A stretch of DNA of 64,000 nt, taken from positions 1 through 64,000 of the forward strand of contig NZ_OBEF01000003.1 of the NCBI RefSeq assembly GCF_900215375.1, in the 5' to 3' direction. This DNA comes from Enterobacter sp. CC120223-11. GTDB taxonomy: Bacteria > Pseudomonadota > Gammaproteobacteria > Enterobacterales > Enterobacteriaceae. Positions 1 to 64,000 of this stretch are shown here, piece by piece (position 1 is the first letter of the stretch; each line of letters starts with the position of its first letter). Below the pieces are notes generated by a model that was not told where the DNA came from, made no database searches, and was given only the letters and a program-made list of their open reading frames with translations. Made by a program: the position numbers and the translations under genes.

Positions 1-38
1 GCAGGAGGTCAGCGGTTCGATCCCGCTTAGCTCCACCA
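1..38 (+). tRNA. alaW: tRNA-Ala (GGC type), 3' part only
   Basis: The window opens inside a tRNA gene. The anticodon-stem 3' side, variable loop, T arm (GGTTCGATCC) and acceptor strand ending in CCA at 38 match the 3' half of the enterobacterial tRNA-Ala(GGC) genes alaX/alaW, which lie next to pdeA (yfeA) in E. coli. The anticodon itself is outside the window, so the isoacceptor is inferred from the T-arm sequence and context. Confidence 0.85.
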
Positions 39-46
39 AAATTCAG

Positions 47-71
47 ACCCTCGCTTCGGCGGGGGTTTTTG
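47..71 (+). terminator. Rho-independent terminator of the tRNA-Ala operon
   Basis: An 8-bp stem (ACCCTCGC / GCGGGGGT, one G-U pair) closed by a TTCG tetraloop is followed by a run of T. It lies 8 bases after the tRNA CCA end. Confidence 0.85.
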
Positions 72-262
72 CTTTTCCGGGCCTGAAAAAAATCTGTGAA
101 GCTGATAAAAACCCGCTAATCTTCATTCATATATATCCTTTCGTTAAACTCCTTATAAACATTAGGACTTTTCTTGTTTGGGGAACTTGCTTCGCTCAAT
201 TAATAAACATAAGATCTTGCGGTTATCACTACGTGTCCAGCCGGAATGTTCTCCAAATCATC

Positions 263-2455
263 ATGATGTTGAAAATAAATGCTTCAGCCAAAAAATTTCT
301 GCTGGCCCTAATCCTGAGTCTTATCTCAATTCCTCTGGCGCGCTTGCTTTCGCCTGGAATGGGGATTGATGACAATAATTTGTATCTCGCCTGGCTGCCG
401 CTCAGCGTCATTTTATCTATGCTGCTGCTTTTTGGCCGTCATGCTGTCGTTCCGCTGTTTCTTGCCTTCGCGTTGACCAATATCTGGCTGTTGCCATTAC
501 CTTTCCCCCAGAGCCTGGTGCTGCTGGTGTGTCAGCTGTTTGCCCCTGTCCTTGCCTGTGAGGTGTTACGTTGGCGGCTGGGGCCACGCTGGCGGTTCGG
601 GTTGTCCAACGGCCATATGGGATGGCGCATCTTCTGGGCCTGTTTCTTTGCGCCTCTGATGATGAAAGGGGCGATGTATCTGGCCGGACACTTCCTCCAT
701 TTCCCTGTTTCAGTCTCCGGCTTCTTTGTCCCGACGTCGGTGATGTACAGTCTGGTAGATATTCAGAGCCTGATCAGCGCGGCGCTGATCTTCACGCTGC
801 TCTTTTACTACCCGTTACGAATGATCCTGAATCCTCGCTACGCGAGTGCTTTTTGGCGGCGTCATATCAGGCCCGCATTTGCGCGCCAGCAGTGGCTGTT
901 TACCCTGAACTGGATCATTGCCCTGGCATTTCTGCTGTTCATACTCTGTGCGCCGTTTGATTCGGAATACATTGCGGGGTACCTGGTTCCCGTCATCTTT
1001 ATTCTGTTCTTCCTCGTCATCAACCGTTTCAGCTATCCGCTTATTTGTCTGCTCTGGGGCATCTGCGCGTTTTTGCTCGTGGCCTACAACCGCAACTTTT
1101 TGCAGGGGGTGAACACGGAGTATGCGCTGTCGTTTGTGCTCTCAGTGCTCATCTCCTTTACCATCTGCATGCTGCATATGTCTCAAATTCAGGGGCGAAG
1201 TAATCGTATCAAGCGCAAGTTGCACAGCCAGGCGTTGCAGGACCCTTTAACGGGCTTGCCCAATCTGCGTGCCTTTGAAAGCTATCTGGAGAACCACCCT
1301 CAGGCCAGCGTCTGCTGCCTGCGAATGGATAACCTCGAGTTCTTAAGCCGCCACTACGGCATGATGATGCGCGTGCACTGCAAACGAATGGTGACTCAGG
1401 CACTGCAACCGTTACTGGGCAGGGAAGAGAGGCTTTTCCAGCTTCCAGGGAGCGAACTTTTGCTGGTGCTGCATGGTTCAGAAACGGCGGCGAGGCTGTC
1501 CTACATCGTCGACTTCCTCAATAGCCAGACTTTCTGCTGGCAGGGTGATTCGCTCGATCTCGAGTTTGGTGCTGCCTGGGGCGTGATTGAGGGGGAAGGC
1601 GAGGCGTTGCACCACACGCTGGGTCAGCTGAGCTGGCTCTCAGAGCAGGCCTGCGCCGCACGCCGCGTGCTGGCACTCAATAACAGCCTGGCAACGGTTT
1701 CAGACAACACAACGGAGCGAGTGCTCCAGTTGAGCCGCGTTAAGAAAGCGCTGGCTGAGGGGGGACTGCGGCTCTACGCACAACCCATCGTCAGTGAATC
1801 CGGCGACCGCTATCACGAAATTCTCGCCCGTATGGTCTGGGACGGAAAGGTGATCACGCCCGATCAATTCATACCGGTGATAGCCCAGTTTAACCTCAGC
1901 AAGCGCTTCGATCTGCTGGTGGTGGAAACGCTGTTTCGCGCCATGAAAGATCTCCCCGGTGAGCGCTTCTCCGTGAATCTGATGCCCTTTACCCTGATGC
2001 AAAAAGAGAGCGCCAACAAAATTATCGCTCTCTTCAAACAGTATGAGATCTCCCCGGCGATGGTGGTGCTTGAAATTACCGAGCAGCAGGCCTTCTCCAG
2101 TTCTGAAATCAGCATGCTGAATATCCGTCGCCTTCGTGAATATGGTTGCAGCATTGCCATTGATGATTACGGCACCGGATACGCCAACTATGAGCGTCTG
2201 AAGATCCTTGAAGCTGACATCGTGAAAATCGACGGCTGCTTCGTGCGCGACATTCTCACCGATCGGGTGGATGCGATGATCGTGAAGTCAATTTGCGAGC
2301 TGGCGAGGGTGAAAAATTTGACGCTGGTTGCGGAGTTTGTGGAAACCGAAGCGCAGCGTGATTTGCTCTATAAGATGGGCGTTGACTATTTGCAGGGTTA
2401 CCTGATGGGCAAACCCCGGCCAATAGAGGACATGCTGGCCGAACAGCAGGCGTAA
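263..2455 (+). CDS. pdeA: cyclic-di-GMP phosphodiesterase PdeA (YfeA), MASE1-degenerate GGDEF-EAL
   Basis: Inner-membrane protein that hydrolyses c-di-GMP. The N-terminal third is a run of hydrophobic helices (MASE1-like). A GGDEF domain follows whose signature has decayed to LPGSELLLVL near residue 394, so it should not make c-di-GMP. The C-terminal EAL domain looks intact: EILAR near 519 (the E. coli protein has the same EIL variant), DDYGTGYANY near 634 and AEFVET near 690. The reading frame is open from a GTG at 233, but the ATG pair at 263/266 gives about 730 residues, close to E. coli PdeA (729), so 263 is preferred. No strong ribosome site separates the choices. It ends at a hairpin shared with nupC. 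Confidence 0.88.
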   Translation: MMLKINASAKKFLLALILSLISIPLARLLSPGMGIDDNNLYLAWLPLSVILSMLLLFGRHAVVPLFLAFALTNIWLLPLPFPQSLVLLVCQLFAPVLACEVLRWRLGPRWRFGLSNGHMGWRIFWACFFAPLMMKGAMYLAGHFLHFPVSVSGFFVPTSVMYSLVDIQSLISAALIFTLLFYYPLRMILNPRYASAFWRRHIRPAFARQQWLFTLNWIIALAFLLFILCAPFDSEYIAGYLVPVIFILFFLVINRFSYPLICLLWGICAFLLVAYNRNFLQGVNTEYALSFVLSVLISFTICMLHMSQIQGRSNRIKRKLHSQALQDPLTGLPNLRAFESYLENHPQASVCCLRMDNLEFLSRHYGMMMRVHCKRMVTQALQPLLGREERLFQLPGSELLLVLHGSETAARLSYIVDFLNSQTFCWQGDSLDLEFGAAWGVIEGEGEALHHTLGQLSWLSEQACAARRVLALNNSLATVSDNTTERVLQLSRVKKALAEGGLRLYAQPIVSESGDRYHEILARMVWDGKVITPDQFIPVIAQFNLSKRFDLLVVETLFRAMKDLPGERFSVNLMPFTLMQKESANKIIALFKQYEISPAMVVLEITEQQAFSSSEISMLNIRRLREYGCSIAIDDYGTGYANYERLKILEADIVKIDGCFVRDILTDRVDAMIVKSICELARVKNLTLVAEFVETEAQRDLLYKMGVDYLQGYLMGKPRPIEDMLAEQQA

Positions 2456-2456
2456 A

Positions 2457-2481
2457 AAAGCCGGGAAATCTCCCGGCTTTT
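2457..2481. terminator. Bidirectional terminator between pdeA and nupC
   Basis: Stem AAAGCCGGGA / TCCCGGCTTT with an AATC loop, flanked by an A run on the left and T residues on the right. It serves two converging genes. Confidence 0.85.
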
Positions 2482-2501
2482 AGCTGTGTGGGTTCTGAAA
2501 C

Positions 2502-3704
2502 TTACAGAACCAGCGCCGCGATAGAAGCGGACAGCACGCTCACCAGCGTAGAACCGTAAACCAGTTTCAGACCGAAGCGTGAAACCACGTTGCCCTGTTC
2601 TTCGTTCAGACCTTTAATCGCACCAGCGATGATGCCGATGGAGGAGAAGTTCGCGAAGGAAACCAGGAAGATGGACAGAATGCCTTCTGCGCGCGGGGAG
2701 AGCGTGCTGGCAATCTTCTGCAGATCCATCATCGCAACGAATTCGTTGGAGACCATCTTGGTTGCCATGATGCTGCCGACCTGCAGCGCTTCGCCGGCAG
2801 GAACTCCCATCACCCAGGCCACAGGCCAGAAGATGTAGCCCAGAATACCCTGGAAGGAGATGCTGTGGCCGAACCAGCCGGTCACGGTTGCGAACAGGGC
2901 GTTCAGCGCGGCGATCAGAGCGATAAAGCCGATCAGCATCGCGGAAACGATAATCGCCACTTTAAAGCCTGCCAGAATGTACTCACCCAGCATCTCGAAG
3001 AAGCTCTGACCTTCATGCAGATTGGACATCTGCAGGTTCTCTTCACTCTGCTCAACGCGGTACGGGTTAATGAGCGACAGAACGATAAAGGTACTGAACA
3101 TATTCAGCACCAGGGCTGCAACCACGTATTTCGGTTCCAGCATGGTCATGTATGCGCCAACGATGGACATGGAGACGGTGGACATTGCGGTTGCCGCCAT
3201 GGTGTACATGCGGTTGCGCGACATCTTGCCGAGAATGTCTTTATAGGCGATGAAGTTTTCTGACTGGCCGAGGATCAGGGAGCTGACCGCGTTGAATGAC
3301 TCCAGTTTACCCATTCCGTTGACTTTAGACAGCACGGTACCGATGGCGCGAATCACAATCGGCAGAATACGGATGTGCTGCAAAATACCAATCAGAGCGG
3401 AAATGAAAACAATCGGGCAGAGCACTTTCAGGAAGAAGAATGCCAGGCCTTCATCGTTCATTTTGCCGAAGACGAAATTTGTCCCTTCATTAGCGAAACC
3501 GAGAAGTTTTTCGAACATCTCGGAGAATCCTTTCACAAAGCCAAGGCCGACGTCGGAGTTCAGGAAGAACCAGGCCAGCAAGACTTCAATAACAAGCAAC
3601 TGAATAACATAGCGAATGCGGATCTGTTTACGGTCATGGCTGACCAGTAAAGCGAGGATCCCAACCACGGCAAGCGCGAGGACAAAGTGTAGGACGCGGT
3701 CCAT
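2502..3704 (-). CDS. nupC: nucleoside:H+ symporter NupC
   Basis: Concentrative nucleoside transporter of the inner membrane that takes up pyrimidine nucleosides and adenosine with protons. The protein is nearly identical along its length to E. coli NupC (400 residues), including the conserved segments [12 protein letters not shown] and SLSPRAEGI-like [20 protein letters not shown]. The frame extends 13 codons further upstream, but the ATG at 3704 is preceded by GGAG at a 5-base spacing and gives exactly 400 residues starting MDRVLHF. Upstream lie a sigma-70-like promoter and a strong CRP-like palindrome, in line with the known CRP/CytR control of nupC. It converges on pdeA. Confidence 0.97.
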
Positions 3705-3784
3705 ATTTGCTCCAAATATGAGGCAGGTTAAATTTCCGTGCACATTCTATGCAACAAGATAAAAGAAAACGAGATCTATGCCGC

Positions 3785-3814
3785 ACTATAGTGAGAACCT
3801 GTGAGCGATCTCAA
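3785..3814 (-). promoter_or_regulatory. Putative nupC sigma-70 promoter
   Basis: Read leftward: -35 TTGAGA (3814-3809), 18-base spacer, -10 TATAGT (3790-3785). It lies about 80 bases before the nupC start codon. Assigned by eye. Confidence 0.5.
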
Positions 3815-3815
3815 A

Positions 3816-3837
3816 AAAGGTGATCAACCATACATTT
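3816..3837 (-). promoter_or_regulatory. CRP-like site upstream of nupC
   Basis: Read leftward the 22-mer begins AAATGT and ends GATCACCTTT, matching 16 of 22 positions of the ideal CRP palindrome. CRP and CytR control of nupC is established in E. coli. The site overlaps or abuts the predicted -35 region. Confidence 0.55.
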
Positions 3838-3986
3838 CTGTTATGTTGTGTAAAGGTGTTAAAAGTTACCTTTTTGTACTAATCTGACCAAGAGGCGAGC
3901 TTGCGGCCCCTCATTCCACCAACATGGCTCAACACGGCTATCGTTCCTGTCTATCAGAGAAATCATTATCACCTCTCCAAATGAAC

Positions 3987-4014
3987 TTGATAATCATTCT
4001 CATTTTGGTAGCAT
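3987..4014 (+). promoter_or_regulatory. mntH promoter with overlapping Fur-like box
   Basis: -35 TTGATA (3987-3992), 16-base spacer, -10 TAGCAT (4009-4014). The stretch 3988-4007 (TGATAATCATTCTCATTTT) resembles the Fur consensus and covers the -35 region, as expected for iron repression of mntH. A partial Fur-like element, AATCATTATC, occurs at 3961-3970. Confidence 0.6.
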
Positions 4015-4015
4015 G

Positions 4016-4037
4016 AAACATAGCAAAGGCTATATTT
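4016..4037. promoter_or_regulatory. MntR box of mntH
   Basis: The 22-base imperfect palindrome AAACATAGC-AAAG-GCTATATTT differs at one position from the E. coli mntH MntR site as remembered. It lies between the -10 element and the start codon, so bound MntR-Mn would block transcription. Its position inside the longer open frame argues that translation starts downstream, at 4049. Confidence 0.75.
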
Positions 4038-4048
4038 CAGAGGCAAAA

Positions 4049-5287
4049 ATGACAAACAGTCGCGTTGAGAGTAGCAGCAGTCGCGCAGCGCGCAAGATGC
4101 GGCTTGCATTAATGGGGCCTGCGTTCATTGCTGCCATCGGCTATATCGATCCCGGCAACTTTGCCACCAACATTCAGGCGGGGGCGAGCTACGGCTATCA
4201 ACTGCTTTGGGTGGTGGTCTGGGCAAACCTGATGGCGATGCTGATTCAGGTGCTCTCCGCAAAACTCGGTATCGCTACCGGTAAAAACCTCGCAGAACAA
4301 ATTCGCGACCACTATCCGCGTCCGCTGGTCTGGTTCTACTGGGTGCAGGCTGAAATCATCGCCATGGCGACCGATCTGGCCGAATTCATTGGTGCAGCGA
4401 TTGGTTTCAAGCTGATTCTGGGGATCTCACTCTTGCAGGGCGCAGTGCTGACCGGGATTGCAACCTTCCTCATTCTGATGCTGCAAAGCCGTGGGCAAAA
4501 ACCGCTGGAAAAAGTTATCGGTGGCCTGCTTTTGTTTGTTGCGGCGGCCTATATCGTAGAACTGATTTTCTCACAGCCCGCGATGGCTCCGCTGGCGAAA
4601 GGGATGCTTATTCCTGCTCTGCCAACATCCGAAGCGGTATTCCTGGCGGCCGGCGTACTGGGCGCAACAATCATGCCGCACGTGATTTACCTGCATTCAT
4701 CGCTTACCCAGCATCTGCATGGCGGTACGAGGCAGGAGCGCTACAGTGCGACCCGTTGGGACGTGGCTATCGCCATGACCATTGCCGGTTTTGTGAATCT
4801 GGCGATGATGGCAACGGCGGCCGCGGCGTTCCACTTTAACGGCCATACTGGCGTGACCGATCTTGACCAGGCGTATCTGACGCTGGAGCCGCTGCTCAGC
4901 CACGCCGCAGCCACGATATTCGGCCTGAGCCTGATCGCCGCCGGGCTCTCCTCCACCGTGGTCGGTACGCTGGCAGGGCAGGTGGTGATGCAGGGCTTCA
5001 TTCGCTTCCATATTCCACTCTGGTTCCGTCGCGCCATAACCATGCTGCCGTCGTTTGTGGTCATTCTGTTGGGCCTTGATCCGACCCGCATTCTGGTGAT
5101 GAGTCAGGTTCTGCTGAGCTTCGGGATTGCGCTGGCGCTGGTGCCGCTGCTGTTATTCACCAGCGATAAAAAATTGATGGGAGATTTGGTAAACACCCGG
5201 CTGGTGAAACGTGCGGGCTGGACAATTGTCTGCCTGGTAGTTGCGCTGAACGGCTGGCTGCTGGTGGGAACCTTACTGGGGCTTTAA
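4049..5287 (+). CDS. mntH: Mn(2+)/Fe(2+):H+ symporter MntH (NRAMP family)
   Basis: Inner-membrane NRAMP transporter importing manganese, and to a lesser extent ferrous iron, with protons. The family signatures are present: DPGN in TM1 near residue 34 and MPH in TM6 near 209-211, the two unwound helices that coordinate metal. With the start at 4049 (MTNSRVESS) the protein has 412 residues, the E. coli length. An ATG 36 bases upstream (4013) is in frame but overlaps the MntR operator and is rejected. Control by MntR and Fur is indicated by sites upstream. It ends at a hairpin shared with convergent ypeC. Confidence 0.97.
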
Positions 5288-5300
5288 TTTGTGCAATAAA

Positions 5301-5324
5301 AAAGCAGCCCGGGGGCTGCTTTCG
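5301..5324. terminator. Bidirectional terminator between mntH and ypeC
   Basis: AAAGCAGCCC and GGGCTGCTTT form a near-perfect inverted repeat with an A run before it and T residues in its right arm. It lies between converging genes. Confidence 0.75.
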
Positions 5325-5329
5325 CGAAA

Positions 5330-5680
5330 TCAATGTCGGTGGCCGTGACCTCCGTGGCCACGGCCCGGGCCGCGACCCCAGCCTCCGCGGTGGTCATCGC
5401 GGTCGTTCCAGCCTTCACGGTAGCCGCGCTCGTAGGCGTTGCGTTTGTCCCAGCCGCGATGCCAGCCGTTGTCGTGACGATGCCAACGGGCATCGCGCCA
5501 TTCATAGTTGCGACGCCAGTAGTCGTGGTCGCGCCAGCGACCGCCGTCCCAGTAATTTCCGTAATTATCACGATCGCCAATTTGTAATTTTACGGATGGC
5601 ACCAGGGTGATTTCACCCGCATTGGCGACCAGCGGAGCTGCCGCCAGTAATACCGCTGCCAGAATCAGTGACCTGAACAT
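5330..5680 (-). CDS. ypeC: YpeC, small secreted DUF2502 protein
   Basis: A 116-residue protein with a clear signal peptide (hydrophobic core to about residue 20, cleavage near ANA-GE), so periplasmic. The mature part begins [16 protein letters not shown], which is close to E. coli YpeC (108 residues), and continues with a region very rich in W, R, D, H and G ending in an HGHGHRH-type tail. Function is unknown; the His-rich C terminus could bind metal, and the gene sits next to mntH, but that is only a guess. The start is supported by GGAG 8 bases upstream. Confidence 0.85.
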
Positions 5681-5804
5681 GTGTCTGTCTCCTTACGATC
5701 GAGCCTTTGTCGGCCTGTTAACGCAATATTACGAGGTGTTACAAGCAGGCTGCATCGGCTAACTCCTAATCCCCGGGAGACAGCACTTTTTGCTAAAATT
5801 GCTG

Positions 5805-6803
5805 TTAATCTGTGCCGTTAAGGATTGCGTCGATGGCGGCAATTTCCTCGGCCGTAAACTGACGGTTAGCAAGCATACCTACAGCATCGTCAAGCTGTGC
5901 AATTTTGCTGGCACCAATCAGGACCGAGGTGATTTTGTCATCACGCAGCACCCAGGCCAGCGCCATTTGCGACAGCTTTTGTCCGCGCTGCGCGGCGATG
6001 GCATTGAGCTTGCGCGCCTTCTCCACCTTCTCATCGGTAATCTGATCGGCTCTGAGGAATTTACTGCCGCTGGCGGCGCGGGAGTCCGCAGGAATGCCGT
6101 TCAGATAACGATCCGTCAGCTGACCGCCCGCCAGTGGGGAGAAGGCAACCGAGCCCACGCCCTGTTCCTGCAACAAATCAGTCAGTCCGTTTTCCACCCA
6201 GCGCTCGAACATTGAGTACTTCGGCTGATGAATCAGGCAAGGCGTGCCGAGATCCTGCAAAATAGCAAAGGCTTCGCGGGCGCGGTCGGCAGGGTAGTTG
6301 GAAAGCCCGACGTACAGCGCTTTACCCTGACGGACAACGTGGTCCAGCGCGCGCATGGTTTCCTCCAGCGGCGTGTCGGGATCCGGACGGTGATGGTAGA
6401 AGATATCGACGTATTCCAGCCCCATACGCTTCAGGCTTTGATCGAGGCTTGCGATCAGGTATTTGCGTGAACCCCAGTCACCATAGGGTCCATCCCACAT
6501 GGTGTAACCCGCTTTACTGGAGATGATCAATTCATCGCGATACGGCAAAAAGTCCTCACGCAAGATACGGCCAAAGTTGCTCTCGGCAGCACCCGGCGGT
6601 GGGCCGTAGTTGTTGGCGAGGTCAAAATGGGTAATGCCAAGGTCGAAGGCGTGACGAAGCAGCTGACGGCTGGTTTCCACTAACGTTTCATCGCCAAAGT
6701 TGTGCCACAGACCCAGCGAAATCGCCGGCAGCTTCAGTCCGCTCCGGCCGCAGCGGTGATAGGTCATCTTCTCATAGCGTGCCGGATTTGCCTGGTAAAC
6801 CAT
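5805..6803 (-). CDS. aldo/keto reductase, YghZ/Gpr-like
   Basis: NADPH-dependent oxidoreductase of the aldo/keto reductase superfamily, 332 residues in a TIM-barrel fold. The catalytic tetrad can be read as D61, Y66 (FDLANNYG), K97 (SSKAGY) and H138 (FYHHRPD). Conserved C-terminal cofactor residues fall in SVLIGASKIAQLDDAV. It resembles E. coli YghZ/Gpr (L-glyceraldehyde 3-phosphate reductase, 346 residues) in its N terminus and NNYGPPPG segment, but is a distinct paralogue, so the substrate is not claimed. It stands alone, divergent from ipdC, with which it shares a 174-base control region. Confidence 0.85.
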   Translation of the reverse strand: MVYQANPARYEKMTYHRCGRSGLKLPAISLGLWHNFGDETLVETSRQLLRHAFDLGITHFDLANNYGPPPGAAESNFGRILREDFLPYRDELIISSKAGYTMWDGPYGDWGSRKYLIASLDQSLKRMGLEYVDIFYHHRPDPDTPLEETMRALDHVVRQGKALYVGLSNYPADRAREAFAILQDLGTPCLIHQPKYSMFERWVENGLTDLLQEQGVGSVAFSPLAGGQLTDRYLNGIPADSRAASGSKFLRADQITDEKVEKARKLNAIAAQRGQKLSQMALAWVLRDDKITSVLIGASKIAQLDDAVGMLANRQFTAEEIAAIDAILNGTD

Positions 6804-6879
6804 CTAAACCTCCAACAGGAACAGGGTGTGTATACGTTTACACTAATCAATGTTGTTCCGCAGGTACACTCCTGATTGC

Positions 6880-6897
6880 TGTAAATTCTGCTTTCCA
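6880..6897. promoter_or_regulatory. TyrR-like box upstream of ipdC
   Basis: TGTAAATTCTGCTTTCCA matches the TyrR consensus TGTAAA-N6-TTTACA at 11 of 12 defined positions. It lies 80-98 bases before the ipdC start. In Enterobacter cloacae ipdC is known to be activated by TyrR with aromatic amino acids, so this is probably the activator site. Confidence 0.6.
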
Positions 6898-6941
6898 CTA
6901 TGAAATTCTTATGCTTCTGGACAGACTCCGCGCATCTCTAA

Positions 6942-8642
<1,701 letters not shown>

Positions 8643-8648
8643 GCCGTT

Positions 8649-9881
8649 CTAGCGGGGGGGCCTGGTAATCATCAGCGGTTTGCCCGCCAGCAGCAGCCAG
8701 GCGGGAAGCATGACGATACACAGCAGCGGCAGCAGGGTGGTGTCCGGCACGACGACGGCGGCCATGAACAGGCTCAGCCAGCCGTCGCGGGTCACCACCA
8801 ATGTCAGGCCAAGTATCGCGCAGGAAATGGTGATTGCCGCCGGGACCGCATCGACGTGCGCGTGAAGCATCAGGCCGAGCGCCACGGCGACAAACACCGC
8901 AGGGAAAATACGCCCGCCGCGAAAACCGCTGGCTGTGGCAATCACCAGAGCCGCGAGCTTCGTGACGGCGATAAGCATGAAATCAGAGGCGCTCAGCGTC
9001 TGGCTGAACGCCAGCTGGTGCATCTCATCGAGCCCTTTAAACAGGGTAATTTGCCCGCCGAACGCACCCAACAGGCCCAGCAAAAAGCCGCCAAGCCCTA
9101 AAATAAGCACGGGGTGTTTCAGCCTGTGCATCAGCGCATGCAGGCGCGGCAGGCACCAGACCGCCACCATGCCGACGGCGATAGCAATAGCGGCGACGAC
9201 CGCGCCGCTGAAAATATCTACCAGCCGCATCTGGCTGTAGTGGGCAACGGGCAGCGAAAACTGCGGATGGAAAAACAGGCTGGTGGTTAACGCCCCGGCC
9301 GCCGCCGCAATCATCGGGGCGAACAACCGATCCCAGAGGGGCGTATCATCGGAGCTGCTGAGCATCTGCGAGAAAATCAGCGCTGCGGCGATGGGTGTGC
9401 CGAACAGAGCGCCAATGGTGCCGGACGCCGCCAGGATGGTCCAGTCTATCGCCCCTACGCGGGGTAAGACGCGGGCACCGAGCGCGACAGCCAGCGCGAT
9501 ATTGACCGACATGATCGGATGTTCCGGACCCAGGCTGACGCCGCCCGCCAGGCCAATAATCAGCGCCAGCAGCAGGCCCGGCAGCGCAGAAGGTTGCACA
9601 GGCGCACCGATCAGCGGCTCCGTTGCCGGATCAGGGCCTGCATGGCCCGGACTAAAGCGGATAACCAGACCGACCGCAAGGCCGGTAGCGGTCAGCATCA
9701 GGATGATCCACAGGCCTGAATCGACGCCAACGCCCAGACGAGCCGGGAGCGTGGACCAGAGAAACTGTTGCAACAGCGCGGCAATTTTCATTGTCACCAC
9801 CAGAATCAGGCTGGCGGCGATACCGATAATCAGGGCGGGAACCGATAACAAAAGCATGGTTCTGGCTCGCGGATGGAGCAT
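8649..9881 (-). CDS. yfeO: CLC-type ion channel/transporter YfeO
   Basis: Polytopic inner-membrane protein of the chloride channel (CLC) superfamily, aligning with E. coli YfeO (418 residues) throughout. The CLC anion-pathway motifs appear in divergent form: GHAGPD near residue 80 and GPEHPI near 118, with [13 protein letters not shown] further on. The conserved gating glutamate of the GKEGP/GREGP motif is kept as GPEHP. The transported ion is not known. The frame is open 20 codons further upstream, but GGA at a 7-base spacing and homology support the ATG at 9881 (MLHPRARTM), giving 410 residues. It converges on ipdC and diverges from glk. Confidence 0.9.
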
Positions 9882-9951
9882 GGTCATTTCCTTTTTACAC
9901 TGAGCGCGCAACACTTTGCCGTTTAAGGATAAGAGCTTCATTGCAATTGGT

Positions 9952-9966
9952 GCTGAAACGGTAAAG
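9952..9966 (+). promoter_or_regulatory. Cra (FruR)-like operator upstream of glk
   Basis: GCTGAAACGGTAAAG resembles the Cra consensus (TGAAACGNTTMA) except for one base in the right half. Cra repression of glk is reported for E. coli. It lies about 120 bases before the glk start codon. Confidence 0.45.
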
Positions 9967-10085
9967 TTATAGTGTGACCGGGATCGATAAATCGCGGGCG
10001 CTGTTGCGTTGGTCGTTGTTGTTATGCCTGCATGAATTTACAGTGTGCCAAAGACTTATTCTGACTTTAGCGGAGCCGTAACAGA

Positions 10086-11051
10086 ATGACAAAGTTTGCT
10101 TTAACCGGGGATGTGGGCGGCACCAACTGCCGTCTGGCGCTGTGCGATCTGGCCAGCGGTGAGATTTCTCAGGCGAAAACCTATTCCGGCCTGGATTATC
10201 CGAGCCTTGAGGCCGCAGTGCGCGTGTATCTGGATGAACAGAAAGTTGACGTGAAAGAGGGCTGCATCGCGATTGCCTGCCCGGTCACCGGCGACTGGGT
10301 GGCCATGACCAACCATACCTGGGCGTTTTCTATCGAGGAAATGAAAAATAACCTCGGCTTTAACCATCTGGAAATCATCAACGATTTTACCGCCGTGTCG
10401 ATGGCGATCCCGATGCTGAAAAAAGAGCATCTGATTCAGTTCGGCGGTAACGAACCGGTGGAAGGTAAGCCGATTGCCGTTTATGGCGCAGGGACTGGAC
10501 TTGGCGTGGCGCATCTGGTTCATGTCGATAAGCGCTGGATCAGCCTGCCGGGTGAGGGCGGCCATGTCGACTTCGCGCCAAACAGCGAAGAAGAAGGGAT
10601 CATTCTGCAGGAGCTGCGCGCCGAGCTGGGCCACGTTTCTGCGGAACGCGTGCTGTCAGGGCCGGGTCTGGTTTATCTCTATCGTGCGATTGTGAAAGCC
10701 GATGGTCGTCTGCCGGAAAATTTACAGCCGAAAGACGTGACCGAGCGTGCGCTAAGCGATGCCTGCACCGATTGCCGTCGTGCGCTTTCGCTGTTCTGTG
10801 TGATCCTGGGCCGTTTCGGTGGCAACCTGGCGCTGACGCTCGGCACCTTTGGCGGCGTCTATATCGCGGGCGGCATCGTGCCGCGCTTCCTGGAATTCTT
10901 CAAAGCCTCTGGCTTCCGCGGCGGGTTTGAAGATAAAGGTCGCTTCAAATCTTACGTGCAGGACATTCCGGTGTTCCTGATCGTTCACGATAACCCTGGC
11001 CTTATCGGCGCAGGCGCGCATCTGCGTCAGGCGCTGGGGCAGGTTCTGTAA
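10086..11051 (+). CDS. glk: glucokinase Glk
   Basis: Cytoplasmic ATP-dependent glucokinase (glucose to glucose 6-phosphate), which handles glucose that enters or forms without PTS phosphorylation. The 321 residues equal the E. coli length. The phosphate-binding [10 protein letters not shown] is at residue 8, the catalytic aspartate is D100 in INDFTA, and GAGTGLG and [10 protein letters not shown] follow. A GGAG-like sequence (AGCGGAG) precedes the start. A Cra-like operator lies upstream. It is a single gene, convergent with ypdAB, sharing a terminator with it. Confidence 0.98.
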
Positions 11052-11054
11052 GCG

Positions 11055-11077
11055 AAAAGGCGCCAGTGGCGCCTTTT
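11055..11077. terminator. Bidirectional terminator between glk and ypdB
   Basis: AAAAGGCGCC-AGT-GGCGCCTTTT forms a perfect 10-bp stem with A and T runs on either side, placed between converging genes. Confidence 0.9.
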
Positions 11078-11812
11078 TTACAGCTTCATCAGCTGGCGAA
11101 ACTCTTTCACTTTGCTGCGGCTCACCGGTACCTGAAATTCGAGATCCCGCAGGCGCAGAATATAGGTGTTATTGAACCACGGCTCTATCTCACGGATTTT
11201 ATTGAGATTGACGCAGTAGGAGCGATGACAGCGAAAGAAGTGCGCGGCCGGCAGCTTGCTGCAAAACTCCGTAATGTTCATCGGCATCACCCATGACTCG
11301 CGCTTCGTGTAAACGAACGTCATCTTTTCGTGTGCTTCGGCATAGTAGATATCGTGGATTGGCGTGACGTAAATCTTCTCATCGCGTATGAGATTGATGG
11401 TGTCGTTTTCCCGCTGCGGGCTGATGGCCTGGCCGTGACCTGTGGCCTGCGGCAGGGCGGCGTTTTCCAGCTTTTGCAGCATCGTCACAATGCGTGATTC
11501 CTGATACGGCTTCAGAATATAGTCGAAGGCTTCCAGTTCAAACGCTTCCACCGCATGCTCTTTCCACGCGGTGATAAACACGATAAACGGCTTGTGGGCG
11601 AACTGGCTGATGTTCTGCGCCAGCAGCACGCCGTCGAGCGACGGAATATTGATATCGAGGAAAATGGCATCTACGCGGTTATGCTGCAGGAATTTCAGCA
11701 CGTCCAGTCCGTCGTCAAAGGTGCCGACAATCTCCATCTGGCTGTGCTCTTTAATAAGCCAGGTCAGCTCCTGCTGAGCCAGCACTTCATCTTCAACAAT
11801 AATGACTTTCAT
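11078..11812 (-). CDS. ypdB: LytTR response regulator YpdB (PyrR)
   Basis: Response regulator of the YpdA/YpdB pyruvate-sensing system, which in E. coli activates the transporter gene yhjX. The 244 residues equal the E. coli length. The receiver domain (1-120) has acidic residues E7-D8 and the phospho-acceptor D53 (FLDINIPS) and K103-type KPY. A LytTR DNA-binding domain occupies about 140-244 (FFRCHRSYCVNLNKI, VPVSRSKVKEF). It begins 9 bases after the ypdA stop, so the two are co-transcribed. The AraC gene ypdC, downstream in E. coli, is absent; glk follows directly. Confidence 0.95.
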   Translation of the reverse strand: MKVIIVEDEVLAQQELTWLIKEHSQMEIVGTFDDGLDVLKFLQHNRVDAIFLDINIPSLDGVLLAQNISQFAHKPFIVFITAWKEHAVEAFELEAFDYILKPYQESRIVTMLQKLENAALPQATGHGQAISPQRENDTINLIRDEKIYVTPIHDIYYAEAHEKMTFVYTKRESWVMPMNITEFCSKLPAAHFFRCHRSYCVNLNKIREIEPWFNNTYILRLRDLEFQVPVSRSKVKEFRQLMKL

Positions 11813-11821
11813 ACGACGTCC

Positions 11822-13519
11822 TTATGTCAGCAGGCTGGTGGTGGCCGTGCCCGACGTGCGCTGGTTCGGCACGTAAAAAGCAATCTCTGTGCCGGGCTCC
11901 AGGCGACGGATATGCAGTCCTTCGCCGTAAAGCAGCGTCACGCGGTGATGCACGTTAAGCAGGCCGATTTTATTGCCCGGCATTTCGTTGGCTTCGACTC
12001 GCGCAATCACCGCAGGATCGATACCGTGCCCGGTATCCCGCACGCTGATACGCACGCGGTTGCCGCTTTCGGCAATGCTGATGGTCACCACGCCTTTGCC
12101 CTTGCAGGGCTGAATGCCGTGGACGATGGCATTTTCAACCAGCGGCTGGATCAGCAGGCTTGGGATCAGGCAGTTCACCTCATCGTCGATGTCGTAGATA
12201 ACCGTCAGCTTATCGCCAAATCGCGCCTGCTCGATGGCGATGTAGTCCTTGATCTGATACAGCTCTTTGCGGATGTCTATTTGCTCATCGTCCTTCAATT
12301 CAATGTTATAGCGCAGATAGCGTGACAGGTTGAAAATCAGCTGCCGGGCGGTGTCCGGATTGAGACGAATCGAGGATGAGATAGCATTGAGCGCGTTAAA
12401 CAGAAAATGAGGATTAATTTTGCTTTGCAGCGCGCGCAGCTCTGCCTTATTTGCCATTTCGCGCAGCTGTTCGGTGCGTGACACCTCCAGCTGAGTGGAG
12501 ATGATCTGCGACAGGCCGACCGCCATCTCCTGCAACGATGAAGTGATCTGGTGGGCGTGACGGTAATAAATTTTCAGCGTGCCGGTGACGATGCCCTTCT
12601 CCCACAGCGGGATGATGAGCAGGGAATGGATCTCCGGCGTGCGCCAGGCTTCGTCGTCGTTACGGATGATGATTTTACCCTCGCGCAGCGCCTGTTGCGT
12701 GCGCGGGCTAATCCCGGGATCGTTGTGCTTATAATTGGCTTCGCCAACGCCCACGTAGGCCAGCACTTTGTCGTTATCGGTGATGGCAACGGCGTCGGCG
12801 TGAATATCCTGACGAATGATGTCGCACACCTGACGCAGGGATTCGCTGTTCACATTGCGAAACAGCGGCAGCGTCTTGTTAGCGATATCCAGCGCGACTC
12901 TGGCCTGCCGCCCGGCAATGTCCTCTTTTTCTTTTTCCACGCTCTGCACCAGCAGCACGATAAAACCGATGCAGACGCTGCCGAAGATCATTGGCACGCC
13001 GATTTTTGCGACGATATCGAGGCCGAGTGAGATCGTCGGTGCCCAGACCACAACCAGGATCATGGTCAGCGTTTCACACAGCATCCCGCCCAGGATCCCC
13101 GCTCGCCAGTGCTTCTCTTTGGGGATTTTTCGGTTGATCCAGCCCGAAAGCAGCCCGGCAATAATGCTGGTGATAAAGCAGGGCACAGCCGTCACGCCGC
13201 CGATGTCTATCAGGTAACGGTGCGTCCCGGCAATCAGCCCGGTGATGGCCCCGACCCACGGGCCAAAAAGAATGCCGCCGGACATCACCGCGATAATACG
13301 CACGTTGACCAGCGAGCCTTCCACATGCACGCCGGACCAGGTGCTGAATAATGCAAACAGGGAGAAGATCGCCGTAACCGCCAGCAGCTCTTTTGGCGTA
13401 TGGGCGGACTTGTGCAGCAGCTCGCGAAACAGCCGGATGCGGATGAGGAAGAACAGGCAAATCAGCATCAGGGCGGCCCGGTCAAAAACCGCCAACAGCA
13501 TGTTAAAAATTTCGTGCAT
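11822..13519 (-). CDS. ypdA: sensor histidine kinase YpdA (PyrS), LytS family
   Basis: Membrane sensor kinase reported to respond to extracellular pyruvate. An N-terminal 5TMR-LYT membrane module (about residues 1-190) is followed by a GAF-like domain (about 210-350), the dimerisation/phospho-acceptor region with H371 in [14 protein letters not shown], and an HATPase domain with N-box [10 protein letters not shown] and G-box RDTGHGID. The ATG at 13519 (MHEIFNML) gives 565 residues, the E. coli length; the frame is open 21 codons further but without a ribosome site. First gene of a two-gene leftward operon with ypdB, divergent from alaC across 387 bases. Confidence 0.95.
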
Positions 13520-13906
13520 AGAAGTGCCACAGCCAGGAATGGAACCAATATGATAAAAAACCTCGTCGGCGATAGCCAGCAATCACGTCGGGAGCAGAAC
13601 GGGGAAAAGGCGCAATTAAAAAAGGGGATAATGTCTGTGCGCCTGCAAAAGCAGGTTATTAAGGGGATTTGGCGTTTTTTCAGGTAAATAAGTTGATAAT
13701 GAACTGTGGCTCATTATTTTCATAAGCCGTTAAAACGGGCTGGCAGGGTATCTGCTTTGTGATTAAAACTTCCTCATTTCAGCTCGCACAACTATTTTTA
13801 CACCGCCCTCTCGACAGCAGGAAAAAATTCAGGTTATTTTCGTGAATGCCACACAGGTGGCAGCGTCGCTCGGACGGTCCGGGCGCTCACGTTATCCGAG
13901 GAATTT
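13520..13906. other. Divergent ypdA-alaC control region
   Basis: 387 bases without a gene. Close to alaC an inverted repeat, CGCTCGGAC (13867-13875) and GTCCGGGCG (13877-13885), could form a hairpin just before the alaC ribosome site CCGAGGAA. A short repeat CCACACAGGTGG precedes it. No assured promoter or small-RNA gene was recognised. Confidence 0.5.
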
Positions 13907-15145
13907 ATGGCTGAGTTCAAACCTGAACGCCGTTTTACCCGCATCGACAGGCTTCCCCCTTACGTATTCAACATCACCGCTGAACTGAAGATGGCTGCGC
14001 GTCGGCGCGGCGAAGACATCATCGACTTCAGTATGGGTAACCCTGACGGTGCCACACCGCCGCACATTGTTGAAAAACTGGTTACCGTGGCCCAGCGCCC
14101 GGACACCCACGGCTATTCCACCTCTCGCGGTATTCCACGCCTGCGCCGCGCAATATCGCGCTGGTATCAGGAACGCTACGACGTGGAGATCGATCCGGAA
14201 AGCGAAGCCATCGTCACCATCGGCTCAAAAGAGGGGCTCGCGCATTTAATGCTGGCGACGCTCGATCATGGCGACACCGTTTTGGTGCCGAATCCAAGCT
14301 ACCCCATTCACATCTACGGCGCGGTCATTGCCGGGGCACAGGTACGCTCGGTGCCGCTGGTGGAGGGCGTTGATTTCTTTAATGAACTCGAACGCGCTAT
14401 CCGTGAAAGCTACCCGAAACCGAAGATGATGATCCTCGGCTTCCCGTCGAACCCGACCGCGCAGTGCGTCGAGTTGGATTTCTTCGAGAAAGTGGTGGAG
14501 CTTGCGAAGCGCTACGACGTGCTGGTGGTTCACGATCTGGCCTATGCCGATATCGTTTACGACGGCTGGAAAGCGCCGTCCATTATGCAGGTGCCCGGGG
14601 CGAAGGACGTGGCGGTGGAGTTTTTCACCCTCTCCAAAAGCTACAATATGGCAGGCTGGCGTATCGGCTTTATGGTTGGCAACCCGGAGCTGGTCAGTGC
14701 GCTGGCGCGTATCAAAAGCTATCATGATTACGGCACCTTCACACCGCTGCAGGTGGCGGCCATCGCTGCACTGGAAGGCGATCAGCAGTGCGTGCGCGAT
14801 ATCGCCGCGCAGTATAAACGCCGCCGCGACGTGCTGGTAAAAGGCCTGCACGAAGCGGGATGGATGGTGGAGATGCCGAAGGCGTCGATGTACGTCTGGG
14901 CGAAGATACCTGAGCAGTACGCCGCCATGGGCTCGCTGGAGTTTGCGAAGAAAATGCTGCATGACGCGAAAGTCTGCGTCTCGCCGGGGATTGGTTTCGG
15001 CGATTACGGTGACACACACGTACGCTTTGCGCTGATTGAAAACCGTGACCGCATCCGCCAGGCCATTCGCGGTATCAAAGCGATGTTCCGCGCAGACGGC
15101 TTGCTGCCAGCGGCGAGCAAAGCGGCGACGGAAGACGCTGAGTAA
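13907..15145 (+). CDS. alaC: glutamate-pyruvate aminotransferase AlaC
   Basis: PLP-dependent class I aminotransferase making alanine from pyruvate with glutamate as amino donor; with AlaA it supplies most alanine in E. coli. The 412 residues equal the E. coli length and are almost identical in sequence. The substrate/PLP motifs are visible: [22 protein letters not shown], and the Schiff-base lysine near residue 244 in [11 protein letters not shown]. Ribosome site GAGGAA lies 5 bases before the ATG. A GC-rich hairpin just upstream could influence translation. Two REP-like elements and a terminator follow. Confidence 0.97.
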
Positions 15146-15151
15146 TATCAA

Positions 15152-15236
15152 TTGCCCGGCGGCACTTCGTTTGCGCGGGCCTACAAAATCCATTTCTTTT
15201 CGTAGGCCGGGTCAGCGTCAGCGCCACCCGGCAGCT
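15152..15236. repeat. Pair of REP/BIME-type elements
   Basis: GCCCGGCGGC...GCGCGGGCCTAC (15153-15184) and GTAGGCCGGGTCAGCGTCAGCGCCACCCGGC (given here in part; 15201-15231) are oppositely oriented palindromic units of the enterobacterial REP family, placed just after alaC. Confidence 0.75.
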
Positions 15237-15250
15237 ACACCCAGAAATGC

Positions 15251-15280
15251 AAACAGGAGCCAAAAGGCTCCTGTTTTTTA
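15251..15280. terminator. Bidirectional terminator between alaC and ypdK
   Basis: AAACAGGAGCC-AAAA-GGCTCCTGTTT followed by a T run. It can end both the rightward alaC and the leftward ypdK transcript. Confidence 0.85.
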
Positions 15281-15295
15281 ACTGCATGCTCAGGG

Positions 15296-15367
15296 CTAAA
15301 TCATCAGGGCGAAGGTGCCGGCCCAGACGATGACCATAAAAGAGATGCCCATAATAAAGTATTTCAC
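15296..15367 (-). CDS. ypdK: small membrane protein YpdK (23 residues, GTG start)
   Basis: A 23-codon frame encoding one hydrophobic helix (KYFIMGISFMVIVWAGTFAL). It differs from the E. coli small membrane protein YpdK at a single residue by recollection, and sits at the same place beside alaC. The initiation codon is GTG at 15367-15365, preceded by GGAG 9 bases upstream. A function is not known. It ends 15 bases before the terminator shared with alaC. Confidence 0.85.
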   Translation of the reverse strand: MKYFIMGISFMVIVWAGTFALMI

Positions 15368-15555
15368 GTCACATCACTCCGCGTATGTTTTGATACGCCC
15401 TAATGAAAACTATCCTGACTGAGTATAGAGAGCTGACACCGCCTCAGATAAAACTGGGATTTGTCCTGTTTTACCCTTCGGCATCACCTCAGAATGCTGA
15501 GCTTCATGTGCTCCAGACGGCGCTAATGTACGCTTAAAAATGAGGGGTGACAAGC

Positions 15556-15693
15556 ATGATTTTTTTATTAATTTTTAGTTACTTACGAGTGTCGTGGAAC
15601 GGCGACACATTAGTTTCGGCCTGCAATAAATCCCTTTCTGGCGACGTTAAAAAATGCGGCAAACTGAGCGGTAGTACCGCATTGAAATTATAG
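15556..15693 (+). CDS. possible small protein, 45 residues, unknown
   Basis: ATG at 15556 has a good ribosome site (GAGGGG, 8-base spacing). The frame encodes a hydrophobic N terminus (MIFLLIFSYL) followed by a polar, K/S-rich tail with two cysteines, stopping at TAG 15691. No family recognised. Base use does not settle whether it is translated; it could equally be chance or the leader of an untranslated RNA. Confidence 0.25.
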   Translation: MIFLLIFSYLRVSWNGDTLVSACNKSLSGDVKKCGKLSGSTALKL

Positions 15694-15716
15694 GGTTTTT
15701 ACGCGAAGCGAAGAAA

Positions 15717-15748
15717 GTGAGCCAGCAAAAAGGATGCTGGCTCAGCAG
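15717..15748 (-). terminator. Terminator of the nfr cluster
   Basis: Read leftward: TGAGCCAGC, a 9-base T-rich loop, GCTGGCTCA, then CTTTCTT. It lies 10 bases beyond the stop codon of the DUF4434 gene. Confidence 0.65.
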
Positions 15749-15758
15749 AGAAAAGCGA

Positions 15759-16652
15759 CTAACGGTATTGCAGAATGCCCTGAGCCGCAGGCAGATAACG
15801 CAGAGAGAACCAGACCACGTCTTTGCCACAGCGGGAAGTTTGGGCCAGCTGGGCCGCCATTTGTTTGGCTGCCATGGGCTGCGCGCTAAACGTTTTGCCT
15901 GGCGTCACGTCAAAAACCTCATACACGGTGCCGCGAGCGGGCGACGTGGCGTGACAGCCTGCTGCCGCGTCCAGATACAGCTGACGCTGGGTCGGGTTCA
16001 GCGTTTTGACGCCCAGACCATCCTGCACCCACACGCCGATCCGCAGTTTTTCAATCTCAGCGATCATCGCGGCATAGCCTTCAGGCGTCATGTTGCCCGC
16101 AAAGAAGCTGCTGATATACACCGGTTTGTTGTCGTGTTTTGCCAACAGTTGGCGCGTGTCGCTGAGCCAGGCAAGCAGTTCGACACGCCTCTCCGGGCTG
16201 CGCCAGTTCAGATCGTCGATTTCCGCACTCAGGTACCAGCCGTCAGGCCGAAAGTCAGGCGAGTCCGACCAGCGTTTTGCCTGCTGCAAATCGGCCACGC
16301 GCAGGCGACCAAGATAGTGCTTCAGCGCGGCAGCTGACTGCTTCTGGCGGGAGAAAAACTCCGGGTCGGCATTGAGGCCAACGATCACCTTCAGTCCTGC
16401 TGATTGCGCGGCGGCGGCCCGCTGCCTGAGCTGCTGGCTGCCGTTTTCATCGGCAAAAGCGGTGCCGTACTGCGTCCATTGCAGCACCAGCGTATCGAAT
16501 CCCTGGCGATGCAGCTTCTGCATCAGCGTCGACCACTGTTCAGCAGAAACGCCGCTGTCGCGTAGCTGCGGCTGCCAGAACACGGCTTTCATGGCGTTCG
16601 CCCAGGGGCTTGCCAGCAGCGCCAGCAGCAAAAGGTGGCGTAGTTTCAGCAT
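15759..16652 (-). CDS. periplasmic DUF4434 protein, YbcH-like (nfr cluster)
   Basis: A 297-residue secreted protein: signal peptide of about 20 residues (LRHLLLLALLASPWANA) and a mature part that resembles a TIM-barrel glycoside-hydrolase fold of the DUF4434 type (DTLVLQWTQYGTAF, LKVIVGLNADPEF, YLSAEIDDLNW). Acidic residues in the last motif could be catalytic. In E. coli the equivalent gene ybcH follows nfrA. It overlaps the nfrA stop by one base (TAATG), indicating translational coupling. A role in trimming or handling the NfrAB polysaccharide is a reasonable inference, not shown. Confidence 0.75.
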   Translation of the reverse strand: MLKLRHLLLLALLASPWANAMKAVFWQPQLRDSGVSAEQWSTLMQKLHRQGFDTLVLQWTQYGTAFADENGSQQLRQRAAAAQSAGLKVIVGLNADPEFFSRQKQSAAALKHYLGRLRVADLQQAKRWSDSPDFRPDGWYLSAEIDDLNWRSPERRVELLAWLSDTRQLLAKHDNKPVYISSFFAGNMTPEGYAAMIAEIEKLRIGVWVQDGLGVKTLNPTQRQLYLDAAAGCHATSPARGTVYEVFDVTPGKTFSAQPMAAKQMAAQLAQTSRCGKDVVWFSLRYLPAAQGILQYR

Positions 16653-19612
16653 TACCAGTGCACTCCCACGGTGAAGAAGGCGTTATTGCGGTCACCGCCT
16701 TCCTGATTGATAGCTTTAAAGGTGCGCTGATACTCAAGGCCGAGGCTCACCTTGTGCGGCCAGGCGTTGTACTGCGATTCACCGGTCCAGATATTCCAAC
16801 GCACGCCGATGCCGCCGAGCTGGTTGGCCTGGGTTTCTTTATCGCGATAGCCGTTAGCCTGCACGTGCGCGTAAGGCTCTATCGTCTGATTACGGGCAAC
16901 CTTCTGATGCCAGCTGGCGCGGTAATCCGCCGTCCAGGCCTGATTGTCCTGACGCACGTACTGCGCGGCATCGAGATAGAGATTCTGCGCGAACCAGCCG
17001 CGGCCGTTCGGGTGCCATTCGTCGCTGAACCTGCCATTGTTGAGGAACGATGCGCTGGCGCGCAGCATGGTATCGGTTTCGCCGTGATGATGGTCGAGCG
17101 CGAACTGCTCTTCAACGGCGAAGAACAGGGTGTAATCATGCAGCGGCTTCCAGCGAAGGCCCGTGCCGAGCATCGGGTTTTTTACCGGCAGCATCACGCC
17201 ACTGTCGCCGGTGTCGGCGAACAGTCTGCTGTACACCGAGAGCATATCGCCGTTAACCAGCATATTGCGGCCAATACGGTATTCAGCCTCAAGCTGGCCG
17301 TAGCTGCGATAGCTTTGCCCCGGCGCCGCGCCGCCCACTTGCGAACTGGAGGCGCTTCGTGCGCCGCTGCGCAGGCCAATCGATGAATCGAAGTTGAAGG
17401 TCCAGCGACGGCCGATATCTTCATGCAGACGCCGGACGTCAAAACGCTCCTGATTTTGCTTCGGTGTCAGCGGCGCTACTTCCGCTTCCGCATCCAGCTC
17501 ATCCACCACCTGACGCGCATACAGCTGCGTCTGAGGAATATTGCCGAGACGCTCGTTGGCATACATCAGTTGGCGAATCAGCTGTGGATCGTCAGGCGTG
17601 GCCTTCAGCGCTTTTTCTAATGCATCACGGGAGAGGGCATACTGACGATTGCTCCACAGCGCGTAACCCAGTGCGGCCTGCGTGGCGGCGTTATCCGGCT
17701 CGATGAGCAACGCCTGACGCAAATCGGCAATGGCTTCTGGCGTGCGCTTTTGCTCCCGGTAAAGCGAGGCACGAGAGGTCAGGGCGCGTACCGTCGGCCC
17801 GGCTTCAATGGCGCGATTCAGGTCAGCAAGCGCTAACTCTGGCTGCGCGGGCAGATAACGCTTGGCGTGCAGCCACAGCCAGCTTTCGCTGTTGTCCAGC
17901 CCACGCTTTTGCGCTTCATCGATCCAGCTATCGCGTGCGACGCTGTCCCCTGCCGCCTGTGCGGTGTTGGCCGCCGCCATCACGTCTTCATCGCTCATCT
18001 GAGCGACGGGCACGGATTTCCATGCGCGCATCGCGGTAGCGTAATCCTCCACCGCATAGGCCTGATAAGCCACGGCCCGGTGCTGATAAATATCGGGCTG
18101 ACGTTGCGCAGCCTGCTGGTCCGCATAAAGCGCCAGGCCCGGAAGATCGGGACGATAGCAGTTTGCCAGACGACTCCAGGCTTCAGCGTTGTAGTGGGCA
18201 GACATGTCGCCAAGCAGTTGACGTGTGGCCTGGCAATCGGCACCTGCAAGCTGGCTTTGCAGCAGGCGCAGGTTTGCGGTCGCCAGCGGCGCACGCAGTT
18301 TCGCCATCTGCGCCGGGGTGGCTGCGTCCGGGTAGCGGTTCAGCAGCCCGGCCAGGCGCTGCATCAGCTTTTCTGTTTCCTGAGCGGCACCGGCAAACGG
18401 GTAGCGCGAAAGCAGCAGAGTGGTGGCTTCGCGGCTTTTCCCGTTTTGTATCAACTGCCAACTGAGCTGATCGAGCAGTGCGAGGCTATGAGGCGAGCGC
18501 TGATACATCTGCCGCGACAGCTTCAGTCTTTCGGCATCGTTGTGGGTGGCGGTGCTCAGGGCGTAGCGTTCCGCCAGCATTTCATCCGCCGGAACCTGGT
18601 TAAGAATATGGCGTGCTGTGGCGTAATCTTTTGCTTTCAGGGCGGCCGGGAATGCGGTTCCGGCCATGTACCGCTGGTTCGCGGCAAACTGCGGCTGATA
18701 CTGTTTCAAGGCCTGTTCCGGCGCACGTGTACGGGAGATCAGATACAGCCAGCCCTGTTCCTGCTCGGCAGACTCAAATTTTGGCTGATGCCCGGCCAGG
18801 TAGCGCCCAAGCGCGGCGTTGTCGTTACGCGTTGCCAGTGAGCCTGCCCATGCCAGCTGATAGTCCGGGCGGAGAAACAGACCTCTGGCCTGAAGCGTTT
18901 CCAGACGTGCATCCATCTGCCCGGCCAGCAGTACCTCAAACCACTGTTTTTTCTCTGTGGCGTTCAACGTCTTGCGATCGCTTTTACGCTCAAAGAGATC
19001 ATCGGCCATTGCCCAGTTTTTGTCGTAAATGGCCCGTTGCAGCACGCCGTTTTCCAGGGCCAGGCCTTCACCCGTGTGTGACAATACCGGATCAGCAAGC
19101 TGCGCCCTGGCAATGGAGAGCTGTTTCAGACGCAGGGCGTTCTGGCCCGTTTCACTGCGACACTCCACGGTGGGGGCCGCATCGCAGGCTTTTTGCTGGG
19201 CCAGCAGCTGTTCGACGTTTGTCACCGGCGTGGTTTTACGCGGAATAGCGGCCAGCTGGCCTAGTAGCCGCGTGTCGCGGGGATGCTTAGCAAGTTGCTC
19301 TTTCAGCAACTGCCTTGCCTGATCGTCATGGCCAAAATGGCGCAAAGCTTCGGCCAGATAGAGCGTTAGCGGCACACTGTCCGGCGCCCGATCGTGGATA
19401 TGGCGAAATTCTTTCAGCGCCGTTTGTTCATCATTTTGCTTCTGTGCGCGCAGGGCCTTTTCCAGATGCGGATAAATCACAAAGTGGCGGTAGTTGCTGA
19501 GATCGAGATCGGCGGCGCTGGTCCCGATGGCCTGAGGCTGTGCCAGCGCGCTGCTGCTCAGCATGGTGCCAATCAGCAGGCTAATGGCCGTGAGGGTGAA
19601 CTCCCTTTTCAT
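16652..19612 (-). CDS. nfrA: outer-membrane protein NfrA (phage N4 receptor/polysaccharide exporter)
   Basis: Outer-membrane protein of 986 residues, about the length of E. coli NfrA (990), the adsorption receptor of phage N4. A signal peptide (about 1-24, ending SSALA-QPQ) is followed by a long periplasmic stretch of TPR-like helical repeats (for example LTLYLAEALRHFGHDDQA and AIADLRQALLIEPDNAAT) and a C-terminal beta-barrel ending in HW after alternating aromatic strands. Known family work links NfrA and NfrB to secretion of an N-acetylmannosamine-containing polysaccharide. The start overlaps the nfrB stop by four bases (ATGA), as in a tightly coupled operon. Confidence 0.88.
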   Translation of the reverse strand: MKREFTLTAISLLIGTMLSSSALAQPQAIGTSAADLDLSNYRHFVIYPHLEKALRAQKQNDEQTALKEFRHIHDRAPDSVPLTLYLAEALRHFGHDDQARQLLKEQLAKHPRDTRLLGQLAAIPRKTTPVTNVEQLLAQQKACDAAPTVECRSETGQNALRLKQLSIARAQLADPVLSHTGEGLALENGVLQRAIYDKNWAMADDLFERKSDRKTLNATEKKQWFEVLLAGQMDARLETLQARGLFLRPDYQLAWAGSLATRNDNAALGRYLAGHQPKFESAEQEQGWLYLISRTRAPEQALKQYQPQFAANQRYMAGTAFPAALKAKDYATARHILNQVPADEMLAERYALSTATHNDAERLKLSRQMYQRSPHSLALLDQLSWQLIQNGKSREATTLLLSRYPFAGAAQETEKLMQRLAGLLNRYPDAATPAQMAKLRAPLATANLRLLQSQLAGADCQATRQLLGDMSAHYNAEAWSRLANCYRPDLPGLALYADQQAAQRQPDIYQHRAVAYQAYAVEDYATAMRAWKSVPVAQMSDEDVMAAANTAQAAGDSVARDSWIDEAQKRGLDNSESWLWLHAKRYLPAQPELALADLNRAIEAGPTVRALTSRASLYREQKRTPEAIADLRQALLIEPDNAATQAALGYALWSNRQYALSRDALEKALKATPDDPQLIRQLMYANERLGNIPQTQLYARQVVDELDAEAEVAPLTPKQNQERFDVRRLHEDIGRRWTFNFDSSIGLRSGARSASSSQVGGAAPGQSYRSYGQLEAEYRIGRNMLVNGDMLSVYSRLFADTGDSGVMLPVKNPMLGTGLRWKPLHDYTLFFAVEEQFALDHHHGETDTMLRASASFLNNGRFSDEWHPNGRGWFAQNLYLDAAQYVRQDNQAWTADYRASWHQKVARNQTIEPYAHVQANGYRDKETQANQLGGIGVRWNIWTGESQYNAWPHKVSLGLEYQRTFKAINQEGGDRNNAFFTVGVHW

Positions 19613-21852
19613 GCGGCTTGCTCCTGCTCTTGCTCCAGTTCTGCCAGTTGGGCGTCGGTAATGCCTGTGCTTTTCAGCAGGGCGGGCATGGAAAGCTGTA
19701 ATTTCTGCTGAAGCTTCAGAACCTGGTCGAGCGTTTCCTGCGTGACTACGCCTTCTGACACTAAAAACTCTCCCAGCGGCTTTTCGCTTCTTTCGTGGCG
19801 CAGCAGCAGGGCACTCATGGCGGAGTTATTGATGTGACCAAGTGACGTGAGCACTTCGGCAAACAGCAGCTGGCGCGGCACAAACTGCTGCCACAGCGCG
19901 CTTACCTGTTCAGCGTCAAGCCAGCCTTTTTTCTGCGCCGCATTTAGCAGCGCGCGATCGTCCATGCGACGATGGCGGGCGTACCAGTAGCGAAGCCCGG
20001 TCACGACCTGGCCACGAGGCACAATGACGTAGCGCACCGTACAGCCCATTTTGCGCTCCAGTGCTGCCAGCGAAACGGGATCAATGCCGTCCTCACTGGC
20101 GACTGTCAGCACCTTACCTTGTTTGCGGATCGGTAATACGGCATAGCGCAGGGCAATGGCGGCGGGCATGGCGTCGATTAATGCACTGTCAATCTCCCAG
20201 GCATCAATGGATTCCATCTTCACGCCGCTCTGTTCAGCCAGTGCGGCGGCGAGTTGTTCGGCAGTGATCAGCCCCTGCATCAACAGAGAACCGCCGAGAC
20301 GTAAGCCAATGACGCGTTCGGTCAGCGCCTGCTCCAGCTGTGCTTCGGTTAAAATGTTCTGCTCAATCAGGATCTGCCCCAGCGGACGCAGTGCGCGGTT
20401 AATGCCGGTGACGCTCGGAAAGTCATGGGTGGTTTTATCCCAGGCCACGCGGCGCGGATCGCCATGCTGAATGACCTGACGCAGCGCGCGCCAGTTAGCC
20501 ATGAAGTTAATCAGGTTGCCCCAGAAAAGACGCAAAATCGAAAGCAGACCCTGGGCGAGGCCGTAATAGACCGTCACGAAAATCACGCGCTGGAGAATAC
20601 GGTTCGCCATCAGCGCAAAGTTGCACCACAGCAGCGTCACCAGCCACGGGCCGCCGGTGAAGATGGAGAGAAATTGCCAGGCGTCCGGCCAGATGCGCTG
20701 ATAAATCAGCAGCAAAACCAGCTGGATCATGATGATCATCGCAAAGAAGCTCAGGAAGTTACTGATGGCGCCTTTGCGGTCGCGCCAGAGGAAATAGTTG
20801 AGCTTTGGGCTCTGGGTCCAGCGGTGGGTTTTGAATCCCTGGAATACGATGCCGATTATCCAGCGCGACTTCTGACGCATGGCGGTGGTAAAAGTGTCCG
20901 GGAAATATTCGCGTACGCAAATCACCGATGAAGAACGCTTACGCTGTAAAAACCGCCGTGGTTTGCTGGCCTGTTCGGCCTCTTTCACCACCGGGAAGCG
21001 GACAAATATCTCCGTCATCCCTTTGGCCTTCAGGCGAAAGCCGATGTCGTAGTCTTCGGTCAGACTCTGGACGTCGAAAGCGATGCCATCACCGTCCGCC
21101 AGCAGTGCCATCACTGCCCGACGGCTAAAGCAAGTACCCACGCCCGCGCTGGGGACCTGGCCTGCGATAGCTTCCCGAACGGGCACGTCTTTTCCGTGCA
21201 GCTCGGCGAATTCATCGATATAGGACATGCTGGTGAAGTGGTGCCATTCGCGCTCGAACGGATAAACCGGAATTTGAATAAGGTCTTTTCTGTCGACCAG
21301 ATAATTAAACAGACGCAGCTCCATCGGCGAAATAACATCTTCAGCATCGTGGAGAATAAAGCCTGCGAAGGTGAAATTGGCGCTGCGCTCAAATTGAGTA
21401 ATCGCATCAAGAATATTATTCAGGCAGTCGGCTTTGCTGGTGGGGCCGGGGCGGGCGCAGACTACTTTATGAACGTTTGGAAAGCGCGCGCAAACTTCAT
21501 CCACGTCGCGCTGCGTATCCGGATCGTTCGGATAGGTGCCGACAAAAATGTGGTAGTTTTCATAATCCAGTGTCATGGCGGCAAGTTCAGCCATGTTGCC
21601 AATGACCCCGGTTTCATTCCAGGCGGGCACCATAATGGCGAGAGGCTTTTCGTCAGGCTTGTAAAGCTGCTGATAATCCATGTGCTGATGGCGGCGGTAC
21701 ACCGTCAGGGCGCGAACCGTTCGGCGGAACCAGTAGATGATGTCGATGAACAGATCGTCCAGGCCACTGATAAGCATCATAATGGCTAAAGCGATCGCGA
21801 CCACCTTGAGTCCATACAGATACGTAGAAAAGACATCCACGAACCAATCCAT
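19609..21852 (-). CDS. nfrB: inner-membrane glycosyltransferase NfrB with C-terminal MshEN-like c-di-GMP-binding region
   Basis: Family-2 glycosyltransferase in the inner membrane, partner of NfrA. It shows the processive GT2 signatures: DAEDV near 180, TEDYDIGFRL and QKSRW, followed by membrane helices (about 380-470). The C-terminal third (about 485-747) contains repeated RLG/PLGxxL...G.(I/L)(T)...QL..AL motifs, such as RPLGQILIEQNILT, GLRLGGSLLMQGLIT and KPLGEFLVSEGVVT, the pattern of MshEN c-di-GMP-binding domains. The ATG at 21852 (MDWFVDVF) has AGGGA 8 bases upstream and gives 747 residues (E. coli 745); 38 codons of open frame upstream are discarded. Confidence 0.9.
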   Translation of the reverse strand: MDWFVDVFSTYLYGLKVVAIALAIMMLISGLDDLFIDIIYWFRRTVRALTVYRRHQHMDYQQLYKPDEKPLAIMVPAWNETGVIGNMAELAAMTLDYENYHIFVGTYPNDPDTQRDVDEVCARFPNVHKVVCARPGPTSKADCLNNILDAITQFERSANFTFAGFILHDAEDVISPMELRLFNYLVDRKDLIQIPVYPFEREWHHFTSMSYIDEFAELHGKDVPVREAIAGQVPSAGVGTCFSRRAVMALLADGDGIAFDVQSLTEDYDIGFRLKAKGMTEIFVRFPVVKEAEQASKPRRFLQRKRSSSVICVREYFPDTFTTAMRQKSRWIIGIVFQGFKTHRWTQSPKLNYFLWRDRKGAISNFLSFFAMIIMIQLVLLLIYQRIWPDAWQFLSIFTGGPWLVTLLWCNFALMANRILQRVIFVTVYYGLAQGLLSILRLFWGNLINFMANWRALRQVIQHGDPRRVAWDKTTHDFPSVTGINRALRPLGQILIEQNILTEAQLEQALTERVIGLRLGGSLLMQGLITAEQLAAALAEQSGVKMESIDAWEIDSALIDAMPAAIALRYAVLPIRKQGKVLTVASEDGIDPVSLAALERKMGCTVRYVIVPRGQVVTGLRYWYARHRRMDDRALLNAAQKKGWLDAEQVSALWQQFVPRQLLFAEVLTSLGHINNSAMSALLLRHERSEKPLGEFLVSEGVVTQETLDQVLKLQQKLQLSMPALLKSTGITDAQLAELEQEQEQAA

Positions 21853-21885
21853 CATTGTTATCCCTAAAATTAAATCGCGCGGATA

Positions 21886-21900
21886 ATACCATATTGGTAT
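21886..21900. promoter_or_regulatory. Inverted repeat upstream of nfrB, possible operator
   Basis: ATACCA-TAT-TGGTAT is a perfect 6-bp inverted repeat 34 bases before the nfrB start codon, within an AT-rich 280-base gap. No known regulator is assigned. Confidence 0.3.
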
Positions 21901-22103
21901 GTTTATTTCATGATCGATTGATTGTGTGAATGTGTTGTTGTGGAAATGTAACCTGCGAGAAATCATATTTCCGCGTTATTTTTCTTAGGGGCTTAGCAGG
22001 CTTTCGTTAATTTAATGGGGGTGTGCTATGGGGGTAATTAAAGCAAGGAGAAGAAAATAAAATAAGGCTGATAATAATTTCAGGGTAATAATAAGGTCTA
22101 ATC

Positions 22104-22123
22104 AGCCCATATTGACATGGGCT
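22104..22123 (-). terminator. Weak hairpin after the putative outer-membrane gene
   Basis: AGCCCAT / ATGGGCT with a 6-base loop, 8 bases past the stop codon read leftward. It lacks a good U run, so read-through into nfrB is possible. Confidence 0.35.
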
Positions 22124-22131
22124 GTCGTGGC

Positions 22132-22932
22132 TTAGAATTGATACTTGTACGAGAGCTTAAAGCGTTTTTCCGCGTCATCAATATAGGTATTGTTGTCCTG
22201 AATATAGGTAAAACCACTTATGGAGTTGTGTTTGTCGAAAGAATAGCCCAGGCCCAGTCCGCCGAAGTAGCCTTTATAGTTTTCGCCATCATCGTTTTTT
22301 GAACCATAGGTCACACCGGCAAAACTCAGCAGGCGCAGACTCGGGGTCAAGGGCTTGAGCACGAATGCGCCGAGGTAGCCGCTGCTGCCCGAAGTATCCA
22401 TTGCGGTAAAGCCATTCTCTTCAGAGGGATCGCCTGAAAAACCGGACTCGGTGCAGGCCCGATGCTGGTTTTTATCACAAACAATTTGATCGCCGGTGTT
22501 GTAGGTGTACCCGGCCATCGGGAAGATCTGGAAACCAGCAGGCTCGAAGCCGAAATAGCTTAACGGAATAAAGGTGCCGACAGAGTAGTTCGTCTGGGAG
22601 GCACCGTTAGGGTATTCGTTCTTACCAAAGTTGAAGTTCAGAATACCGACCGGAAACAGCCAGGAACCACCCACACGCCACTCGCTGGCATCGCTGTTCA
22701 CTTTGACGTTCATTTTCCGTGCTTCGTCGAAAGCGAGTGAGCCTGAAAAATCGACATTGCTGTCGTTCATATCATAGTTATCAGACCATGCCACACCCAC
22801 TTTCGTGGTGACTTTGGTCGGGTCGTCGTCGGATTTTTGTTGGTTGGTTTTGACAATGCCCGCCTGGGCAAAGGCGAGAGGCGGGAGCAGGCTCAGGCAG
22901 AGAACTAAAAGGGAAGGCGGTCGAAGAGTCAT
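22132..22932 (-). CDS. putative outer-membrane beta-barrel protein, family not recognised
   Basis: A 266-residue protein with a signal peptide (hydrophobic to about 22, cleavage near AFA-QAG). The mature chain shows alternating aromatic and glycine-rich strands (VGVAWSDNYDMND, GGLGLGYSFD) and ends YKYQF, the terminal-phenylalanine strand typical of barrels folded by BAM. A pair of cysteines (near 145-160) lies in a probable extracellular loop. It precedes nfrB in the same direction with a 280-base gap, so it may belong to the nfr system or just neighbour it. Ribosome site GGATACC precedes the ATG. Confidence 0.6.
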   Translation of the reverse strand: MTLRPPSLLVLCLSLLPPLAFAQAGIVKTNQQKSDDDPTKVTTKVGVAWSDNYDMNDSNVDFSGSLAFDEARKMNVKVNSDASEWRVGGSWLFPVGILNFNFGKNEYPNGASQTNYSVGTFIPLSYFGFEPAGFQIFPMAGYTYNTGDQIVCDKNQHRACTESGFSGDPSEENGFTAMDTSGSSGYLGAFVLKPLTPSLRLLSFAGVTYGSKNDDGENYKGYFGGLGLGYSFDKHNSISGFTYIQDNNTYIDDAEKRFKLSYKYQF

Positions 22933-23292
22933 GCGGTATCCAGAAGTTAAAAAGTAAAAGCCCGGGATCTTACATCGGACAATGACCAGGACGCAGGTTT
23001 AAATTTAAATATAGGTTTAATATTGGATTTGTTGGGCATGACGGGGGAGGAATGGTGTCCCCTGCAGGAATCGAATAACTGTCTAATTTTATGATATTAT
23101 TGGTTTTATTTTTATCATAAATATCTGGTACCAGCAAAAATACCATCAAGGGCCGTCAGAATGATGATTTTGGGCAAAGCAGGAATGTAATCCAGGAATG
23201 GCAAGACATCATATAGCCGACACTATGCTGTATGAGGCATTGAGCTGTTAATATAGCCGCCCCGAGCATGAAGCTGCGTGTGATGGAGTGAT
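22933..23292. other. Gap spanning the left junction of the argW island
   Basis: 360 bases without a recognised gene. The first part holds the promoter region of the leftward outer-membrane gene. The displaced 25-bp tRNA-Arg end is at 23051-23075. The remainder, inside the island, is AT-rich with nothing else recognised before the nuclease gene. Confidence 0.6.
23051..23075. repeat. Left attachment repeat: displaced 3' end of tRNA-Arg(CCU)
   Basis: The 25 bases are identical to 32168-32192, which form the 3' end of argW (T-arm, acceptor strand and CCA). Bases differ immediately outside on both sides. This is the expected footprint of site-specific integration into the tRNA gene. Confidence 0.88.
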
Positions 23293-24501
23293 ATGACTAG
23301 TAATCATTGGCTGGACCAAATGACTGAGTGGCTCAACGAAGCCCGACAGACGCACCAAAATCGCAACAAAAAAGATGCTGTTGAGTTTAATGTCTTTCGG
23401 TATATCACTGCTGACGAAAATGGTCTTTCACGCATCCTGGCTGACTTGCTCGACGTGCGCGGTGTTCATGGTCAACAAGCTCTCTTTCTCAGCACCTTTC
23501 TGGATTTGATTGGGAAAACCTTATGGGATGCAACGTCTTGTCGGTTTGTTGAGTGTGAACAGCAGACTGATGCCCTGGGCACTAAACGTCGAATTGATAT
23601 CGTCGTACAAGGGGGTCGATGGACACTTGGTATAGAGAACAAACCCAGTGCCGCCGATCAACCCAATCAGGTTTTGGACTATCTCCACGAGCTAAGGAAG
23701 CGCCGCAGCGTACTAAACGAAACGCTACTGATTTACCTGACTCCTGAAGGGAGCAAGCCAACCCCGTTTAGTATTGATGTACACCAATGTGACGCCGCGC
23801 TTCAGTCTGGTGAGCTTGTTCTCCTGTCATATCAAAGCCTCGTCGTTTGGCTTGAAGGACTGTGCAAAAATGATGATATACCTTACCGCTTGCGAGTCTT
23901 TCTATTCGATTTGCAGCGTTTTATTTCGGTGAATGTGCTGAATTGCAGAGAGGGAAAGGTTGTGGATGTTTTGTTAGACAAAATCTTTACTGACGAATCA
24001 ACGCTGGATACTACGTTAAGTCTACTAAGCCTGCAAAATAGCATTTATCAAACGCTGACGAAAAAAGCGACTGCAGATTTGATTCCACCAGCAGGCTGGG
24101 AGGTATGTCGAAAATTATATCCAGATTACGGGATTGGATTGCGTCCACCAGAGGCCATTGGCTGGCACTACTGTATCGAACCTGCCAAAGGGAGTTATCA
24201 GGATTGGAGTTACGGCATCAAGCTGGATGATGCTTCGAATACTACCGAATCAGCCTTGCTGGCTGCGCAACAACTCAAAATAGATTTCCCAACAGGGGCG
24301 AAAGCGAGTGCCTGGTGGCCATGGTGGCGTAGCTTTAATGGATATTTGCCGCATGACCTTGACCCCATTGAATACAGAGATTGGCTTTCGAGTAATCGTG
24401 CATGGCTTGAAATGAACAATGGTGAGTTCTCCAGGCGCTGTGTCGATTTGTTTGTTCGGTTACATGAGTCGGTTAGCCGTAGATGTGGTTCTAACGAATA
24501 A
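23293..24501 (+). CDS. PD-(D/E)XK nuclease family protein (PDDEXK_4-like)
   Basis: A 402-residue cytoplasmic protein with a restriction-like nuclease core: D102 in RRIDIVVQGG and E115-N-K117 in LGIENKP, separated by a short beta hairpin as in PD-(D/E)XK enzymes, followed by a QVLDYLHEL helix. The N-terminal LSRILADLLD segment and the overall order fit the PDDEXK_4 family, often found in defence islands. The C-terminal half is of unknown role. GGAG stands 4-5 bases before the ATG. It lies 100 bases before hsdR in the same direction. Whether it acts with the type I system or alone is not known. Confidence 0.7.
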   Translation: MTSNHWLDQMTEWLNEARQTHQNRNKKDAVEFNVFRYITADENGLSRILADLLDVRGVHGQQALFLSTFLDLIGKTLWDATSCRFVECEQQTDALGTKRRIDIVVQGGRWTLGIENKPSAADQPNQVLDYLHELRKRRSVLNETLLIYLTPEGSKPTPFSIDVHQCDAALQSGELVLLSYQSLVVWLEGLCKNDDIPYRLRVFLFDLQRFISVNVLNCREGKVVDVLLDKIFTDESTLDTTLSLLSLQNSIYQTLTKKATADLIPPAGWEVCRKLYPDYGIGLRPPEAIGWHYCIEPAKGSYQDWSYGIKLDDASNTTESALLAAQQLKIDFPTGAKASAWWPWWRSFNGYLPHDLDPIEYRDWLSSNRAWLEMNNGEFSRRCVDLFVRLHESVSRRCGSNE

Positions 24502-24540
24502 TGGTTTTCCAGTCGTTGCCCAAAACCTCGTTTCAGGTCA

Positions 24541-24568
24541 TTACGTAACGCACTAATCTGTGTAAAAT
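24541..24568 (+). promoter_or_regulatory. Possible promoter for hsdR
   Basis: TTACGT (24541-24546), 16-base spacer, TAAAAT (24563-24568), 34 bases before the preferred hsdR start. A moderate sigma-70 match only. Confidence 0.3.
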
Positions 24569-24601
24569 CAGAGCTAACCCAATATCGTGGAGTGCTCTGC
24601 T

Positions 24602-27043
24602 ATGGCTGGCATAAACAAAGCTCATTTGACTGAAACGGACATCATTACCAAATTCATCCTGCCAGCGGTTAAAGATGCAGGCTGGGACATGATGTCGCAA
24701 GTCCGTCAGGAAGTGAAACTCCGCGATGGTAAGATTGTGGTTCGTGGCAAACTGGCCTCGCGTATCAAAGTTAAGTCTGCTGACATTGTGCTCTACCACA
24801 AACCGAATTTGCCACTGGCGGTGATAGAAGCCAAAGCCAATCAGCACGCCATCAGCAAAGGGATGCAGCAAGGTCTGGACTACGCCAGCCTGCTTGATGT
24901 TCCCTTTGTGTTTGCGACCAATGGCGACGGTTTTGTTTTCCACGATAAAACCAACCCGCAGCAGCTTGAATCAGAAATAACCCTCAGTGATTTTCCAGCC
25001 CCCGAACAGCTTTGGCAGAAATACTGCGTCTGGAAAGGGTTTACTCAGGAACAGCTGCCCGTTATCAGCCAGGATTACTTCGATGATGCCAGTGGAAAAT
25101 CCCCTCGTTATTATCAGATGCAGGCGATCAACCGAACGGTAGATGCTGTATCAGCGGGTAAGAATCGCATTTTGCTGGTGATGGCAACCGGTACGGGCAA
25201 AACCTACACCGCATTCCAGATAATCTGGCGGCTGTGGAAAGCGAAAAACAAAAAACGCATTCTGTTTCTCGCTGACCGAAATATTCTGGTCGATCAGACC
25301 AAACGTAATGACTTCAAGCCATTTGGTTCAGCGATGACCAAAGTTACCGGGCGTACAGTTGACCCCGCTTATGAAGTACACCTGGCGCTGTACCAGGCGA
25401 TCACCGGGCCAGAAGAACATCAAAAAGCCTATAAGCAGGTTGCACCGGATTTCTTTGATCTGATAGTCATCGACGAATGCCACCGTGGCAGCGCCTCTGA
25501 AGATTCTGCCTGGCGTGAGATCCTGGAATATTTTGGCAGTGCCACTCAGATTGGCCTGACGGCAACGCCGAAAGAAACCGAAGAAGTCTCCAGCACTGAT
25601 TACTTTGGTGATCCGGTTTATACCTATTCCCTGAAAGAAGGCATTGAAGATGGCTTCCTGGCTCCGTACAAAGTGGTGCGCGTCGATATCGACGTCGATG
25701 TGCAGGGATGGCGACCGGTTAAGGGTCAGTTAGATAAATACGGCGAAGAGATTGAAGACCGAATCTACAACCTGAAAGATTTTGACCGCACGATGGTGAT
25801 TGATGAACGCACCATGCTGGTGGCGCAGACCATCACCGACTACTTGAAACGTACCAACCCGATGGATAAAACCATCGTCTTCTGCAACGACATCGACCAC
25901 GCAGCCCGTATGCGCCAGGCCTTGGTGGTGCTCAACCCGGAACAGGTGCTGAAGAACGAAAAGTACGTAATGAAAATCACCGGCGATGACGATATCGGCA
26001 AGGCGCAGCTGGATAACTTTATTGACCCCAAAAAAGCCTACCCGGTTATCGCGACAACCTCTGAGCTGATGAGTACCGGTGTCGATGCGCAAACCTGCAA
26101 GTTGGTGGTACTGGACCAGAACATTCAGTCGATGACCAAATTCAAACAAATCATCGGGCGCGGCACGCGTATCAACGAAAAGCACGGCAAGCTGTGGTTC
26201 ACCATTCTCGACTTCAAAAAAGCGACAGAGCTGTTTGCCGACCCACGCTTTGATGGCTTGCCAGAAAAAGTGCTGGTGGTAAAACCTGACGACATTTCGG
26301 ACCCGGCGTCTGATTTTAATGATCAGCTTGATGCGGAAGATAACGTGGATGGCGATGATAACGTCGTCAATGAAGCGCGGGAAGAAGGCGCGGAATACAA
26401 AGTTAATCGTGACCCGCTAAATGGAAATGGTGAATTCCATGACGATGACGAAAACAAAGTCCGCAAATTCTATGTGAATGGTGTGGACGTTAAAGTGTTG
26501 GCGAAGCGCGTTCAATACTACGATGCCGACGGTAAACTGGTGACTGAATCCTTCCAGGATTACACCCGTAAAACAATGCTCAAAGACAGTGAATATGCGT
26601 CTCTGGATAGCTTCGTGCGTAAATGGCAGGAAACGCCACGCAAGCAGGTGATCATTGAAGAGCTGGAACAACTGGGGATCCTGTGGGATGTGCTGGCCGA
26701 AGAGGTGGGAAAAGATCTCGATCCGTTTGATCTGCTCTGCCACGTAGTGTACGGTCAGCCGCCGTTGACGCGCCATGAGCGTGCCGCCAACGTGCGTAAA
26801 CGTAATTACTTCATCAAATATGCCGAACCCGCGCAGCAGGTGCTCAACACGCTGCTGGATAAATACGCTGATGAAGGCGTGAGGGAAATCGAAGATGTGC
26901 AGGTGTTGAAGCTGAAACCCTTTGATTCGCTGGGGCGTCCGATTGAAATCATCAAAACCCGCTTTGGTGACAAACAGGCTTATGAGCAGGCAGTGAATGA
27001 ACTGGAAAACAAAATCTACCAGCTACCGCCGCGCTTCGCCTGA
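24602..27043 (+). CDS. hsdR: type I restriction enzyme motor/endonuclease subunit HsdR (type IB-like)
   Basis: ATP-dependent translocase and nuclease of a type I restriction-modification complex. The N-terminal nuclease core has D61 (SADIVLYH) and E76-A-K78 (VIEAKAN). Helicase motifs follow: Walker A ATGTGKT at 195-201, DECH at 291-294, GLTATP near 320, and QIIGRGTRI near 516. At 813 residues it has the size of type IB (EcoAI) subunits rather than the about 1,030 of type IC. A GTG at 24587 is in frame, but the ATG at 24602 has GGAG 9 bases upstream and is preferred. All motifs look intact. Confidence 0.93.
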
Positions 27044-27060
27044 TACAGCATAAATTTATT

Positions 27061-27098
27061 GCCACCGGCTGCGTCTGCTGTCGGTGGCATCCTTTTTT
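27061..27098 (+). terminator. Possible terminator between hsdR and hsdM
   Basis: GCCACCG (27061-27067) and CGGTGGC (27082-27088) form a 7-bp stem, followed after 4 bases by six T residues. It would uncouple hsdR from hsdMS, which could matter for keeping methylation ahead of restriction. Confidence 0.45.
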
Positions 27099-27115
27099 AA
27101 GAACGGAATAACACC

Positions 27116-28588
27116 ATGTCAATTAGCTCAGTCATTAAATCCCTTCAGGACATCATGCGTAAAGATGCAGGTGTGGACGGCGATGCCCAGCGTCTGGGGC
27201 AGCTTTCATGGCTGCTGTTCTTGAAGATTTTTGATACTCAGGAAGAAGAACTGGAGCTGGAGCAGGATAACTACAGCCTTCCCATCCCAGAACGCTATCT
27301 GTGGCGTACCTGGGCGGCGAACAGCGAAGGGATTACCGGCGATGCGCTGCTGGAATTCGTCAACGACGACCTGTTCCCAAAACTGAAGAACATGACCGCA
27401 CCAATCGACACTAACCCTCGTGGTTACGTGGTCAAGCAGGCTTTCAGCGATGCCTACAACTATATGAAAAACGGCACGTTGCTGCGTCAGGTAATCAACA
27501 AACTTAACGAAATCGATTTCAGTAGTAGTCAGGAACGTCATCTATTTGGCGATATCTACGAGCAGATCCTGCGCGACCTCCAAAGCGCTGGTAACGCTGG
27601 TGAGTTCTATACCCCGCGTGCGGTAACACGCTTTATGGTTAATCGTATAGATCCGAAACTGGGCGAGTCGATTATGGATCCAGCCTGCGGCACCGGCGGC
27701 TTTCTCGCCTGCGCGTTCGATCATGTGAAAGAGCAATACGTTAAAACGACAGAAGACCATAAAACGCTGCAACAGCAGATCTATGGCGTGGAGAAAAAGC
27801 AGCTGCCGCACCTGCTGTGTACCACCAATATGCTGCTGCACGGCATTGAAGTGCCGGTGCAAATCCGTCACGACAACACGCTGAATAAGCCGCTGTCCTC
27901 CTGGGATGAACAGCTGGACGTGATCATCACCAACCCACCGTTTGGCGGCACCGAAGAAGACGGCATTGAGAAAAACTTCCCGGCAGAGATGCAGACTCGT
28001 GAAACCGCCGATCTGTTCCTGCAGCTGATTATCGAAGTGCTGGCCGACAAAGGCCGCGCGGCGGTGGTGTTGCCGGACGGTACGCTGTTTGGTGAGGGCG
28101 TAAAAACCAAAATCAAAAAGCTGCTCACCGAAGAATGCAACCTGCACACCATCGTGCGTTTGCCAAACGGCGTGTTTAACCCGTACACCGGTATCAAAAC
28201 CAATATTTTGTTCTTCACCAAAGGGCAGCCAACCAAAGATGTGTGGTTCTATGAGCACCCGTACCCGGATGGGGTGAAGAACTACAGCAAAACCAAACCG
28301 ATGAAGTTTGAAGAGTTCCAGACCGAAATCGACTGGTGGGGCAACGAAGCTGATGGTTTTGCCAGCCGTGAAGAGAACAACCAGGCGTGGAAAGTCAGCA
28401 TCGGCGACATCATTGCCCGCAACTTTAACCTTGATATCAAGAACCCGTATCAGGGCGAAACCGTCAGCCACGATCCGGACGAATTACTGGCGCAGTACCA
28501 GACACAACAGGCTGAAATCAGCGAGCTGCGTAATCAGCTGCGCGATATTCTCGGGGCCGCGCTGGCATGTAACAAGGGGGCGAACTGA
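27116..28588 (+). CDS. hsdM: type I restriction-modification N6-adenine methyltransferase HsdM
   Basis: Methyltransferase subunit that modifies adenine in the recognition site using S-adenosylmethionine. The AdoMet-binding motif DPACGTGGFL starts at residue 188 and the catalytic NPPF motif is at 273-276, both canonical. An N-terminal helical HsdM_N domain occupies about 1-130. At 490 residues it matches type IB subunits (EcoAI about 489). The start lies 72 bases after the hsdR stop, beyond a possible terminator. Its TGA overlaps the hsdS ATG by one base (TGATG), so M and S are translationally coupled. Confidence 0.95.
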   Translation: MSISSVIKSLQDIMRKDAGVDGDAQRLGQLSWLLFLKIFDTQEEELELEQDNYSLPIPERYLWRTWAANSEGITGDALLEFVNDDLFPKLKNMTAPIDTNPRGYVVKQAFSDAYNYMKNGTLLRQVINKLNEIDFSSSQERHLFGDIYEQILRDLQSAGNAGEFYTPRAVTRFMVNRIDPKLGESIMDPACGTGGFLACAFDHVKEQYVKTTEDHKTLQQQIYGVEKKQLPHLLCTTNMLLHGIEVPVQIRHDNTLNKPLSSWDEQLDVIITNPPFGGTEEDGIEKNFPAEMQTRETADLFLQLIIEVLADKGRAAVVLPDGTLFGEGVKTKIKKLLTEECNLHTIVRLPNGVFNPYTGIKTNILFFTKGQPTKDVWFYEHPYPDGVKNYSKTKPMKFEEFQTEIDWWGNEADGFASREENNQAWKVSIGDIIARNFNLDIKNPYQGETVSHDPDELLAQYQTQQAEISELRNQLRDILGAALACNKGAN

Positions 28589-30333
28589 TGACCGTTGAGA
28601 AGCTTATCACCGACCATATAGATATCTGGTCTTCCGCGCTGCAAACCCGCTCCATGGCCGGGCGTGGCAGTAACGGCAAAATCGACCTCTATGGCATTAA
28701 GAAACTGCGCGAGCTGATTCTGGAACTGGCGGTGCGTGGCAAACTTGTGCCGCAAGACCCGAATGATGAACCGGCGTCTGAGTTATTGAAACGTATTGCT
28801 GTCGAGAAAGCGGAGCTGGTGAAGCAGGGGAAAATTAAAAAGCAGAAGCCGCTGCCGGAAATTAGCGAGGATGAGAAGCCATTTGAGTTGCCGGTGGGGT
28901 GGGAGTGGGTACGTCTTGCAGAGGCATTTGATGTACGGGATGGAACACATGATACTCCTAAATATCAAATTTCAGGTTACCCGCTGGTAACTAGTAAAAA
29001 TCTATCTTCAGGAAGACTTGATTTAAGTGATATAAAATACATTAGTGAAGAAGATTATAAAAAAATAAATGAGCGTTCATTTGTAGAACGTGGTGATGTT
29101 CTTTTTGCAATGATTGGCAGCATTGGAAACCCTGTAGTCATTGATATTGATGATGAATTTTCCATTAAAAATGTCGCATTATTTAAATACTATAAAAAAG
29201 AACTCTCTCAGCCATATTTTCTAAAAAACGTACTTGAAGCACTCTCAGTAAACCTTAAAATCGCCTCATCTGGTGGAGTACAACCATTTGTTTCACTTGG
29301 CGCTCTTAGAAATATAGTTATTGCATTTCCTCCTTTAGAAGAACAAAGGAGGATAATGATGAAGTTGTCGGAATTAATGTCCCTCTGCGACCAACTGGAA
29401 CAGCAATCCCTGTCCAGTCTGGATGCCCACCAGCAATTGGTAGAAACCCTTCTGGCAACGCTAACTGATAGCCAAAATGCCGAAGAACTCGCCGAAAACT
29501 GGGCGCGAATCAGTCAACACTTCGACGCGCTGTTTACCACCGAAGCGAGTATCGACACGCTGAAGCAAACCATTCTGCAACTGGCGGTAATGGGTAAACT
29601 TGTGCCGCAAGATCCAAGCGACGAACCCGCTTCTGAACTGCTTAAACGTATTGAGCAGGAAAAAGCGCAACTGGTGAAAGAAGGAAAAATAAAAAAACAA
29701 AAACCGTTGCCGCCAGTGAGTGAAGAAGAAAAAAATGTTGTGCTGCCAAATGGATGGATACAGGCACGAGTGGATGATGTTTTTAATATTATTGTGGATT
29801 GTCCTCACTCAACGGCTAAGTTTGTAGAAAAGGGGGTGTTATGTATTGACACTAATACATTTAAAAATGGCAGGTTAATTAATGATAAATTCCGTTTTGT
29901 TTCATATGATACTTATAAAGAACGTGTTTTGAGACTGGAGCCTATAGCTGGAGATATTGTTTTTGCGCGAGAAGGAAGTGTTGGTGAGTCAGTTGTCATT
30001 CCGGATGATTTAAAGTGTTGTCTTGGTCAGCGAGTTATGTTGTTGCGCCCATCCCCAAAAATGAATTCAGAATTATTAAGATATTTATTGTCGTCCAAAA
30101 AAACTTTAGAGGAATTGTTGTCACTTCATAAGGGCATTGGTGCAAAGCATGTAAATGTAAAAGATATAAAAAAACATGTTATTGCATTACCGCCAGAAAA
30201 TGAGCAAAACAGGATCTTAGTTAAGATCAATGATATGTATGTTTTATGCGATCAACTCAAATCCCGTCTGCAATCCGCCCAGCGAACCCAACTCCACTTG
30301 GCGGATGCGCTCACAGAAGCAGCATTAAACTAA
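28588..30333 (+). CDS. hsdS: type I specificity subunit HsdS, two target-recognition domains
   Basis: DNA-recognition subunit of 581 residues (EcoAI-type HsdS about 589). It consists of two half-subunits, each made of a conserved element (GKLVPQDP.DEPASELLKRI...KIKKQKPLP, near residues 52-92 and 337-377) followed by a variable target-recognition domain (about 111-251 and 391-540). The variable parts are strikingly AT-rich compared with the conserved parts, a sign of recombinational exchange. At the DNA level the 17-mer AAACTTGTGCCGCAAGA occurs at 28741 and 29596. The recognition sequence cannot be read from the sequence. Ribosome site AAGGGGG precedes the start. Confidence 0.93.
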   Translation: MTVEKLITDHIDIWSSALQTRSMAGRGSNGKIDLYGIKKLRELILELAVRGKLVPQDPNDEPASELLKRIAVEKAELVKQGKIKKQKPLPEISEDEKPFELPVGWEWVRLAEAFDVRDGTHDTPKYQISGYPLVTSKNLSSGRLDLSDIKYISEEDYKKINERSFVERGDVLFAMIGSIGNPVVIDIDDEFSIKNVALFKYYKKELSQPYFLKNVLEALSVNLKIASSGGVQPFVSLGALRNIVIAFPPLEEQRRIMMKLSELMSLCDQLEQQSLSSLDAHQQLVETLLATLTDSQNAEELAENWARISQHFDALFTTEASIDTLKQTILQLAVMGKLVPQDPSDEPASELLKRIEQEKAQLVKEGKIKKQKPLPPVSEEEKNVVLPNGWIQARVDDVFNIIVDCPHSTAKFVEKGVLCIDTNTFKNGRLINDKFRFVSYDTYKERVLRLEPIAGDIVFAREGSVGESVVIPDDLKCCLGQRVMLLRPSPKMNSELLRYLLSSKKTLEELLSLHKGIGAKHVNVKDIKKHVIALPPENEQNRILVKINDMYVLCDQLKSRLQSAQRTQLHLADALTEAALN

Positions 30334-30343
30334 GGAACAGACG

Positions 30344-31438
30344 ATGCCGGTTCATCATGCTATCTGGCAGGTAGGTGAGAATCCTCAGCCGCTGACCATC
30401 AGTAAGCTCGCCAGTGAAAAACTGCTGCAGAAGATGATTATTCAAGATCCGTCCATACTATCCGATCAGTGGATGATTATTGGTGAGGAGGTCAATACGC
30501 TCGACAGCGGGCGTATCGATTTGTTGGCTATCGCGCCGGATGCCTCGCTGATCCTGATTGAACTGAAACGTGATCGAACGCCGCGTGAGGTAGTCGCGCA
30601 GGCACTGGATTATGCCTCTTGGGTGGATGACTTAACCGCCGATCGCCTCTCGCAGATCTATGAAAAATTCTCTGGTGGCAATCTTGGTGACGCATTCAGA
30701 CAGCGCTTCAACGCTGAACTCGAAGACGACGTTATCAACAAGTCACACCAAATAATCATCGTCGCGGCGGAGCTGGATCCCTCCACTGAACGCATCGTCG
30801 ACTATCTGAGTAAATACGGAATCTCGATTAACGTGCTGTTCTTCAGGGTGTTCCAGCATGGAGATGAGCAGTTCTTAAGTCGCACCTGGCTTATCGACCC
30901 GAGTGAGACACAAACCAATGCCGCACAGGCTACTGCCACCGGCGCTAGTGCCAAAGAACCCTGGAACGGTGAGTTTTACGTTTCGTTTGGTGATCCACAA
31001 AGTCGGGTCTGGGAAGAGGCGCGTCGCTACGGTTTTATCAGCGCAGGTGGCGGAAGTTGGTATAGCCAGACTTTAAAGCAATTACAGCCAGGCAACCGCG
31101 TCTGGGTGAAAATTCCGGCAACAGGTTATGTCGGTGTCGGCATAGTACAGAGCGCCGTTGAACCTGCCAGTAGTTTTACGATCGACACCGATAACGGTGA
31201 AAAGCTGGCGATGGACGTACTCAAGTTTGGCGACTGGTATCGCGAAAATGCCGACGATCCCGACAAATCAGAATATTTTGTTCCTGTGAAATGGCTTGAA
31301 ACCCGCAGTGAACAACAGGCGGTGAATGAGGTCGGGTTCTTTGGCAATCAGAACACAGTGTGTAAGCCTACCACGCCAAAATGGCGTCATACGGTTGATA
31401 AACTAAAGCGTAGCTTCTCCCGTTGGAACGCAGAGTGA
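30344..31438 (+). CDS. PD-(D/E)XK nuclease-like (DUF91/NucS-like) protein with C-terminal PUA/EVE-like domain
   Basis: A 364-residue protein starting 10 bases after hsdS with a good ribosome site (AAGGA). The N-terminal half has a nuclease core: D59 in GRIDLLAI, E73-L-K75 in LIELKRD and then REVVAQALDYASWV, as in DUF91/NucS-type nucleases. The C-terminal half (about 210-310) carries a segment with RVWEEARRYGFISAGG, LQPGNRVWVKIP and GYVGVGIV, which looks like a small beta-barrel of the PUA/EVE type; such domains in restriction systems can read modified bases. The domain call for the C terminus is tentative. Co-transcription with hsdS is likely; it could be a separate defence nuclease. Confidence 0.65.
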   Translation: MPVHHAIWQVGENPQPLTISKLASEKLLQKMIIQDPSILSDQWMIIGEEVNTLDSGRIDLLAIAPDASLILIELKRDRTPREVVAQALDYASWVDDLTADRLSQIYEKFSGGNLGDAFRQRFNAELEDDVINKSHQIIIVAAELDPSTERIVDYLSKYGISINVLFFRVFQHGDEQFLSRTWLIDPSETQTNAAQATATGASAKEPWNGEFYVSFGDPQSRVWEEARRYGFISAGGGSWYSQTLKQLQPGNRVWVKIPATGYVGVGIVQSAVEPASSFTIDTDNGEKLAMDVLKFGDWYRENADDPDKSEYFVPVKWLETRSEQQAVNEVGFFGNQNTVCKPTTPKWRHTVDKLKRSFSRWNAE

Positions 31439-31477
31439 TCTGAGCAAAAGTATGTGTAAATCGTACCGGAGAAAAGT

Positions 31478-31909
31478 ATGACCACAGCAACAATAGGACA
31501 GTTGGCGGTAGTGCAAAAACTCAAGAGCCTCGGGGCAAGCAATGTTGTCGCTCAGAAAGAAGGCAATAAACCGTTTATCACATTTATTGCCCCAAACGGT
31601 AAAACGTACAAAGTGACGACCAGAGCCAAAACGGCAGGAACCTGGCAAACATCAACCCGCTACGGAATTGAACGTGCTGTTGATAAAAATGGCAGTGAGT
31701 TTTGGGTATTTATAGATCTGGGCCGGGAGCCTAATGCTTTCTATATCACGCCGCTCTTCTGGATCATGAATGATATTCATCAGGCTCATCTGGATTATCT
31801 GGGTAAGCATGGCGGACACCGTGCACAAAATGATGAGTCAACACATCATGCCATTTCAGTGAAACGTATTGCTGGCTGGGAAGATTGTTGGGAGCAAATG
31901 GGATTTTAG
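31478..31909 (+). CDS. island protein of unknown function, 143 residues
   Basis: Starts 39 bases after the previous gene with GGAG 6 bases before the ATG. The sequence has the look of the small restriction-endonuclease-like proteins found on integrated elements: a LGREPNAFYITPLFWIMND core, a conserved GKHGGHRAQNDESTHHAI stretch, and a closing RIAGWEDCWEQMGF. No complete PD-(D/E)XK motif can be read, so catalytic activity is doubtful. It is the last gene before argW. The function is not known. Confidence 0.6.
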   Translation: MTTATIGQLAVVQKLKSLGASNVVAQKEGNKPFITFIAPNGKTYKVTTRAKTAGTWQTSTRYGIERAVDKNGSEFWVFIDLGREPNAFYITPLFWIMNDIHQAHLDYLGKHGGHRAQNDESTHHAISVKRIAGWEDCWEQMGF

Positions 31910-31912
31910 TAG

Positions 31913-32156
31913 CAAAGGTTGTTGTAAATACATCTTTGATATGAGCGTGCCAGAAAGCTTCATGATGTCGTTCCCATTCTCCGGCAAGGATGCCAGCGAG
32001 AAATTTCCCAATCTGTACATCATCCGACCATTCCACTTGCTTTGAAGGTCTACAGCCATAAATGGCACCACTCAAGAGGCAATTGAAAACTGTGTAAGAG
32101 TGATGGTTGCTGAAAGGGTTGGTATTGCTGGTGTTATGAAACGAACTGAAGTGGTG
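31913..32156 (-). pseudogene. possible gene remnant between the last island gene and argW
   Basis: Read leftward from just after a TGA near 32156, one frame stays open and looks protein-like (TVFNCLLSGAIYGCRPS, then KFLAGILAGEWERHHEAFW) before running into the antisense of the neighbouring gene. No ATG or ribosome site suits it and no family was recognised. It may be the debris of a former island gene; chance is not excluded. Confidence 0.25.
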
Positions 32157-32167
32157 TGAAATATCTC

Positions 32168-32192
32168 AATGGTGTCCCCTGCAGGAATCGAA
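32168..32192. repeat. Right attachment repeat within argW
   Basis: 25 bases identical to 23051-23075; here they form the functional 3' end of the tRNA gene. Confidence 0.88.
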
Positions 32193-32244
32193 CCTGCAAC
32201 TAGCCCTTAGGAGGGGCTCGTTATATCCATTTAACTAAGGGGAC
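32170..32244 (-). tRNA. argW: tRNA-Arg (anticodon CCU)
   Basis: A complete 75-base tRNA gene read leftward: 5' GTCCCCTTAGTTAAATGG, anticodon CCU encoded at 32211-32209 within CTCCTAA, T-arm GGTTCGATTCC and an encoded CCA. It corresponds to E. coli argW with few changes, one G-C pair change near the acceptor end and one in the stem after the anticodon. It reads the rare AGG codon. It neighbours yfdC as in E. coli and is the insertion site of the defence island. Confidence 0.95.
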
Positions 32245-32324
32245 GAAGCGGCACGAGTATAGCGTTTTTTGGCAGTCAGGTTAAGCACATAGCTGACTGA
32301 CTGCTCAAAGTGTCGCCGTCTCCC

Positions 32325-33251
32325 TTATTTTGTATCTTCACTTTCCTGTTGTTTCGCTTTGGCTTTTGCTTCGGCTTTTCGTTTGTTGCTCATATCGTTA
32401 CGGATTTGGGCATGGCTCAGCAGGGCGAAAATAAAGGTGCCTCCACAGATGTTTCCGGCAAGGGTCGGCAGGGCGAAGGGCCAGAAGAAGTCGTGCCAGT
32501 GCAGGGTGCCGCTGAATACCAGGTAGAGAATTTCCACGGTGCCCACCACGATGTGGGTGGTGTCACCAAGCGCAATCAGCCAGGTCATCAGGATGATGAC
32601 CACGATTTTCGCCGCGCCAGCGGCCGGGAACATCCAGACCATGGTGGCAATCAGCCAGCCGGAGATAATGGCGTTGGCGAACATCTCCGCTGGCGTATTT
32701 TTCATCACGTCCATGCCGATTTTGGTGAAGGCATCGCGAGTCGGTTCGTCAAAAATAGGCATGTATTCGAAAGCCCAGGCGGCAATGCCTGTCCCGACGA
32801 TATTTCCGAGCAGCACCACGCCCCACAAGCGCATCAGCAGGCCAAAATTACTCAGCGTTGGGTTTTGCATCACCGGCAGCACGGCGGTGACGGTGTTCTC
32901 GGTGAAGAGCTGTTGGCGCGCCATAATCACGATGATAAAACCGAAGGTATAGCCCAGATTTTCCAGTAAAAACCCACCGGGCACGCCCTCAAGATGAACG
33001 TGAAAAATGCCTTTGCCCAGCAGCGATGCACCCATCGACAGTCCGGCGGCGATGGCGGACCACAGCAGCGCCATCGCATCGCGCTCCATCTCTTTTTCAC
33101 CGTCCTGACGAATGTGCTCGTGAATAGCCATCGCCCGGGAGGGGAGACGATCTTCATCCACTTCAATCTTTTCACCGCGGTCTTTTTCGTCGCTTTCCAC
33201 TTTCAGTTCTTCCGTATGGCGGTCGATTTTTTCGTCTTCAAGCTTGTCCAT
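32325..33251 (-). CDS. yfdC: formate/nitrite transporter (FNT) family protein YfdC
   Basis: Inner-membrane protein of 308 residues (E. coli YfdC 310) with a long charged N-terminal cytoplasmic tail (acidic and basic repeats, residues 1-65), six hydrophobic helices of the FNT channel fold (SMGASLLGKGIF, LPTLAGNICGGTFIFALLSH), and a short lysine-rich C terminus. The ion or solute carried is not known. Start ATG at 33251. It lies beside argW as in E. coli, and is divergent from mlaA across 167 bases. Confidence 0.92.
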   Translation of the reverse strand: MDKLEDEKIDRHTEELKVESDEKDRGEKIEVDEDRLPSRAMAIHEHIRQDGEKEMERDAMALLWSAIAAGLSMGASLLGKGIFHVHLEGVPGGFLLENLGYTFGFIIVIMARQQLFTENTVTAVLPVMQNPTLSNFGLLMRLWGVVLLGNIVGTGIAAWAFEYMPIFDEPTRDAFTKIGMDVMKNTPAEMFANAIISGWLIATMVWMFPAAGAAKIVVIILMTWLIALGDTTHIVVGTVEILYLVFSGTLHWHDFFWPFALPTLAGNICGGTFIFALLSHAQIRNDMSNKRKAEAKAKAKQQESEDTK

Positions 33252-33418
33252 CCGGAATTACCTTCATCTGTTTACCTGCGGTAAAGCGTAGCGGGTTTTA
33301 GTGGCGGGTACCTCGCGCTAAACTCTTAATTTCGGCTTATGCCATCAATAGCGATACGTCTGTTTCAAAATATGTATAAAATCAGTATGAGCAGTGATTT
33401 ATTTACAGGGAGACATTT

Positions 33419-34174
33419 ATGAATTTTCGCCTGTCTGCGCTTGCGTTAAGCGCAACGCTGCTGGTGGGCTGTGCCAGCACGGGTGACCAGTCGCAAGGTC
33501 GTTCAGATCCGTTCGAAGGCTTCAACCGTACCATGTACGACTTCAACTTCAACGTCCTGGACCCGTACGTGCTGCGCCCAGTGGCTGTCGCCTGGCGTGA
33601 CTACGTTCCGCAGCCTGCGCGTAACGGCATCGGTAACTTCACCGGTAACCTTGAAGAGCCAGCGATCATGGTAAACATGTTCCTGCAGGGCGATCCGTAT
33701 CAGGGGATGGTGCACTTTACCCGTTTCTTCCTGAACACCCTTTTGGGGATGGGCGGCTTTATTGACGTCGCCGGTATGGCGAATCAGAAGTTGCAGCGCG
33801 TCCAGCCGCATCGTTTCGGCAGTACGCTGGGGCATTATGGTGTGGGCTATGGCCCGTATTTACAGCTTCCGTTCTACGGCAGCTTCACGCTGCGTGATGA
33901 AGGTGGCGACACGGCAGATACCCTGTATCCGGTGCTGTCATGGCTGACCTGGCCGATGTCTATCGGCAAATGGGCGGTGGAAGGTATTGAGACGCGTGCG
34001 CAGCTGCTCGATTCCGATGGCCTTCTGCGTCAGTCTTCCGATCCGTATATCATGGTGCGCGAGGCCTACTTCCAGCAGCACGATTTTATCGCCAACGGCG
34101 GCAAACTCAGCGCGGAAGAGAACCCGAATGCGAAGGCTATCGAAGGTGATTTGAAAGACATTGATTCGCAGTAA
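33419..34174 (+). CDS. mlaA: outer-membrane lipoprotein MlaA (VacJ)
   Basis: Part of the Mla system that keeps lipid asymmetry of the outer membrane by removing mislocalised phospholipids from the outer leaflet. A lipoprotein signal peptide ends at the lipobox LVGC with the lipidated C18. The 251 residues equal the E. coli length; the conserved FNRTMYDFNFNVLD and GPYLQLPFYGS segments are present. GGAG lies 9 bases before the ATG. The partners MlaB-F are elsewhere. It ends at a hairpin shared with convergent fadL. Confidence 0.97.
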   Translation: MNFRLSALALSATLLVGCASTGDQSQGRSDPFEGFNRTMYDFNFNVLDPYVLRPVAVAWRDYVPQPARNGIGNFTGNLEEPAIMVNMFLQGDPYQGMVHFTRFFLNTLLGMGGFIDVAGMANQKLQRVQPHRFGSTLGHYGVGYGPYLQLPFYGSFTLRDEGGDTADTLYPVLSWLTWPMSIGKWAVEGIETRAQLLDSDGLLRQSSDPYIMVREAYFQQHDFIANGGKLSAEENPNAKAIEGDLKDIDSQ

Positions 34175-34191
34175 TCCTTGTCGCATAAAGC

Positions 34192-34218
34192 AAAAAGGCC
34201 GCTAAGCGGCCTTTTTTA
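34192..34218. terminator. Bidirectional terminator between mlaA and fadL
   Basis: AAAAAGGCCGC-TAA-GCGGCCTTTTTT, an 11-bp stem with A and T runs, between converging genes. Confidence 0.92.
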
Positions 34219-34236
34219 ATGTCTGATAAGCACTTA

Positions 34237-35568
34237 TCAGAAGCGGTAGTTGAAGTTGGAACCGAACAGCCACGCTTTACCATCAGAGCGGAATTTGTAC
34301 GGGCCTTCTTCGATGGTCACGTTCTGACCGTGCATATAAGAAGCGCCAACGTCGATGGAAGCATCCTGGTTAAACGCATAGGTTGCCCCTGCGCTCAGCC
34401 ACAGACGGTCCTGATCCGGGATGGAGATAGAGCGGTGATCGGCCGGAACCGGGCTGTCATCAAACGCGATACCGGTACGGAAGGTCCAGTTGTCGTCGTA
34501 GTAGTAAGTCGTACCCAGCGCCAGACGCCATGCGTCCTTGAAGCTCTCATCTTTATAGAACAGCGTCTGACCGTTCGAACCGTTCGCTTTCAGCTCCTGG
34601 AACTGACTCCAGCTGGTGTAGGTCGCGCTGTAGTGGATAGCCCACTGCGGTGCGACTTTGTTATAACCAGACAGCTCCCACATTTCCGGCAGGTTCAGGG
34701 TCAAAGAACCATCGACGGTGCGACCGTCGGTACCCGCTGGCAGGCCGAAGTTGCCGAGGATCTGGTTATAGGCAGACGGCAGGTCGCTCTTATATTCACC
34801 TTTGTCGAAGTCCACTTTGACTTCAGAACGGTATGTGAAGCCGTAGCGGTTATTTTTGTCCAGTTCATACAGGATACCGGCGTTCCAGCCGAAGCCCCAG
34901 TCGTCACCCTTCAGGCGAGCAATCTGAGTATCGGCAGGGATCTGCGCGACAGCACCAGCCAACTGCGGGTTAGAGTTCAGCGCACCAGAACCAGCAACAA
35001 TCTGGCCCAGGTCGCCTGCATAACGCTCAATTTTCGCTTTAGCATAGACAGCATCAAAGCCGAGGCCGAAGCTCCATGCGCTGTTCAGGCGATATGCCGC
35101 GCTCAGGTTCAGGTTCGCGGTGGTCAGATCGGTTTTACCGCCCACGCTTCCCGCCGCGTAGTCGTTGTTGTATTCCGTTGCCAGGCCATAGTTAGAGGTG
35201 ACAGATGCACCAAAACCAAATTGATCGTTAACAGGCATGACAAAGTGTAAGTTAGGTACCCAGGCAGTTGGCGCGATGTTATCGGCGCTGGTGCTCTTGC
35301 CTGTTGGCGATTTGCCGGAGATGTTGACGTCCGGATCAATGAACACGCCACCGATCGACATCTGCGGGCGGTCATACATCATGATCAGCGCCGGGTTGCG
35401 GCTGGCGTTACCCGGATCGTCGGCGATAGCGCCTTCACCGGAGTATGCACGGCCTAAGCCAGAAGCTGAGAATTCATTTAACTGGAAGCCTGCGGACCAG
35501 GCCTGGGAGGAGACAAGTGCCACTGCAACTGCGAGAGCAGATTTTGTAAAACGGGTTTTTTGGCTCAT
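34237..35568 (-). CDS. fadL: long-chain fatty acid outer-membrane transporter FadL
   Basis: Outer-membrane beta-barrel that moves long-chain fatty acids into the cell and serves as a phage T2-type receptor. With the ATG at 35568 (MSQKTRF), preceded by GAGG, the precursor has 443 residues (E. coli 446). A signal peptide to about residue 25 ends at [11 protein letters not shown], which begins the hatch domain; NPA in the hatch is kept (SRNPALI). The barrel ends NFNYRF with the terminal phenylalanine. Length differences with E. coli fall in the loop around [11 protein letters not shown]. FadR-like operators stand upstream. Confidence 0.97.
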
Positions 35569-35658
35569 GACCATAACCTCAATTGAGTTATTTTTATGCA
35601 AAATTTGTTACATGCCGTAACAGAAGCGCGAAGTGTAGGGTCTGTGTTACGTCAGAGA

Positions 35659-35673
35659 AATCAGACCAGTGCC
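35659..35673 (-). promoter_or_regulatory. Second FadR-like half-site upstream of fadL
   Basis: Read leftward it contains ACTGGTCTGATTT, a good left half and a poor right half of the FadR consensus. E. coli fadL has two FadR sites, so this may be the weaker one. Confidence 0.4.
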
Positions 35674-35679
35674 GAGAGT

Positions 35680-35695
35680 ATAGGTCTGACCAGCT
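35680..35695 (-). promoter_or_regulatory. FadR operator upstream of fadL
   Basis: Read leftward AGCTGGTCAGACCTAT fits the FadR consensus ANCTGGTCNGACCWGNT at nearly all defined positions. It lies 112-127 bases before the fadL start. FadR represses fadL in E. coli. Confidence 0.7.
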
Positions 35696-35819
35696 GGGAT
35701 GTTGCAAGTTTGTTTATAAGTTTTTTCAAGTGTGATCGAAGAAACATGATCCACCTGGCAAAATTGGGGCCATAAGGGTTCACCTGAGCGGGTGAATTTT
35801 GTTTTAGATCATTTTTAGT

Positions 35820-35835
35820 TGTGATTTAGGTCACT
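35820..35835. promoter_or_regulatory. CRP-like site between fadL and yfcZ
   Basis: TGTGA-TTTAGG-TCACT is a near-perfect CRP core (one mismatch). It could serve fadL, known to be CRP-dependent in E. coli, or yfcZ, whose start is 106 bases away. Confidence 0.5.
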
Positions 35836-35940
35836 TCCGGCCGCAGAAATAAATATCGACTGGAGACGCCAGGGGCAGGGGCGTAAAATAGACGCATTGT
35901 TTATCTGGCACCCTGAGTGCGAATACAGAGGAAATTTACG

Positions 35941-36225
35941 ATGAGTAAAAAAAGTGCTGATGAAACCCCGGTTTGCTGCTGTATGGATGTTGGCACCATT
36001 ATGGACAACACCGACTGCACCGCATCATACAGCCGCGTGTTCGCTACCCGTGCTGAAGCGGAACAAACTCTGGCGGCGCTGAGCGAAAGAGCGCGCGGTG
36101 TAGAATCCGATCCGTGCAAAATCGCCCCGACCTTTAAAGAAGTCGAAGGCGGCGTACAGCTGGATATCGATTTCGTTTTCTGCTGCGAAGCTGAAACCCT
36201 GATTTTCCAGCTCGGTCTGCGTTAA
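35941..36225 (+). CDS. yfcZ: YfcZ, small conserved protein of unknown function
   Basis: A 94-residue cytoplasmic protein matching E. coli YfcZ (94) closely; member of the YfcZ/YiiS family. A CCCMDVGTIMDN segment with three consecutive cysteines near residue 11 and a further cysteine pair near the C terminus (FCCEAE) is conserved. The function is unknown. The ATG at 35941 has GAGG 9 bases upstream; an upstream in-frame start at 35917 is rejected as it lacks a ribosome site. It ends at its own terminator, so it is a single gene. Confidence 0.92.
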   Translation: MSKKSADETPVCCCMDVGTIMDNTDCTASYSRVFATRAEAEQTLAALSERARGVESDPCKIAPTFKEVEGGVQLDIDFVFCCEAETLIFQLGLR

Positions 36226-36236
36226 TCCCTTCTCTT

Positions 36237-36270
36237 AAACGGTCCTGCCTGGCAGGGCCGTTTTCTTTTT
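36237..36270 (+). terminator. Terminator after yfcZ
   Basis: AAACGGTCCTGCC-T-GGCAGGGCCGTTTT forms a long stem with one G-U pair followed by CTTTTTT. Confidence 0.8.
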
Positions 36271-36344
36271 TATCTCAATGTGTTTTGGCTCTCACTTTTC
36301 GGCTTCCCCGATTGGCTGGATGTAAAAAATTAGTTAAGACTGTT

Positions 36345-36361
36345 ATCAGGTCAGACCACTT
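36345..36361 (-). promoter_or_regulatory. FadR operator upstream of fadIJ
   Basis: Read leftward AAGTGGTCTGACCTGAT matches the 17-base FadR consensus at all but one defined position. It ends 24 bases before the fadI start, where bound FadR would block transcription in the absence of acyl-CoA. Confidence 0.75.
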
Positions 36362-36385
36362 TTTTTACATCATCAGGGGAAGGTT

Positions 36386-37696
36386 ATGAGTCAGGCATTA
36401 CCGCTTATCACCCGTCAGGGCGATCGCATTGCCATTGTCAGCGGGCTGCGTACGCCTTTTGCGCGTCAGGCGACGGCATTCCACGGCATTCCGGCGGTCG
36501 ATCTCGGCAAAATGGTTGTGGGTGAACTGCTGGCTCGCAGCGAAATTCCCCCCGAGGTTATCGAACAACTGGTGTTTGGTCAGGTCGTGCAAATGCCTGA
36601 AGCGCCGAACATTGCACGTGAAATCGTCCTTGGAACCGGTATGAACGTGCATACCGATGCATATAGTGTGAGCCGCGCCTGCGCCACAAGCTTCCAGGCC
36701 GTTGCCAACGTCGCCGAAAGCCTGATGGCCGGAACCATTCGCGCCGGAATCGCCGGCGGGGCGGATTCCTCTTCCGTGTTACCGATTGGCGTCAGCAAAA
36801 CTCTGGCGCGAACGCTGGTCGACGCTAACAAAGCCCGGACGCTCGGGCAAAAACTCAAACTCTTCTCCCGCCTGCGTCTCAAGGATTTGGCCCCGGTGCC
36901 TCCTGCCGTGGCTGAATATTCTACGGGCCTGCGCATGGGCGACACCGCCGAACAAATGGCAAAAACCTGGGGCATCACCCGCGAGCAGCAGGATGCGCTG
37001 GCGCATCGCTCCCACGTGCATGCCGCTAAAGCCTGGGAAGAGGGCAAGCTGGCCGACGAAGTTATGACGGCCTATGCACCACCTTTCCGTGAGCCGCTGG
37101 AAAAAGATAACAACATTCGCGGCAATTCCACCATCGCGGATTACGCCAAACTGCGCCCCGCATTTGACCGTAAGCACGGCACAGTCACCGCCGCCAACAG
37201 CACGCCGCTCACCGATGGTGCCGCCGCCGTTATTCTGATGACGGAGTCACGTGCTAAGGAGCTCGGCCTCAAACCACTGGGGTATCTGCGCAGCTACGCG
37301 TTTACCGCCATTGACGTCTGGCAGGACATGCTGCTCGGTCCGGCCTGGTCTACGCCGCTGGCGCTTGAGCGTGCCGGGCTGACAATGGCCGATTTAACCC
37401 TCATTGATATGCACGAAGCTTTTGCCGCGCAGACACTGGCGAACGTCCAACTGATGGCCAGCGAACGCTTTGCTCGCGACGTGCTGGGCCGCAGCCACGC
37501 CACAGGCGAAATTGACGACAGTAAATTTAACGTGCTTGGTGGCTCGATTGCCTATGGGCATCCATTTGCCGCCACAGGGGCGCGCATGATCACCCAAACG
37601 CTGAACGAGTTACGCCGTCGCGGCGGTGGCTTTGGCCTGGTTACCGCCTGTGCGGCGGGCGGCCTCGGTGCAGCCATGGTTCTGGAGGCCGAATAA
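36386..37696 (+). CDS. fadI: 3-ketoacyl-CoA thiolase FadI (anaerobic/second beta-oxidation complex)
   Basis: Thiolase subunit of the FadI-FadJ beta-oxidation complex, splitting 3-ketoacyl-CoA to acetyl-CoA and a shortened acyl-CoA. The nucleophilic cysteine lies in [11 protein letters not shown] near residue 98-99; the catalytic histidine is in MHEAFAAQ and the second cysteine and histidine in [11 protein letters not shown] and TACAAGG. Length 436 equals E. coli. AGGGGAAGG precedes the start. Its stop overlaps the fadJ start by one base (TAATG), as expected for a coupled operon under FadR. Confidence 0.97.
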
Positions 37697-39843
37697 TGGA
37701 AACGACATCCGCATTTACTCTGACCGAGCGCCTCGATAACGTTGCGGTCATTACCATCGACGTGCCCGGCGAGAAGATGAACACCCTGAAGGCGGAGTTT
37801 GGCGTTCAGGTGAGGGCCATCCTCAAACAAATCCGTGAGAACAAAGCGCTGCGCGGCGTGGTGTTTATTTCCGCCAAGCCCGACAACTTTATTGCAGGCG
37901 CGGACATCAACATGATTGCCGGCTGCCAAACCGCGCAGGAAGCCGAAGCGCTGGCGCTTCAGGGCCAGCAGATCATGGCGGAAATTCATGCGCTGCCGGT
38001 TCCGGTTGTCGCTGCCATTCACGGTGCCTGCCTGGGCGGCGGCCTGGAACTGGCGTTAGCCTGCCACACCCGTATTTGCACAGACGATGCGAAAACGGTG
38101 CTGGGGCTTCCGGAAGTGCAGTTAGGGTTGCTGCCGGGCTCCGGCGGCACGCAGCGGCTGCCGCGCCTGGTCGGGATCAGCACCGCGCTGGACATGATCC
38201 TCACTGGGAAACAGCTTCGCGTGCGGCAGGCGTTAAAAGCCGGGCTGGTGGATGACGTTGTGCCACACTCGATTCTGCTGAAAGCCGCCGTTGAGCGGGC
38301 AAAACAGGAGCGTCCTGCCAGCCGTCGTCTGCCCGTTCGCGAGCGCATTCTTGCGGGGCCGATTGCCCGCAGCCTGGTGTTCAACATGGCGGCGAAGAAA
38401 ACAGAAGAGAAAACTCACGGTAACTACCCGGCGACCGGGCGTATCTTAAGCGTGCTGGAAACGGGCCTGGCGCACGGCAGCAGCAGCGGGTATGAAGCGG
38501 AAGCCAGAGCCTTCGGCGAACTGGCGATGACGCCGCAGTCCAGAGCGTTACGTTCCATATTCTTCGCCAGTACGGAAGTGAAAAAAGATCCCGGGGCGAC
38601 GGCTGAACCTCAGCCGCTGCATTCCGCTGCGGTGATTGGCGGTGGGCTGATGGGGGGCGGAATTGCCTTTGTCACCGCGAGCAAGGCAAAGCTGCCGGTA
38701 CGCATCAAAGACATTAATGCTAAGGGAATCAATCACGCGCTGAAGTACAGCTGGGAGCTGCTTGATAAGAAGGTGCGTCGCCGCCATATCAGAGCCAGTG
38801 AGCGCGACAGCCAGCTGGCGCTCATTTCCGGCACAACGGAGTATCGGGGGTTTGCGCAACGCGACGTAGTGATTGAGGCCGTTTTCGAGGATTTAGCCCT
38901 CAAGCAGCAAATGGTGGCTGACGTGGAAGCGAACTTTGCGCCGCACACCATTTTTGCTTCGAACACTTCGTCGCTGCCGATAGGCGACATTGCCGCGCAG
39001 GCTCAGCGCCCGGAGCAGGTGATTGGCCTGCACTTCTTCAGCCCGGTGGAGAAAATGCCGCTGGTGGAGGTGATCCCACACGCCGGGACGTCGGAGGCGA
39101 CGATAGCCACCACGGTAAAACTGGCAAAACAGCTCGGCAAAACGCCGGTGGTGGTGGCCGATAAAGCGGGCTTCTACGTAAACCGCATTCTGGCCCCATA
39201 TATTAATGAGGCGATGCGGCTGCTGACCGAGGGCGAATCCATCGACAAAATCGACGGGGCGCTGACGAAATTTGGCTTCCCGGTGGGGCCAATCCAACTT
39301 TTGGATGAGGTCGGGATTGATACCGGGACTAAAATTATTCCTGTGCTGGAAAGCGCTTACGGAGATCGTTTCAGCGCGCCTGCAAATATCATCAGCGCAA
39401 TTTTGAACGACGATCGCAAAGGCAGAAAAAATGGTCGCGGTTTCTATCTTTACGGCGCAAAAGGGCGTAAAAGCAAAAAACAGCCTGACCCTGCAATTTA
39501 TACGCTTATTGGCAGCGGGCAGAAAGGTTCGCTCTCAGAGCAACAAATTGCCGAGCGCTGCGTGATGATGATGCTCAATGAAGCGGCGCGCTGCTTCGAC
39601 GAGCAGGTAGTGCGCAGCGCGCGCGATGGTGACATCGGCGCGGTGTTTGGTATCGGATTCCCGCCGTTTTTGGGCGGCCCGTTCCGCTATATGGACAGCC
39701 TCGGGGCGGGTGAAGTCGTGGCGATTCTGCAACGCCTGGCTACCCAGTTTGGGCCACGGTTTACGCCGTGCGATGCATTAACAAGGATGGCAGAACAGGG
39801 CCTGACCTTTTGGCCCGCAAATGAAACTGAGACGTTACGTTGA
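37696..39843 (+). CDS. fadJ: fatty acid oxidation complex alpha subunit FadJ
   Basis: Multifunctional 715-residue subunit (E. coli 714) with enoyl-CoA hydratase activity in the N-terminal third and 3-hydroxyacyl-CoA dehydrogenase in the rest. The crotonase oxyanion segment is [14 protein letters not shown], with the catalytic glutamates in GLELAL and [13 protein letters not shown]. The NAD-binding [10 protein letters not shown] lies near residue 315 and the dehydrogenase signature is [16 protein letters not shown]. It functions with FadI, notably in anaerobic fatty-acid oxidation. The next gene, sixA, is 205 bases away. Confidence 0.97.
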
Positions 39844-40048
39844 GGTCAAATAAAGGTAAATCCTGACGAGTGATAACGCTGTTGAATGGCTATTTTGTAA
39901 ACAGAGATTGACTATACTTACGCCATTGAGGTAAAAAACAGCGTTTCATTCATCGAATGGATCAGGCACAATGCCCGGCCATCGGGTAAACAGCGTGTTT
40001 TGACGTGTGTTTTACTTCGGTGCTTCTGGTTAACAAAAGCGGTGCAAT

Positions 40049-40534
40049 ATGCAAGTTTTTATCATGCGTCACGGCGACGCTGCCCTGGATGCAGCCAGCG
40101 ATTCGGTTCGTCCTCTCACCACCTGTGGGTGCGATGAATCCCGTCAAATGGCAACCTGGCTGAAAGGTCAAAAAGTGGATATTGAGCGCGTTCTGGTCAG
40201 CCCGTTCTTACGAGCCGAACAAACGCTGAACGTGGTGGGGGAGTGCATGAACCTGCCAAAAGAGATCGATGTCCTGCCGGAACTCACGCCTTGCGGCGAT
40301 GTGGGCCTGGTCAGCGCGTATTTGCAGGCGCTGGCTAACGAAGGTGTGGCCTCTGCGCTGGTGGTTTCTCACCTGCCGCTGGTCGGCTACCTGGTCTCCG
40401 AACTCTGCCCTGGCGAAGCGCCGCCGATGTTCTCCACATCCGCGATTGCCAACGTCACGCTGGATGCCAGCGGGCAAGGCCAGTTCAACTGGCAGATGAG
40501 CCCCTGCAATCTGAAAATGGCGAAAGCCATCTGA
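40049..40534 (+). CDS. sixA: phosphohistidine phosphatase SixA
   Basis: Histidine-phosphatase-superfamily enzyme, reported to remove phosphate from the HPt domain of ArcB and from the nitrogen PTS protein NPr. The RHG motif with the nucleophile H8 (MRHGDAA) is at the N terminus; the second histidine is in VVSHLPL near residue 108. The 161 residues equal E. coli SixA. It is a single gene: fadJ ends 205 bases upstream, and a sigma-70-like extended -10 TATACT occurs at 39912. smrB converges from the right. Confidence 0.96.
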   Translation: MQVFIMRHGDAALDAASDSVRPLTTCGCDESRQMATWLKGQKVDIERVLVSPFLRAEQTLNVVGECMNLPKEIDVLPELTPCGDVGLVSAYLQALANEGVASALVVSHLPLVGYLVSELCPGEAPPMFSTSAIANVTLDASGQGQFNWQMSPCNLKMAKAI

Positions 40535-40544
40535 GATCTCCAGG

Positions 40545-40571
40545 CCCGGTAACGCAGTGCCGCCGGGCACT
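40545..40571. repeat. Single REP-like palindrome
   Basis: CCCGGTAACGCAGTGCCGCCGGGC resembles half of a REP/BIME unit, between sixA and the terminator of smrB. Confidence 0.5.
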
Positions 40572-40586
40572 CCAGCATCAAAATAC

Positions 40587-40615
40587 AAAAGGCGGGAAAT
40601 GCTCCCGCCTTTTTG
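40587..40615. terminator. Bidirectional terminator between sixA and smrB
   Basis: AAAAGGCGGGA-AATG-CTCCCGCCTTTTT forms a 10-bp stem with flanking A and T runs. Confidence 0.88.
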
Positions 40616-41167
40616 TCAAGGTAATTCCGGCGGCTGCCACTCTTCCACTTCTATCAACACCAGCAAGGCTGCATCTCCGCCGTACTCTTTCGGTGCCTGA
40701 TGAAATGCCATCACGTGCGGGTGCTGCGCCAGCCACAGCGGTGTTTGCTGCTTGAGAATGTGCTTTCCGTGGCCGTGCATGACGCAGGCGCAAAACAGAT
40801 GTTCACGACGGCAGGCTGCAATCAACGCGCCCAATTCTTGCTTGGCCTGCATCTGGGTCAGACCGTGCAAATCGAGAAACAGCTCCGGCGAGTAATCACC
40901 GCGGCGCAGTTTTTTCGCCTCAAAATGGCTGACGTCGGCGCGCACGTACTTCATCGCACCTTCCGTGTTCAGCAGCGGCTGAAACTCATCGGAAAAATAG
41001 TGGCTGTTGTCGGCCTGTTCCTGAAGCAGACGCTTGACCGGCACTTCACTGATTTTTTTGCGCGCAGGGCGATGGACTATGGTGTCCTGCTTGATCTGAC
41101 GGGTGCCGGTCATGAGCTGGCGGAACAGCGTCTGATCCTCCTCGCTGAGTGAGGGTTTCTTCTTCAT
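40616..41167 (-). CDS. smrB: ribosome rescue endonuclease SmrB
   Basis: Small MutS-related (SMR) domain endonuclease that cleaves mRNA at collided ribosomes to start rescue. The 183 residues equal the E. coli length. The N-terminal basic stretch ([18 protein letters not shown]) is followed by the SMR domain with [10 protein letters not shown] near residue 98 and the GHGKHILK motif near 128. It is the former yfcN. It is read leftward from ATG at 41167, divergent from prmB with a 163-base gap that must hold both promoters. Confidence 0.95.
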
Positions 41168-41330
41168 CGTCTCTTCTCATTTTCGCTTTGCGACAGTTTA
41201 CCCGACTCTCCGCACCTGCGGGCAGTGAAAACGCATATTTCCCAAAGCCCGCGTTGCAAGAATGCTGATTTATCGCCGTCTTCGTGGCAAACTAGCCGCC
41301 GAATTTACGCGTCATGCCCTGGAGGGGAAA

Positions 41331-42263
41331 GTGGATAAGATTTTTGTCGATGAAGCAGTCAACGAGCTGCATACCATTCAGGATATGTTGCGCTGGTCCG
41401 TCAGCCGCTTCAGCGCGGCTGGCATCTGGTACGGTCACGGCACGGACAACCCGTGGGATGAGGCCGTCCAACTGGTGCTGCCATCGCTCTATCTGCCGCT
41501 GGATATTCCGGAAGACATGCGCATCGCGCGTCTGACCTCCAGCGAAAAGCATCGCATCGTCGAGCGCGTGATCCGTCGCGTGAACGAGCGCATCCCGGTT
41601 GCTTACCTGACCAATAAAGCCTGGTTCTGCGGCCACGAATTTTACGTTGATGAACGCGTGCTGGTGCCGCGTTCGCCGATTGGTGAGCTCATCAACAACC
41701 GCTTTGCGGGCCTGGTTGCCCGTCAGCCTGAACATATTCTGGATATGTGTACCGGCAGCGGCTGTATCGCCATTGCCTGTGCTTACGCCTTCCCGGAAGC
41801 GGAAGTCGACGGGGTGGATATCTCCCCGGATGCGCTGGCCGTGGCCGAGCACAATATCGAAGAGCACGGGCTGATTCACCACGTCACGCCAATTCGTTCC
41901 GACCTGTTCCGCGACCTGCCAAAAGTGCAGTACGACCTGATTGTCACCAATCCGCCTTACGTGGATGCCGAAGACATGGCGGACCTGCCAAACGAATATC
42001 GCCACGAGCCGGAACTCGGCCTGGCGTCCGGCTCCGACGGCCTGAAGCTGACGCGCCGCATTCTTGGCAACGCGCCGGACTACCTGAGCGATGACGGTAT
42101 TCTGATTTGTGAAGTCGGTAACAGCATGGTACATCTGATGGAGCAGTATCCTGACGTGCCGTTCACCTGGCTTGAGTTTGACAACGGCGGTGACGGCGTC
42201 TTTATGCTCACCAAAGCGCAGCTCCTGGCTGCCCGCGAACACTTCAGCATCTATAAAGATTAA
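41331..42263 (+). CDS. prmB: 50S ribosomal protein uL3 N5-glutamine methyltransferase PrmB
   Basis: AdoMet-dependent enzyme methylating a glutamine of ribosomal protein uL3. The cofactor motif [12 protein letters not shown] lies near residue 138 and the catalytic NPPY motif is at 207-210 ([11 protein letters not shown]). The ORF is open from 41262, but homology to E. coli PrmB (310 residues) and GGAGGGG just before a GTG at 41331 fix the start there (translated VDKIFVDEA...; first residue Met in the protein), giving 310 residues. First gene of the run prmB-aroC-mepA-yfcA-epmC-yfcL. Confidence 0.95.
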
Positions 42264-42284
42264 TTACAATTCGATGGAGCCGTG

Positions 42285-43370
42285 ATGGCCGGAAACACAA
42301 TTGGACAACTCTTTCGCGTAACCACCTTCGGCGAATCCCACGGTGTGGCCCTCGGCTGCATCGTGGACGGCGTACCGCCGGGCATTCCGCTGACGGAAGC
42401 CGATCTCCAGCACGACCTTGATCGTCGTCGCCCTGGCACTTCGCGTTACACCACGCAGCGCCGCGAGCCGGATCAGGTGAAAATCCTCTCCGGCGTTTTT
42501 GAAGGCGTAACCACCGGGACCAGCATTGGCCTGCTGATTGAGAACACCGATCAGCGCTCCCAGGACTACAGCGCCATCAAGGATGTGTTCCGTCCGGGCC
42601 ACGCCGATTACACCTACGAACAGAAATATGGCCTGCGTGACTATCGCGGCGGTGGCCGTTCCTCCGCTCGTGAGACCGCCATGCGCGTGGCCGCAGGCGC
42701 GATTGCCAAAAAGTATCTGGCAGAGAAATTCGGCATTGTTATCCGCGGCTGTATGACTCAGATGGGCGACATTCCGCTGGAGATCAAAGACTGGAGCCAG
42801 GTTGAGCAGAACCCGTTCTTCTGCCCGGATCCGGACAAAATCGAAGCGCTCGACGAGCTGATGCGTGGCCTGAAAAAAGAAGGCGACTCTATTGGCGCGA
42901 AAATTACCGTCGTGGCTGACGGCGTGCCGCCAGGCCTTGGCGAGCCGGTGTTCGATCGTCTCGATGCCGATATTGCTCACGCGCTGATGAGCATCAACGC
43001 GGTGAAAGGCGTGGAAATTGGCGACGGTTTTGACGTGGTTAGCCTGCGCGGCAGCGAAAACCGCGACGAAATCACTAAAGACGGCTTCCAGAGCAACCAC
43101 GCCGGTGGCGTGCTCGGCGGCATCAGCAGCGGGCAGCAAATCATCGCCCACATGGCGCTGAAGCCAACCTCGAGCATCACCGTGCCGGGGCGCACGATCA
43201 ACCGCTTCGGTGAAGAGGTTGAGATGATCACCAAGGGCCGACACGATCCCTGCGTGGGGATCCGCGCGGTGCCGATCGCAGAAGCGATGTTGGCGATTGT
43301 GCTGATGGATCATCTGCTGCGCCAGCGGGCGCAAAATACGGATGTGAACTGCACTCTGCCTCGCTGGTAA
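42285..43370 (+). CDS. aroC: chorismate synthase AroC
   Basis: Catalyses the last step of the shikimate pathway, 5-enolpyruvylshikimate 3-phosphate to chorismate, using reduced FMN. The three family signatures are present: [14 protein letters not shown] near residue 17, [12 protein letters not shown] near 48, and the [10 protein letters not shown] segment near 125. A GTG at 42282 precedes the ATG at 42285; the latter gives the E. coli length of 361 residues and has GGAG at a suitable distance. Lies 21 bases after prmB. Confidence 0.98.
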
Positions 43371-43394
43371 TACTCACCAGGGACTTGCGGGAAA

Positions 43395-44219
43395 ATGAAA
43401 AAAACCGTTATCGCGCTGCTGGCACTTCTTGCCAGTAGCGTTTCCTTCGCCGCCACGCCGTGGCAGAAGATCAAAGAGCCGATTCCCGGCACGGCGCAGT
43501 CGATTGGTGCTTTTGCCAACGGCTGTATCGTCGGTGCCAATCCGTTACCGCTGCAGTCTGATAACTATCAGGTGATGCGCACCGATCAGCGCCGCTACTT
43601 TGGTCATCCGGATCTTATCCAGTTCATTCAGCGTCTGAGCCGCCAGGTTCACAACGCAGGGATGGGCACGCTGCTGATTGGCGACATGGGGATGCCCGCG
43701 GGCGGGCGCTTTAACGGCGGCCATGCCAGCCATCAGTCCGGGCTGGACGTTGACATTTTCCTGCAGCTGCCGCAAACGCGCTGGAGTTCGGCACAGCTGC
43801 TTAAGCCTCAGGCGCTGGATTTAGTGGCGGCGGATGGCAAGCACGTGGTGCCATCGCTGTGGTCACCGCAAATCAGCAATCTGATCAAGCTCGCGGCGAA
43901 AGATGACGACGTAACGCGCATTTTCGTGAACCCGGCTATCAAGCAGCAGCTTTGCCTGGATGCGGGCACGGACCGCGACTGGCTGCGTAAAGTGCGGCCG
44001 TGGTTCCAGCATCGGGCGCATATGCACGTGCGTCTTCGCTGTCCGGCGGGAAGCCTGGAGTGTCAGGATCAGGCCGCTCCTCCGGCGGGTGACGGCTGCG
44101 GGGCTGAACTGCAAAGCTGGTTTGAACCGCCGAAGCCTGGATCAACCAAACCTGAGAAGAAGACGCCGCCGCCGTTGCCGCCTTCCTGCCAGGCGCTACT
44201 GGATGAGCATGTTCTCTGA
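43395..44219 (+). CDS. mepA: penicillin-insensitive murein DD-endopeptidase MepA
   Basis: Periplasmic LAS-family zinc endopeptidase that cuts D-Ala-mDAP cross-links of peptidoglycan. A signal peptide of 19 residues (VSFAA) is followed by the metal-binding [13 protein letters not shown] (about 110-121) and the second-site [12 protein letters not shown] near 206-217. Six cysteines are conserved for disulfides. Length 274 equals the E. coli protein. Its stop codon TGA shares one base with the following yfcA start (TGATG). Confidence 0.97.
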
Positions 44220-45028
44220 TGGAATTTTTTAACGATTTCTTTATGCTGTCGCCGCTGCTTCTGGCGGCTCTGTTCTTTATTGCGCTGCTGGCTGGGTTTA
44301 TTGATTCCCTGGCGGGCGGCGGCGGCCTGCTGACTATTCCTGCGCTGCTGGCAGTGGGTATGTCGCCTGCCAACGCACTGGCAACGAATAAGCTGCAGGC
44401 CTGTGGCGGCTCGCTCTCTTCTTCACTCTATTTTGTCCGCCGCGGCGTGGTGAATTTAAAAGAGCAGAAGCTCAATATTCTGATGACCTTTATCGGCTCG
44501 ATGAGCGGCGCGCTGCTGGTGCAGCACGTGCAGTCGGACGTCCTGCGCCAAATCCTGCCGCTGCTGGTTATCGGCATTGGCCTCTATTTTCTTCTGATGC
44601 CGAAACTGGGCGAAGAAGACAGGCAGCGCCGTCTGCACGGCCTGCCGTTCGCGCTGGTGGCTGGCGGATGCGTCGGTTTTTACGACGGTTTCTTCGGCCC
44701 GGGCGCAGGTTCATTTTACGCACTGGCGTTCGTCACGCTCGCCGGGTTTAACCTCGCCAAATCCACCGCACACGCCAAAGTGCTGAACGCCACCTCCAAC
44801 GTGGGTGGTCTGCTGCTGTTTATCCTCGGCGGCAAAGTGATTTGGGGCACGGGTTTTGTGATGATGGCAGGACAATTTTTAGGTGCGCGAATGGGATCGC
44901 GACTGGTGCTCAGCAAAGGACAGCAGCTGATCCGGCCGATGATCGTTATCGTCTCGGCGGTGATGAGCGCTAAACTTCTCTATGACAGTCACGGGGCGGA
45001 GATCCTCCAGTGGTTGGGAATTCACTGA
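44219..45028 (+). CDS. yfcA: TauE/SafE (TSUP) family membrane protein YfcA
   Basis: Inner-membrane protein with eight hydrophobic helices, from the family that exports sulfite and organosulfonates. The two halves carry the family repeat: GFIDSLAGGGGLLTIPALL near residue 22 and GFYDGFFGPGAGSFYALAF near 151. The solute is not known in enterics. The 269 residues equal E. coli YfcA. It overlaps mepA by one base and epmC by one base, so it is embedded in the aroC operon. Confidence 0.95.
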   Translation: MEFFNDFFMLSPLLLAALFFIALLAGFIDSLAGGGGLLTIPALLAVGMSPANALATNKLQACGGSLSSSLYFVRRGVVNLKEQKLNILMTFIGSMSGALLVQHVQSDVLRQILPLLVIGIGLYFLLMPKLGEEDRQRRLHGLPFALVAGGCVGFYDGFFGPGAGSFYALAFVTLAGFNLAKSTAHAKVLNATSNVGGLLLFILGGKVIWGTGFVMMAGQFLGARMGSRLVLSKGQQLIRPMIVIVSAVMSAKLLYDSHGAEILQWLGIH

Positions 45029-45576
45029 TGCAACAACAACACCATTTTCAGCAGCTGATAGACATTTTTGATGGCTGCTTTGCTGACGATTTTAATACCC
45101 GTCTGATTTCAGGCGAAGATGAACCGATCTATCTTCCCGCTGATGACGACGCGCCGTACAACCGCATCGTCTTCGCTCACGGTTTTTATGCCAGCGCTCT
45201 GCATGAGATTTCTCACTGGTGTATTGCGGGAGCCGAGCGCCGCAAGCAGGTGGATTTTGGTTACTGGTACTGCCCGGACGGGCGCGATGCCAAGACTCAG
45301 GGCCAGTTCGAAGATGTGGAAGTCAAACCGCAGGCGTTTGACTGGCTGTTTTGCGCGGCGGCGGGTTTTCCGTTTAACGTCAGCTGCGACAACCTCGAAG
45401 GGGATTTTGAGCCAGACCGCATCGTGTTCCAGCGGCGCGTCCATGCGCAGGTGATGACGTACCTGAAAGAGGGGATCCCGGCACGTCCGGCGCGCTTCAT
45501 CGCGGCTTTACAGAATTATTATCAAACGCCGATGCTAACGGCGGAACACTTCCCCTGGCCGGAAGATCTAAATTGA
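45028..45576 (+). CDS. epmC: elongation factor P hydroxylase EpmC (YfcM)
   Basis: Iron-dependent hydroxylase that completes the beta-lysyl modification of EF-P (Lys34) after EpmA and EpmB. The metal-binding HEISHWCIAG motif and the conserved FGYWYCPDGRDA, WLFC and FNVSCDNLEGD segments are present. The ATG at 45028 (TGATG with the yfcA stop) gives 182 residues, the E. coli length; an upstream in-frame ATG at 45010 lies within yfcA and lacks a ribosome site of its own. yfcL follows after 9 bases. Confidence 0.95.
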   Translation: MQQQHHFQQLIDIFDGCFADDFNTRLISGEDEPIYLPADDDAPYNRIVFAHGFYASALHEISHWCIAGAERRKQVDFGYWYCPDGRDAKTQGQFEDVEVKPQAFDWLFCAAAGFPFNVSCDNLEGDFEPDRIVFQRRVHAQVMTYLKEGIPARPARFIAALQNYYQTPMLTAEHFPWPEDLN

Positions 45577-45585
45577 GGAAAGAAG

Positions 45586-45861
45586 ATGATCGCAGAATAT
45601 GAATCGCGCATTCTGGCATTAATTGATGACATGGTTGAGCACGCCAGCGACGACGAGCTGTTTGCCAGCGGCTACCTGCGCGGCCACCTGACCCTCGCCG
45701 TTGCCGAGCTGGAAGCGGGTGACGATCACTCTGCTGAGGCCGTTTATGGACAGGTGGCACAGAGCCTGGAAAAAGCCATTCAGGCCGGAGAGCTGAACCC
45801 GCGCGATCAGGCGCTGGTGCTTGGCATGTGGGACACGCTGTTCCAGAAAGCGAAGGTTTAA
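45586..45861 (+). CDS. yfcL: YfcL, conserved small protein
   Basis: A 91-residue cytoplasmic protein of the YfcL family (E. coli 92), almost entirely helical and acidic with no membrane segment: [21 protein letters not shown], then [13 protein letters not shown]. Function unknown. GGAA at a 5-8 base spacing precedes the ATG; the gene begins 9 bases after epmC and is the last member of the prmB-to-yfcL run, ending before two hairpins. Confidence 0.92.
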
Positions 45862-45908
45862 TGGTTTAGTTGGGAGTGAGGATCGCTGCGGTCTGATCCC
45901 CTGACCCC

Positions 45909-45932
45909 GACCCTCTCCCAAAGGGAGAGGGA
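45909..45932. repeat. Enterobacterial CCCTCTCCC/GGGAGAGGG hairpin repeat
   Basis: CCCTCTCCC-AAA-GGGAGAGGG at 45911-45931 is a 9-bp perfect stem of a repeat commonly dispersed in Enterobacter and Klebsiella intergenic regions. It sits between yfcL and its terminator. Confidence 0.6.
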
Positions 45933-45941
45933 GCAAACCCT

Positions 45942-45971
45942 AAAAAAGGTACCCGAAAGGGTACCTTTTTG
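45942..45971. terminator. Terminator between yfcL and the GH88 gene
   Basis: AAAAAAGGTACCC-GAAA-GGGTACCTTTTT, a long stem with A and T runs that can work in both directions; it lies between converging genes. Confidence 0.9.
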
Positions 45972-46007
45972 CTTTCACCTTTCGCCACCCGGCAATTTCT
46001 CTCCGGA

Positions 46008-47198
46008 TCACCAGTACAGCGGCCAGACCTGCCGCAGCCGCGCCAGAGCCTCGAGATAGAAATAATCCCCCCAGATACAGCACTGATCCACGCCTTTCCC
46101 GCTGCCCATGTGGTACACCGAGTGCTTCAGCAGCCCTTCGGTGGCCTCGTCTTCACGTGCCAGATAGTTATCCGTCAGCGATTTCACGATTTTCAGCGCC
46201 ATCTCCTCGTAATGGGCACGATGGGGATCCAGCGTCGGCAGCGCTTTCACCAGTTCCAGCAACCCGCAGGCGGCGATGGCCGCAGCTGAGCTGTCGCGTA
46301 CCGCATCCGTGCCGAGCAGGGCTAAATCCCAGTGGCAGACTTCGTCCTCCGGCAGGCGGTTGAGGAAGTAGTGGGCGAGGTTGCGGGAAAGTTCGACCAT
46401 GCTTTCGTCACCGGTGTGCAGGTAGCTCAGCAGGAAGCCGTAAATGCCCCACGCCTGGCCGCGTGACCAGCAGGAATTGTCGCTGTAACCCTGATGGGTA
46501 TTACCAAAGCGCGGCTCGCCGGTGACGACATCCATGTAATACGTATGATACGTAGAGGCATCCGGGCGCACGATGTAACGGGCTGCCTGCTTCACGTGCG
46601 CCGTTGCGGCTTCGGCATAGCGCGAATCCCCCGTTTGCTCACTCGCCCAGTAAAGCAGCGGCAGGTTCATATTGCAGTCGATAATCATCCGGCCCTGCTG
46701 TTCCGGGTCGTTGAGGTCGCCCCAGGCCTGAATGATTTTTGCCGTCGGGTTGAAGCGCTCCATCAGCGTATCGGCGGCCTTCAGCGCCGCCTGGCGCGCG
46801 GCTTCGTTTTCCGTCAGTCGCCACGCGGAAACACAGGAAAGTGAATACAGGAAACCCAGATCGTGCGTGGCCGTATCAATCCGCTTCTCAATGCGTTCGT
46901 AAAAGGAGGGCAGGGTGCGCTCCGCCGCCTCGCGAAAACGCACTTCGCCGGTCATCTCCCACGCCAGCCACAGCTGTCCGGTCCAGAAACTGGTGGTCCA
47001 CTCCACATTTTTGGTGCGCGGCCAGATGCCCTTTTCGCAGGCTTCGCCCGGGAAGCTGTCGCCAAAGGCGGCAATGTTGGTATCCAGCTTCTTCGTAATA
47101 CGCGTTAATGCAGCGTCCAGACTTTGCCGCAGCGCCTGGCGGTCAATGGCATACAGCTCAACGGGGCGCAGCGGCTCGGTAACAACGGAACGGGTCAT
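46008..47198 (-). CDS. glycoside hydrolase family 88, unsaturated glucuronyl hydrolase-like
   Basis: Alpha6/alpha6-barrel enzyme of 396 residues, presumed to release unsaturated glucuronic (or galacturonic) residues from polysaccharide-lyase products. Catalytic aspartates of the family are readable as HDLGFLY near residue 113 and IIDCNMNLPLLYWAS near 174. Conserved SCWSRGQAWGIYGF and WDLALLGTDAVRDSSAAAI also fit. No signal peptide, so it acts on oligosaccharides in the cytoplasm. Third gene of a leftward cassette: DUF2264 protein, transporter, this gene, 9 bases after the transporter stop. The exact substrate cannot be read. Confidence 0.88.
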   Translation of the reverse strand: MTRSVVTEPLRPVELYAIDRQALRQSLDAALTRITKKLDTNIAAFGDSFPGEACEKGIWPRTKNVEWTTSFWTGQLWLAWEMTGEVRFREAAERTLPSFYERIEKRIDTATHDLGFLYSLSCVSAWRLTENEAARQAALKAADTLMERFNPTAKIIQAWGDLNDPEQQGRMIIDCNMNLPLLYWASEQTGDSRYAEAATAHVKQAARYIVRPDASTYHTYYMDVVTGEPRFGNTHQGYSDNSCWSRGQAWGIYGFLLSYLHTGDESMVELSRNLAHYFLNRLPEDEVCHWDLALLGTDAVRDSSAAAIAACGLLELVKALPTLDPHRAHYEEMALKIVKSLTDNYLAREDEATEGLLKHSVYHMGSGKGVDQCCIWGDYFYLEALARLRQVWPLYW

Positions 47199-47207
47199 AA
47201 CGTCTCC

Positions 47208-48488
47208 TTAATGACTTTTGGCAGGGGCAATGGATACCGCATTCAGCGTCTGCTCGTCCTCAGGGTAAGGATCGCGGGCAGAGCGGCAGCGGGAAAGGGT
47301 GAGAGTAGAAATCAGGGTAAAGAGCAGGGCGCAGCAGCCCATCATCAGGTAGGTTTGCTCGAACCCGATTTTTGCATACAGGTAGCCCGCAGGCGGCGCA
47401 ACGACTACCGAGCCGACGTAAATCATTGCCTGATAGCCCAGCAGGTACATGGTGGCATTCACCTTTTGGTGGAAATGCTCGGCGATGTACTTGAAGACCG
47501 AAATCAGCAGCAGCGCAATCTCCATGCCGTACAGCGGTTTAATGATGGAAATCATAATGGGATCGGTCGTCAGGCCGGAGGCAATCAGACGCGCACCTAC
47601 CACGCAACCGCAGAGCAGCAGGCCTTTTTTCGCGCCGTAGTGGTTCACCAGCATCGGAATGAACATCATCATCACGAACTCGGTACCGGACTGGATCATG
47701 CTGAGGTAACCGTACCAGGCGTTTCCCTGCTCCTTTGTGGCAAAGAAGGAGACGAAGTAGCGCGGGAACTGCTGTTCGGCGACAAACATCATCCAGGCCA
47801 CGCCCGCCACATAGAGGCTGAACATCCAGAATTTACGATTTTTCATCAGCAGGACGACATCGCTGAAGACAATCTTATTGGCCGAAATCACGTTGTTGGC
47901 GCGCAGCTGCTCCGAACCAATTTTCAGGCTGATAAGGACCAGCAGCATCAGCACAGAGGTGGCGCTGCTGACGAGGAAATTCGCCAGCGGCGTGAGGTTG
48001 AACAATACGCCGGAAAGGGAGGCTGCCAGCGCCCAGCCAAGCGACCCCCACATTCTCACACGGCCAAACTCGACGCCGTAAATGCGGCTGAAGCGGTCAG
48101 CGTAAGATTCCGATGCCGCCACGCCTGCGTACCAGCCGAGGCTCAGGTACAGCGCACCGACGATGATGCCCGCCGTGGTGTGGCTCAGCAGCAGCGGCTG
48201 ATAGACAAAGATAAAGAACGGTGCCATCAGCGCGGAAACGGCGCAGACAAAATAGAGCAGCCATTTGCTCATGCCGATTTTATCCATGATGTAGCCGTAA
48301 ATCGGCTTCATGATCACCGCAAACACGCCGTTGATGGCGAAGACGCTGCCGATGGTGATGCTGTCGAGGCCGACCTTCTGGCTCAGCCACAGAGCGTAGA
48401 GGCCGAAGCTTGAGGACCAGGTGAAAAAATAGAGGAAAATGAAGGTGCTCATTTTCACTTGCGCACTGTGCGGGGTTGTCGCGTTCAT
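47208..48488 (-). CDS. MFS oligosaccharide:H+ symporter, LacY-like
   Basis: A 426-residue inner-membrane transporter with twelve hydrophobic helices. The N-terminal KMSTFIFLYFFTWSSSFGLYALWL and RVRMWGSLGWALAASLSG segments fit the oligosaccharide:proton symporter family (LacY, RafB). Placed between a GH88 hydrolase and a DUF2264 protein, it probably imports the glucuronate-containing di- or oligosaccharide they process. A GGAAA-type ribosome site precedes the ATG. Which sugar is carried is an inference from context. Confidence 0.85.
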   Translation of the reverse strand: MNATTPHSAQVKMSTFIFLYFFTWSSSFGLYALWLSQKVGLDSITIGSVFAINGVFAVIMKPIYGYIMDKIGMSKWLLYFVCAVSALMAPFFIFVYQPLLLSHTTAGIIVGALYLSLGWYAGVAASESYADRFSRIYGVEFGRVRMWGSLGWALAASLSGVLFNLTPLANFLVSSATSVLMLLVLISLKIGSEQLRANNVISANKIVFSDVVLLMKNRKFWMFSLYVAGVAWMMFVAEQQFPRYFVSFFATKEQGNAWYGYLSMIQSGTEFVMMMFIPMLVNHYGAKKGLLLCGCVVGARLIASGLTTDPIMISIIKPLYGMEIALLLISVFKYIAEHFHQKVNATMYLLGYQAMIYVGSVVVAPPAGYLYAKIGFEQTYLMMGCCALLFTLISTLTLSRCRSARDPYPEDEQTLNAVSIAPAKSH

Positions 48489-48504
48489 GTCATTTTCCTC
48501 AGCT

Positions 48505-50337
48505 TCACGGCCGTTCAGTCAGGGCGAAGTGCGCTTCGTGTGTCGCCGACGTCAGGTGCATAACGCCCTGTTGCAGGCTGGCCGTCGGGCGGTTAGTTTC
48601 GTCGTATTCCTGCGGATTTCCGGCCCAGATGGCGCTTATCAGCAGATGCTCGCCGGGTGATAATTCACCGCGCAGCACTGGCACCGCTGCCCGGTCGGCG
48701 AATAACAGATTGCTGTTCGGCGGGGTTAGCACCACGTCACCTTTGCGTGGGTTATCGCTCAGGCAGTGAATGGCGCTGGTGTCTCTCACGCCGTGAAGTG
48801 CGCTGACGCCTGCGGCAAGCTGCTGTTCCGGCTGCGGGCGGAAGCAGAGGCTGAAGCCGCCTTCGGCCGTGTCCAGCTCGCGGGCCGTTTGCAGGTGATG
48901 CACGCGAATCTGCCAGTCGCCCAGTGCGGTAAGCCAGCTGTCGATGGTGACGTCATGCCAGGGCTGCCAGCGGCTGTAAAGTGTGTTACCCGACAGACTG
49001 ACCTGCTCGCAGTCGCGGCGGCCTCGCCAGTAGTTGTCCTTTTCGCTGAGCAGCAGCATGGAGTCCGGCGAGGCGTGAGGCAGGCCAAAGCGTCCGCGCT
49101 CCACGTTAAAAGCAAAGCGCGCCGAGTAGGCAAATTTGCAGTACTTCGCTTCGGTGTTAACGAAATTGTTCCGTTCCCACTGCCCGGCGGTCAGCAGCCA
49201 TTCGTGATCGGGCTGGTGGACTAAAATCTGCGCGGCTTTATTAATCGGATGAGGCGAGTGGCGCGGCGGCAGCGCTTCCTCTTCGGCCTGCCAGAAGGCA
49301 TTGTTTTCATTCAGCGCCAGTACCAGCACCGTTTTCAGCGCCCAGTAAGGTGAGCCTGGCGCGTTATAATCTTCCGCCATAATCAGGTTCGGGTAGCTGT
49401 AGCCGACGCTCAGCACGCCGTCACGGTCGAACGGCTGCTGCTGCATCCACCAGCGCAGATGGCGCAGCACCAGGCCTTTCTGGACCCCAGGCGTGTAAAT
49501 CTCCAGTCCGGCGAAAGCAGCGGCACTCCAGAAGGCGGCCTGGGCAAAGCGATAGGTCAGGCTGCGGCCAAACGGGATGGCCGCGCCGTCGTCGGCAAAG
49601 AAGTGAATAAAATCATTGGCAAATACGGTGGCGCGCTGGCGCAAAACGGCACAGCGCTCAGGATCAACGTCCTTCATCATCGTGGAGTAGATCAGGCCGT
49701 AGAAGTGGAATCCCATCGAGATGTAGTAGTCACGTGGCCTGTCCGGGCCGTCGCTGTACCAGCCGTCGCCGAGCCAGTAGCGTTCCATGGCGGCGAAATG
49801 GTGCTCAATTGCTTCATGGTTCACCGGCATACCGGCGTGATGAAAACCGACCTGCACCAGGATCGGGAAGAAATGCCAGTTGTTATCGGGGATGGTGGCG
49901 GTTTCGCTTTGCTTCAGCCACTGCCACAGGTGCTGCTTTTCCTGCTTGTCAAAGTGGGCAAGCAGCGGCTTGTGCGCCAGCGCCAGCAGCATCCCGTAAG
50001 CGGCCATTTCCACCACGCGCTGATCGCTGTGGCCAATTTCTCCCCAATATTCCGCGTGGGCTGGGTTAGTGCCATTTTTAATCGCCTGAATATAAAGCGA
50101 AAGCTGCTCCGGCTCCTGACCGCCCGCCAGCAGAGGCGTGACGCCCCAGAGTAAACGGGAGAAGGCTTCCATATTGGCAATACGTTGGCCGTAATGGGTG
50201 GTGAAGTTTGCCAGATCCACGCCGCTGTCGTAGCTGTTAAAAAAAGGCGTGACGGCATTCAGCATTTCGTTCACCCAGCGGGTGAGGTCGCTGCGGTTTT
50301 GTAGGGGATTATCAAAGGTTATCTGATCAGGTTGCAC
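48505..50337 (-). CDS. DUF2264 family protein, probable polysaccharide-degrading enzyme
   Basis: A 610-residue protein without an obvious signal peptide. The N-terminal alpha/alpha-toroid type domain (about 1-370, NRSDLTRWVNEML, GEIGHSDQRVVEMAAYG, DRPRDYYISMGFHFYG) matches the DUF2264 family; some relatives are classed as beta-glucuronidases. The C-terminal part (about 400-610) is beta-rich, resembling accessory sandwich domains. Its presence with GH88 and an MFS symporter suggests cleavage of a glucuronide-type bond. First gene of the leftward cassette, divergent from an AraC regulator across 226 bases. Confidence 0.75.
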   Translation of the reverse strand: MQPDQITFDNPLQNRSDLTRWVNEMLNAVTPFFNSYDSGVDLANFTTHYGQRIANMEAFSRLLWGVTPLLAGGQEPEQLSLYIQAIKNGTNPAHAEYWGEIGHSDQRVVEMAAYGMLLALAHKPLLAHFDKQEKQHLWQWLKQSETATIPDNNWHFFPILVQVGFHHAGMPVNHEAIEHHFAAMERYWLGDGWYSDGPDRPRDYYISMGFHFYGLIYSTMMKDVDPERCAVLRQRATVFANDFIHFFADDGAAIPFGRSLTYRFAQAAFWSAAAFAGLEIYTPGVQKGLVLRHLRWWMQQQPFDRDGVLSVGYSYPNLIMAEDYNAPGSPYWALKTVLVLALNENNAFWQAEEEALPPRHSPHPINKAAQILVHQPDHEWLLTAGQWERNNFVNTEAKYCKFAYSARFAFNVERGRFGLPHASPDSMLLLSEKDNYWRGRRDCEQVSLSGNTLYSRWQPWHDVTIDSWLTALGDWQIRVHHLQTARELDTAEGGFSLCFRPQPEQQLAAGVSALHGVRDTSAIHCLSDNPRKGDVVLTPPNSNLLFADRAAVPVLRGELSPGEHLLISAIWAGNPQEYDETNRPTASLQQGVMHLTSATHEAHFALTERP

Positions 50338-50563
50338 GAGGCCCTCCCGTTAAGGACGAGATGAAGAAAGTTGTTGTTATTAGTGTTTTTTAAGGCCGAT
50401 TGATGGCGGCGAAAGCAAGCGTAGCCGCTTTTAAGAACCTCTCTGAGTGAGCCGCTTCACAAAAATGAACCGTTATTTTAATTTCGCTGGATTTCACCCG
50501 TGAGCAGGGCAATAAATTGCAAACCGTAGGCTAAAAACTTAATTCTGTTGTCATGGTGATAAA

Positions 50564-51421
50564 ATGAGCGATTCGCAGTTACTGGAAAGGATCACCCTCG
50601 AACATCAGGCTATCTCTTTCAACAGGATGTGGGGCTCCAGCGCGCTGTATTATCACTGGCATCAGTGCGTAGAGTTTCTCTATATCTCAGAGGGCTATGG
50701 CATCGTTGTGGTGGATAACCAGCACTATACTGCGCGCCCCGGGCGGCTGTTTATCTTCCCACCGTTTCGCCTGCATAAAGTGCATGTCGATGAAAGCGAA
50801 CGCAACCATTACCACCGCTCCACCATGCATATTGAGCAGTCAGCGGTGGCGAGTAACCTGCAACAGTTTCCCCGTTTTCAGGCGCAGTTTTCCCGACTCG
50901 CGGCCAGCAGCGCTCAGGCACAGGCCATCGATCTTGAGGAACATGCTGATTATATGGAAACTATTCTTGCGCGTTTTGCCGCCCTGGATTCCCGCGAACA
51001 CTATCCCGCAGATGAAGTGGCTTTTCTGACGATGCAGATCATGTCCCTGTTGCCCGAGCTGCCTGAAGAAAGCCGCCCGCAGCAGCAAACGGCGTCGGCG
51101 CAAATCATGCAGTGGCTGGAGGAGCACTATGGCGAGAAGTTTTCGCTGGAGTCGCTGGCGAGGGATATCGGGCTGTCGCGTAGCTATACGTCGCGGATTT
51201 TCCGCCAGCAGACCGGCGGCGGCATTCACGAGTATTTACTGACCCGCAGGCTGAAGCGCAGCTGTGATTTGCTGCGCACCAGTGAAATGAGCGTTGATAC
51301 CATTGCGACGAAGGTGGGTTTTCAGGACGTGACCTACTTCATCACCTGCTTTAAGCGCATGATGCACCAGACGCCGTTGCAGTATCGGAAGCAGGCACGC
51401 CTGCGCATCAACGTGCTTTAA
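50564..51421 (+). CDS. AraC-family transcriptional regulator of the glucuronide cassette
   Basis: A 285-residue regulator. The N-terminal cupin-like sensing domain (about 1-150, [31 protein letters not shown]) is followed by two C-terminal helix-turn-helix motifs (about 185-280: [21 protein letters not shown] and [21 protein letters not shown]). It is transcribed away from the DUF2264-transporter-GH88 cassette, the usual layout for a dedicated activator answering to the imported sugar. Inducer not known. Its 3' end overlaps the mnmC 3' end by 14 bases. Confidence 0.88.
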
Positions 51422-53417
51422 CGACCTCTTTGCCTTTCAGCAACTTACGGACCCACAATCGGTTTGGATTGAGGCCTGCGAGGGTGGTCGCATCCAGCGG
51501 CAGCGGCTCATGATTCATCTGCGAGGCGAGAACCTCTGCGGCCAGCGGGGCAGTGCACAGCCCGCGCGAACCCAGTCCACCAAGCATAAACAGGTCCTTG
51601 TGGATCGGGGCGGTAACCGCATTTTCGCGGTTTTCGGCAAGGGTGGCGTAGGTATTCAGCGTTTGCTCATAGTCCGGTACGTTGCCGATCATCGGCAGGT
51701 GATCGCGGGTAGCGCAGCGCACGCCGCAGCGGGCTTCTCCCTGGCTGATATCCACTTCTTTCGGCCATTCGGCGTGGGGGAAGCAGTCGAGCAGGCGCCG
51801 GTGGTTATTCTGTTGATCTTCTTCGCTGTAAGCCATTTCCGTCTGACCGCGATGGTAGCTGGCGCCGATGCAGTGCTGCTGATTATTCGGGTTTTGCGGC
51901 GTCAGGTAGCCGTCGTAGCATAACACCTGGCGAAGCTTTGCCAGTTCAGGCGTGGTGGGAATATGGCTCACCTGGCCGCCGACGGCATAGACCGGAAGCT
52001 CTGCGGTTTGCGTGAACTGGCTAATCTGATGGCCGTTGGCGAGCACGCAGCTTGCGTGGTGATGCTTTTCGCCATTCGTGAAGCGAAGGGTCCAGCCGCT
52101 TTCCGCCGCTTCCAGGCTTTCGCAGCGGTGATTCCAGCACACCTTCAGTCCGTTTTTACAAGCCAGTTCGATGGCAGCCGCCGTCAGCTGCGCCGGGCAC
52201 AGCCAGCCGCCGAGCGGGTACTGAATGCCCGAACAGTCCGTGTCGACGCCCGTATTCTCCATCACTTCTTCAGCGGTCACTGCGACGGCAATCTCCTCCG
52301 GCAGGCCGAGCGAGAGCATTTGCGCGATCTTCTGCGCGCTTTTTTCATCCCAGCCAAGCTGTGTCACGCCGCACCAGTCATGGTCGAATGCTACGGGTAA
52401 CGCGTCGTACAGGCGGCGTGCAAAGGTAAACGCCGCCGGGAAAAACTGCGCCAGCGCTGGATCGTGAGCCGTTAATAAAGGATAAAGCGCACCCTGGCGG
52501 TTGCCGGATGCGCCCTGAGCCGGGGCGGCATCTTCACAATAGAGCGTCACCTTCCAGCCGCGCCGCAGCAGCGCGAGGGAAAGCAGGGCGCTGGCAACGC
52601 CGCCGCCAATGATAGCAGTTTCCCGATTGTCACCACCTGTGCGGGCAAACCACGGCGTGCGGGCCAGGGTTGGCTGAGAATCATCCCGATACCCGGTCAG
52701 CATTTCTCGCTTGCGGCCAAAGCCTTTGCTTTTCTGCATGCAAAAACCCGCGTCGTTCAGGCCGCGACGCACGAAGCCCGCTGAAGTGAAGGTGGCTACT
52801 GTGCTGCCAGGACGCGCCAGTTTTGCCATCGCGTTAAACAGCGTGGGTGTCCACATGTCGGGGTTTTTTGACGGTGCGAAACCATCGAGGAACCAGGCAT
52901 CAACCTGCTGATTGAGCGAATCATCGAGGGTGTCGACCAGGTCATTAATATCGCCAAACCATAAGTCGAGCGTGATTCTTCCTTCATCGAGCAGCAAACG
53001 GTGGCAGCCGGAAAAGGGCAGTGGCCACAGGCCCTGGAGCTGCGCGGCAAGGTCTGCCAGCTCAGGCCAGTGCTGATGCGCGAGGATCAGATCGTCCAGC
53101 CGCAGCGGGAATTTCTCAAAACTGATGAAATGTAATCTTTGTAGCGTAGCCTCAGGGTGCGAGTCACGAAACACGTTAAACGCCTGCCACAGCGTGAGGA
53201 AGTTGAGTCCGGTCCCGAAACCGCTCTCGGCGACCACGAAGTGAGGGCGGTCGTGTAAAGCGAAGCGTTCAGGTAACCGGTTTCCGCCGAGAAAGACGTA
53301 TCTTGTCTCCTCCAGGCCGTTATCGTTGGAAAAGTAGACATCATCGAAATCTCGGGAAACAGGTGTACCCTCATTGTTAAATTCGAGGTTGGCAGGTTGT
53401 ATGGCGTTTTGTTTCAC
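51408..53417 (-). CDS. mnmC: bifunctional tRNA mnm5s2U34 enzyme MnmC
   Basis: Completes the 5-methylaminomethyl-2-thiouridine modification at wobble position 34. The C-terminal FAD oxidase domain (Rossmann [18 protein letters not shown] near residue 265) removes the carboxymethyl group; the N-terminal methyltransferase domain ([13 protein letters not shown] near 62; [10 protein letters not shown] near 177) adds the methyl group. With a GTG start at 53417 ([12 protein letters not shown]) the protein has 669 residues (E. coli 668); the frame is open 34 codons further but overlaps the fabB control region. Divergent from fabB, with 155 bases between. Confidence 0.95.
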
Positions 53418-53492
53418 GTAAGTTACTCGCAATGCAGGGCGTGGGGCGATCTTAACGATGTGTGCCAGGTGGCGCAAATTTATACCTAAATT

Positions 53493-53509
53493 GGCTGATC
53501 GGACTTGTT
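53493..53509 (+). promoter_or_regulatory. FadR activator site of fabB
   Basis: GGCTGATCGGACTTGTT matches the FadR consensus at most defined positions and is close to the E. coli fabB FadR site. It lies directly upstream of the FabR palindrome. Confidence 0.65.
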
Positions 53510-53510
53510 C

Positions 53511-53528
53511 AGCGTACAAGTGTACGCT
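53511..53528. promoter_or_regulatory. FabR operator of fabB
   Basis: AGCGTACAAGTGTACGCT is a perfect or near-perfect 18-base palindrome of the FabR type seen at fabA and fabB, 45-62 bases before the fabB start. Confidence 0.75.
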
Positions 53529-53572
53529 ATTGTGCGACTCGACACTTTAATGAGTATTGACAGAGGTATTGA

Positions 53573-54790
53573 ATGAAACGTGCAGTGATTACTGGCCTGG
53601 GCATTGTTTCCAGCATCGGTAACAACCAGCAGGAAGTCCTGGCATCCCTGCGTGAAGGTCGCTCTGGGATCACTTTCTCTCAAGAATTCAAAGATTCTGG
53701 TATGCGTAGCCACATCTGGGGCAACGTCAAACTGGACACCACGGGTCTGATCGACCGTAAAGTGGTCCGTTTCATGAACGATGCCTCTATCTATGCTTAT
53801 CTCTCTATGCAGCAGGCTGTGGAAGATGCAGGCCTGAAAGAAGACGTTTATCAGAACAACCCGCGCGTTGGCCTGATTGCCGGTTCCGGCGGTTCTTCTA
53901 AATCTCAGGTCTTCGGCGCAGACGCAATGCGTAGCCCGCGCGGCCTGAAAGCGGTCGGCCCTTACGTGGTGACCAAAGCGATGGCCTCCGCGGTTTCCGC
54001 CTGCCTCGCAACGCCGTTCAAAATTCACGGCGTGAACTACTCCATCAGCTCCGCCTGTGCGACTTCCGCACACTGCATCGGCAGCGCGGTTGAGCAGATC
54101 CAGCTCGGCAAACAGGACATCGTTTTTGCTGGCGGCGGCGAAGAGCTGTGCTGGGAAATGGCCTGCGAGTTCGATGCGATGGGCGCGCTGTCCACCAAAT
54201 ACAACGAAACGCCAGAAAAAGCTTCCCGTACCTATGATGCGAGCCGTGACGGTTTCGTAATCGCAGGCGGCGGCGGTATGGTCGTGGTTGAAGAGCTGGA
54301 ACACGCTCTGGCCCGCGGCGCACACATCTATGCTGAAGTCGTTGGCTACGGTGCAACTTCTGATGGCGCAGACATGGTTGCTCCATCGGGTGAAGGCGCG
54401 GTGCGCTGCATGCAGCAGGCGATGGCGGGCGTTGATACCCCAATCGACTACCTGAACTCCCACGGCACTTCTACTCCGGTAGGCGACGTGAAAGAGCTGG
54501 GCGCAATCCGTGAAGTCTTCGGCGACAACACCCCGGCGATCTCTGCAACCAAAGCGATGACCGGCCACTCCCTGGGTGCCGCAGGCGTGCAGGAAGCCAT
54601 CTACTCCCTGCTGATGCTGGAACACGGTTTCGTGGCACCAAGCATCAACATCGACGAAATGGACGAGAAGGCAGTTGGCCTGAACATCGTGACCGAGCCG
54701 ACCGAGCGTCAGCTGAACACCGTGATGTCCAACAGCTTCGGCTTCGGTGGCACCAACGCCACTCTGGTAATGCGTAAGCTGAAAGCCTAA
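53573..54790 (+). CDS. fabB: 3-oxoacyl-ACP synthase I FabB
   Basis: Condensing enzyme of fatty-acid synthesis, needed for unsaturated fatty acids. The catalytic triad is visible: C162 in [11 protein letters not shown]297 in [11 protein letters not shown] and H332 in [10 protein letters not shown]; numbers are one below E. coli because the chain has 405 instead of 406 residues. The missing residue falls in [11 protein letters not shown]. FadR and FabR sites upstream fit its dual control. Ribosome site GAGG 8 bases before ATG. Strong codon use of highly expressed genes. Confidence 0.98.
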
Positions 54791-54813
54791 GACTCAGGTC
54801 TGCATCTGATAAT

Positions 54814-54842
54814 GAAAAAGGAGCCGAAAGGCTCCTTTTTTA
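54814..54842. terminator. Bidirectional terminator between fabB and the aspartokinase gene
   Basis: AAAAAGGAGCC-GAAA-GGCTCCTTTTTT, an 11-bp stem with A and T runs, placed between converging genes. Confidence 0.92.
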
Positions 54843-54865
54843 CGTCTGCGATATAACACAAAGCG

Positions 54866-56254
54866 TCAGGCCGCGTAGCCCTGCGCCTCAGTCTGTTCAA
54901 ACAAACGCTTGTGCAGCATTTTGACTGCGCTATCGGCACTTTCACCGGGAAGCAGAACGCTGAGATTATGTTCCCCCGCGCCGTGGCAGACCATGCGCAC
55001 CGCGCAGCCATCCAGCTGCGAAAACACATCACGGCACAGGCGTTCAGACTGGGAAAGCCGATGACCGACCAGCGTCATCAACGCCAGCCCGCTTTCAACC
55101 TCCAGCACACAGTGCGCAGCAAGTTTTTCCTGCAATGATGTGAGCAAATCACCATCGTCACCTGAGGTCGCGTGAGTGGCATCAAGGATCCAGGCTATGC
55201 CGTTTTCCGAGGTGCTTACCAGTTCCGCCTGGAGCCTGAGCTCTGCAAGCAGTGCAAAAATGCGGGCGTTGAATTCAACGGAGGATTGCGCATCAGGGCG
55301 GCGGCATTTGACCAGCGTCTGCTTACGACGCACGGCCAGCGCCCGATAGCTCGTCGGGTTTTCCGTCTCGCGACACACCCGCGTCCCACCTGCCTCAGGG
55401 TTTTTGCTGGAACCGACAAACACCGGGATATTCTTGCGCATCGCAGGCATCAGCGTGGCCGGGTGCAGCACCTTCGCGCCGTAGGCCGCCATGTCGCTGG
55501 CTTCGCTGAACGAAAGCGTATCAATACGCTGTGCCTGAGGCACGATCCGCGGGTCAGTGGTGTAAATGCCTGCCACGTCAGTCCAGATATCGACCCGCGA
55601 AGCAGTCAGCGCTTCGCCGAGCAGCGAGGCGGTGTAATCACTGCCGCCGCGCCCAAGCGTCGTAGTTCGCCCGTCGGCATCGCTGCCGATGAAGCCCTGG
55701 GTCACGACAATCGAGTCCTCAACGTGTGGAAGCAGGCGGGTTTGTACCTGCTGCGCAATCGCGGTGATATCCGGCTCGGCACAGCCAAAATGTGAATCGG
55801 TACGAATAATCTCTCGCGCATCCAGCCAATTAGCTTTCGCTCCACGCTCGCTTAAAATCGCCGTGAACAGCAGGGTGGACAGGAGTTCGCCGTGGCTGAC
55901 AAGCTCATCGCTCAGGGCAGGTGAAGAAGCCTGTGCCGCCTGATCTGCGAGTCGGGTGATGCTGTCCAGCAGCGTGTCAATCGACGGGCGAACAGCATCA
56001 GGCTGCTTGAGCGAGGAAAGAATAGCGTGGGTGAGCGCACGGAGCGTTTCGATTTTGTCAGAGCGATCCTGGGCAGAGAGCCCTTCGGATAACGAAACTA
56101 ACAGGTTGGTTACGCCTGAAGAGGCCGATAAAACCACGACACGGACCTGTGGATCGGCGAGGACGATACTGGCACTACGGCTCATCGCATCAAAATTGGC
56201 AACGCTCGTGCCGCCAAATTTGGCCACGACAAAAGGGGAATAAATGCGTGTCAT
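54866..56254 (-). CDS. aspartate kinase (LysC-like paralogue) of the diaminopropane locus
   Basis: Aspartokinase phosphorylating aspartate, first step toward aspartate semialdehyde. It follows E. coli LysC (449 residues) but is longer (462) and clearly divergent: VVAKFGGTSVANFDAM near residue 9, GRTTTLGRGGSDYTASLLGEAL near 205, and AKVLHPATLMPA near 265 are canonical, so the kinase domain looks active. The C-terminal ACT region differs from LysC: the segments that bind lysine in LysC (LNMLHSRGFL and ISVDLITTSE) are replaced by PDAQSSVEFN and LQAELVSTSE. Divergent from dat-ddc, with which it may supply precursor. Confidence 0.85.
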   Translation of the reverse strand: MTRIYSPFVVAKFGGTSVANFDAMSRSASIVLADPQVRVVVLSASSGVTNLLVSLSEGLSAQDRSDKIETLRALTHAILSSLKQPDAVRPSIDTLLDSITRLADQAAQASSPALSDELVSHGELLSTLLFTAILSERGAKANWLDAREIIRTDSHFGCAEPDITAIAQQVQTRLLPHVEDSIVVTQGFIGSDADGRTTTLGRGGSDYTASLLGEALTASRVDIWTDVAGIYTTDPRIVPQAQRIDTLSFSEASDMAAYGAKVLHPATLMPAMRKNIPVFVGSSKNPEAGGTRVCRETENPTSYRALAVRRKQTLVKCRRPDAQSSVEFNARIFALLAELRLQAELVSTSENGIAWILDATHATSGDDGDLLTSLQEKLAAHCVLEVESGLALMTLVGHRLSQSERLCRDVFSQLDGCAVRMVCHGAGEHNLSVLLPGESADSAVKMLHKRLFEQTEAQGYAA

Positions 56255-56866
56255 AACAATCTCATATCAGGGCGCCATCACGGATGGCAGAAAATTTCAT
56301 TCTTGGCTTAAGGGAAGCGTGCTTCGCCTTACGAGTGCTCCGCCCGCGGAGAACTCTGATGACAACCCAGGAAACGTTCCTGTTGTCGATAACGTGTTTC
56401 GCCCGTTACACGTTACCGGTGTTTGCGCATTAATTTTTTATTACAACATCCAGATTATTAAAGCCGGGGGATAGTAAGTGATTTATTCCCGCGATGCGAT
56501 ATTTTTTATGCCTCCATAAGTTAAATCTGGTCTGATCAGATTCTTCTTGAGTCATTGTTACAATTTTAAAAGTAAAAAAGCGTAAACAACTTCTGAACCC
56601 GCAGTGAGGTTATGGATAAATGCCTTTCTTCTATTGAGATCCTATCTGCTTAATAAGCGACAGATTTGTCGCGAAACTTAAACTCTGTCATTTAAATATC
56701 ACATTTTTCTTTTTGATTTTTAAGGGAAATATTTGAAATTAAATGGTCGAAAATTAATGATTGAGTCCATTGTCAAAAGGGCATATATTAGCCCCGCCTT
56801 TTTTAGGCCAACCCTTTTAACTATTATTCAATCCGGCGTTAAGTTAGCCGCGGTTGTGGGAGTGAT
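56255..56866. other. Long AT-rich divergent region between aspartokinase and dat
   Basis: 612 bases without a gene. Near the aspartokinase side it contains several hairpins: 56338-56351 (CTCCGC/GCGGAG), 56361-56387 (GACAAC...GTTGTC with an inner AGGAAACGTTCCT) and 56390-56415 (TAACGTGT/ACACGTTA). The known lysine riboswitch elements were not found on the leftward strand. The dat half is very AT-rich with no clear promoter picked. Confidence 0.6.
56361..56415 (-). ncRNA. Structured leader hairpins upstream of the aspartokinase gene
   Basis: Two adjacent perfect inverted repeats (56361-56387 and 56390-56415) lie 107-161 bases before the start codon of the leftward aspartokinase gene. They could be part of an untranslated regulatory leader or a protein-binding site. 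No riboswitch family was recognised and no leader peptide was identified. Confidence 0.3.
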
Positions 56867-58252
56867 ATGATGACGGATAAAGTCCGTATTGATACTTTAA
56901 GTGCTGATTCCTTACCGCAAAGCAATGATACCTATTTAACAAGACAGGCTCAGTTTGAGTCTAATGTCAGGAGTTATCCGCGTAAGCTGCCGCTGGCCAT
57001 TGCCAAAGCGCTGGGCGTCTGGATTACTGATGTTGAAAATAATCAATATCTTGACTGTCTTGCAGGCGCCGGTACCCTGGCCCTGGGTCACAATCATCCC
57101 GATGTGCTTGAAAGCATTCAACGTGTCATCACAAGTGGCTTGCCGTTACATACGCTTGACCTTACCACCCCTTTAAAAGATGCGTTTTCCGCTTATCTGC
57201 TCTCCCTGTTACCAGGGCAGGGCCGCGAATATTGCCTGCAGTTTACCGGCCCATCCGGTGCCGATGCGGTTGAAGCGGCGCTGAAGCTGGCGAAAAAAGT
57301 GACCGGACGCTCCGGCATTATCAGCTTCTCCGGCGGCTACCACGGCATGACGCACGGTGCGCTCTCCGTGACAGGTAACCTGTCGCCGAAAGAAGCCGTC
57401 AGCAACATGATGCCGGAAGTGCAGTTCCTGCCGTATCCGCACGAGTACCGCTGCCCGCTGGGCATTGGCGGCGAAGCGGGCGTGAAGGCGCTGACTTACT
57501 ATTTCGATAACCTGATTAACGACGTTGAAAGCGGCGTGCGTAAACCTGCGGCGGTGATCCTTGAAGCCGTTCAGGGCGAGGGTGGCGTGAACCCGGCCCC
57601 GGCCGAGTGGCTGCAGCGCATCCGTAAAGTGACGCAGGAAAACGGCATTCTGCTGATTATCGATGAAGTGCAGGCGGGTTTTGCGCGCACCGGTAAGCTG
57701 TTCGCCTTCGAACACGCGGGCATTGAGCCGGACATCATCGTGATGTCTAAAGCCGTCGGCGGCGGACTGCCGCTTGCGGTGTTGGGCATCAAAAAACAGT
57801 TCGACGTTTGGTCTCCGGGCCACCACACCGGCACCTTCCGCGGTAACCAGCTGGCGATGGCAACCGGCCTCACCACGCTGAAAATCCTGAAGGAAGAAGG
57901 CATTGCCGATCAGGTTGCCGCCAAAGGCGAGTGGCTGAAAGGCAAGCTGAAAGATCTGCAAAAACGCTTCCCAGTGATCGGCCACGTGCGCGGTCTGGGC
58001 CTGATGATCGGCATTGAGATCGTCAAGCCAAACGAAGCGCAGGATCACATGGGCTGCTACCCGGCAGACGGTGAACTCTCTGCCCTGCTGCAGAAGAAAT
58101 GCTTCGAAGCAGGTCTGATTCTGGAGCGCGGTGGCCGTAACGGCTGCGTGCTGCGCCTGCTGCCTTCGCTGCTGATTACCCGCGAAGAGCTGGAAATTTT
58201 CCTCGATAAGTTTGAAAACGCCCTGCTCAGCGCTGGCGTGAAGCCGGTTTGA
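56867..58252 (+). CDS. dat: diaminobutyrate--2-oxoglutarate aminotransferase Dat
   Basis: Class III PLP aminotransferase converting L-aspartate 4-semialdehyde with glutamate to L-2,4-diaminobutyrate, first step of the 1,3-diaminopropane route. The 461 residues fit the family (about 450-470). Cofactor residues: [40 protein letters not shown], and the Schiff-base K295 in [11 protein letters not shown]. Two adjacent ATGs (56867, 56870) follow GGGAG; the second has the better spacing, but the difference is one residue. ddc starts 17 bases after the stop, forming an operon. Confidence 0.92.
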
Positions 58253-58269
58253 TCGGAGTAGACAGAAAA

Positions 58270-59733
58270 ATGTCAGACATTAATCCAATCCTTTCCGGGT
58301 CGGCGCAGAGCGTTGCTGCCTACCAGGAAGCGATCGAGCAGAGCTCCCGTGCCGTTGTCGAATGGCTCAAGCAGCCTGAGATGTACCAGGGCAAAACCGT
58401 GGAGCAGCTGCGCGAGCGTATTCAGCTGGTGTTTACGTCGGAGGGCCTGGGCAACCAGGCCGCCATCGAGCGCGCGGTGGAGTATTTCCTGAAGGACAGC
58501 CTTCTTGTCCACCACGCACAGTGTGTGGCGCACCTGCACTGCCCAAGCCTGGTGATAAGCCAGGCCGCGGAAGTACTGATCAACGCCACCAACCAGAGCA
58601 TGGACTCATGGGACCAGAGCCCGTCGGCGACCATCATTGAGGTGAAACTCATTGAATGGCTGCGCGAGCAGGTGGGTTACGCGGCGGGCGATGCAGGTGT
58701 GTTCACCAGCGGCGGCACGCAGAGTAACCTGATGGGGCTGATGCTGGCGCGTGACGCCTTCTTTGCTCGTCAGGGCCACTCCGTTCAGCAGCATGGCCTG
58801 ACCGGCAACCTCAGCAAGTTGAAGGTATTCTGCTCGAAAGAAGCGCACTTCTCGGTGCAGAAGAACATGGCGCTGATGGGGCTGGGCTACCAGTCCGTCA
58901 CGCTGATCGAGACCGATGCCTTCTCGCGCATGGACGTTGCCGACCTGAAAGCCAAACTGGCGCAGGCCAAAGCGAACGGCGAGCAGGTGATGGCAATTGT
59001 GGCCACCGCAGGCACGACCGACGCGGGTGCCATCGATCCGTTAACGGACATTGCCGCGCTGGCGAGTGAAGAAAATATCTGGATGCATGTGGATGCGGCC
59101 TGGGGCGGGGCGCTGCTGCTGTCTGAGCAGTTCCGCCACTATCTGAACGGCCTGGAGCTGGCGGATTCGGTTACCCTCGACTTCCACAAGCAGTACTTCC
59201 AGACCATCAGCTGCGGCGCTTTCCTGCTGAAGGAAGCCCGTCACTACGAGCTGATGCGCTACCAGGCGGCTTACCTGAACTCTGATTTTGACGAAGAGCA
59301 CGGCGTGCCGAACCTGGTGTCGAAATCCCTGCAGACGACGCGCCGCTTTGATGCCCTGAAACTGTGGATGGGCCTCGAAGCGCTCGGTAAAAAGCAGTAT
59401 GCCGCGATCATTGATAACGGCGTAACGCTGGCGCAGCAGGTTGCGGAATATGTGCAGGCACAGCCGGAGCTGGAACTGGTCATGACGCCGCAGCTGGCGA
59501 GCGTGCTGTTCCGCTTCCGTCCTGAGCAGCACGATCCTGCGTTCGTGGCGCTGCTGAATCAGCGTATCGGGGATGTGCTGCTGGCCTCCGGAAGCGCCAA
59601 CGTGGGCGTGACGGAAGCGAATGGCATGACCTGCCTGAAGATGACGCTGCTGAACCCGACCGTTTGCCTCGACGACGTGAAAGCGTTGCTGGAAAGCGTG
59701 AAAGCGACGGCGCAGAAACTGCTCTCCGCCTGA
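58270..59733 (+). CDS. ddc: L-2,4-diaminobutyrate decarboxylase Ddc
   Basis: PLP group II decarboxylase producing 1,3-diaminopropane. The 487 residues have the family signature TLDFHKQYFQ with the PLP lysine K307, the SGGTQSNLMGLM cofactor segment near residue 154, and a MHVDAAWGGALLL motif near 276 with the PLP-pyridine aspartate. The frame is open from a TTG at 58249 overlapping the dat stop, but the ATG at 58270 gives the natural start MSDINPILSG with GGAG upstream. Ends at a strong hairpin. With dat it forms the complete route from aspartate semialdehyde. Confidence 0.93.
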   Translation: MSDINPILSGSAQSVAAYQEAIEQSSRAVVEWLKQPEMYQGKTVEQLRERIQLVFTSEGLGNQAAIERAVEYFLKDSLLVHHAQCVAHLHCPSLVISQAAEVLINATNQSMDSWDQSPSATIIEVKLIEWLREQVGYAAGDAGVFTSGGTQSNLMGLMLARDAFFARQGHSVQQHGLTGNLSKLKVFCSKEAHFSVQKNMALMGLGYQSVTLIETDAFSRMDVADLKAKLAQAKANGEQVMAIVATAGTTDAGAIDPLTDIAALASEENIWMHVDAAWGGALLLSEQFRHYLNGLELADSVTLDFHKQYFQTISCGAFLLKEARHYELMRYQAAYLNSDFDEEHGVPNLVSKSLQTTRRFDALKLWMGLEALGKKQYAAIIDNGVTLAQQVAEYVQAQPELELVMTPQLASVLFRFRPEQHDPAFVALLNQRIGDVLLASGSANVGVTEANGMTCLKMTLLNPTVCLDDVKALLESVKATAQKLLSA

Positions 59734-59749
59734 TTCATTCCGGCAGTCT

Positions 59750-59789
59750 AAACGCCAGCCCTGGTCACCGACCGGGCTGGCGTTTTTTT
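59750..59789 (+). terminator. Terminator after ddc
   Basis: AAACGCCAGCCC / GGGCTGGCGTTT form a 12-bp stem with a 12-base loop that has its own GGT/ACC pairing, followed by a T run. Confidence 0.9.
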
Positions 59790-59796
59790 ATGCCTG

Positions 59797-60798
59797 TTAA
59801 ATGACAATCCACAGCAGAATGACGACCACGATGGCCGCAATAAGCATCAGGCCCGGTCGGGCGGACATCGCTTTCATCTGCTCGATAAACGGCGTGAACG
59901 GGTTGAAAATCGGCTGGACATAGCGGGTATCGAGCGTGTCCTGCGAGCGCTCAACGCGACGCAGGAAGACCTGATTGAGCAAATCCTGCACCTGCGCAGG
60001 TGTCAGCACGGTTTGCGGCGTGGCCTGCAAGGTTTGTTGGGCATAGTCGCGCAGGGCGTTAAACTCCTGAGCATCTAACGGCTGCTTCAGGGCGGCCTGA
60101 AGGCTGGTGAGCGTAGGCGCGGGCTGCTCGCTCAGCGTCTGACGCGCCTGAAGCCAGGTCATCAGCTGGTTGAAGTGTTTGGCCGGGATCAGCTCGCCGG
60201 TTTTGACGCCGGAAAGTTCCAGCATCGACTGCCAGATAAGCTTGCTGGATTCGCCCGTGGCGGCGGCCACTTTGGTCACCATCTGATTGAGCGTGTTGTG
60301 CTCGGCGGGCTGGAGCGGCCTGTCCGTTGCCGGGCGCTGCTGCGGCTGTGGAATGGTCAGCTGGTTGGTTTGCAGCAGTTGCAAAACCGTTTTGAGCTGA
60401 TCGGGCGTCAGCTGGCTCAGGGCTGTCTGCCCAAACTGCTGGCGAATAAAGTCGCTCACCGCCTGGCGATTGTTGCCCTGGCTTAGCAGCTCTGTCAGCT
60501 GCGCCACAACCTGACGCACTTCATGCGTCTGCTGGGCGCTCGCGAGGCGCTGATTGAGGTTCTGTTCCGCCGCCGGGAAGTGCCTTGAGAGCAGCTGCGC
60601 ATCGTTTTTCAGGCCCAGATCGTGCTTCATACCGGCCCACACCCCGGCGCTTTGCTGTGAGGTCAGCGCGATAAGTCGCGTGATAAGACGTTCGAGCACC
60701 GTGCGCTGTTGCGTGGAGAGCGGCTGGTCGCCGAGTTTGCTGGTGGGTGGTGCTTCCCCTGGAGGGCGGGCGGGCAGACCTGAAATGGGTTGCGTCAT
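59797..60798 (-). CDS. flk: flagella biosynthesis regulator Flk (RflH)
   Basis: Tail-anchored inner-membrane protein that couples flagellar ring assembly to class 3 gene expression in Salmonella. It has no signal peptide; a long Gln-rich cytoplasmic part (for example [20 protein letters not shown] and [12 protein letters not shown]) ends in a single C-terminal membrane helix ([17 protein letters not shown], about 314-333). The ATG at 60798 (MTQPISGLP), preceded by AGGA, gives 333 residues (E. coli 331). It lies beside and divergent from pdxB as in E. coli; flagellar genes are not in the window. Confidence 0.92.
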
Positions 60799-60903
60799 GA
60801 TAAATCCTGCATGTCCGTCGGTGTTCTCAAGGCTCAGTGTTCCTGGCGGCAAGATTATGGCACACTTCCCCGGTTAACTCTCGTTTCAGACAGGTACTGT
60901 ACC

Positions 60904-62040
60904 GTGAAAATCCTTGTTGATGAAAATATGCCCTACGCCCGCGAGCTTTTTAGCCGTTTGGGTGACGTAAAGGCGGTTCCCGGCCGCCCGATTCCTCAGC
61001 ACGAGCTGGATGACGCCGATGCGCTGATGGTGCGCTCGGTCACCAAAGTGAATGAGGCACTGCTGGCCGGAAAAGGGATTAAGTTTGTCGGCACCGCCAC
61101 GGCGGGTACCGATCATGTCGATGAGAAGTGGCTGGCGCAGGCTGGGATCGGTTTTTCTGCCGCACCTGGCTGTAACGCCATTGCCGTCGTGGAATATGTT
61201 TTCTCTGCGCTGCTGATGCTGGCTGAACGCGACGGTTTCGCCCTGAAAGATCGTACCGTGGGCATCGTGGGCGTGGGCAATGTTGGCGGGCGTTTACAAA
61301 AACGTCTTGAAGCGTTGGGCATCCGTACGCTGCTTTGCGATCCGCCACGTGCTGATAACGGCGACGAAGGCGACTTCAAAAGCCTCGACGAGCTGGTTCA
61401 GCAGGCCGATGTGCTGACGTTCCACACGCCGCTGTTTAAGGACGGGCCATACAAATCGCTGCATCTGGCGGACGAGGCGCTGATTTCACGCCTGAAGCCG
61501 GGCAGCATCTTAATTAACGCCTGCCGTGGCCCGGTGGTGGATAACGCCGCGTTACTGAAATGCCTTAAGGCCGGGCAGGATTTGAGCGTAGTGCTCGACG
61601 TGTGGGAGCCGGAGCCAGATTTGAATACTGAGCTGCTCTCGCTCGTTGATATCGGCACTGCGCATATCGCCGGTTACACCCTGGAAGGGAAGGCGCGTGG
61701 CACCACGCAGGTGTTTGAGGCCTATAGCGAATTTATCGGCAAACGCCATCAGGTGGCGCTCGAAACGCTGCTGCCCGCCCCGGAATTCGGACGCATCACG
61801 TTGCACGGTGAACTCGATCAGGCGACGCTAAAAAGGCTGGTGCATTTGGTGTATGATGTGCGCCGCGATGATGCGCCGCTGCGGAAAGTGGCGGGGATCC
61901 CGGGCGAGTTCGACAAGCTGCGCAAAAATTACCTTGAGCGCCGCGAGTGGTCCTCTTTGCATGTCCTCTGCGATGACGCAAAGAGCGCTGAACTGCTGAA
62001 AAATTTGGGCTTCAACGCCGTCCATCACGCCGCGCGTTAA
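60904..62040 (+). CDS. pdxB: erythronate-4-phosphate dehydrogenase PdxB
   Basis: NAD-dependent enzyme of pyridoxal 5'-phosphate synthesis, oxidising 4-phospho-D-erythronate. The Rossmann motif [13 protein letters not shown] is near residue 121; family catalytic residues lie in [10 protein letters not shown] (Arg), and the His of the catalytic pair in [12 protein letters not shown]-preceding THIAGY-like TAHIAGY. A GTG start at 60904 ([11 protein letters not shown]) gives 378 residues, the E. coli length; earlier in-frame starts overlap flk. First gene of pdxB-usg-truA-dedA. Confidence 0.96.
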
Positions 62041-62107
62041 TGTCTTCTTAATACGCCCTGCCAGATACTCTGGCGGGGCGGCTATTTTATTTCTGGAGTA
62101 AACCACC

Positions 62108-63121
62108 ATGTCTGAAGGCTGGAATATTGCCGTACTGGGCGCAACGGGCGCCGTGGGTGAAGCCCTGCTCGACACTCTTGCAGAGCGCCAGTTCCCGGTG
62201 GGAGAGATTTATGGCCTGGCGCGTAGCGAAAGCGCGGGCGAGGCGCTGCGCTATGAAGGCAAAACCGTTCGCGTGCAGGACGTGGCCGAATTTGACTGGA
62301 CTCAGGTTCAGCTGGCGTTCTTTGCCGCAGGCGTTGAAGCCTCTGCGGCCTGGGCTGAAGAAGCGACCAATGCGGGCTGCCTGGTCATCGACTTAAGCGG
62401 CCTGTTCGCGCTGGAGCCAGACGTGCCGCTGGTAGTGCCTGAAGTGAACCCGTTTGTGCTGGCGGATTACCGCAACCGCAACATCGTCGCGGTGCCGGAC
62501 AGCCTGACCAGCCAGCTGCTGGCGGCGCTGAAACCGCTTATCGACGAAGGCGGCCTGTCGCGCATTACCGTGACCAGCCTGATGTCTGCCTCCGCACACG
62601 GCAAAAAGGCCGTTGACGCGCTGGCCGGGCAGAGCGCTAAACTGCTCAACGGCATTCCGATTGATGAGGACGATTTCTTCGGTCAGCAGCTGGCGTTCAA
62701 CATGCTGCCGCTGCTGGCGGATCGCGAAGGCAGCGTCACCGAAGAGCGCCGAATCGTCGATCAGGTTCGCAAGATTTTGCAGGACGAAGGCCTGATGATC
62801 TCCGCCAGCTGCGTGCGTGCGCCAGTGTTTTATGGTCACGCGCAGATGGTCAGCTTCGAAGCGATGCGTCCTCTGGCGGCGGAAGAAGCGCGTGACGCGT
62901 TTGCCCGTGGCGAAGACATTGTGCTGTCTGAAGAAAGCGATTTCCCGACTCAGGTCGCGGATGCTTCCGGCAGCGCGCATCTTTCAATTGGCTGCGTGCG
63001 CAACGACTACGGCATGCCGGAGCAGGTTCAGTTCTGGTCCGTGGCCGATAACGTTCGCTTCGGCGGCGCGCTGATGGCGGTGAAAATCGCCGAGAAACTG
63101 GTTCAGGAGTATATGTACTGA
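62108..63121 (+). CDS. usg: USG-1 protein, Asd-like without catalytic cysteine
   Basis: A 337-residue relative of aspartate-semialdehyde dehydrogenase; the same length as E. coli Usg. The nucleotide-binding [11 protein letters not shown] is at residue 11 and the overall fold is kept, but the active-site NC of true enzymes is replaced by D131-S132 in AVPDSLTSQ, so no dehydrogenase activity is expected. Function unknown. GGAG 9 bases before the ATG. The stop TGA overlaps the truA start by one base (TGATG). Confidence 0.95.
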
Positions 63122-63933
63122 TGTCTGAAGTGGAATCGCTGCCACGCTTTAAAATCGCACTCGGTATCGAGTACGACGGCAGCAAATACTACGGCTGGCA
63201 GCGTCAAAACGAAGTGCGCAGCGTGCAGGAGAAGCTTGAAAAAGCGCTCTCTAAGGTGGCGGACGAGCCCATCAACGTGCTTTGTGCGGGGCGCACCGAT
63301 GCTGGTGTCCATGGCACAGGGCAGGTGGTGCACTTTGAAACCCACGCCGAGCGCAAAGACGCGGCGTGGACGCTCGGGGCGAATGCAAACTTACCCGACG
63401 ATATCGCGGTGCGTTGGGTGAAGGCGGTGCCGGATGATTTCCACGCCCGCTTCAGCGCCACCGCCCGGCGTTATCGCTACATCATCTACAATCAGCGGCT
63501 GCGTCCGGCGATTCTGGGCCAGGGCGTGACGCATTATTATCATCCTCTTGATGCAGAGAAAATGCAGCGTGCGGCCCAGAGCCTGCTCGGTGAGAATGAC
63601 TTTACCTCGTTTCGTGCGGTGCAGTGCCAGTCGCGCACGCCGTGGCGAAACGTGATGCACATTAACGTTGAACGTTACGGTGCTTATGTGGTGGTGGATA
63701 TTAAGGCCAACGCCTTTGTACATCATATGGTGCGGAACATTGTGGGCAGCCTGATGGAAGTGGGTGCCGGAAACCAGCCGGAGAGCTGGATTGCAGACCT
63801 GCTGGCAGCGAAGGACAGAACGCTTGCGGCAGCGACGGCGAAAGCGGAAGGGCTGTATCTCGTTGCGGTGGATTATCCGCAGCGATTCGACCTTCCCAAA
63901 CCGCCAATGGGCCCGCTTTTTTTAGCGGACTAA
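63121..63933 (+). CDS. truA: tRNA pseudouridine(38-40) synthase TruA
   Basis: Cytoplasmic enzyme isomerising uridines 38-40 in the anticodon stem of many tRNAs. The catalytic aspartate is D60 in [14 protein letters not shown], and the family's [14 protein letters not shown] and [13 protein letters not shown] segments follow. The 270 residues equal the E. coli length. The start is coupled to usg. dedA begins 25 bases downstream in the same operon. Confidence 0.98.
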
Positions 63934-63958
63934 TGCAGTCACTTAAGGTTAAGCAACT

Positions 63959-64000
63959 ATGGATCTGATTCGCTTTCTGATTGATTTTATTTTGCATATT
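63959..64000 (+). CDS. dedA: DedA family membrane protein, start only
   Basis: The first 14 codons read MDLIRFLIDFILHI, matching the N terminus of E. coli DedA except for one residue; the rest lies beyond the window. It is in the usual place after truA. DedA proteins are inner-membrane proteins involved in envelope lipid handling and membrane energetics. Confidence 0.88.
   Translation, partial: MDLIRFLIDFILHI

Follow-up and report, generated by a model that had tools for sequence, protein, structure and literature searches.

In Enterobacter sp. CC120223-11, a 9.1-kb island of restriction and nuclease-type genes lies beside the tRNA gene argW, enclosed by two copies of the same 25-bp sequence and with no integrase among its genes, and this arrangement raises the question of how such a block reached argW and whether it can still leave. 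A first-pass annotation of the window (the whole stretch of 64,000 nucleotides analysed here) had offered two answers, namely that the island is a decayed element or that it is a block of cargo moved in trans by another element that uses argW. The evidence set out below makes it highly probable that the island began as a satellite-like integrative element with its own tyrosine integrase, which entered argW and was later immobilised by at least two deletions.

Boundaries and gene content of the island

The sequence at 23051-23075 is identical to that at 32168-32192 at 25 of 25 bases, and the next base differs on both sides, just as the first-pass annotation had described. Across the 64 kb of the window this pair is the sole direct 25-mer repeat, and each of the six direct 20-mer repeats found there is part of it; by simple arithmetic, the chance expectation for a 25-bp repeat is about 2e-6. 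ARAGORN places an intact argW, tRNA-Arg(CCU), on the minus strand, so that the right copy covers the 3' end of argW and reaches two bases beyond it (Table 1). The 7-8 bases directly to the left of the left att copy resemble those to the left of the single copy in two congeners, G001 and G002, and the G+C content is 0.478 inside the island as opposed to 0.564 in the rest of the window.

Table 1. Features of the argW island, in positions of the window
Position	Strand	Feature	Basis
23051..23075	.	Left att copy, 25 bp, outside tRNA gene	Identity to 32168-32192
23129..23148	+	Left putative arm-site pair, TACCAGCA-N4-TACCATCA, one substitution relative to relatives	Distance and sequence
23293..24501	+	PD-(D/E)XK nuclease, PDDEXK_4, PADLOC candidate PDC-S26, 402 aa	Pfam/PADLOC
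24587..27043	+	hsdR, EcoAI/FtnUII-family type I restriction subunit, 818 aa	Profile matches
27116..28588	+	hsdM, type I methyltransferase subunit, 490 aa	PF02384 and HsdM_N
28588..30333	+	hsdS, specificity subunit, 581 aa, two target-recognition stretches	Methylase_S
30344..31438	+	NucS_C-like candidate nuclease, PADLOC PDC-S11, 364 aa	PADLOC match; Pfam just under cut-off
31478..31909	+	143-aa protein, no family; last cargo gene in several relatives	Relatives; predicted fold
31910..32050	.	Region 3' of the 143-aa gene, common to G308 up to the deletion joint	Alignment
32051..32068	-	Integrase stub, first six codons (VPFMAV); left edge is the joint of the ~7.24-kb deletion	Alignment to relatives
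32078..32086	.	Joint of the 75-bp deletion, GGCAATTGA; in G308 two GGTAATTGA copies 75 bp apart	Alignment to G308
32087..32167	.	Integrase-proximal island end, retained	Alignment to argW tails
32168..32192	.	Right att copy, 3' end of argW	Identity and ARAGORN
32170..32244	-	argW, tRNA-Arg(CCU), intact	ARAGORN

The island has six long genes, all on the plus strand, and a profile built from six integrases finds no match adjoining argW in the window, so that the earlier description of genes running in one direction with no integrase is borne out. With family names taken from PADLOC, Pfam and NCBIfam, HsdR matches the EcoAI-family profile NF046051 at 1177.6 bits (cut-off 550), and hsdM stands next to a two-domain hsdS, as expected of a type I system of the EcoAI/FtnUII family. 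The PD-(D/E)XK nuclease gene was found just as 3' stubs in two of the islands compared (L029 and L054). The 364-aa nuclease candidate matches PADLOC candidate PDC-S11 at E = 1e-163 and NucS_C at 22.8 bits, slightly below the Pfam cut-off of 24, and its structure prediction has a mean pLDDT of just 32. No family match was obtained for the 143-aa protein at E <= 0.001, and Pfam searched up to E 10 yielded nothing useful; its predicted fold weakly resembles tRNA-splicing endonucleases, which gave the best PDB match at E = 0.03, and since the AlphaFold model is itself middling (mean pLDDT 69.9) a nuclease-like reading of this protein is weak. The proposal that the island holds restriction or nuclease-type genes alone is thus not established for the 143-aa gene.

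The integrase stub and the two deletions

The six codons at 32051-32068 are placed and oriented like the intact integrase gene that the same island carries in G004, G006, G308 and Escherichia coli. They read VPFMAV on the minus strand where relatives have VPLMAI, and bases 32048-32086 of the window align to the integrase start of four relatives (L029, L030, L075 and L077) at 82-88%. Beyond the stub, 32087-32167 is 75-85% identical over 56-81 bases to L029, L030, L054, L075, L077 and L085, and it is unmatched at E <= 1e-4 in the remaining argW tails compared; this right tail is common to islands of this integrase family and to G067 alone.

When the junction was searched for in 392 family genomes, G308 was the best outside relative among the matches listed. 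Its island has the nuclease candidate, the 143-aa gene without an ankyrin gene, a primase-type gene, p290 and a 428-aa integrase that is 93% identical to the integrase of G004. Window bases 30269-32058 and 32048-32086 match G308 at sites about 7.2 kb apart, between which lie the primase gene, p290 and the integrase gene: the window tracks G308 up to 32050 and picks up again within codon six of int, and 7,241 bases of G308 are absent between these points. In comparison with G308, a deletion of about 7.24 kb has therefore taken the primase gene, p290 and nearly all of int, with 4-5 bases of microhomology at the joint; this size is an estimate, since the closest relative differs by part (G067 for hsdR and the first half, at 91% DNA identity, and G308 for the right part, at 85%), the island is thus a mosaic and G308 is no direct ancestor. 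A second loss relative to G308 comprises 75 bp between two 9-bp direct repeats (G308 18362 and 18437), of which the window retains one copy. The comparison set has one genome per species and includes no integrase-bearing strain of the species of the window.

The 75-bp deletion bears on a further feature of these islands. A TACCATCA-N4-TACCATCA pair begins 132 bases before argW in all six of the integrase-bearing islands with hsd or nuclease-candidate cargo that were scanned (L029, L030, L075, L077, L085 and L143), and it is this right, integrase-side pair that the 75-bp deletion has removed from the window. The left pair is retained, 74 bp from the start of a 21-bp att core, at a distance equal to that in L029, L030, L059, L077 and L117, and no other place in the 64 kb comes within one mismatch of the motif; L085 has the left pair as well, and an att copy so degenerate that the att scan does not pick it up. 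L117 (G318) is a different argW island, which has a relative of the DUF927-type primase and no hsd genes, and its TACCATCA pairs at both ends indicate that the pairs are independent of hsd cargo. By analogy with KplE1 at argW, as set out in the cited account (PMC2951348), the pairs are probably arm sites of the integrase. If they are, loss of the integrase-side pair would hinder excision even where an integrase is supplied in trans.

Taken together, the island would have passed through an intact form ordered as in its relatives, with the left att, the restriction cargo, the primase genes, the integrase, the right att and argW. A deletion of about 7.24 kb would then have removed the stretch from about 140 bp past the 143-aa gene to codon seven of int, and the 75-bp deletion between 9-bp direct repeats would have taken the integrase-side TACCATCA pair, leaving a remainder like a cis-mobilizable element (CIME), with both att cores, one arm-site pair and no recombinase. 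We infer that the island is no longer able to excise. Some observations run against decay, in that the large joint has little microhomology and perfect att cores would also suit an element moved in trans. The stub, on the other hand, indicates that the loss was a deletion in an integrase-bearing form, and with relatives that carry the same island and an intact integrase beside argW it upholds the first of the two answers given by the first-pass annotation.

argW in the genus and in other genera

The argW-yfdC order is matched in all seven genomes of the genus, the genome of the window included. In G001 and G002 the order is yfaZ-argW-yfdC, with one copy of the repeat and no island, and yfaZ lies about 0.5 and 1.4 kb from argW. 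The first-pass annotation had expected empty sites with one repeat and direct contiguity from the nfr side to yfdC; the single repeat and the missing island agree with this expectation and the nfr side does not, as nfrB, which adjoins yfaZ in the window, is not beside yfaZ in the stretches from the four congeners with yfaZ near argW. Integrase fragments adjoin argW in G003, no such fragments were found at argW in G005, and neither has yfaZ in the argW stretch examined. G004 (L029) and G006 (L030) have the same restriction cargo at argW together with primase-type genes and an integrase reading frame of 428 and 455 aa, respectively, that adjoins argW, which are the very relatives, with an intact integrase between the last cargo gene and argW, that had been suggested as a check. 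The empty sites and the integrase-bearing relatives together favour an inserted element. One contig placed in the genus by the genome search (L074, G006:C9) comes from a record titled Chryseobacterium sp. 18061, where a problem of labelling or mixture is likely.

Outside the genus, some match to the island DNA was found in 38 of the 295 family genomes searched, and 15 of the best places besides G006 were compared. In five of these, argW is in the stretch (L054, L059, L060, L061 and L067), two are near tRNA-Arg(UCU), one is near selC, one is near the tmRNA gene and six are near no tRNA gene in the stretch. Ten loci with hsd genes at argW, a biased sample in that they were gathered by different searches, have a full integrase in four cases (G004, G006, G308 and G388) and none in six (G000, which is the genome of the window, G067, G025, G070, G192 and G200). 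Three routes of loss are visible among them. The window has the six-codon stub left by deletion. In G067 (L054, ~12045-13268 of the reverse complement), the place of the primase-integrase segment, from the end of the 143-aa gene to the right tail that is still present, is occupied by a sequence that we take to be IS3-like. In G025 (L059, G025:C47; Buttiauxella agrestis), an argW flank with 93-95% identity to the one in its congener G254 joins onto the last part of the 143-aa gene. A 174-bp copy of this join, at 94% identity, is also present to the left of the left att in G025, so that it stands at both ends of the integrase-less hsd island.

A different remnant has been preserved in G308:C1 (L077/L078), where two hsdRMS sets lie in tandem, the inner on the att-bounded, intact, integrase-bearing island and the outer to its left. 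The outer HsdR is 92% identical to that of the window. Past the outer hsdRMS come the first ~48 bases of the nuclease candidate, followed by ~230 bases whose counterpart in L136, L139 and L140 is the end of a different argW element, a place occupied there by a full-length integrase. These ~230 bases encode ~24 residues like the start of the L139 integrase (58%, E = 2e-5), and the L139 integrase itself shares 59% identity with the integrase of L076 and 41% with the G004 one. A native argW flank for the sequence between the outer hsd genes and the left att was considered and is ruled out by the end of the other element and its integrase stub. By these L139-like residues the outer set, an eleventh hsd locus, is recognised as an integrase-less remnant that ends in the stub of a different integrase family and forms a tandem with the intact island beside it.

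Sixty further argW regions, a non-random set picked from the listed matches of the junction search, of which one at a contig start and many others were passed over, and with several of the sixty truncated by contig ends, have no integrase match in 41 cases, a full-length integrase in 13 and fragments in six; hsd cargo is present in one of them (G388), with an integrase, and an integrase-less island like that of the window in none of the 60. In E. coli, the nuclease candidate is present in 8 of 5,426 genomes and the 143-aa gene was matched in at least five, with an integrase at argW in both of the two examined; two E. coli genomes with the nuclease candidate elsewhere have hsdRMS and another integrase, and no argW in their stretches. 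The junction query matched 23 plasmid records, and the best 15 of the 23 match argW and its near surroundings only. Integrase losses like that of the window do occur at argW in other genera, and the G308 case too leaves an integrase stub. Loss of the integrase at argW may, as a tentative proposal to which we give somewhat less than even weight, be a recurrent route from a mobile restriction element to a fixed resident defence locus.

Three other histories were weighed against in situ decay. The deletions may have taken place in another lineage, with the integrase-less island arriving afterwards by homologous recombination through the argW flanks, as a mosaic whose parts are closest to different genera could suggest, and as could the 143-aa gene region, which is 92% identical to that of G200, a genome of a different genus in which it also lies near argW without an integrase. 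G200, however, lacks both the deletion joint and the right tail of the window, and in the junction search of 392 genomes the two sides are ~7.3 kb apart in G308 and no other genome among the matches listed spans the joint, so that we consider this history unlikely.

The second answer of the first-pass annotation, that an integrase supplied by another argW element still moves the island in trans, fares worse and is very improbable. In its favour, the two 25-bp cores match perfectly, the left pair differs by a single substitution, and argW integrases are common, as the 13 full-length examples in the 60 surveyed regions attest; the genome of the window (G000) itself has 13 matches to PF00589, with long open frames among them, such as one of 460 aa on C37. 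Against these points, the integrase-side pair found in six of six integrase-bearing islands is deleted, the stub marks the loss as a deletion in an integrase-bearing form, and none of the 60 surveyed regions has an integrase-less version of the island. A search of the same genome with the G004 integrase protein, moreover, found no intact member of the island's integrase family and returned two pieces only (C27:44528-44973), one of them with stop codons.

That the hsd genes are an ancestral argW-side locus with an incidental repeat, which L060 and L061 of another genus might suggest because their hsdRMS genes lie near argW and neither an integrase nor arm pairs were found there, is scarcely credible for the window, where it is contradicted by the stub and the island-free congeners, by the perfect repeat and the conserved left end and arm position, and by the occurrence of these genes, in other genomes, next to tRNA genes other than argW or to tmRNA genes.

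Conserved restriction genes and related elements

The dN/dS ratios of the window against G067, G308 and G004 (NG86), which are rough because dS is near or above 1 in many comparisons and which cover whole lineages and not just the period after the deletion, are 0.04-0.10 for hsdR, 0.025-0.035 for hsdM, 0.04-0.06 for the NucS_C-like candidate nuclease, 0.10-0.21 for the 143-aa gene and 0.33-0.43 for hsdS. HsdS is 45-54% identical to that of relatives where it is near full length, as opposed to 84-96% for the HsdM of those islands, a contrast that reflects turnover of specificity. With intact frames and low dN/dS in the type I system and its companion nuclease, the island is most likely a resident defence locus whose restriction genes are still functional, to judge from their sequences.

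Among known systems, the closest in description is the CIME, an element that has lost its integration genes, has kept both att sites and occurs in tandem with intact elements, and that is presented in the cited text as a remnant of conjugative or mobilizable elements (PMC5704250). The window island has likewise kept both att sites (25 of 25 bases), has of its integration gene the six-codon stub alone with no profile match at argW, and has in G308 a counterpart arranged in a CIME-type tandem. It differs in that it appears to derive from an integrase-primase, satellite-like element and that one putative arm-site pair is also gone; a Pfam scan of 10 proteins from L029 and L030 showed no relaxase. 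The island thus fits the CIME description except for an origin that is apparently satellite-like rather than conjugative.

The argW islands of E. coli NMBU-W12E19 and QDFD216 share with it the nuclease candidate, the 143-aa gene, the site and the integrase family (the NMBU-W12E19 integrase is 95% identical to that of G004) and differ in having the integrase, a TOPRIM/DUF927 gene and an ankyrin gene, and in being truncated on the left by IS1; neither the capsid-control genes psu, sid and delta nor cos are annotated in these two islands. A P4-type integrase and primase-helicase are absent from the window, and its relatives carry Toprim_3, zinc-ribbon primase and DUF927 or D5-type domains, where D5-type, beyond the Pfam name, is our own reading. 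The P4-like satellites, as described in the cited paper, are alike in the tyrosine integrase by a tRNA gene, the Toprim/zinc-ribbon primase (in the intact relatives of the island) and the defence cargo, which in P4 lies between psu and int, whereas in the argW islands it lies beyond the primase genes from int (PMC9122126). KplE1 (CPS-53) of E. coli K-12, with intS at argW, is alike in its tRNA target, in an int gene by argW and in arm-type sites near the int promoter, as far as the cited accounts describe it (PMC2951348, PMC3509656). It is different in that phage genes take the place of restriction genes and IntS is 32% identical to the island integrase. Integrase-only defence islands of E. 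coli are similar in having defence genes and unclear means of movement, and they carry an integrase where the window copy is without even that, as they are presented in the cited report (PMC10121019). Other argW islands are listed in a paper that mentions argW in passing (PMC7545054), and none of the literature titles and abstracts covered, with subscription journals mostly outside their scope, concerns this argW restriction island.

The window island clearly exemplifies a kind of decay that is already known, and its value lies in evidence at the level of the joints, where a defence island can be followed in sequence as it loses mobility stepwise while its restriction genes stay conserved. It also carries the caution that integrase-less islands with perfect repeats are not automatically to be taken as mobilised in trans. 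With intact, empty and differently decayed argW sites side by side, the comparison set serves the question of whether restriction genes are retained once their carrier has become immobile.
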